Source: a virus. From it: 28,895 nt of DNA. Location: positions 1 to 28,895 of the IMG/VR virus record IMGVR_UViG_3300020437_001681, one strand, 5' to 3'. This document shows positions 1 to 28,895 of this stretch, in pieces (position 1 is the first letter of the stretch; every line of letters starts with the position of its first letter). A program made the translations under genes and the position numbers. The notes under the pieces are model-generated. The model had not been told where the DNA came from and ran no database searches. It saw only the letters and a list, made by a program, of their open reading frames with translations.

Positions 1-1
1 T

Positions 2-1435
2 TATAACCACAGAACTTTAGACTTTACACCTGAGTTTCGAGCTCGTCAAGATTTTGAAAATGTAATAAATAATTGCGTTAACTCTTTTGCAGAGTTAAAG
101 AACCTTATATTAGGAGAAACAGTTGATCAGCAAATTGTTGAAGATCTTTATGTGATGTTATCACCTGCTGCTGCATCGTTTGAAACACTAGAATATTTTA
201 AGCATATAATGTCCAAGTTAATAAATTCAGCACAAAGAATTTTTAGTAACTTTAATATAATTAAAAATTATGACTCATCTAAATCTAATGCAAAATCAAA
301 CCCTGCGAATGCTGGAGGGTTTTTACGGGACTCTTATAATTTAAAGACAGAAACAGGAATAGTGGCAGACTCGTTCTCTTCTACAACTCTTTTAGCTGAT
401 TTTGAAAGGCCTTCTCCTTTTGGGCATATAATGTCAATTTTAGATTTTAATGACAATATTTATCTCCTACCAGATACTCAAACAAATTTTCCAGATGTAT
501 CAAGTTTAGCAGATGTTAGAAACCTTCCGCTAATAGAGCCCGACAGGTTTATTTCAGCGCCAGATAGTTTTTTTCCTATAGAGAGTGATTTTTCTGTTCC
601 TTCAGAGTGGGACATATTAGATTTAGAAGAGGAAGACCGCACACCTCCTAGTCAGCGTTTTGGATTTATGGCAGAACAGCAATATACTCGTCTGCCGTTT
701 ACGGTTCAGTCACCAATAGTAGAAATATCTACAAAAAATGATTTTAATAATATGAATATGATACAAAGAAATAATTTAGAATTAAAAATTAATCTTTTGA
801 GAGATTTTAATTCTTTAAATACAGGCATTATTAATAAGGAGCCTGCATTTTTTGAATTGATGTCGAAGAAAAAATTTGGAATTTCATTATTTACTAGTGA
901 GACAAGTATAAACAATTTAGGTTTGATTGATGATAATCAAATATTCAATTGGTTAGAAAATATAATACCGGATTCAACAAGAGATTTTAGAGTCTCAATC
1001 TATGAATCAGCATACAAGGGCAAGGATAAAAAACATTTTTTTGAAATGAACGAAGAAATTTATAAAACACTAACAACATCTAGAGAGCATCTCGGAAATA
1101 TATATGACCATTTGCAAAATTTAATTTTATCAAATACAATAACGTCATATATAACACAGACAACAATGAATCAGAAAGATAAATATCTTGGGATTCCTAG
1201 TAGAGCACTAAACAACACAGTAGAAAAATACACCAACTGCTATAAAAGAGAAGAAAGTGCTATAAATGTGTTGTGCCCGGGTATACCTAAGATAGCTTAT
1301 AATCCCGCTCCTTTTACAAGGGTGAAGATCTCTACAAGAGATAGGAAAAGTTTTATTTTTGCAAAATTAGACCAAACAAAAGAGAAAAAAGATGCAATAA
1401 TGCCTGTTAACAATGGGTATTTTTTGGAGATTTAA
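2..1435 (+). CDS. Virion-module protein, 5' truncated, unknown function
   Basis: The reading frame is open from the second base of the window, so the true start lies outside it. An ATG at 152 is internal, since coding sequence continues unbroken upstream of it. About 477 codons are visible. I do not recognise a domain. The protein is mostly polar, without membrane segments or signal peptide. There are two cysteines near the C-terminus (around 1238 and 1273), and it ends in a basic stretch followed by a short hydrophobic tail. It stops 3 nt before the next gene, and a GGAG just upstream of its stop serves as that gene's ribosome site, so the two are probably co-transcribed. Its place before a run of structural genes suggests a baseplate, tail or other virion component; this is inference from position only. 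Confidence 0.7.
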   Translation, partial: YNHRTLDFTPEFRARQDFENVINNCVNSFAELKNLILGETVDQQIVEDLYVMLSPAAASFETLEYFKHIMSKLINSAQRIFSNFNIIKNYDSSKSNAKSNPANAGGFLRDSYNLKTETGIVADSFSSTTLLADFERPSPFGHIMSILDFNDNIYLLPDTQTNFPDVSSLADVRNLPLIEPDRFISAPDSFFPIESDFSVPSEWDILDLEEEDRTPPSQRFGFMAEQQYTRLPFTVQSPIVEISTKNDFNNMNMIQRNNLELKINLLRDFNSLNTGIINKEPAFFELMSKKKFGISLFTSETSINNLGLIDDNQIFNWLENIIPDSTRDFRVSIYESAYKGKDKKHFFEMNEEIYKTLTTSREHLGNIYDHLQNLILSNTITSYITQTTMNQKDKYLGIPSRALNNTVEKYTNCYKREESAINVLCPGIPKIAYNPAPFTRVKISTRDRKSFIFAKLDQTKEKKDAIMPVNNGYFLEI

Positions 1436-1438
1436 AGT

Positions 1439-4400
1439 ATGAGAGATCCATGCGAAGGCTTAGTACCAGAAGAAGAAGTTGAGGATGATTCCACCGGCAC
1501 CGGCGATGATGTTATACCTACGGTAACACTACCGCAAGGAGAACTAATATTTCCAGAGTTTGACTCGACTTTAGACGGCCCCTATCAGAGAACAATCAGG
1601 GGCGGTATGAGCAGGATCAACACAGTCATTCCCCAACAGTATGTATATTATCCTAATTACCAGGATGAGTTGCGTGTTCCTGCGGATGCAACTTCGCCTA
1701 GTTTTGTTACTATACCTCTTGGAGAGGATGGGATGTCTGAAAGGTTGATAGATACTTTTAGATATTGTTCAGGAAAAGTTACGGCAATATATCTCAATAG
1801 TTCCCGAGACACTACAACTTATGAGCAGGGCGGCTTTAACTATAATGAAAGTGTGCCATTTAATACACGAATTAGACCAACAACAAGAAACGAAAATTCT
1901 TTTGTAAATCAAGTTAAGTGTGTGTTTCGAAAAGCAAATCAGTTTGATGAGGAAATACTTGGAAATTTTCTGGCTCAGCAATTAAATGAAGAATGGAGGA
2001 ACTCAAGCAGCTATTATTCAAATCTAGTGCCAAATGAATCTCTAATATTTGTAGATACACAATTTGAATGCCCCGCTGCATTTTTTACAAAAGAAATACA
2101 ACAAGTTGATATTCCAATTCACGATGTTGCCAGTGTTACTACTGAAATACCGAGAGAATACGCCCAAGAAGGGGAAGGTTCTTTGTTTCTTGGAGAAACA
2201 GACGAAGAAACTGGTATTATTAATATAACAGAAGTGGTAAATCCAGATATTATTGCACTAAATAAAAGAGGTTTATATAGAGAATATGCTAGACAATACT
2301 ATGTCCAGGCTGCATATCTAGATTGTCCAGACGATTCAGTAGTAGAAAAATTTCCAGCTTCTCAAGTAAATCAAATTTCTGAAATAAATAGCATTGTTAC
2401 TGATCCATTAGGGGAACATTCTTTTAAACGTCATGTCGAAGAAATTATAAGTCTTCATACGAAAGTTTCATTTAATATGAGACACAGTAGTCCCCTTGCA
2501 GAAGAAATACAAAAATTCAAACTAGACACTATTTTATTAGATATTTTTGATAAAAACTCTCCCTCAACTGAGTCTTACTATGCGCAAGTATTAGATGAAA
2601 GAATACAACAATATACGGGCGTTAGTATGAATGATAAATATTCTATGGGCACTAGGCCGAATACAATTGAGAGCCCTTTTATTAAAATAAACACTTTTCT
2701 ACGAGCCGGAAATGAGCAGTTTGAGCATCCATTAAAGTATGAGTTTCCATTATTATACGATGATGCACTGGAAGTCCAATACGATAATGTGCAGAGCTAC
2801 AGAGCATCCCTAGTCTTCAGAAATAGTCTATTTAAAAACTTTCTCAGAGAATATTTGGTAGGAAAAGAAAGAACATTCAAAAAGATTATGGAAGAGGAAA
2901 GTTCACATTCTGAAGTATTAGCTTACAGAGTCCAAAAACTAAACGCGACCACTGGTAGCGAAATACAAAACTTTTATTTTTTTAATTCTCAAAATGTAGA
3001 CATAATGGAGTTTTTAGACACACAAGTTGTGTATGGAGAAAAATACACTTATAATATATATACGATTAATTTTGTCATAGGATCGCTTTATAATTATAAA
3101 AACACACGACTGCAGAATGTGTACCGGGCAGATGAACCAGACGGCCAAGGTGGGTTTAATAGATTTGAGCCTAGGTTACACTTGGATTTTGAAGTGGAGT
3201 GCACAAATCATATAAGATTGATAGAAGCCCCATACTACAGTCAGGATTTATTAGTTGCAGATAGGCCACCAATTCCGCCGGATGTACAATTCTTGCCATT
3301 TGGCCCATCAGTTGATAATTTATTTGAAATATTATTTAGACCACAAAGAGGAGACTTTCACGAAGAGCCCGTCCCAGTCTTGCCAGAGGATTACGAAATA
3401 ATAGAAAAAATGAGAGAAGTTCAAAACGTAAGAGTTCCTCAAATAAGTAGGGACGATTATGAAGGACCTCTAGTGGATTCAGAATCTTTAATACATTATA
3501 GATCGGATACAATACCAACTCATTATCAAATAATTTATTTAAGAGAGCCACCACAATCAATATCTGATTTTGTTAATGGCGCACTGTTTGAAACAAGGAG
3601 CGAATTTCCAACAATTACTGCAGTAGTCGAACCGAACCAAGAATATTATATGATTTTTAGGACAAGAGATAGAGCTGGAATATCTAACCCAAGTCTGGTT
3701 TACAAAGCAGCAATATACAGTTATGCTAATGGAGTTTATCCTTTATTTGAAGTATATGATATGGGACAAGAATATGAAGCACAAAGAATGACATTTGAAA
3801 GGTTAATTTCAATCGAGCCGGCTTCTGAACAGGTTGCGTTTAATTTTGAAAATGCTCAAGATGAAAATGGTGATTTAAACTTGGAGACAGCCCCAGATAT
3901 TTCTAATGTTAATATGGGTTTGGTTGATCCCGAAGATTCAGTCTGGGGTAGAAAGTATAAATTAAGAATAACATCAAATACAACAGGAAGGCAATTGGAT
4001 GTAAATTTTAGATTTACAAGATTAAGACAACGAAGATTTGAATCTCCAGATTTAGGTCAAAGAATAGAGCTGCAAGAATGTGACGGTCGCACAAGCAGGA
4101 GATTAAGAAGAACTAGTCAAAACCGACAAGCATCGGAAAATCGGCTTGGAAGGCAACTTCCAAGTCAAGTAAACCTCCGCCTCGGCGGCGATGCTATACT
4201 TGATTACGTAAGGCAGGGCACCGTACTGGGGAGTGTTGTAAATCTTGAAAACAATTCTCCGGATCAAGAGCCTCCAGAGATAGATCTAAGAAATTTGCCG
4301 CCAATCCCGCGGGAACCTGGGCCACCATTGCCACCTCTTCCAGACGGCCCTTCGACGCCAGCCGGTGGTCGCACTCCACCGCGTAACCCGCCAAATCGAC

Positions 4401-4498
4401 CTCAGGTTCCAAATGCGCCTGGGACACCACAAGGTCCACCAGTTCCAAATCCACCACCACGCGGACCTGGAATGGGAGGAGGAGGAGGCTATGGTTGA
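1439..4498 (+). CDS. Large virion protein with Fn3-like segment and Pro/Gly-rich tail
   Basis: A 1019-residue protein with no family I can name. Most of it is a polar, beta-rich-looking sequence. Around residues 690-745 a stretch (THYQIIYLREPP, then YYMIFRTRDRAGISNPS) has the pattern of a fibronectin type III or similar Ig-like fold, common in phage tail and baseplate proteins. From about residue 940 to the end it is dominated by proline, with many PP and NPP motifs, and closes with a glycine run. It sits 3 nt after the upstream gene, with GGAG in the end of that gene as ribosome site. Length, position and composition argue for a structural protein, possibly baseplate or fibre-associated. The exact role is unknown. 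Confidence 0.75.
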   Translation: MRDPCEGLVPEEEVEDDSTGTGDDVIPTVTLPQGELIFPEFDSTLDGPYQRTIRGGMSRINTVIPQQYVYYPNYQDELRVPADATSPSFVTIPLGEDGMSERLIDTFRYCSGKVTAIYLNSSRDTTTYEQGGFNYNESVPFNTRIRPTTRNENSFVNQVKCVFRKANQFDEEILGNFLAQQLNEEWRNSSSYYSNLVPNESLIFVDTQFECPAAFFTKEIQQVDIPIHDVASVTTEIPREYAQEGEGSLFLGETDEETGIINITEVVNPDIIALNKRGLYREYARQYYVQAAYLDCPDDSVVEKFPASQVNQISEINSIVTDPLGEHSFKRHVEEIISLHTKVSFNMRHSSPLAEEIQKFKLDTILLDIFDKNSPSTESYYAQVLDERIQQYTGVSMNDKYSMGTRPNTIESPFIKINTFLRAGNEQFEHPLKYEFPLLYDDALEVQYDNVQSYRASLVFRNSLFKNFLREYLVGKERTFKKIMEEESSHSEVLAYRVQKLNATTGSEIQNFYFFNSQNVDIMEFLDTQVVYGEKYTYNIYTINFVIGSLYNYKNTRLQNVYRADEPDGQGGFNRFEPRLHLDFEVECTNHIRLIEAPYYSQDLLVADRPPIPPDVQFLPFGPSVDNLFEILFRPQRGDFHEEPVPVLPEDYEIIEKMREVQNVRVPQISRDDYEGPLVDSESLIHYRSDTIPTHYQIIYLREPPQSISDFVNGALFETRSEFPTITAVVEPNQEYYMIFRTRDRAGISNPSLVYKAAIYSYANGVYPLFEVYDMGQEYEAQRMTFERLISIEPASEQVAFNFENAQDENGDLNLETAPDISNVNMGLVDPEDSVWGRKYKLRITSNTTGRQLDVNFRFTRLRQRRFESPDLGQRIELQECDGRTSRRLRRTSQNRQASENRLGRQLPSQVNLRLGGDAILDYVRQGTVLGSVVNLENNSPDQEPPEIDLRNLPPIPREPGPPLPPLPDGPSTPAGGRTPPRNPPNRPQVPNAPGTPQGPPVPNPPPRGPGMGGGGGYG

Positions 4499-4548
4499 AT
4501 ATATAGCTTTAAAAAATACTAGCTTAATAGCAAATTGTAATTTAAATA

Positions 4549-4565
4549 AAAAGAATTATTCTTTT
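4549..4565. repeat. 17-nt AT-rich palindrome in intergenic gap
   Basis: The gap 4499-4612 contains a perfect inverted repeat, AAAAGAAT and ATTCTTTT around a single T. It is AT-only apart from one G:C pair per arm, so it would make a weak hairpin. It lies just upstream of the ACTATTTA box and could be an operator or a weak processing or termination signal. I see no gene in this gap. Confidence 0.35.
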
Positions 4566-4572
4566 GTAAAAT

Positions 4573-4580
4573 ACTATTTA
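4573..4580 (+). promoter_or_regulatory. ACTATTTA box, candidate late promoter element
   Basis: ACTATTTA starts 40 nt before the ATG of the 353-residue structural gene, in an intergenic gap. The same octamer recurs at 15208, 15225, 23223 and 26636, each before a structural gene. T4-like phages use a short AT-rich -10-type box (TATAAATA in T4) as late promoter. Assigning this different octamer to that role is inference. Confidence 0.4.
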
Positions 4581-4612
4581 TTATTGATTTTATATGCTAA
4601 AGGAGAAATAGA

Positions 4613-5674
4613 ATGGCATTTTTAGACAATTCAGGTGATATTATATTAGATGCAGTTTTGACTGATCTAGGAAGAAAAAGAATGGCTAACGGAACTTTTA
4701 GGATTGCAAAGTTTGCTTTAGGTGACGAAGAAATAAATTATGCCCTTTTTGACTCTAGTGACGCAAGAGGTTCTGCATTTTATGATCTGGAGATATTGCA
4801 GTCCCCAATACTAGAAGCGTTAACAGCAGATCAATCAATGATGAAGTCTAAATTAATAACGTTACCATTAGATAACATATTGTACATGCCAGTATTTAAG
4901 ATTAATGATACTTATGACGCTTGCCGTCCACATAGCACATTTGGAGGCTTTATCGTAACGGCAGATAATAGAACATATAACATGGATGGCCGAGCAGCCG
5001 GATTAAATGTAAACCCAACACCAGGAGTAATATGGGGTACCCGAGGTAATAGTAGTACGGTAACTAATCATATATGTATCGATCAGGGTATCAATACTGA
5101 CCAAGCCGGTTCTGTAGCTGAACCAATGCCAATAAGTTTGCTAGAGACAACATATATTATAAGGCTAGACACAAGATTTTTAGTTTTAGATGCTCACGTA
5201 CAATCTAGGCCGCAAGCAGACGGTAATAACTTGGGCCCGGGTCCGGTACCAGTTGCAGAACAATTTATAGATGACGATGCAATAGCTACTTATTATTTAT
5301 CAAATGCCGATGGCCTCCAATCAGCAGTAACAGATGGCAACTTTGACCCACGCTCGCGTCAAGATTTGCTTGATAACGGCCCTGGAATGGACCAGGAAGA
5401 ATTAGATGATCTTACCGTTCACGAAGTATTTTCAGGGCCACTAGGGAGTGTACTAAGAATAGTACCTAGAGCATCGGTAGATGTTCGTCAAGGTGACAAC
5501 TTATTTACGGAATTTGGATCTTCTGGGACTAATTTCGATTTTCGTGGAGCCAGAATGAATCAATATAAATTCATTGATACTATTATAAATATAACAGGTG
5601 CAACAACAGGATTTTCATTAGATATTCCAATAAGAATTATAAAAGGTACCGATTTCGGTGCAATACCCGCATGA
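4613..5674 (+). CDS. Virion structural protein (unknown)
   Basis: A 353-residue protein with start set by an AGGAGA ribosome site 8 nt upstream. The N-terminus (MAFLDNSGDIILDAVLTDLG, then a segment ending KFALGDEEINYALFD) resembles an N-terminal pattern I recall from unnamed structural proteins of large T4-like phages. It has no signal peptide, membrane segment or catalytic motif. The body is beta-rich and Asp/Asn-rich, as in tail or baseplate proteins. It is preceded by an ACTATTTA box and followed 29 nt later by the paralogue pair. Function is not known; virion localisation is inferred from family recall and context. Confidence 0.75.
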   Translation: MAFLDNSGDIILDAVLTDLGRKRMANGTFRIAKFALGDEEINYALFDSSDARGSAFYDLEILQSPILEALTADQSMMKSKLITLPLDNILYMPVFKINDTYDACRPHSTFGGFIVTADNRTYNMDGRAAGLNVNPTPGVIWGTRGNSSTVTNHICIDQGINTDQAGSVAEPMPISLLETTYIIRLDTRFLVLDAHVQSRPQADGNNLGPGPVPVAEQFIDDDAIATYYLSNADGLQSAVTDGNFDPRSRQDLLDNGPGMDQEELDDLTVHEVFSGPLGSVLRIVPRASVDVRQGDNLFTEFGSSGTNFDFRGARMNQYKFIDTIINITGATTGFSLDIPIRIIKGTDFGAIPA

Positions 5675-5703
5675 CCATAATACATTAAGTTAGGAGAAAA
5701 AAC

Positions 5704-7140
5704 ATGGCAGACTCATTTAAACCACTGGGACAAGATAGCATCAAATCAACCAGAACCCTATTACACGAATCTATTCCAATTACAGGAGCACTGGTTTCAG
5801 GAACATACAATGCATCTGGCAACCCAGAAAGAGGAGAAAATATAAAGGTATATTCACACGGAATGTTTCAGTCAGTTTATGACTATCCTTATGTTTCTTC
5901 TTCTGCAAATCACATATTTGATATCACAGCAGGATTTAGTAGTGCAGGATCATCACTATCCGGATCAGCCTTGGTGCAAAAAAATAAAAAAATCAATATC
6001 TATAATCAAATGGCTCAAGTTTTAAATGGTTATGATACTGAAAGTGTAGTGCGCCGCTTTGATGCTGACGGCGACCTCAGTGAAGGCGGTGGAACCAAGC
6101 ATGATAATACATACTTTTTTAACTTTTCAAGACTCTTGGTCAAAGACGAAATAAAGAAGGGTAGCTTTTCTATGGTGTTTGGCACAAACAGTTCTTATGC
6201 TACACCGTTTGCTGATGACTCTATATTGACGGTAACGGATACTGCTGGGACATATAAAGTTAATTCACCTGCAGGTGAATATGGGATCTTAAAAGCATCT
6301 GGTGTCGCAGCCTCTGCAGAAATTATATTTACAGGAGACCCAGGTCTGAACAACACTATAACTTTAATTTCTGCCGATGGAACCTCTAGAACCTACAGCG
6401 CTAAAACCTCAGCCAACGCTGCAGCTGGTACATTTGACCACAACAATGGTCAATCAACCGCGGCATCAACACTGAGGGCAGCAATAACAAATGAGGCCGG
6501 CCATGGTGATAAATTCATTGTAGTGCACACCGACCCCGCGACCTTGACAATAACAAATGCAACTGCAGGTTCTGCAGGGAACACTGTCATTACAAGTAAT
6601 CTTGCAAACACCACAATTAACGGAGCTACAAGTGGCCCATACGCTTTTCAGCGCGGAGTTACTGCCGGAAATGTAGGTCTTGTATATTATCAGGCAGGCA
6701 TAAGCGTGTTAACCTCTTCAATCTTTAGTGGCTTCAATGACGGTGAAGAGCTAGTACAAATGAACTCCGCAGGACAACATTCAGAAGACCTTCTTGTTTC
6801 CTCTTCAATAGATGACATTGCAGATGCAATTAGACATAGAATCAAAAATATCTCTTTTAATAACACTACTGAATTAAACTCTACTCATTACTTCTGCAGA
6901 GTTGGGTATGGAGATTTCAACTACAGCTCTAATCCCACGTATATAGAAAACAGCAAAATAAGAGTAAAGAAGTCTGACGGTGGCGTCGGACAAGAAAGGA
7001 ATAACATCCCCGTGTCTTATATAACGACCGTTGGTTTATATTCACAAGACAATGAGTTGTTAGCCGTTGCAAAACTATCAGAGCCTCTAAGAAACGATCC
7101 TACTACAGAGATGATTTTAAGAGTAAGACTGGATTACTAA
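5704..7140 (+). CDS. Virion structural protein, paralogue A with inserted module
   Basis: A 478-residue protein, started by ATG after TTAGGAGA. It is paralogous to the next gene: both share an NYSxNPTY motif (about residues 400 and 320) and the same C-terminal pattern (GLYSQDNELLAVAKL here, GIYDRDKNLIAVASL there). Between residues about 205 and 309 it carries an extra domain rich in Thr, Ala and Asn, beginning FTGDPGLNN. The paralogue lacks this, but the protein at 26676 has it. The insertion falls inside the equivalent of the paralogue's segment SGDVTGSQVGVAIYNHG. The module has the look of the small beta domains common in phage virion proteins. It is probably a tail or head-surface component. 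Confidence 0.78.
   Translation: MADSFKPLGQDSIKSTRTLLHESIPITGALVSGTYNASGNPERGENIKVYSHGMFQSVYDYPYVSSSANHIFDITAGFSSAGSSLSGSALVQKNKKINIYNQMAQVLNGYDTESVVRRFDADGDLSEGGGTKHDNTYFFNFSRLLVKDEIKKGSFSMVFGTNSSYATPFADDSILTVTDTAGTYKVNSPAGEYGILKASGVAASAEIIFTGDPGLNNTITLISADGTSRTYSAKTSANAAAGTFDHNNGQSTAASTLRAAITNEAGHGDKFIVVHTDPATLTITNATAGSAGNTVITSNLANTTINGATSGPYAFQRGVTAGNVGLVYYQAGISVLTSSIFSGFNDGEELVQMNSAGQHSEDLLVSSSIDDIADAIRHRIKNISFNNTTELNSTHYFCRVGYGDFNYSSNPTYIENSKIRVKKSDGGVGQERNNIPVSYITTVGLYSQDNELLAVAKLSEPLRNDPTTEMILRVRLDY
6319..6636 (+). repeat. Module copy 1 (shared with 27123-27440)
   Basis: This segment encodes the TGDPGLNN...TYSAKTSANAA...FDHNNG...AAST...LTITNAT module. Bases 6331-6449 align without gaps to 27135-27253 with 12 mismatches in 119 (about 90%) by hand count. 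Identity drops in the second half, although protein similarity persists. The neighbouring paralogue lacks the module, so it behaves as an insertable domain. Confidence 0.85.
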
Positions 7141-7141
7141 A

Positions 7142-8353
7142 ATGAGCTACAAAAGGTTTGAGCCAAAAGATATTTTATACAATACTATTGTAGCCAAGCC
7201 TGAGTTTAACTTTATCATTCACAGTGGGTCAACTTACCTCCAGAGAGAAAAATTACAATCCGGTAATTTCTCAAATAATATAAAACACATGAACAATGGA
7301 GATTTAAGTTTATATGAAATGAACATTAATCGCCCAGAAGATTCCATGATATATTCTTTTATAGAAAAAAAAAGTTCAAGATTTTCTTTTAAAAGAATAT
7401 CTGATAAAGATTTTCAAGATAGAAACCAGTTTGCTTATGGGTCAGTACTTACGCAATCATACCCTCTAACAGCCTCTTTAAGCAGAATATATATACCAGA
7501 AGGGCCAGAATTTAAAACCTTCACAATGAATGCAAATGGTGAAAGAGAATATACTTCTGCTCACGTAAACAAAAAATACATTAGAGCTTTAAGGCCAGCA
7601 ATCGAGTCAGTAAGTAAGCTCGGGCCTGCTTTTGAGTATGGCGATCTAGGAACAATAGCTGTAAACATGATTTCAGTACCAGCCATTTTTTATGGTACTG
7701 AAATAAGCAAAGGTAGCATAGAACTGAACTATTATCTAACAGGAACATTGGTAGCAACAGCAAAAGATATTTTTTCAGATGGTAGATTATTTCAAGTCTC
7801 CGGTGATGTAACTGGCTCTCAAGTTGGAGTTGCGATATATAATCATGGTCTAATGTTGTTGACATCTTCTGTATCTTTGCACGATACATACGAGGATACT
7901 TTTTACTCAAAAGATGCCAATTCTTCTCCTTCGTGGTTAAACTTTGGAACAGGAATTTCCCAGGTTGGAGAAAAGCTAGATCATGGTAATCCATCTGGCA
8001 GTGCTTATTTAGTAGCATATAAGGGCTTAACAAAAACACCAACCCTCACTATGTTTGCATATTCAAAAATAGGAGAACACAATTATTCTCATAATCCTAC
8101 TTACCTAAGTAAATCTATTGGACCAGCTTATTCACAAACTGGTTCTCACTATATAGAAACAGAAAGAACTATCAAAAAAATAAACAAGTCACCATATGCA
8201 GACAATGAAGATGATTTTGAAAATGCAACGTATATTTCAAAAATAGGAATATATGATAGAGATAAAAATCTTATAGCAGTAGCATCTTTGGCTAACCCTG
8301 TTAAAAAAACTGAATCGAGAGAATACATGTTCAAATTAAAATTGGATATGTAA
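7142..8353 (+). CDS. Virion structural protein, paralogue B (no module)
   Basis: A 403-residue protein beginning 2 nt after the stop of the preceding gene, without a strong ribosome site of its own; translational coupling is likely. It aligns with that gene over the central region (LFQVSGDVTGSQVGVAIYNH against NVGLVYYQAGISVLTSS) and over the whole C-terminus (NYSHNPTY; SKIGIYDRDKNLIAVAS; the ending FKLKLDM against LRVRLDY). It has no extra domain. Tandem duplication followed by divergence is the simplest reading. No enzymatic motif, signal peptide or membrane segment is visible. The pair may form hetero-oligomers in the particle, which is speculation. Confidence 0.75.
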   Translation: MSYKRFEPKDILYNTIVAKPEFNFIIHSGSTYLQREKLQSGNFSNNIKHMNNGDLSLYEMNINRPEDSMIYSFIEKKSSRFSFKRISDKDFQDRNQFAYGSVLTQSYPLTASLSRIYIPEGPEFKTFTMNANGEREYTSAHVNKKYIRALRPAIESVSKLGPAFEYGDLGTIAVNMISVPAIFYGTEISKGSIELNYYLTGTLVATAKDIFSDGRLFQVSGDVTGSQVGVAIYNHGLMLLTSSVSLHDTYEDTFYSKDANSSPSWLNFGTGISQVGEKLDHGNPSGSAYLVAYKGLTKTPTLTMFAYSKIGEHNYSHNPTYLSKSIGPAYSQTGSHYIETERTIKKINKSPYADNEDDFENATYISKIGIYDRDKNLIAVASLANPVKKTESREYMFKLKLDM

Positions 8354-8354
8354 A

Positions 8355-8963
8355 ATGCTAATAAATAAGAAAATAAACCTATTAGCAATAAAGATACAAT
8401 CATTACAAGAGGAACTCCTTGCATCTCAAGATATAGTTCACCACGCAGCATCGGAAGTAGATAAGCTATTTAGAGAAAGACATCCGGAATTGTTTAAGAG
8501 TAACACAAACAGCGAAGGCAACATTAGCAAGCAGGGCCAAAACACACATAAACAGGAAAATAAAGCAAAACAACCAATTCCTCCGTCAAAAGAATCAAAA
8601 AATGTTTTTAGAAAAATAGCACTAAAAACTCATCCTGATCGGCTGCTAGACGACCCAAATGTATCTGAAAAAGAAGAAAAAATAAAACTATATCAAAAAG
8701 CCGTAAAAGCTCACGAAGAAAATGATATAATAGCATTGCATCATATTGCAGATAAGTTAGGCATAAAGCCGCCACAAGTATCAGAGCAAGATATAAAAAA
8801 AGCCGAAAATGCAATAGTAAAATTACAAAACCAAATAAAGGGTGTAGAAGAGACAGTCATTTGGCAGTGGTTTATAGCAGAAGGCAAAAGAAAAGATAAT
8901 ATTCTAGAAAGGTTAATGATATTAATGTATGAACAGTCAACAAAAAACGATACTAGCCCTTGA
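8355..8963 (+). CDS. J-domain (DnaJ-like) protein
   Basis: A 202-residue protein with a charged helical N-terminus, a Gln/Lys/Asn-rich linker (about 48-80) and a J-domain-like segment. FRKIALKTHPDR carries the invariant HPD tripeptide at residues 93-95. A helix follows (KLYQKAVKAHEENDIIALHH, then IADKLGI), a pattern seen in bacterial J-domain proteins. No Gly/Phe region, zinc domain or substrate-binding domain of full DnaJ is present. J domains stimulate Hsp70 ATPase through HPD, so this protein probably recruits host DnaK, perhaps for virion assembly or replication-complex remodelling. It starts 1 nt after the structural paralogues and overlaps the resolvase gene by 35 nt. Confidence 0.75.
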   Translation: MLINKKINLLAIKIQSLQEELLASQDIVHHAASEVDKLFRERHPELFKSNTNSEGNISKQGQNTHKQENKAKQPIPPSKESKNVFRKIALKTHPDRLLDDPNVSEKEEKIKLYQKAVKAHEENDIIALHHIADKLGIKPPQVSEQDIKKAENAIVKLQNQIKGVEETVIWQWFIAEGKRKDNILERLMILMYEQSTKNDTSP

Positions 8964-9480
8964 CATCTCAACCTCCATCACTGGAGCCACAATCTTTAAA
9001 GATAACAAAATTGCAGAAAGTTTATATTGGGATACCAGAAATAAACGAAAATTTCCAACTTTATATGAGAAGGCGGATTTTTTACAAACAAATTTATGGA
9101 CATTAAAAACAAAATATGATATAACAGATGTGTTTATAGAACAATCACTACAGTCTTTTAGAAGTGGCTTCTCGTCCGCAAAGACTCTTTCTACTCTCGC
9201 AAGATTCAATGGAATCGTATCGTGGAATTGTTATAAAGCGTTTGATGTAAAGCCAGAGATGATCGCAGCTTCATCTGCTCGAAAGTTAGCCGGAGTAGGA
9301 ATTAAAAGGGGTGACAACGCAAAAGAAAAAGTTTTAAAATTTGTCATTGACAATTATCCACAAATTGCGATAGAATATACAAAGCATGGAAATCCAAAAC
9401 CAGGAATGTTGGATATGTGCGATAGTATAATTATAGCGTTAGCGGGTGATAAAATTGTCAGAGAAGCTCAAACTACTTAA
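8929..9480 (+). CDS. RuvC-like Holliday junction resolvase
   Basis: A 183-residue RNase H-fold nuclease of the RuvC type. Visible acidic positions are D12 in the first strand (ILALDIS), E71 (VFIEQSL) and D162/D165 near the C-terminus (MLDMCDSIIIALAG). The last motif, with Asp followed by a hydrophobic helix, is typical of RuvC. Basic residues at 126-134 suit DNA binding. The start must lie upstream of D12, so the ATG overlapping the J-domain gene by 35 nt is accepted. Such enzymes resolve branched DNA before packaging; in T4 that role is played by the unrelated gp49. Adjacent primase and recombination nuclease genes fit. Confidence 0.82.
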   Translation: MNSQQKTILALDISTSITGATIFKDNKIAESLYWDTRNKRKFPTLYEKADFLQTNLWTLKTKYDITDVFIEQSLQSFRSGFSSAKTLSTLARFNGIVSWNCYKAFDVKPEMIAASSARKLAGVGIKRGDNAKEKVLKFVIDNYPQIAIEYTKHGNPKPGMLDMCDSIIIALAGDKIVREAQTT

Positions 9481-10372
9481 GAAAGCCTTAGGCCGGTGCT
9501 GGTCTAATGGTCATGAACATCTATTTACTTGCCCAAAGTGCAACCACCACAAGCGTAAGTTATCTGTAAATTTTGATAAAGATGTATTTAAGTGTTGGAT
9601 TTGCGATTATTCCGGAACGAAGATTTCCCCTCTTATCCGCAAATACGCGCCAGCTTATTATGCCGATTGGCGTAGCCTTGCGGGAGAGGTAGACCTTTCT
9701 AAGTATGACACTATCTTTGCAGAACATATTCCCACCCCACCACAGATCGTCGACTTGCCAGAAAACTTTCAAACTTTAACAGGTAAAAAAACTAAGATTA
9801 AAAAGAGGGCCCTCGAATATCTATACGGCCGCGGTTTTAAAGATACAGACATATTAACCTGGAAGGTTGGCTTTTGTGATTATGGAGAGTATCAGGATAG
9901 AGTTATTGTACCCAGCTTTGACAGTGATGGTAATGTTAACTTCTTTATAGCGAGGTCATATACAGGAGACTGGATGAAGTACAAAAACCCACAAGTAAGC
10001 AAAGACATTATTTTTAATGACCTTAATATTAATTGGGAAGATGACGTGATTCTTGTAGAGGGTGCCTTTGATGCAATGAAATGTAAGAATGCCATCCCGC
10101 TTCTTGGCTCGACTTTGAGAGAAAATTCAAAACTTTTCCAAAAGATATGCGCACTCAAGCCAGATATCTACTTGGCTTTGGACGAAGACGCGAAAGGAAA
10201 AGAATTTGGGATAGCAAAAAAACTAAGAGAATATGGGATTAAAGTTATGTCTATTGATGTCAGCGGCTATTCAGACATTGGAGAGATGCCACAAGAGGTG
10301 GTGAAGCAGCGAAAACAAAATGCGGATATTGTATCCGATTTAGACTATTTACATTACAAACTTGACTTTTAG
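9446..10372 (+). CDS. DNA primase, DnaG type (zinc finger plus Toprim)
   Basis: A 308-residue primase that makes RNA primers for lagging-strand synthesis. The N-terminal zinc finger has C29-x2-C32 and C50-x2-C53. The Toprim domain shows E205 in ILVEGAFDAMK and the D246/D248 pair in LALDEDAKG, the metal-binding residues of the fold. There is no helicase domain, so it should act with a separate helicase, as T4 gp61 does with gp41. The start is GTG at 9446, overlapping the resolvase by 35 nt; a TTG at 9455 is an alternative. The gene's stop is part of the AGGAGA ribosome site of the following small gene. Confidence 0.88.
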   Translation: MIKLSEKLKLLKKALGRCWSNGHEHLFTCPKCNHHKRKLSVNFDKDVFKCWICDYSGTKISPLIRKYAPAYYADWRSLAGEVDLSKYDTIFAEHIPTPPQIVDLPENFQTLTGKKTKIKKRALEYLYGRGFKDTDILTWKVGFCDYGEYQDRVIVPSFDSDGNVNFFIARSYTGDWMKYKNPQVSKDIIFNDLNINWEDDVILVEGAFDAMKCKNAIPLLGSTLRENSKLFQKICALKPDIYLALDEDAKGKEFGIAKKLREYGIKVMSIDVSGYSDIGEMPQEVVKQRKQNADIVSDLDYLHYKLDF

Positions 10373-10381
10373 GAGACCAAA

Positions 10382-10552
10382 ATGGAAATTACAAAAAGAA
10401 GACTAAAAGAAATCATTGCAGAAGAGATGAATCACTTAGCAGAAACAGGTGATCTTAATATGATTACCGAAGCAGAGAAGAAAGCATTCGCCATCATTCT
10501 TGAAAAGCTTACCCCAAAGCAATTGGAAGATCTCGGCCTTAAAAGAATTTAG
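10382..10552 (+). CDS. 56-residue protein with prohead-cleavage-like motif
   Basis: A small ORF with an excellent TTAGGAGA ribosome site 7 nt upstream and an ATG start at 10382. The N-terminus (MEITKRRLKEIIAEEMNHLA) is a basic amphipathic helix recalling the starts of the proteins at 21121 (MKLIREYF) and 21717 (MKRSQLKMIVKECVKEIL). Residues 28-33 (ITEAEK) match the LTEAEK of the prohead protease and the (L/I)xE|A cleavage consensus of T4-type proheads. The second half is a helical, charged segment. No family is recognised. It may be a targeting or internal head peptide, or an unrelated helical regulator of the primase/nuclease region. It lies directly upstream of a strong promoter. Confidence 0.72.
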   Translation: MEITKRRLKEIIAEEMNHLAETGDLNMITEAEKKAFAIILEKLTPKQLEDLGLKRI

Positions 10553-10581
10553 TTGACATTCCCTGTTGGCCTTGATATAAT
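10553..10581 (+). promoter_or_regulatory. Consensus sigma70-type promoter for the nuclease gene
   Basis: A perfect TTGACA (10553-10558) and a perfect TATAAT (10576-10581) are separated by exactly 17 bp, with an extended -10 TG at 10573-10574. Transcription should start near 10588, giving a leader of roughly 24 nt that includes the ACGGAGA ribosome site of the gene at 10612. This is the bacterial housekeeping consensus, so the unmodified host polymerase can use it, probably early in infection. It is the only such match I found in the window. Confidence 0.88.
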
Positions 10582-10611
10582 AAGGATACTATAACCATTT
10601 ACGGAGAATAA

Positions 10612-13600
10612 ATGAGATTTGCTCATATTGCGGATACACACATCCGAAACTTAAAATACCATTTTGAGTACAGAGAGGTATTCAAACAATTATATAAATC
10701 ACTAAAAGAAGAAAAGGTTGACTGCATTGTTCATTGTGGCGACATCGCACATACCAAGACACAAATATCTCCAGAGTTTGTGGATATGTGCCGAGAATTC
10801 TTTGAAAACTTGGCCGCCATTGCACCAACCTATATTATCTTAGGAAATCACGACGGCAACCTTAGAAATGACAGCAGACAAGACGCAATTAGCCCGATTG
10901 TCAAGGCTATCAACAATCCTAATTTGATCTTACTTCGGAATGCGGGAGAAACAAAAATCAATTCTCAGTTTTGCTTAAATGTTCTTTCCGTGTTTGATGA
11001 GGATAATTGGGTATCACCTACTGACCCTAATGCAATTAATATTGCTCTTTATCATGGGGCGATAGATAAATCAAAGACAGACAGCAATTGGACACTGGGC
11101 GGAGATCATAGCATTGAAATATTTGATGACTTTGATTTTGCTTTTCTTGGGGATATTCATAAAACGCAGAAGCTTGATGCAGACGGCAGAATCTGGTATG
11201 CTGGATCCACTGTCCAACAAAACTTTGGCGAGTCCTTAGACAAGGGATATTTGCTTTGGGACATTGAAGATAAAAATACCTTTACCAACCGCTTGATAAC
11301 CTTTGTCAACCCGAAGCCATTTGTCACAGTAAAACTTACAGAGAAAGGTAATTTGCCAAGGTCACCAATTCCACAAGGTGCCAGAGTCAGAGTTGTGTCA
11401 GAATCTAATGTCTCATTAGATAAGGTTAGAAAGGCTATAGAGGCAGTTAAATATAAACACAACCCTGAGGCAGTAACATACCTTAACAGGGCTGCAAATC
11501 AAAAAATTGACGTCCAAGCGCCCGAGGGTATTCAGAAGCAAGATCTAAGAAATTTAAAAACTCAAGAACAATTAATGGCCGAATATTTAAATGAATTTGA
11601 GGTTACCGAAGAAGTTCTAGAAAGGGTTTATGATCTAAACAAAAAGTACAACAAAGAAATAGAAGATAACGAGGAAGTACATAGAAATATAAACTGGTCA
11701 CTACAGAGTCTTGAGTGGGATAATTTATTCAATTATGGAGAAGGTAACTCAATCGATTTTACAAAACTAGAAGGAATTGTGGGAATATTCGGCAAAAATT
11801 ATTCCGGTAAGTCCTCTATCGTTGACACCTTATTGTATGCGATGTACAATTCAACTTCAAAGTCTATTCGCAAAAATTTAAATATTATCAATCAAAATAG
11901 AGATAGCTGCAACGCAAGAGTAACAATCAAGGTTGATGATGAAGAGTTTGTTGTGGAAAGAGAGTCTAAAAAATATACAAAAAGGCTCAAGGGAGTGGAG
12001 ACTCAAGAAGCCAGCACAGACCTAGAATTTTATAAACAAGATATGATAGGCAACATTACAGGTCTTAATGGCACGTCAAGACAAGATACCGATTCAAATG
12101 TTAGAAAACATTTTGGTACAATTCAGGACTTCTTAATGACTTCCATGGCATCACAGCTTGATTCTCTTGTTTTTATAAATGAGGGCTCAACTAAGAGAAA
12201 AGAGTATTTAGCTAAATTTTTAGATTTGCAAATTTTTGATAAAAAATTTAAAATGGCAAAAGAAGAATCCGCAGCCACTAAGATAGCTCTTAAAAGGTTA
12301 GAAGGAATAGATTTTGAGGAAGAAGTTTTAAAAATAAAAAAAGATATCACAAAAAGTGAATTATCGATAGAAGCTCAGAAGGCTGTTTGTGAAACATTGA
12401 CCGGAGAGTTAGAGAATTTGAATGAGGAGGTGAAGCTTCTGGCAAACAAAATAGATTCTGTTCCGGCAGAAATAATCGATCCAGTTTTAACACAGCAGGA
12501 AATTTCTACCAAAGAGCGTTTGATTTTAGAAGCATCCTCTGATCGCACAAGAGCCCAGCATGCACTAGAGGAAAACGAAAAAAAGTTTGCAAAAATAGAC
12601 AGTTTTTTAAACGAGTTTGAAGTTGAATCTTATTACAACAAAAAAGAAAAAATAGATAAAAAGAAAAATGAATTATCAGCTCTAATAAAAGAGATGGAGT
12701 CTTTGTCGGAAGAAAAGTCAAGAAACAGAAGAAAGCAAGACTTGCTTTCAGAGGTTCCCTGTGGAAACCAATACCCTTCTTGTCGTTTCATAAAAGATGC
12801 ACACCATGCTAGTCAATTGGTTACGATTACAGAAACAAGCATGAGAGAGAACGCAAAACAAACTAATCAACTTGGAGAAGAAATATTTAATCTTAACCCA
12901 AATCAAGTTGAGGATCATTTGAAAAAGTATGATCTTTTAATAGCAAAAAAAGCAGAAATTGCCACGCTCATTGCAACATCTAAATTGACCATCGAACGTT
13001 CTGACTCCACTTTATTTAAGGAGCAGGTAGAACTTGAATCTTTGAAAAACAGGAATGATCAATATAACCAAAACAAAGAGGCAATTGAGAACCTTAAGCA
13101 ATTGTTAGGTAATCTTAAAGAGCTTGAGCAGGGATCAAAACACAAAAAGAAAGAAATAGAAGAGTGTAGAAAGCGCATTTTGCGGCTACACCAGAAGCAT
13201 GGATCTTTAGAAGAAAAGCTAAAATATACAAAGTCTCAACTAAAAGAAAAGAAAGCTTTGGAAGAAGACTTTGCAGCTTATCATTTATTGATGACTTGTT
13301 GCCATCCCAACGGTGTTTCTTATGAAATTATTAAAAATAGATTGCCATTTATAAACGAAGAAATTGCAAAAATTTTAACAAACATTGTAGAATTTGAAAT
13401 ATTTATCACCAACAATGAAGATAAGCTTGATATTTTTATAAAACACCCAAGTCACGAACCAAGACCACTAGAGATGGGCTCAGGAGCCGAAAAGACAATT
13501 GCTTCAATGGCAATTCGTCTTGCGTTTTTATCAGTGTCGTCTTTACCGAAGTCCGATCTATTTATATTAGATGAACCCGGAACTGCTCTAGACGAAGATA

Positions 13601-13749
13601 ATATGGAAGGTTTTGTAAGAATTTTAGAGATGATTAAAGGATACTTTAAAACAGTCATATTAATTTCGCACCTAGATAGCTTAAAAGATTGTGTTGATTT
13701 ACAAATTAATATCGAAAAGAAATCTGGGTTTGCTAGTGTACAAATATAG
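10612..13749 (+). CDS. Fused Mre11/gp47 - Rad50/gp46 recombination nuclease
   Basis: A 1045-residue single-chain SbcCD-type enzyme. The N-terminus is an Mre11 metallophosphatase with DTH (8-10), GDIAH (43-47), GNHD (78-81), YHG (147-149) and GDIH (180-183). After a linker, a Rad50-type SMC ATPase begins: Walker A GKNYSGKS at 394-401, long coiled coil, a hook-like C717-x6-C724 at the turn, returning coiled coil, signature GSGAEKT near 956 and Walker B DLFILDEP at 982-989. In T4 these are two genes, 47 and 46, which process ends for recombination-dependent replication and help degrade host DNA. Here no stop or restart separates them. A perfect promoter precedes it. Confidence 0.93.
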   Translation: MRFAHIADTHIRNLKYHFEYREVFKQLYKSLKEEKVDCIVHCGDIAHTKTQISPEFVDMCREFFENLAAIAPTYIILGNHDGNLRNDSRQDAISPIVKAINNPNLILLRNAGETKINSQFCLNVLSVFDEDNWVSPTDPNAINIALYHGAIDKSKTDSNWTLGGDHSIEIFDDFDFAFLGDIHKTQKLDADGRIWYAGSTVQQNFGESLDKGYLLWDIEDKNTFTNRLITFVNPKPFVTVKLTEKGNLPRSPIPQGARVRVVSESNVSLDKVRKAIEAVKYKHNPEAVTYLNRAANQKIDVQAPEGIQKQDLRNLKTQEQLMAEYLNEFEVTEEVLERVYDLNKKYNKEIEDNEEVHRNINWSLQSLEWDNLFNYGEGNSIDFTKLEGIVGIFGKNYSGKSSIVDTLLYAMYNSTSKSIRKNLNIINQNRDSCNARVTIKVDDEEFVVERESKKYTKRLKGVETQEASTDLEFYKQDMIGNITGLNGTSRQDTDSNVRKHFGTIQDFLMTSMASQLDSLVFINEGSTKRKEYLAKFLDLQIFDKKFKMAKEESAATKIALKRLEGIDFEEEVLKIKKDITKSELSIEAQKAVCETLTGELENLNEEVKLLANKIDSVPAEIIDPVLTQQEISTKERLILEASSDRTRAQHALEENEKKFAKIDSFLNEFEVESYYNKKEKIDKKKNELSALIKEMESLSEEKSRNRRKQDLLSEVPCGNQYPSCRFIKDAHHASQLVTITETSMRENAKQTNQLGEEIFNLNPNQVEDHLKKYDLLIAKKAEIATLIATSKLTIERSDSTLFKEQVELESLKNRNDQYNQNKEAIENLKQLLGNLKELEQGSKHKKKEIEECRKRILRLHQKHGSLEEKLKYTKSQLKEKKALEEDFAAYHLLMTCCHPNGVSYEIIKNRLPFINEEIAKILTNIVEFEIFITNNEDKLDIFIKHPSHEPRPLEMGSGAEKTIASMAIRLAFLSVSSLPKSDLFILDEPGTALDEDNMEGFVRILEMIKGYFKTVILISHLDSLKDCVDLQINIEKKSGFASVQI

Positions 13750-13758
13750 GAGGATTTA

Positions 13759-13962
13759 ATGGTGGCACAACTAAAGGCATTTGCTGACAAATATACAGAG
13801 AGATTTATATCAAGAAAATTTTTAGCCTGGATTACAGCAACAAGTTTATGTATCTATGGAACTGTAACTAGTTCTGATTGGGTTGCAGTCACTTTAGCAT
13901 ATATTGGTTCACAAGCCCTAGTTGACTTAGCAGTTCAGTGGAAACACGGACCCCGCCAATGA
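13759..13962 (+). CDS. Small two-helix membrane protein, holin-like
   Basis: A 67-residue protein with an AGGAGG ribosome site 5 nt before its ATG. A short basic N-terminus is followed by two hydrophobic segments (about 21-37 and 41-61) separated by a short polar turn, and a basic C-terminal tail. This is the architecture of small phage holins. The next two genes encode a membrane-anchored coiled coil and a signal-peptide protein, which suits a lysis cassette, but no endolysin is visible in the window. The call rests on topology and context only; other small phage membrane proteins would look the same. Confidence 0.6.
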   Translation: MVAQLKAFADKYTERFISRKFLAWITATSLCIYGTVTSSDWVAVTLAYIGSQALVDLAVQWKHGPRQ

Positions 13963-14363
13963 CATGGTTAATCTTTAAAACAAGTATTAAAAAATCTTGG
14001 TCCTGGCTAAAGCATAATTGGAAAATACCTTTGGTTGTGGCTTGGTCAACACTAATATACCTCTTATCTAGAAGGAACAGCGATGCACTAAAAGAGGTTA
14101 TAGAGTTGAATAAAAAAGCACACAGGGAAGAAGTCGAAATCATTAATCGCGCACACAAAGAAGAATTAATAAAGTTAACAAACCTCCAGAAGCAATATAG
14201 GGATACAATATTAAAGCTAGAAAAAGAGTTTGCAGATCAAAATAAAAAACTTTCTGCAAAACAAGCTGAAGACGTAAAACAAATTGTGATAAAATCAAAA
14301 GGTAACCCAGAAGAAATAATAAGAAAGATTGAAAATGACTTTGGAATTAAATTTAAAGAATAA
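13959..14363 (+). CDS. Membrane-anchored coiled-coil protein, i-spanin-like
   Basis: I place the start at the ATG at 13959, whose ATGA overlaps the upstream stop and implies coupled translation; an in-frame ATG at 13938 would overlap more. The 134-residue product has one N-terminal transmembrane segment (roughly IPLVVAWSTLIYLL). A long, highly charged coiled coil rich in Lys and Glu fills nearly all the rest, which is the topology of Rz-type inner-membrane spanins. The C-terminus ends in a short GIKFKE segment. It overlaps the next gene by 35 nt. The function is inferred from topology and from the holin-like neighbour. Confidence 0.55.
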   Translation: MTWLIFKTSIKKSWSWLKHNWKIPLVVAWSTLIYLLSRRNSDALKEVIELNKKAHREEVEIINRAHKEELIKLTNLQKQYRDTILKLEKEFADQNKKLSAKQAEDVKQIVIKSKGNPEEIIRKIENDFGIKFKE

Positions 14364-14832
14364 AATTATAATTATTTTATTGCTTATCTGCTATCCTTGT
14401 GTAGCTTTATCGGACCCAGAATATAACGGTGTCTTAACACCGCCTGGTGAAGCGATGTACGTTACAGACCCTTCTATACTAAAAAAGCTAAATTTAGGGC
14501 CTGATAACGAACCAGTGTGGTGTTATTCTAATTTAGCTAATTCTCTAATAATATCATCTGCGGACAGAGAGAAAGAAAAGTGTGAATTAGCACTACAGCA
14601 AGAAAAGCAAAGACTACAGGTTTTGCACACCTTTGAAATAGATCAGTTAAACATCCAAATTAAAAGTTTAACTAAAAAGCACAAAGAGTTAATTTTTTTA
14701 AAAGATAAACAAATAGATAAACTTACAACTGCCGCACTCAAAAGGCCAAATGACTATTCATTGTGGTGGGCTAGTGGGGGTGTAGTGACTGGAGTATTAG
14801 CCACTTTGGCTATATTTTTTATGGTAAAATAA
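14329..14832 (+). CDS. Secreted/membrane protein with coiled coil, possible lysis factor
   Basis: A 167-residue protein with an N-terminal signal-like hydrophobic segment (KIIIILLLICYPCVALSDP). The putative cleavage is after VALS; there is no clear lipobox. A periplasmic domain with two cysteines follows, then a coiled coil (about 85-130) and a C-terminal transmembrane helix (about 146-166) ending in K. Two ATGs (14329 and 14335) are possible starts, and both overlap the upstream gene. Together with the two preceding genes it forms a three-member membrane cassette that could be a spanin-like pair plus holin. An envelope function such as superinfection exclusion is an equal alternative. Confidence 0.55.
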   Translation: MKMTLELNLKNKIIIILLLICYPCVALSDPEYNGVLTPPGEAMYVTDPSILKKLNLGPDNEPVWCYSNLANSLIISSADREKEKCELALQQEKQRLQVLHTFEIDQLNIQIKSLTKKHKELIFLKDKQIDKLTTAALKRPNDYSLWWASGGVVTGVLATLAIFFMVK

Positions 14833-14833
14833 A

Positions 14834-15208
14834 ATGAAAGAAAAAGATTTAAACCAAATAGCCAAGCTTGAAAAAGCTATAAAAGATAAATACGGAAAAG
14901 AAGCAATTCAAAACCCCAATAGTACCTGGACCAAAGACAAAGAACAAAAATATCTGGAAGAGCTAAAAGAATTTTATAAAAACAAAAAAACAGAAAAAGA
15001 GTTAATAAAAATAAAAGAAGACACATTTATAAAAAATAGTAAAATTACAGAAAGGCAAAAACAAATATGTAATATTTGTTCTTGCTACTCAGTGTCTCAC
15101 GTAGATGATGTCTACATGACAAAGTTTAAATGTTGCTCTAAATGTTATATTCAATATATTGAAGGAAGAGAAGAAAGATGGAAATCAGGCTGGAGGCCAA
15201 ACAGCTAA
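14834..15208 (+). CDS. Small zinc-ribbon protein, unknown function
   Basis: A 124-residue protein beginning 1 nt after the previous stop. The first 70 residues are a lysine-rich helical segment. The C-terminal part has a cysteine cluster: C79-x2-C82-x-C84 and C100, C101, C104, consistent with one four-cysteine zinc ribbon, followed by the basic stretch EGREERWKSGWRP. Zinc ribbons in small phage proteins often bind nucleic acid or RNA polymerase. I cannot place this one in a family. It ends just before two ACTATTTA boxes and the packaging genes, so it closes the membrane-protein group. Confidence 0.65.
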   Translation: MKEKDLNQIAKLEKAIKDKYGKEAIQNPNSTWTKDKEQKYLEELKEFYKNKKTEKELIKIKEDTFIKNSKITERQKQICNICSCYSVSHVDDVYMTKFKCCSKCYIQYIEGREERWKSGWRPNS

Positions 15209-15232
15209 CTATTTATTACTAGCAACTATTTA
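15208..15232 (+). promoter_or_regulatory. Tandem ACTATTTA boxes before packaging genes
   Basis: Two copies of AACTATTTA lie 17 nt apart (octamers at 15208-15215 and 15225-15232), 43 and 26 nt before the ATG at 15251. They fill most of the 42-nt gap. The arrangement suggests a tandem late promoter, or one promoter plus a regulatory copy, for the terminase-portal operon. Confidence 0.42.
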
Positions 15233-15250
15233 CAGTAGAGGAACTATACT

Positions 15251-15736
15251 ATGTCAGAAACTTTAGATATTCTTGATTCAATTGCCCAGGTGCTTGCCAA
15301 TACATACGATGGCGCACTAGATGAAAATGGAGAGCCAATTAAGATTGGCTTGCGCCGAGAAGAAGGTAATCCTATGATTGATCATAGAATTATAGACGGC
15401 TTTGGTGCTTGCGTCTTGGGAGACAGACTCCACATTAAGTATCACGCAGAGATTCCACTGAAAGAGGTTCATTCAAATAGTTTTGAATCAGACATGGAAT
15501 CTATGGTGGAGAAGGTCAAATCTTATATTCAAAAAGAATTTAAAAAAATTAAGAAACAAGCACTAACCTTGTCTGACCCTAGCGAAGTTGACGTTTTAGT
15601 AGAATACATCTCTAGAATAAGAACAAGCGTGAAGGTTCACAAGTGCTTCAAGATTGGAGGCATACCAGCAGAGCCAGAAAGAGAAATCGATCCAGAGTTT
15701 GAAAGAATGAACAAGCTCGGTGGCCTTAGATCCTAA
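15251..15736 (+). CDS. Conserved-type protein directly upstream of terminase
   Basis: A 161-residue soluble protein with an AGAGGA ribosome site 7 nt before the ATG. It has a central beta-looking stretch (GFGACVLGDRLHIKYHAEIP) and a helical, lysine-rich second half. Its place immediately before the terminase large subunit and its length are what one expects of a gp16-type small terminase. However, the sequence lacks the obvious helical coiled-coil character of gp16, and I do not recognise it as such. It could instead be a head-completion or neck protein. A structure prediction would decide: a helical ring-forming core supports small terminase, an alpha/beta sandwich argues against it. Confidence 0.65.
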   Translation: MSETLDILDSIAQVLANTYDGALDENGEPIKIGLRREEGNPMIDHRIIDGFGACVLGDRLHIKYHAEIPLKEVHSNSFESDMESMVEKVKSYIQKEFKKIKKQALTLSDPSEVDVLVEYISRIRTSVKVHKCFKIGGIPAEPEREIDPEFERMNKLGGLRS

Positions 15737-15747
15737 GAAGGGATAAA

Positions 15748-17334
15748 ATGTCCGTATCCTTAACAAAACAAGAAATTATGAAGGAAATTGTTCGTTCTGG
15801 AAAAAACCCAGAATACTTTATCCATACATATGCTAAAATTACTCATCCAATTAAAGGATTAATTCCCTTTCATTTATATCCATTTCAAAGTAAGTTGCTG
15901 GAAGACTTTGAAGATCACAGATTTAATGTTATATTGAAAGCTAGACAACTTGGCATTTCAACAATAAGTGCAGCATATGTTGCATGGATGATGATGTTTC
16001 ACAGAGAAAAAAATGTTCTTGTCATAGCAACAAAATTTAGTACAGCATCAAATCTAGTAAAAAAAGTAAAAGCTATAATTAAAAACTTACCAGACTGGCT
16101 AAAGATATCAAATGTTACTATAGACAATAGAACATCGTTTGTATTATCTAATGGTTCTCAAATTAAAGCATCATCAACTTCTGGAGACGCCGGCCGTTCA
16201 GAGGCTCTATCATTGTTGGTGATTGACGAAGCCGCCCATGTTGAGGGCTTAGAAGAGTTATGGATGGGTCTTTATCCAACGCTTTCCACTGGTGGTCGCT
16301 GTATTGCTTTATCCACACCAAACGGAGTAGGCAACTGGTTTCATAAAATATACACAGAGTCTGAAAATAAAACTAATGACTTTTACAATACAAAGTTGCC
16401 CTGGGATGTTCACCCCGACAGAGATCAAGCCTGGTTTGAAAAAGAAACTAAGAATATGTCAAAAAGAGAGATTGCACAAGAATTAGAGTGTAATTTTAAT
16501 ATGTCAGGAGAGACGGTATTTTCCTCAGAGGATATTCATACCTATAATAGTATTGTAAAAGAGCCAAAATATAGAACTGGGTTTGATAGGAACCTGTGGA
16601 TTTGGGAAGAAAGAGAGCCAGAAAATTCTTATTTAATTTCTGCAGACGTCGCCAGAGGAGATGGAAAAGATTATTCTGTTTGCCATGTTGTAAATATAGA
16701 AACTATGGAAATAGTAGCAGAATACCAAGGTAAATGTACCCCTGATATATTTTCTAGAGTGCTTTTTGATATAGGGCAAGAATATGGCAATGGTTTGCTG
16801 GTGGTAGAGAATAATTCAGTTGGCTTTGCAGTGTTGGATAAGTTGAAAGAAATGAAATACCCCAACCTTTACCATTCTATTAAGTCGAGCCATGAGTTTG
16901 TAGAAGAGTATCAAGCAGATCAAATGACCAATGCAGTAGCAGGCTTTACCACTACTTCTAAAACCAGGCCGCTGATTATAGCAAAGATGGAAGAATTCAT
17001 AAGAAACAATCTAATTAAGATATATTCATCTAGACTTTTGTCTGAAATGAAAACTTTTGTTTGGAACCACGGTAGAGCAGAAGCTATGAGATCTTATAAC
17101 GACGATCTAATCATGTCTTGTGCTGTAGCATGCTGGGTTAGGGATACTGCTTTGATGAAAAACCAGAAAGATTCTGAATACAATAGAGCATTTCTAGGAG
17201 CAATAACCAAAAACTCTAGCGAGCTAGATACTAGAATCAAAGGCATGATTGGTACATCAAATATAAAAATGAAAGATAATATGAGAAAACACCATAATTC
17301 TGTGGTAAACTACCCATGGCTATTTAAAGGATAA
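15748..17334 (+). CDS. terL: Terminase large subunit (gp17-like packaging ATPase/nuclease)
   Basis: A 528-residue DNA-packaging motor. The ATPase domain has an adenine-binding FHLYPFQ (41-47), a modified Walker A ARQLGIST (65-72), Walker B LLVIDE with D160 and E161, and a coupling motif ALSTP (187-191). The RNase H-type nuclease has D300 (ISADVARGDGKD), E354 (LVVENNS) and the D452/D453 pair (YNDDLIMS). All key residues are intact. It translocates DNA into the prohead through the portal and cuts concatemers. The start follows AAGGGATAAA, and the portal gene follows after 11 nt. The length is somewhat shorter than T4 gp17 (610). Confidence 0.96.
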   Translation: MSVSLTKQEIMKEIVRSGKNPEYFIHTYAKITHPIKGLIPFHLYPFQSKLLEDFEDHRFNVILKARQLGISTISAAYVAWMMMFHREKNVLVIATKFSTASNLVKKVKAIIKNLPDWLKISNVTIDNRTSFVLSNGSQIKASSTSGDAGRSEALSLLVIDEAAHVEGLEELWMGLYPTLSTGGRCIALSTPNGVGNWFHKIYTESENKTNDFYNTKLPWDVHPDRDQAWFEKETKNMSKREIAQELECNFNMSGETVFSSEDIHTYNSIVKEPKYRTGFDRNLWIWEEREPENSYLISADVARGDGKDYSVCHVVNIETMEIVAEYQGKCTPDIFSRVLFDIGQEYGNGLLVVENNSVGFAVLDKLKEMKYPNLYHSIKSSHEFVEEYQADQMTNAVAGFTTTSKTRPLIIAKMEEFIRNNLIKIYSSRLLSEMKTFVWNHGRAEAMRSYNDDLIMSCAVACWVRDTALMKNQKDSEYNRAFLGAITKNSSELDTRIKGMIGTSNIKMKDNMRKHHNSVVNYPWLFKG

Positions 17335-17345
17335 AGGTAAAACAA

Positions 17346-19358
17346 GTGGACAAAAAAACTAAGAACAACCCAAGAAACCCTCAAAGTATTTTGTTTAGGA
17401 GACTAACGAGACTCCTATCTGGTCCTCTAACACAATATAGAACACAGAATAACCACAGGCTCAGAAGAATAGATTTAGATAAATATGCTAACAAATTCAC
17501 TTCAGCTTCTGGCAGAGATTTTAAAAAGACTGCATACAATCCGTACGACAATTTACAAAGTGCATACATGGCTTCACAGCAAAGGACAGAAAGGTATGTT
17601 GATTTTGATCAAATGGAATACACCCCAGAAATTGCATCTGCATTAGATATCTATGCAGATGAGATGACAACATATTCATCACTAACGCCAATGTTATCTG
17701 TAGAGTGTGAAAACGAAGAAATTAAGGCTATTTTAGAATCTTTGTATACGAATGTACTGAACATAGAGCACAATATGTTTGCATGGTGCAGGACAATGTG
17801 TAAGTATGGTGATTTTTTTCTTTATTTGGATATTGATGATAAGTTGGGGATAACATCAGTTATTGGTTTACCATCTAGAGAACTAGAGAGACTAGAAGGA
17901 GAAGATAAGAAGAATCCTAACTATGTTCAGTTTCAATGGAACTCTGCTGGCATGACATTTGAAAACTGGCAAATAGGCCACTTTAGGATTTTGGGTCAAG
18001 ATAAATACAATCCATACGGAACTTCAGTTTTAGAGCCGGCAAGAAGAATCTGGCGCCAGCTTACTCTTATTGAAGATGCCATGATGGCTTATAGAATTGT
18101 TAGATCTCCTGAGAGAAGAGCTTTTTATATTGACGTGGGAAATATCCCACCACAAGATGTTGAGCAATATATGCAAAAAATCATGTCAACCATGAAAAGA
18201 AATCAAGTCGTCGACGCACAGACTGGAAGAGTTGACCTGAGGTACAATCCATTATCTGTAGAAGAAGATTATTTTATCCCAGTCAGAGGTCAAAGTTCAA
18301 CTAAGATAGAGTCAGTGGCAGGAGGAAAATATACTGGTGATATAGAAGACGTTAAATATCTAAGAGATAAGTTATTTTCTGCGCTTAAGATTCCTGCTGC
18401 ATATATTACATCTGACGGTGAGAAAGCTGTAGAAGATAAGACAACACTTGCACAAAAAGACATAAGATTTTCAAGAACAATACAAAGACTGCAAAGATCG
18501 GTAGTTAGTGAATTAGAAAAAATAGGTATAATCCACTTATACACACTTGGTTACCGAGAAGAAGATTTAGTTAGTTTTCATTGCAAATTAAATAATCCAT
18601 CAAAAATAGCGGAAATGCAAGAATTAGAATATTGGAAAACTAAGTTCGATATTGTCGGAGCAGCAACCGAAGGTTTCTTTTCAAAGCAGTGGTTGGCATC
18701 AACACTATTCGGAATGTCAGATGAAGAGTTCTTAAGAAACAGAAGAGAAATGTTTTATGATAAGAGATATGAAGCAGCACTTGAAGTTGCCGGAGAGTCA
18801 GAACAGGCGGATCAAACAGCCGGTCTAAATGCTGGCCCAACTGATATGGGACTTGGTGGGGACCTTGGCACTCCTGGTGGGGTAGGAACTGTGGGCGCAG
18901 AACCAGAACTTGGCGCGCCAACACCCGATGCTGCTGCCACACCTGGCGCCACACCTCCAGCTGGAGACTCTCCCGACGCGGGCGGCGCCCCAGAAGAGGG
19001 AGACTTATTAGCAGCACCCCCGGGAAAAAGAGAGGATAAAAAGGGCAGAACCACTACAAGTAAATCTCACGGATGGTATGAACCAAGAAGTCTATTCGCT
19101 GGAGGCGATCGCAGAAAAACCTCGGGACCTAGAAAGAAAAACATGAACCGCGCCGCTAGCCCTGAGGTTGGGACCACAAGAAAGACAATACCGGGTTATG
19201 AAGAATTGTCACAGCTAGCTAAAGGAACCAGTATTTATGAGGGTTCAGAGACTATTTACAAAGTAGAGGAAAACAAAATTCTTAAAGAACAAAAAGAATT
19301 AGATGCGCTTTTTGAAAGTCTAAACAATAGGAGAACCAAAGATGAGACTGAAACATAA
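17346..19358 (+). CDS. gp20: Portal protein (gp20-like) with low-complexity C-terminal extension
   Basis: A 670-residue T4-type portal starting at GTG 17346 after AAAGGATAAAGG. Family-typical stretches include YVDFDQMEYTPEIASALDIY, DKYNPYGTSVLEPARRIWRQ and YLRDKLFSALKIPAAYI. The dodecameric portal occupies one head vertex, nucleates prohead assembly and is the channel for packaging. T4 gp20 is 524 residues; the excess here is C-terminal. It consists of a Gly/Pro/Ala/Asp-rich linker at about 493-560, more GC-rich than the rest of the gene, then a basic and helical tail. The tail contains IYE-G near the end, which fits the prohead-protease consensus. The end overlaps the next gene by 17 nt. Confidence 0.94.
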   Translation: MDKKTKNNPRNPQSILFRRLTRLLSGPLTQYRTQNNHRLRRIDLDKYANKFTSASGRDFKKTAYNPYDNLQSAYMASQQRTERYVDFDQMEYTPEIASALDIYADEMTTYSSLTPMLSVECENEEIKAILESLYTNVLNIEHNMFAWCRTMCKYGDFFLYLDIDDKLGITSVIGLPSRELERLEGEDKKNPNYVQFQWNSAGMTFENWQIGHFRILGQDKYNPYGTSVLEPARRIWRQLTLIEDAMMAYRIVRSPERRAFYIDVGNIPPQDVEQYMQKIMSTMKRNQVVDAQTGRVDLRYNPLSVEEDYFIPVRGQSSTKIESVAGGKYTGDIEDVKYLRDKLFSALKIPAAYITSDGEKAVEDKTTLAQKDIRFSRTIQRLQRSVVSELEKIGIIHLYTLGYREEDLVSFHCKLNNPSKIAEMQELEYWKTKFDIVGAATEGFFSKQWLASTLFGMSDEEFLRNRREMFYDKRYEAALEVAGESEQADQTAGLNAGPTDMGLGGDLGTPGGVGTVGAEPELGAPTPDAAATPGATPPAGDSPDAGGAPEEGDLLAAPPGKREDKKGRTTTSKSHGWYEPRSLFAGGDRRKTSGPRKKNMNRAASPEVGTTRKTIPGYEELSQLAKGTSIYEGSETIYKVEENKILKEQKELDALFESLNNRRTKDETET

Positions 19359-20160
19359 TAAGAAAAGAAACACGGCACTTGTTTATGAGATATTAATCAG
19401 AGAGTTAACAGAATCTGTGGTTAAAAAAAATAAAAACAAGCAAAACAAAATAGTCTCAATCATAAAGGAACATTTTAAAAAAGATTCAACATTAAAAGAA
19501 GAACTAGAGTTATACAGATCGATATACGAAACCAGAGATCTAGAAAAGAAGCTTGCAGAAAAAATAATGGTAGAGGTTAAAGAGAGGCACGAAAATTTAG
19601 ATAAGAAAAAATTATTTCAAGAACAGTCAGCTTTGATTAACAAAATAAACAGAACACTTTCTAATAAAGTTTATAACAACTTTGTACCAAATTATAAAAC
19701 TATAGCATCTGTTTACTCTATTTTTCAAGATGCTTTACCTGTAAAAGATAGAGTCTTACTAGAAGAGAACATTGTAAATCAAATGTCCTCATCAATCGAG
19801 GGCCATCAAGAAGATATTCAAATACCTATTGATTCTCTGACATATAAAACCTTTGTCAATAAATTCAATGAAGAATATTCAGATTCTTTATCAGAGGGGC
19901 AAAAGGAACTATTAGGCCGCTATGTTTCATCCTATTCTGATAACCAAGTTGAGTTAAAAGTTTATTTAAATGAAGAAATCGGAAGATTAAAAAAAGAGTT
20001 CTTATCAACAATAAGTGACCCTACATTAGAAGATGTTTTTAAAAATAGGCTTGAGAAAATTTATAACATACTAGATGAAACAAAAAACAAGCAAATTGAT
20101 ATAGAGACTTTGGAAATAGTTTTAAATGCGCAGCAAGTGATAAGTGATTTAGAAAAATGA
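19342..20160 (+). CDS. Helical assembly-module protein (unknown)
   Basis: A 272-residue, strongly charged, alpha-helical protein whose N-terminus (MRLKHNKKRNTALVYEILIR) resembles unnamed proteins I associate with the portal gene in T4-like phages. It is rich in Lys, Glu and Asn without membrane segments or catalytic motifs. The start is an ATG inside the portal C-terminus, overlapping by 17 nt, preceded by AGGAGAACC. The end overlaps the next gene by ATGA. Position between portal and protease is where T4 has the prohead core genes 67 and 68, so a core or portal-associated assembly role is plausible, though sequence homology to those is not evident. Confidence 0.72.
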   Translation: MRLKHNKKRNTALVYEILIRELTESVVKKNKNKQNKIVSIIKEHFKKDSTLKEELELYRSIYETRDLEKKLAEKIMVEVKERHENLDKKKLFQEQSALINKINRTLSNKVYNNFVPNYKTIASVYSIFQDALPVKDRVLLEENIVNQMSSSIEGHQEDIQIPIDSLTYKTFVNKFNEEYSDSLSEGQKELLGRYVSSYSDNQVELKVYLNEEIGRLKKEFLSTISDPTLEDVFKNRLEKIYNILDETKNKQIDIETLEIVLNAQQVISDLEK

Positions 20161-20705
20161 CAATAGATGTTAAAATAAAATTAGACCCGAGAGTAGAACT
20201 TAAGGCTAGAAGAATGCTTGATGGGAATATTATGATATTAGATCATGAAGATATAGATATTGTTTTGATGGTCGAGAAAGGCAAATGCATAACTTTTCCA
20301 AAAAATGAAATGTCTGATAAAGTCTACGCTTCTCAAGATAGAATGTTTCGATTTTTAACGAAAAAAGGATTAGTAAAACAATCTACAATTCAAGGGTCTA
20401 ATGTTTTTGGTTCAATGGAAGCAGAAATGCTAGAGGTAAAAATACCAGGAATAGATAGAGAGCAAGCTTTTTTGTATTCTATATATGAATATCTAAAGAA
20501 AGAGGCTCCGTACTTTAGAATAAATAATGAGTTTGAAGAAGATCGCTTAGATGCATTACTGACACCTAGCGATGAAGATTCTACAGAACTGGGGGATGTA
20601 CCACAATCAGATAGAAAAGGAAGCCAACATAAACAAATCGGTCCCTACGGCTTTCAGTATAATTATTCTCTTGTTAGAGAAGGGAATGAAAGTGAGGATT
20701 CGTGA
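20157..20705 (+). CDS. Assembly-module protein (unknown)
   Basis: A 182-residue soluble protein, translationally coupled to its neighbours by 4-nt overlaps at both ends (ATGA at the start, GTGA at the end). The first 90 residues look like a compact alpha/beta domain (MTIDVKIKLDPRVELKARRM), the middle is helical, and the last 45 residues are acidic and polar, likely disordered (SDEDSTELGDVPQSDRK). I do not recognise a family. The tight coupling with the portal-following gene and the membrane protein suggests a common function in head assembly. Confidence 0.7.
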   Translation: MTIDVKIKLDPRVELKARRMLDGNIMILDHEDIDIVLMVEKGKCITFPKNEMSDKVYASQDRMFRFLTKKGLVKQSTIQGSNVFGSMEAEMLEVKIPGIDREQAFLYSIYEYLKKEAPYFRINNEFEEDRLDALLTPSDEDSTELGDVPQSDRKGSQHKQIGPYGFQYNYSLVREGNESEDS

Positions 20706-21010
20706 CGTTTATCTGGTTTTGCCTTATTTCGTATGGCCTTACACAAATACTAGTATACGGAAAAATATTCGACCGCATACGCCCAAAGGAAGGAAAGTTA
20801 GGGCAATTGCTTAGTTGCCCAATGTGCACCGGCTTTTGGGTTGGTATATTTTTATGGTTCGTAAGACATCAAACTGAACTATTTACTTTTGATGATTCTT
20901 TTGTCACAGCTTTACTGCTGGGGTTTGCTTCATCTGCGGCAGCATATGTTGGAAACATGACATTTGGAGATCACGGGATAAAGATGGAAAAAAAGATTAT
21001 TTTAGAATAG
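20702..21010 (+). CDS. Small membrane protein with CxxC motif, DUF1360-like
   Basis: A 102-residue protein starting at GTG 20702, which overlaps the upstream stop. It has an N-terminal hydrophobic helix, a motif SCPMCTGFWVGIFLW with C39 and C42 at the start of a second helix, and a third hydrophobic segment (about 67-85). The Cys-Pro-x-Cys-x-Gly-Phe-Trp pattern matches my recollection of the DUF1360 family of small membrane proteins. Why a membrane protein is embedded in the head-assembly operon is unclear; T4 proheads do assemble on the inner membrane, so an anchoring role is conceivable. That link is inference. Confidence 0.68.
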   Translation: MTFIWFCLISYGLTQILVYGKIFDRIRPKEGKLGQLLSCPMCTGFWVGIFLWFVRHQTELFTFDDSFVTALLLGFASSAAAYVGNMTFGDHGIKMEKKIILE

Positions 21011-21020
21011 GAGCGTACAA

Positions 21021-21086
21021 ATGAGACCAATAACAAAAATTCGATGGATGATCCGCCCTGTAGCTAATTGCTGTAAAGGATCGTAA
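21021..21086 (+). CDS. 21-residue leader-like ORF before the prohead protease
   Basis: A short ORF with GGAG 7-10 nt before its ATG, the GGAG beginning inside the upstream stop. The peptide begins MRPITKIRWMIRPV and ends ANCCKGS; it is cationic with a pair of cysteines. It occupies most of the 110-nt gap before the protease gene and is followed after 5 nt by a GC-only hairpin and then the protease ribosome site. The arrangement of short peptide, hairpin and gene resembles translational attenuation leaders, but nothing shows that it is translated. It may simply be chance. Confidence 0.4.
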   Translation: MRPITKIRWMIRPVANCCKGS

Positions 21087-21091
21087 GTGAA

Positions 21092-21106
21092 GCGGGTGGC
21101 CCCCGC
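21092..21106 (+). promoter_or_regulatory. GC-rich hairpin just upstream of protease ribosome site
   Basis: GCGGG (21092-21096) pairs with CCCGC (21102-21106) around a TGGCC loop. The AGAGG ribosome site of the protease follows 4 nt later. There is no U-tract, so it is not a rho-independent terminator. In an AT-rich genome such a stem right before a start is notable and could modulate protease translation. Confidence 0.5.
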
Positions 21107-21120
21107 AAGTAGAGGTATAT

Positions 21121-21720
21121 ATGAAACTTATAAGAGAATATTTTGAGCTATGTGAAGGTGGCATTTGCAAAGACTTGCTAACAGAAGCAGAGAAAGACTA
21201 CGTTAAAAATGGTGGTATTATTCTAACCGGTCTGATGCAAGAAGCTGAAAAGCAAAATGGCAACGGCCGCATATACGAATTAAGTACACTAAAAAGAGAA
21301 ATAGAAAGATACTCAACGATAGTCGAAGCTGGAAGAGCACTAGGAGAGCTAGATCACCCAGAATCAAGTGTTGTCGAATTGAAGAGTGTTTCCCATACCG
21401 TAACCAAGATTTGGATGGAAGGAAACAAGGTGATGGGCAAAATTAGGGTTTTGCAAGAAACGCCTATGGGTAAAATACTGGCAGGTCTCGTAAAAGAAGG
21501 AATACCTTTGGGCATCTCTTCGAGAGGCACAGGGTCAGTCAGAGAATCAAATGGAGTCACCATGGTGGAAGACGATTTCCAGTTGATTTGTTTTGACATG
21601 GTTTCTGATCCATCTACTGCCGGCGCATTCATGATGACAGAGGCAAAGGATCCAAAAAATTTAAATAATAATTTAATAACAACAATGGACAATATGATAC
21701 ATAGGTTTGGTCAAAAATGA
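21121..21720 (+). CDS. gp21: Prohead core protease (gp21-like)
   Basis: A 199-residue T4-type prohead endopeptidase. Family features include the early strand IILTGLMQEAEKQNGNGRIY, H79 in ALGELDHP, S133/S134 in GISSRGTGS and D159/D163 in CFDMVSDPS. These supply the His, Ser and Asp of the expected catalytic triad. In T4 gp21 cleaves the scaffold, the capsid N-terminus and itself after (L/I)xE. Here LLTEAEK at 19-25 offers an LTE|A self-processing site. The N-terminus MKLIREYF resembles other short assembly peptides in this window. The start is set by AGAGG 5 nt upstream; the stop overlaps the next start (ATGA). Confidence 0.93.
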   Translation: MKLIREYFELCEGGICKDLLTEAEKDYVKNGGIILTGLMQEAEKQNGNGRIYELSTLKREIERYSTIVEAGRALGELDHPESSVVELKSVSHTVTKIWMEGNKVMGKIRVLQETPMGKILAGLVKEGIPLGISSRGTGSVRESNGVTMVEDDFQLICFDMVSDPSTAGAFMMTEAKDPKNLNNNLITTMDNMIHRFGQK

Positions 21721-22136
21721 AGAGATCGCAACTAAAGATGATAGTAAAAGAGTGCGTTAAAGAAATACTCTTCGAAGAGGGCGTGCTGTCTTCACTGGTC
21801 GCAGAAGTTGCAGTGGGTATAACAAAAGCAAATATGACACTGACAGAACAGCCTACAGTCTCAAAAGCAAATTTTAAAGAATCGCAACAAAAGCTAGCTG
21901 AAGAACAAGAGGCTCAGCGCAAAGAAAAAATTATGGAAACTAAAAAAAAGATGGTTGAAGCAATGGGGGACAGAATGTCAAATGTTTTTGAAGGAACAGA
22001 GCCTTTAAGATCAGCAGGGTCCCCAGATGCCGGACCTAGCACATCGCCACTGTCAGGCTTAGACCCTAAAGACGCCGGCGTAGATATAGCAGGATTATTT
22101 AGCGTTGCTGGAAAGAAGTGGAACGCACTAAAGTAA
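21717..22136 (+). CDS. Small prohead-module protein (unknown)
   Basis: A 139-residue protein coupled to the protease by an ATGA overlap. The N-terminus (MKRSQLKMIVKECVKEILFE) is an amphipathic basic helix like those of other proteins here. A Glu/Lys/Gln coiled coil follows at about 50-80, then a Pro/Ser/Gly-rich linker and a hydrophobic end (VDIAGLFSVAGKKWNALK). Its size and coiled coil suit a minor prohead core component, analogous in position to T4 gp67/gp68, but no homology is claimed. It is followed 9 nt later by the bS21 gene. Confidence 0.7.
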   Translation: MKRSQLKMIVKECVKEILFEEGVLSSLVAEVAVGITKANMTLTEQPTVSKANFKESQQKLAEEQEAQRKEKIMETKKKMVEAMGDRMSNVFEGTEPLRSAGSPDAGPSTSPLSGLDPKDAGVDIAGLFSVAGKKWNALK

Positions 22137-22145
22137 AGGATTGAA

Positions 22146-22385
22146 ATGAGCAGAGGAAAGCCATGTCATGTAGAAGTAATTATACATGATCAAAACCAAG
22201 TAGAGAGAATGATCAAGAAGTTTACCAGAAAATGTAAAAAGTCTGGTCTCTTTGATGAGTTGAAGGAGAGAAGGTATTTCAAAAAGAAATCTCAAAAATT
22301 GAAAGAAAAAAGAGAAAATAAAAGAAAGAAATCTCAAAAATCAACACAAAAATATAAAGATAAATTTAATAATGAATATAAATAA
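22146..22385 (+). CDS. rpsU: Phage-encoded ribosomal protein bS21
   Basis: A 79-residue, very basic protein that fits bacterial small-subunit protein S21. It opens with a short beta strand (HVEVIIHDQNQVERMIKKF). The canonical helix with a central Cys follows (TRKCKKSGLFDELKERRYF), then a lysine/arginine-rich helix ending around residue 70, against about 71 residues in E. coli bS21. bS21 sits near the 3' end of 16S rRNA, assists initiation and exchanges readily on ribosomes, so a phage copy could bias host ribosomes towards phage mRNAs. Phage-encoded bS21 is known from marine and uncultivated phages. Here it lies within the head operon, with an AAAGGA ribosome site. Confidence 0.88.
   Translation: MSRGKPCHVEVIIHDQNQVERMIKKFTRKCKKSGLFDELKERRYFKKKSQKLKEKRENKRKKSQKSTQKYKDKFNNEYK
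22377..22384 (+). promoter_or_regulatory. TATAAATA box, possible T4-type late promoter
   Basis: TATAAATA equals the T4 late -10 consensus. It overlaps the last codons of bS21 and lies 25 nt before the next ATG, so a transcript would begin at or inside the ribosome site. That spacing is tight and the sequence is AT-rich, so chance is likely. Confidence 0.2.
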
Positions 22386-22401
22386 TATAGGAGAAAGGTA
22401 A

Positions 22402-23181
22402 ATGTCAGATTTTCATAGACACGCAGCATGGGGTAGAGTTAGGCGCCCAAAGAATATATTAGGAGCTGACGGATTCGTAGCCACAGGAGCTAACAACGTA
22501 CCTGGCATATCTTCCATCAAGATTGGTCTTGGCGGTACCGCACCCGTAAATGATCTAACAGGTGACATTGCCGGAGCTGCATTGAACACATCTACAGGTG
22601 TGGTAACATTAACAGTTGGTGGTAATGAGCTTGATGATGCTGTAGTGGGAGAATCAGTGATCACTAGAAACTTTCACCCAGCTATTGATGGAAGATTGCT
22701 GCCTATCACTGCCGAGGACGACGCCGCCAATACAATATCATTTAAGCTTCCACCTGACGGTCTTTCTCAAAATGTTATAAACTCTTTGACGCTATTCCCG
22801 AGAGGAACAGTTACCCGACAAACTGTCCAGGGGAGCAAAACTGAAAATGCAAGATATCTTCATCTTTATTTAGTGAATTCCGGCGCCGCCGCAACGGTGA
22901 CTGTGTATGGTTACAACTACGCTTTCGGTCGCTGGTCTGTCCTTCAATTGCCTGTTGGCTTTAGCACGCAACAGACCGAAGACGACGGCGATGCAGAAGC
23001 AGGAGAAGTTGTGCAAGCAGCGTCCACAGCAGAAAGCAGCTTTGTTGATGCACAGTTTTCAGCTGTCGCGGCTGCAAAGACACACATTATACCAATAGCA
23101 GGGATAGATAAAGTATATTTTGTCTCCTCCGCCGCCAACGAAGGCAACCTCGGCATTGGCGCTGCAATATCCACCTTCTAA
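22402..23181 (+). CDS. Probable virion protein, beta-rich (unknown)
   Basis: A 259-residue protein with a TAGGAGAAAGG ribosome site. It begins with a polar segment MSDFHRHAAWGRVRRPKN and continues as an alanine-, glycine- and threonine-rich beta-type sequence (ALNTSTGVVTLTVGG; NARYLHLYLVNSGAAATVTV). This kind of composition is common in phage head-decoration or tail proteins. There are no catalytic motifs, signal peptide or membrane helices. It lies between bS21 and the scaffold gene, so it is probably made with head proteins and could be a head accessory protein. No family is recognised. Confidence 0.7.
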   Translation: MSDFHRHAAWGRVRRPKNILGADGFVATGANNVPGISSIKIGLGGTAPVNDLTGDIAGAALNTSTGVVTLTVGGNELDDAVVGESVITRNFHPAIDGRLLPITAEDDAANTISFKLPPDGLSQNVINSLTLFPRGTVTRQTVQGSKTENARYLHLYLVNSGAAATVTVYGYNYAFGRWSVLQLPVGFSTQQTEDDGDAEAGEVVQAASTAESSFVDAQFSAVAAAKTHIIPIAGIDKVYFVSSAANEGNLGIGAAISTF

Positions 23182-23222
23182 TACCACCTTATTTTTTTTA
23201 CTTTCCTTTTAGAAGTCCTATA

Positions 23223-23263
23223 ACTATTTATTTAGAGACAATTCCATTTGTTTTGTGCACAAA
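23223..23263 (+). promoter_or_regulatory. ACTATTTA box and 12-bp palindrome before scaffold gene
   Basis: The 106-nt gap 23182-23287 holds a T-rich stretch (23191-23199), an ACTATTTA box (23223-23230, 65 nt before the ATG) and a perfect 12-bp palindrome TTTGTGCACAAA (23252-23263). The box may be the start point for transcripts of scaffold and capsid. The palindrome, downstream of it, could be an operator or a stabilising 5' hairpin. I see no convincing rho-independent terminator for the upstream gene. Confidence 0.38.
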
Positions 23264-23287
23264 TTAAAAGTTAGGAGTTAAAATAAT

Positions 23288-24460
23288 ATGTCTAATCTAC
23301 TCGAAAGAGCCATCATTGATGCTAAGGCGTTAAAAGACGCCGCATTAAAAAATGCAGAACAGCTCGTTATCGAAAAGTACTCTCATGAAGTAAGAGAGGC
23401 AGTCAATCGTCTTATAGAAGAGGATATATTAGAAGAGCAGGAGGATCCTGCCTTAGATATGGGAATGGATATGGGCCTTGGAGGTATGGAAGATGTTGCT
23501 CCTGCTCCTGACATGAACAATCAAGAGGGCGATCCAGAACAGTCGGGCCTCGATTCAGACTCTCTTTTGGCAGACTTTCCAGATGCATTTCTCGCTGATG
23601 AAGATGAAGTTATAAGAATTAAACTAGACTCCCTAGAAGCAGAATTTGAAGATGAAGAAGAAGATGGCCCATTTGCTGGGAAAGATAAGATGGGTGAAGA
23701 TGAAATTGGCATAAGCATAGAAGATGAAGACGAAAATGAAGACGAAGAATTGGATTTTGAAGACCTAGAGGACGACGACGATGATGATGGTGATATAGAA
23801 ATAGACATCACTCAAGATGTAGTATCTGAGGTCTTAGAAGAATTGGATATAGACGAAGAAGAAATTGATTTAGACGAACTAATGGAAAGAGTTAGGGTAG
23901 ACTTTGAACCGCAAAAATCTGGCTGGGCAGGAACTCCAGAGTCAAAGATGCGTGAATATGAAGCAATGCTATTAGCAAAAGAGCAGGATAGCGACACCAA
24001 AGAAGAAAACGAAGAACTAAGAAAAGCAGTCGCAGCCCTACAAAAAGAAAACAAGACTCTAAGCTCTGCGGCAAGCAAGCTGCAGGAGCAAAACAATAAT
24101 TATGAAACAACATTTGAAGCTTTGCAGGAAAAGTTAGAGACCATGAATGTATCTAACGCAAAGTTGTTGTATATTAATCAGGCTCTAGAAAATGCCTCCT
24201 TGAATGAGCGACAAAAAAGAAAAATTGTCGAAGCCATTTCAAAAGCCGAAACAGTACAAGAAGCAAAGATTATGTTTGAAACATTAAACGATACTGTTGC
24301 TACTACTTCAGACGTGAAGAAGGATTCAACATTAAGTGAGATGGTATCAAGAAAATCTTCACTACTTGTCGCGGCTCGTAATGAGCAACCAAAAAAGGAT
24401 GCTAACCCCTTATTCAATAGAATGCAGATGTTAGCAGGTATAAAGGCAAATAAATCTTAA
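23288..24460 (+). CDS. gp22: Prohead scaffolding/core protein (gp22-like)
   Basis: A 390-residue protein in the gp22 position before the capsid gene, with a TTAGGAG ribosome site. It has a helical N-terminus, a Met/Gly/Asp-rich segment, a very acidic region (about 115-200, including runs of D and E) and a coiled coil (about 235-290). The helical segment LLYINQALENASLNERQKRK, followed by IVEAISKAETVQEA, is typical of T4-type scaffolds, as is the ending RMQMLAGIK. Such proteins form the internal core that shapes the head and are later degraded by the prohead protease. The acidic insert makes it larger than T4 gp22 (269). Confidence 0.87.
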   Translation: MSNLLERAIIDAKALKDAALKNAEQLVIEKYSHEVREAVNRLIEEDILEEQEDPALDMGMDMGLGGMEDVAPAPDMNNQEGDPEQSGLDSDSLLADFPDAFLADEDEVIRIKLDSLEAEFEDEEEDGPFAGKDKMGEDEIGISIEDEDENEDEELDFEDLEDDDDDDGDIEIDITQDVVSEVLEELDIDEEEIDLDELMERVRVDFEPQKSGWAGTPESKMREYEAMLLAKEQDSDTKEENEELRKAVAALQKENKTLSSAASKLQEQNNNYETTFEALQEKLETMNVSNAKLLYINQALENASLNERQKRKIVEAISKAETVQEAKIMFETLNDTVATTSDVKKDSTLSEMVSRKSSLLVAARNEQPKKDANPLFNRMQMLAGIKANKS

Positions 24461-24463
24461 AGA

Positions 24464-24474
24464 AAAGGAGGTGA
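24464..24474 (+). promoter_or_regulatory. Near-perfect Shine-Dalgarno for major capsid gene
   Basis: AAAGGAGGTGA is complementary to the whole anti-Shine-Dalgarno end of bacterial 16S rRNA and lies 7 nt before the capsid ATG. It is the strongest ribosome site in the window, consistent with the capsid being the most abundant phage protein, and it implies a host that uses Shine-Dalgarno initiation. Confidence 0.88.
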
Positions 24475-24481
24475 TTTTATA

Positions 24482-26557
24482 ATGTCTGTTTTACAAAGAC
24501 TTACAGAAGGCGTGCAGTCGCGCGATCTACGTGCCGAAGGCGCAGCTCTTCTAGACAAGTGGGAAGCCACAGGGCTTCTTGAAGGTCTCGATAACGAGAA
24601 CCAAAGACAGGGAATGGCCGTCCTGTTGGAAAACCAGGCCAAGGAACTTCTTCGTGAAGCTTCTTCTATGGCTGCAGGCGACGTCGAAGGATTCGCTGCA
24701 GTTGCTTTCCCAATCGTTCGCCGTGTATTCGGTGGATTGATTGCAAATGATCTCATTAGCGTTCAGCCAATGAGCCTTCCAAGTGGATTGATTTTCTTCT
24801 TGGACTTCACCCACAGCAGTGATCGCTTCGGACAGCAGGGACAGTCGCTTTATGGCGGTGGTGTTGTTGGTCGTGGCATCGTTGACGGTGTTGATGATAT
24901 TGAGGAAACCGGTTTCTACGGCTTAACTTCTGGTTATGCCCAGGCAACTGGCTCTATCCTTGCAGCAAATGGTGGTATTACTGGAGCATCGGTTACAGTG
25001 GCAAACGCAGCAAACAACACTGCTATGGATTACGACCCAGACTTAGGGTCTTTACCATTGGTTACGCTTGCTCTTGGCAGTACTGCATTTACAGATGACG
25101 CAGCTAGAGGATTGATCGACCCAGGTTTAGTCCGAGCGATCTCTATTGAGTCGCAGAACCATAACGAAGGTGGCACTGACCTCAACTTGGACGCTGATGG
25201 TGATGAGAATGATCAGGATGGAGAAAGCCAGATACTGGTTGATCCTGTTAACGGAGACCTTCTCCTATGCCAGCGCGCTAGTGGCGCCGCCACCCTTTTT
25301 GGTAGCCGCGCTCTGAGTGATGACGGTGACTGTGCGGTAGCTCGTCTCAAGCCTGTCCGTCGTTTGACAAAGGTAACCACCCAGACAAACGCATCCGGTT
25401 TGAAAGAAGTAGCAACAGTTGCGCAGCTCGTATTTGAGTTGGTATCTGTTACGGATGTTGCAGTAGGTGCATGCCAGGCCGCAACCGGAATTCCATTCGC
25501 TAACGCCGCGGCCTGCCGCGCAGCAGAGCAGGCAGTTGCAGTAGGTGCAAAGGGTTCGAACGACACCCGCGCGCCAGGTGATGACGATATGGCCGACCAT
25601 ATCGCGAGAGCTCTTGGAGGTTCTGATATACAAATTCAGGTTCCAATCCGCGATACGTTAGTTTCTTCGCAGAATGCTCTCGGCGCAATTGCCGGTGCAG
25701 CCCCATGGGGACTTGAAGAGCCAACGCCTGCAGGAGCCGCTGACGGAGACCCCAAGGCTTCCGGTGGTGGAACCACGCAGGCTATAGCAGAGATCGATAT
25801 CAAGGTTGATTCGGTAGCTGTTACAGCACAGACCAAGAAGTTGAAGGCCAAGTGGTCTCCAGAACTTGGTCAGGACCTTAACGCTTACCATAACCTCGAT
25901 GCAGAGGTTGAGTTGACTGGTATTCTCTCTGAGCAGATTGCTCTTGAGATTGACCGTGAAATTCTCGGTGAGCTTGTTGATGGAGCAAAGGCCGGTACTC
26001 GTTACTGGAGCCGTGCACCAGGATTGTTCGTTAACTCGGCAGGTGTTGAGCAGGGTGCTGCTTCTGCTGCACCAGACTTCACTGGTACGGTCAGTGAGTG
26101 GTATGAAACCCTCATTGAAACCATCAATGACGTTTCGGCTCAGATTCACAGAAAGACGCTCCGCGGCGGTGCAAACTTTGTTGTTTGTTCCCCTGAGGTT
26201 GCTAACATCTTGGAGTTCACCAGTGGTTTCCGCGCAAGCGTGACTGCTGACCAGGACCGCGGTACCATCGGTGCTGTTAGAGCTGGTAGCTTGAGTAAGA
26301 AGTTCGACGTTTACGTTGATCCTTACTTCTTGCGTAATGTGTTGCTTGTTGGTCGTAAGGGTAGCTCGTTCCTTGAGAGCGGGTTTGTATATGCCCCATA
26401 TGTACCACTGCAGGTCACACCAACCATCTTCGGTACGGAAGACTTCGTGCCACGTAAGGGTGTCATGACCCGATACGCCAAGAAGATGGTGAGACCAGAT
26501 ATGTATGGTCTTGTTATTGTCCGCGGACTTCTCGGTGAGAGTGGCGGCCCAGCGTAA
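24482..26557 (+). CDS. gp23: Major capsid protein (gp23-like), enlarged
   Basis: A 691-residue T4-type HK97-fold capsid protein. The conserved core includes AFPIVRRVFGGLIANDLISV, QPMSLPSGLIFFLDF and, from about 450, TKKLKAKWSPELGQDLNAYH with DAEVELTGILSEQIALEIDR. Further segments match T4 gp23 up to YAPYVPL. The N-terminal 59 residues look like a cleaved delta peptide: LRE|A at 57-60 mirrors the LTE|A cleavage of T4 gp23. T4 gp23 has 521 residues. The excess lies mostly between about 150 and 430, a Gly/Ala/Asp-rich stretch with four cysteines. Base composition is visibly richer in G+C than neighbouring genes, as expected for high expression, or from transfer. Confidence 0.95.
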   Translation: MSVLQRLTEGVQSRDLRAEGAALLDKWEATGLLEGLDNENQRQGMAVLLENQAKELLREASSMAAGDVEGFAAVAFPIVRRVFGGLIANDLISVQPMSLPSGLIFFLDFTHSSDRFGQQGQSLYGGGVVGRGIVDGVDDIEETGFYGLTSGYAQATGSILAANGGITGASVTVANAANNTAMDYDPDLGSLPLVTLALGSTAFTDDAARGLIDPGLVRAISIESQNHNEGGTDLNLDADGDENDQDGESQILVDPVNGDLLLCQRASGAATLFGSRALSDDGDCAVARLKPVRRLTKVTTQTNASGLKEVATVAQLVFELVSVTDVAVGACQAATGIPFANAAACRAAEQAVAVGAKGSNDTRAPGDDDMADHIARALGGSDIQIQVPIRDTLVSSQNALGAIAGAAPWGLEEPTPAGAADGDPKASGGGTTQAIAEIDIKVDSVAVTAQTKKLKAKWSPELGQDLNAYHNLDAEVELTGILSEQIALEIDREILGELVDGAKAGTRYWSRAPGLFVNSAGVEQGAASAAPDFTGTVSEWYETLIETINDVSAQIHRKTLRGGANFVVCSPEVANILEFTSGFRASVTADQDRGTIGAVRAGSLSKKFDVYVDPYFLRNVLLVGRKGSSFLESGFVYAPYVPLQVTPTIFGTEDFVPRKGVMTRYAKKMVRPDMYGLVIVRGLLGESGGPA

Positions 26558-26581
26558 CTAATCTAATATAGGTTAGAATAG

Positions 26582-26617
26582 AAGCCCCATCATTAATTTG
26601 GTGGGGCTTTTCTTTTT
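26582..26617 (+). terminator. Rho-independent terminator after major capsid gene
   Basis: A 10-bp stem, AAGCCCCATC with GGTGGGGCTT (one G-U pair), encloses the loop ATTAATTT and is followed by a T-rich tract (TTTCTTTTT). It lies 24 nt after the capsid stop. It is the only strong intrinsic terminator seen in the window and should end the scaffold-capsid transcript. Confidence 0.93.
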
Positions 26618-26635
26618 CTATTGAAAGAACAACAT

Positions 26636-26643
26636 ACTATTTA
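26636..26643 (+). promoter_or_regulatory. ACTATTTA box, candidate late promoter element
   Basis: ACTATTTA begins 40 nt before the ATG at 26676 and directly follows the terminator. A new transcription start is therefore needed at this point, which makes this the best-placed copy of the motif. The spacing equals that at 4573. Confidence 0.48.
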
Positions 26644-26675
26644 TATTGTAAAGCCTTTGAAGGAGGATCTGTTAA

Positions 26676-27914
26676 ATGGGCAAGAAAAGAAGAATAATCA
26701 ATAGAATCCACAAATTTGGTAAAAAGTACTTTGCTTTTTTGGATGGACTAGACGGTACACGAGACTCGCAACTTTTGAGCTCTAAACTTGATACTATGAT
26801 AAGTGAAATTAAGGTTTCCGATAGAGGAAACCAAACAATGTCACTTCAGTTTGAAGGCTTCGGCCCGGGCGCCTCGGCCCAAGCAGTAGGTCTTGAGAAG
26901 GATAGAGTTATGTATAGTATTGATGGGGTGGAAGTCAACGCAAACGGTATCCAAACGTTTGCCGCAAAAAAAGGCGTAAGTGAAAACACCAGAGACAACC
27001 TTGCCACAACGGCTGCCGCACCAGCTAGATCCGGCGCGGGCGCCTCAGATGTTATCCTCACACCTGGTGAGCACACCATTACTGCTCATATCCTTGGTGA
27101 AGGAGCAGTTGCAGCATCTGTAGAGATTGAATTCACAGGAGACCCAGGTCTGAACAACAGTATAACTTTAATTTCTCATGATGGAACTTCTAAAACCTAT
27201 AGCGCTAAGACCTCAGCCAACGCTGCAGGCAGAACATTTGACCACAACAATGGAAACGAAACTGCAGCGTCGACACTCAAAGATGCGATTGAAAACGCCG
27301 CAGGCCATGATGCCTTATTTACAGTCGTTCGCGATGGTGCAAAGCTAACCATAACAAACGCAACTGTTGGCGCAGCTGGAAATAGAGATATTGTGAGCAC
27401 CCTTAATAATGTAACAATTTCTAATGGCGGAAAGATTGCTGGCGGATTTGATGCGGATGACACAAAGAGTAAAACACTATCAAAGAAATTTACTGTCCTT
27501 GCTGCTAGGCCATTAGACGGAACTGATCTGGCTACAGCTGTCACAGTTGATAACGCCAACGGCCAGCTTGATATTGATCTTTCACACATGCTAGGCACCG
27601 ACGCTAGCGGCTCCGGAAAGCGCCCAGGCGAAGAAGACGTTTACGATCCTCGAACAGGACACAAAGATGGATTCAAGCTTGTTGTTACAAATAAAGACAC
27701 CGGTGCAGACATGCCTGTCAAGAACCTCGGAGACGGTGTTGGTTTGGCTAAAGACGCCCGCGCCCGCGCGAATAGCATTACAGATTTGTTAACCACTGCT
27801 ATGGCTGCAGGAACTACAACCAACGTTTTGGTTTCGTTCTCAGCTTTGTCTTCTGCAGATGCAGTATTGCAAACAATTAGCGTTGAGAAACAAATAGTAC
27901 GGCCAGGGGAATAA
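26676..27914 (+). CDS. Ig-like head/virion protein with shared module, possible decoration protein
   Basis: A 412-residue protein with an AAGGAGGA ribosome site. The N-terminus is basic (MGKKRRIINRIHKFGKKYFA). Next comes a beta domain (about 60-145) with Ig-type strand patterns such as VMYSIDGVEVNANGIQTF and GEHTITAHILG. Residues about 150-255 form the same module as in the gene at 5704. The C-terminus (about 270-412) is another Thr/Asp/Ala-rich beta segment. Following the capsid gene, with strong translation signals, it could be an abundant outer-capsid (Hoc-like) or head-fibre protein, but a tail role is not excluded. The module's DNA identity to the distant copy suggests recent exchange. 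Confidence 0.75.
   Translation: MGKKRRIINRIHKFGKKYFAFLDGLDGTRDSQLLSSKLDTMISEIKVSDRGNQTMSLQFEGFGPGASAQAVGLEKDRVMYSIDGVEVNANGIQTFAAKKGVSENTRDNLATTAAAPARSGAGASDVILTPGEHTITAHILGEGAVAASVEIEFTGDPGLNNSITLISHDGTSKTYSAKTSANAAGRTFDHNNGNETAASTLKDAIENAAGHDALFTVVRDGAKLTITNATVGAAGNRDIVSTLNNVTISNGGKIAGGFDADDTKSKTLSKKFTVLAARPLDGTDLATAVTVDNANGQLDIDLSHMLGTDASGSGKRPGEEDVYDPRTGHKDGFKLVVTNKDTGADMPVKNLGDGVGLAKDARARANSITDLLTTAMAAGTTTNVLVSFSALSSADAVLQTISVEKQIVRPGE
27123..27440 (+). repeat. Module copy 2 (shared with 6319-6636)
   Basis: This segment encodes the second copy of the TGDPGLNN...LTITNAT module. The first 119 nt from 27135 match 6331-6449 at about 90% by hand count, with many silent positions also identical; the rest is recognisable mainly at protein level. 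See the copy in the gene at 5704. Confidence 0.85.
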
Positions 27915-27929
27915 GAAAGGATAGACCCT

Positions 27930-28292
27930 ATGGGTAAAAAAAAGAAAGCTCTTTTAACATATAAAAGATTAGGAAAATTAACAAAAAAGCTAGAAAAAAA
28001 GTTTTCTGGCTTAATTCAAGCTAATCTTCATTGGCTTAAGCCAAGAACAGAAGAGTCAGAAACAATAAAAGAAACAGTTGAAGAAGAAGTTGCCAAGGTG
28101 GAGGAGCCTATTATAGAGTCCAAACCTGTAGAGCAAGAAAAGCCAAAACCTAAGACTACTCGTAAGACAACGCCTAGGAAAAAGGCTACAACAAAGAAAG
28201 CAACAACTACAACTAAAAAGCCCGCGACAACAAAGAAAACTACCACTACGACGCGCAAAAGGCGAACCACCAAAACAAAAACTGCAGACTAG
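27930..28292 (+). CDS. Histone H1-like Lys/Thr-rich protein
   Basis: A 120-residue protein starting after AAAGGATAG. It has three parts: a basic helical N-terminus (MGKKKKALLTYKRLGKLTKK), an acidic middle (40-60), and from about 71 a disordered tail made of KATT/KKTT/TTRK-type repeats without acidic residues until the last one. The tail composition is that of histone H1 C-termini and bacterial H1-like proteins, which bind DNA non-specifically. It could be a packaged internal protein condensing DNA, a host chromatin modifier, or a flexible head protein. The first four residues and the basic opening resemble the previous gene product. No fold is recognised. Confidence 0.7.
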   Translation: MGKKKKALLTYKRLGKLTKKLEKKFSGLIQANLHWLKPRTEESETIKETVEEEVAKVEEPIIESKPVEQEKPKPKTTRKTTPRKKATTKKATTTTKKPATTKKTTTTTRKRRTTKTKTAD

Positions 28293-28340
28293 GTTATTTG
28301 TTGGCCACACAAACTAGTTATATTGACAAGCTTTAACTAG
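28288..28340 (+). repeat. ACTAG inverted/direct repeats upstream of last gene
   Basis: The gap 28293-28354 contains nested repeats. ACTAG plus TTTGT (28288-28301) can pair with ACAAA plus CTAGT (28309-28318) with a 4-nt bulge, and CTAGTTA (28314-28320) can alternatively pair with TAACTAG (28334-28340). The two pairings are mutually exclusive because they share 28314-28318. This could be an operator array or an RNA switch, or chance in AT-rich DNA. A TTGACA at 28323 has no -10 partner at normal spacing. Confidence 0.35.
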
Positions 28341-28354
28341 CAAGGGGGTCATGA

Positions 28355-28895
28355 ATGTCTTTACCAACCTTAACACCAACTTCTACGACGTCTGCAATTG
28401 TTCTGCCAGCGGCAGGCACTAATGGCAATGTAAACGCCGCAGTACCATATAAAATATATTCTGATGAAAGCTCAAGCATGTACTCTTCAGAGTTTATTAA
28501 CGGGGCAGTTGATCAAGTATCATATGTATTTAAAAAACTAGGGGGTGACGTTCTTGATATAGAACTGACAGAAGGGAACGTTTATGCTGCCTATGAAGAA
28601 GCTGTATTAGAGTACTCTTATCTTGTTAATATACATCAAGCGACAAATGTTTTATCTGATGCCTTAGGTAACACAACCGGATCTTTTGATTCAAAAGGAA
28701 ACTTGGAGCCAGGTCTTCTTTCCGGTTCGTTGGGTGGTACACACGTTGCTTTGAAATATCCAAAGTTTGACTATAGTATGACCCGCCGCGTTGGCGAGGG
28801 TATTGGAGCAGAGATTGGCTTAAATAGTTCACAACAATATTCAGCCTCCTTTGAAGTTCAGCCTGCAGTTCAAGACTATGATTTACAAAATATAA
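28355..28895 (+). CDS. Virion protein, possibly head-tail adaptor, 3' truncated
   Basis: The frame is open from ATG 28355 to the window end (180 codons visible), preceded by AAGGGGG. A competing ATG at 28351 closes after 23 codons, so 28355 is chosen. After a Thr/Ala-rich start (MSLPTLTPTSTTSAIVLPAA) comes a segment around VFKKLGGDVLDIELTEGNVY with AAYEEAVLEYSYLVNIHQA. This pattern, a short lead-in then 'LxVELT..QVxxAxEEAL', is one I associate with neck or head-tail connector proteins of marine T4-like phages. That family link is from memory and uncertain. Position after the head genes fits a connector. Confidence 0.7.
   Translation, partial: MSLPTLTPTSTTSAIVLPAAGTNGNVNAAVPYKIYSDESSSMYSSEFINGAVDQVSYVFKKLGGDVLDIELTEGNVYAAYEEAVLEYSYLVNIHQATNVLSDALGNTTGSFDSKGNLEPGLLSGSLGGTHVALKYPKFDYSMTRRVGEGIGAEIGLNSSQQYSASFEVQPAVQDYDLQNI

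Follow-up and report, generated by a model that had tools for sequence, protein, structure and literature searches.

Why would a marine T4-like phage carry a gene for a ribosomal protein among its head genes, and what would the product do there? The question is raised by an open reading frame in the window (the whole stretch of viral DNA that was analysed, 28,895 nucleotides). The head-cluster location of phage bS21, its late action and the idea of a ribosome swap have already been published (Chen et al. 2022, PMC9723584): these authors described bS21 genes in head clusters transcribed together with structural genes, found, among 900 published bS21 phages, 388 with a core structural gene no more than 10 genes away, and suggested that the phage protein is expressed late, substitutes for its counterpart on ribosomes to the benefit of phage transcripts and may be packaged. 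The bS21 of phage HTVC008M has been shown to be incorporated into Escherichia coli 70S ribosomes, which were then only about 5 per cent active in vitro (Mizuno et al. 2019, PMC6375957). A search of the available literature found no experiments on phage bS21 function beyond these two papers. What is new here is a same-strand slot unlike the layout of Chen et al., occupied by a non-aromatic subtype of the protein.

Identification of the bS21 gene

The gene under study is the following.

22146..22385, + strand: bS21 homologue of 79 amino acids with an ATG start (profile matches, phmmer search of the PDB, AlphaFold2 model)

The product matched the Pfam family PF01165 (Ribosomal_S21) with E = 7.8e-11 and 42 bits (cut-off 27) over profile positions 2-53 of 55, the NCBIfam equivalog TIGR00030 (S21p) with 8.1e-12, above the curated cut-off, and PHROG 21469 ('ribosomal protein S21') with 7e-6. 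When the PDB was searched with phmmer, nearly all matches were bS21 chains (best 3.9e-7). Family membership is thus indicated both by scores exceeding the curated cut-off and by coverage of almost the entire domain (PF01165/TIGR00030). The profile search had been chosen beforehand as a possible refutation of the sequence-only reading, which had described a full-length bS21 homologue; the matches were significant, and the Pfam and TIGR00030 values bear the description out.

The AlphaFold2 model had a mean pLDDT of 84, with helices at residues 16-33, 35-43 and 48-78. In a Foldseek search of the PDB the best four of eight matches were bacterial 30S or mitochondrial small-subunit chains (bS21/bS21m), at non-significant E values of about 1, and the fold comparison of the model with small-subunit S21 chains was weak (VIA Z 5.0-5.4). 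The predicted structure is therefore consistent with bS21, if weakly so, and because the structural scores are weak the identification rests on the sequence profiles. Judged by these, the product is a bona fide bS21. A tblastn search of cultured phages gave no match, the sequence being too diverged for this method. In 36 pairwise comparisons the median dN/dS was 0.073, indicating purifying selection.

The gene is embedded in the head operon

The surroundings of the gene contain the following features.

15748..17334, + strand: terminase large subunit, used as an independent bait for fetching relatives
17346..19358, + strand: portal protein, T4 gp20-like (profile match; homologue annotated as Gp20 in Flavobacterium phage immuto)
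21121..21720, + strand: prohead protease, Peptidase_S77, T4 gp21-like (Pfam 5.9e-24; PHROG 207)
21717..22136, + strand: p21717, a 139-aa protein encoded directly upstream of bS21, in the same position in most relatives
22134..22145, + strand: the upstream gene ends here (TAA) and the bS21 ribosome-binding site begins without a gap (TAA-AGGA...), as is common among relatives
22383..22401, + strand: bS21 stop codon TAA, shortly before the AGGAG of the next gene
22402..23181, + strand: 259-aa protein, by its position a possible virion or decoration protein; a variable slot among relatives
23288..24460, + strand: putative acidic scaffold-like protein at the T4 gp22 position (from position and composition)
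24465..24472, + strand: extended Shine-Dalgarno (SD) sequence of the capsid gene, AAGGAGGT, 8 bases, spacing 9, -12.9 kcal/mol
24482..26557, + strand: major capsid protein Gp23 (Pfam 1.2e-71)
26580..26611, + strand: intrinsic-terminator-like hairpin 3' of the capsid gene, 13 pairs and a T run (by pattern match only)

The order on the single strand is terminase, portal, three small genes, Peptidase_S77 protease, p21717, bS21, the 259-aa protein, scaffold-like protein and Gp23 capsid, so that the protease, capsid, portal and terminase genes are all only a few genes away from bS21. The placement originally described, between the prohead protease group and the scaffold/capsid genes, was confirmed by the Pfam-identified neighbours and can be made more precise: bS21 is one gene away from the protease (21717-22136 between them) and one gene away from the scaffold (22402-23181 between them). 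In most close relatives the bS21 stop codon, TAG, itself begins the SD sequence of the next gene (TAG-GAG).

The hairpin at 26580-26611 was the strongest terminator-like hairpin found on the + strand between position 15000 and the end of the window, and it likely marks the end of the head operon. Late co-expression of bS21 with the capsid protein appears well supported by the common strand, the abutting translation signals and the location of the strongest terminator-like hairpin beyond the capsid gene, and by analogy with transcripts from other bS21 phages (PMC9723584). Taken together, the translational embedding, the purifying selection and the position of the terminator point to a working protein made together with the head proteins, presumably late in infection.

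Exact matches to the T4 late promoter, TATAAATA, were not above chance in number (4 versus 2.9 expected); near-matches were in excess, which is not positional evidence. One match, at 22377-22384, was rejected as a late promoter: it overlaps the bS21 stop codon, and most relatives lack it. No promoter is claimed.

The protein p21717, for which no Pfam family scored above cut-off, is conserved alongside bS21 in nearly all relatives and carries a C-terminal motif of the GVDI...LF...W type. It is possibly a core protein or a partner of bS21, and may be compared with the co-transcribed bS21_CN of Chen et al. (PMC9723584).

Conservation of the slot in related phages

Relatives were fetched by their terminase rather than by bS21 to avoid bias. 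bS21 was present, on the same strand, in all 30 terminase-seeded loci with at least 6.5 kb of downstream sequence, some of them near-identical, and in 52 of 52 loci that extend from the protease to the scaffold or capsid gene it occupied the same slot, always co-directional; the two sets overlap and consist partly of near-identical copies. Among more distant relatives seeded by the capsid gene and having at least 3.5 kb upstream (n = 30), nine had bS21 in the fetched stretch and 12 more had it elsewhere in the record; six tested records, all incomplete, gave no bS21. Several relatives are fragments. The head slot of bS21 is fixed in the phage group of the window and common beyond it.

The head location is nevertheless lineage-specific and not general: pelagiphage HTVC008M, Pseudomonas phage Paride and Methylophilales phage Melnitz each have bS21 outside their head-gene region. 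Paride, which grows on P. aeruginosa PAO1, is a cultured laboratory phage with bS21.

The freshwater large myophages of Chen et al. (PMC9723584), which have predicted Bacteroidetes hosts, resemble the window in that bS21 is in the terminase (TerL)/portal/protease/capsid region. In their five clades, however, the gene is on the strand opposite to the structural genes, whereas that of the window runs in their direction, between protease and scaffold. Three phages in our collection with an aromatic-type bS21 (L226, L311 and L224) have capsid and/or terminase genes related to those of the window, L226 and L311 having both a related Gp23 capsid and a related terminase; their bS21 gene is encoded on the opposite strand, between the portal and protease genes, in keeping with the layout of Chen et al. 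Since the head cluster holds bS21 in two distinct ways, a head-cluster location as such seems to be favoured.

HTVC008M, a Pelagibacter phage, is like the window phage an aquatic T4-like phage with an SD-using genome and a bS21 without the aromatic residue, whereas its bS21 gene has CobS and a heat shock protein gene as neighbours, in the vicinity of replication genes. The SD-using Microcystis phage Mel-JY01 (PP395634) has the same-strand order protease, hypothetical gene, RpsU, ..., scaffold-like protein and capsid; it is, however, distant (capsid 45.8% identical over the aligned parts), and the gene before its bS21 gave no match to the 21717-22136 family. Flavobacterium phage immuto (MW353176), by terminase and capsid among the closest cultured relatives of the window phage, differs in that bS21 was not found and SD sequences are avoided.

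The location bears on the idea, raised in PMC9723584, that bS21 is virion cargo, packaged in the head and injected so that it can act on ribosomes as soon as the next infection begins. The slot between protease and scaffold genes corresponds to the region of the T4 core genes, and the upstream gene 21717-22136 may encode a core protein, as such packaging would lead one to expect. No packaging signal was identified, however, and other phages have the gene away from the head genes; we consider packaging very unlikely.

Shine-Dalgarno sequences and the host

Genes of the window had a mean SD energy against the anti-SD of -5.7 kcal/mol, compared with -2.4 at random positions. The claim that the capsid gene has a very strong SD also held, with AAGGAGGT at -12.9 kcal/mol; the mean for the capsid SD was -11.4 kcal/mol in 80 relatives, and the values for T4 gene 23 and cyanophage S-SSM7 were -3.4 and 0.5, respectively. 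In SD counts of unannotated loci the first ATG was taken as the gene start. A specific tie between a strong capsid SD and the presence of bS21 was not found (n = 3 versus 14): the mean was -11.0 in three related records without detected bS21, all fragments, and -11.1 in 14 with it. Because the SD is equally strong in these three records, the capsid SD alone does not point to bS21.

Since the genes of the window are SD-rich, whereas Flavobacterium phage immuto of the same broad group clearly avoids SD sequences, the host is probably an SD-using bacterium outside the Bacteroidia. Maricaulis was discarded as a host candidate: the sole match in a genome contig (L180, 4 kb, assigned to a Maricaulis MAG) proved to be of phage origin, a head-operon fragment with the order protease, p21717-like protein and bS21, which may have been mis-binned. 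A 190-kb relative had only three tRNAs and was uninformative on the host.

Two types of phage bS21

In Flavobacterium johnsoniae, Tyr54 of bS21 helps to hold the anti-SD shut, and mutation or depletion of bS21 increases translation from strong-SD reporters (PMC9976891). By alignment, the residue of the window bS21 at the position of Tyr54 is K61. None of 51 distinct sequences from the phage group of the window and a first comparison set had an aromatic residue there, whereas the phages of Chen et al. have one at position 54 in 61 of 61 cases and the window, from an SD-rich phage, has Lys. For a second set, Bacteroidota-like and pelagiphage-like bS21 loci were added and the Tyr54 equivalent was read by counting from the conserved Ser42. 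Among the resulting 85 distinct phage bS21s, 0 of 12 loci with an aromatic residue were SD-enriched versus 68 of 73 with a non-aromatic one (Fisher p = 5e-11, counting related phages as independent, with no correction for phylogeny).

This association links phage bS21 to ribosome initiation and not to head structure. It thereby bears on a further alternative, namely that the protein has lost ribosome binding and serves as a basic RNA- or DNA-binding helper of prohead assembly. Such a helper might be expected among head genes and could use the very basic C-terminal helix, and bacterial bS21 can work off ribosomes, in the OLE ribonucleoprotein (PMC12054373). It would not, however, predict that SD use tracks the position facing the anti-SD, and the core of the ribosomal family is kept across nearly the whole Pfam profile. 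Of the explanations considered, we regard this one as the least probable.

The association may also reflect host matching only, with the gene taken from the host and SD use following the host. A more far-reaching, and in our view doubtful, interpretation is that there are two types of phage bS21: SD-poor phages would have an aromatic one that occludes the anti-SD, SD-rich phages a basic one that is permissive, and the two would have entered head operons separately so that capsid synthesis coincides with retuned ribosomes; the window phage would then have the co-transcribed permissive form together with an unusually long capsid SD. If this were true, a one-residue swap between the types would be expected to change which mRNAs, SD-led or SD-less, are favoured in vitro. 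The 484-kb phage LR756508 (L183, bS21 at 17726-17998) is the clearest exception to the two-type pattern, having a head-cluster bS21 without the aromatic residue and yet avoiding SD sequences.

A separate observation concerns the Bacteroidota-like bS21 gene of a 735-kb phage (L211, 12001-12198), which has a strong SD, AAAGGAGGATAA (-11.6), in an otherwise SD-poor region. Flavobacteriales rpsU likewise has a strong SD (PMC9976891), hinting by analogy that host autoregulation was carried over.

Proposed role of the phage bS21

Taking into account what was observed (the bS21 identity, the conserved slot, the translational embedding, the purifying selection, the SD pattern and the missing aromatic residue), we infer late timing in the window phage, incorporation of its bS21 into ribosomes and a preference for phage mRNA. 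The reading we prefer, with a probability of roughly 60 per cent, is that the gene encodes a ribosome-binding bS21, made late with the head genes, which swaps onto host 30S subunits and favours SD-led late mRNAs. Being small, loosely held and exchangeable, the phage protein would replace or top up the host bS21 at its site on the 30S platform, beside the 3' tail of the 16S rRNA. As its class lacks the aromatic latch (K61), the anti-SD is proposed to stay available, and the ribosomes carrying it would initiate well on SD-led late phage mRNAs, foremost the capsid mRNA with its 8-base SD. Incorporation into 70S is known from a different phage bS21, that of HTVC008M (PMC6375957), and is extended to the window protein by analogy. 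If the proposal is true, viruses adjust host ribosomes by supplying a spare subunit at the very time when capsid is in demand.

Several results count against retuning. The approximately 5 per cent activity of ribosomes with HTVC008M bS21 could be due to poisoning or incompatibility just as well as to retuning, capsid SDs are equally strong where bS21 was not detected, the head location is lineage-specific, and LR756508 avoids SD sequences. It is conceivable, although we think it rather unlikely, that bS21 is a matter of supply and not of selection, the phage topping up the protein so that 30S subunits stay complete during host shut-off, with no preference for phage mRNA. Loose binding and exchangeability of bS21, and the preference of phages for exchangeable ribosomal proteins (PMC6375957), agree with this, and plain compatibility with the host ribosome would also require the bS21 class to match SD use. 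Simple supply leaves the fixed position among the head genes and the two orientations in head clusters unexplained, unless late demand alone suffices.

Other features of the window

The product of 8355-8963 contains an HPD motif and gave a weak match to the DnaJ domain that stayed below the Pfam cut-off (4.5e-4). The capsid protein (24482-26557) has 691 amino acids, and a long middle part of it was unaligned with Gp23 homologues from cultured phages (50-54% covered), which is consistent with a large insertion domain. Two otherwise dissimilar proteins, encoded at 5704-7140 (about 10 kb upstream of the terminase) and at 26676-27914 (downstream of the capsid gene), have in common a 111-aa domain with 70% identity, as would result from the copying of a module from one virion protein to another.
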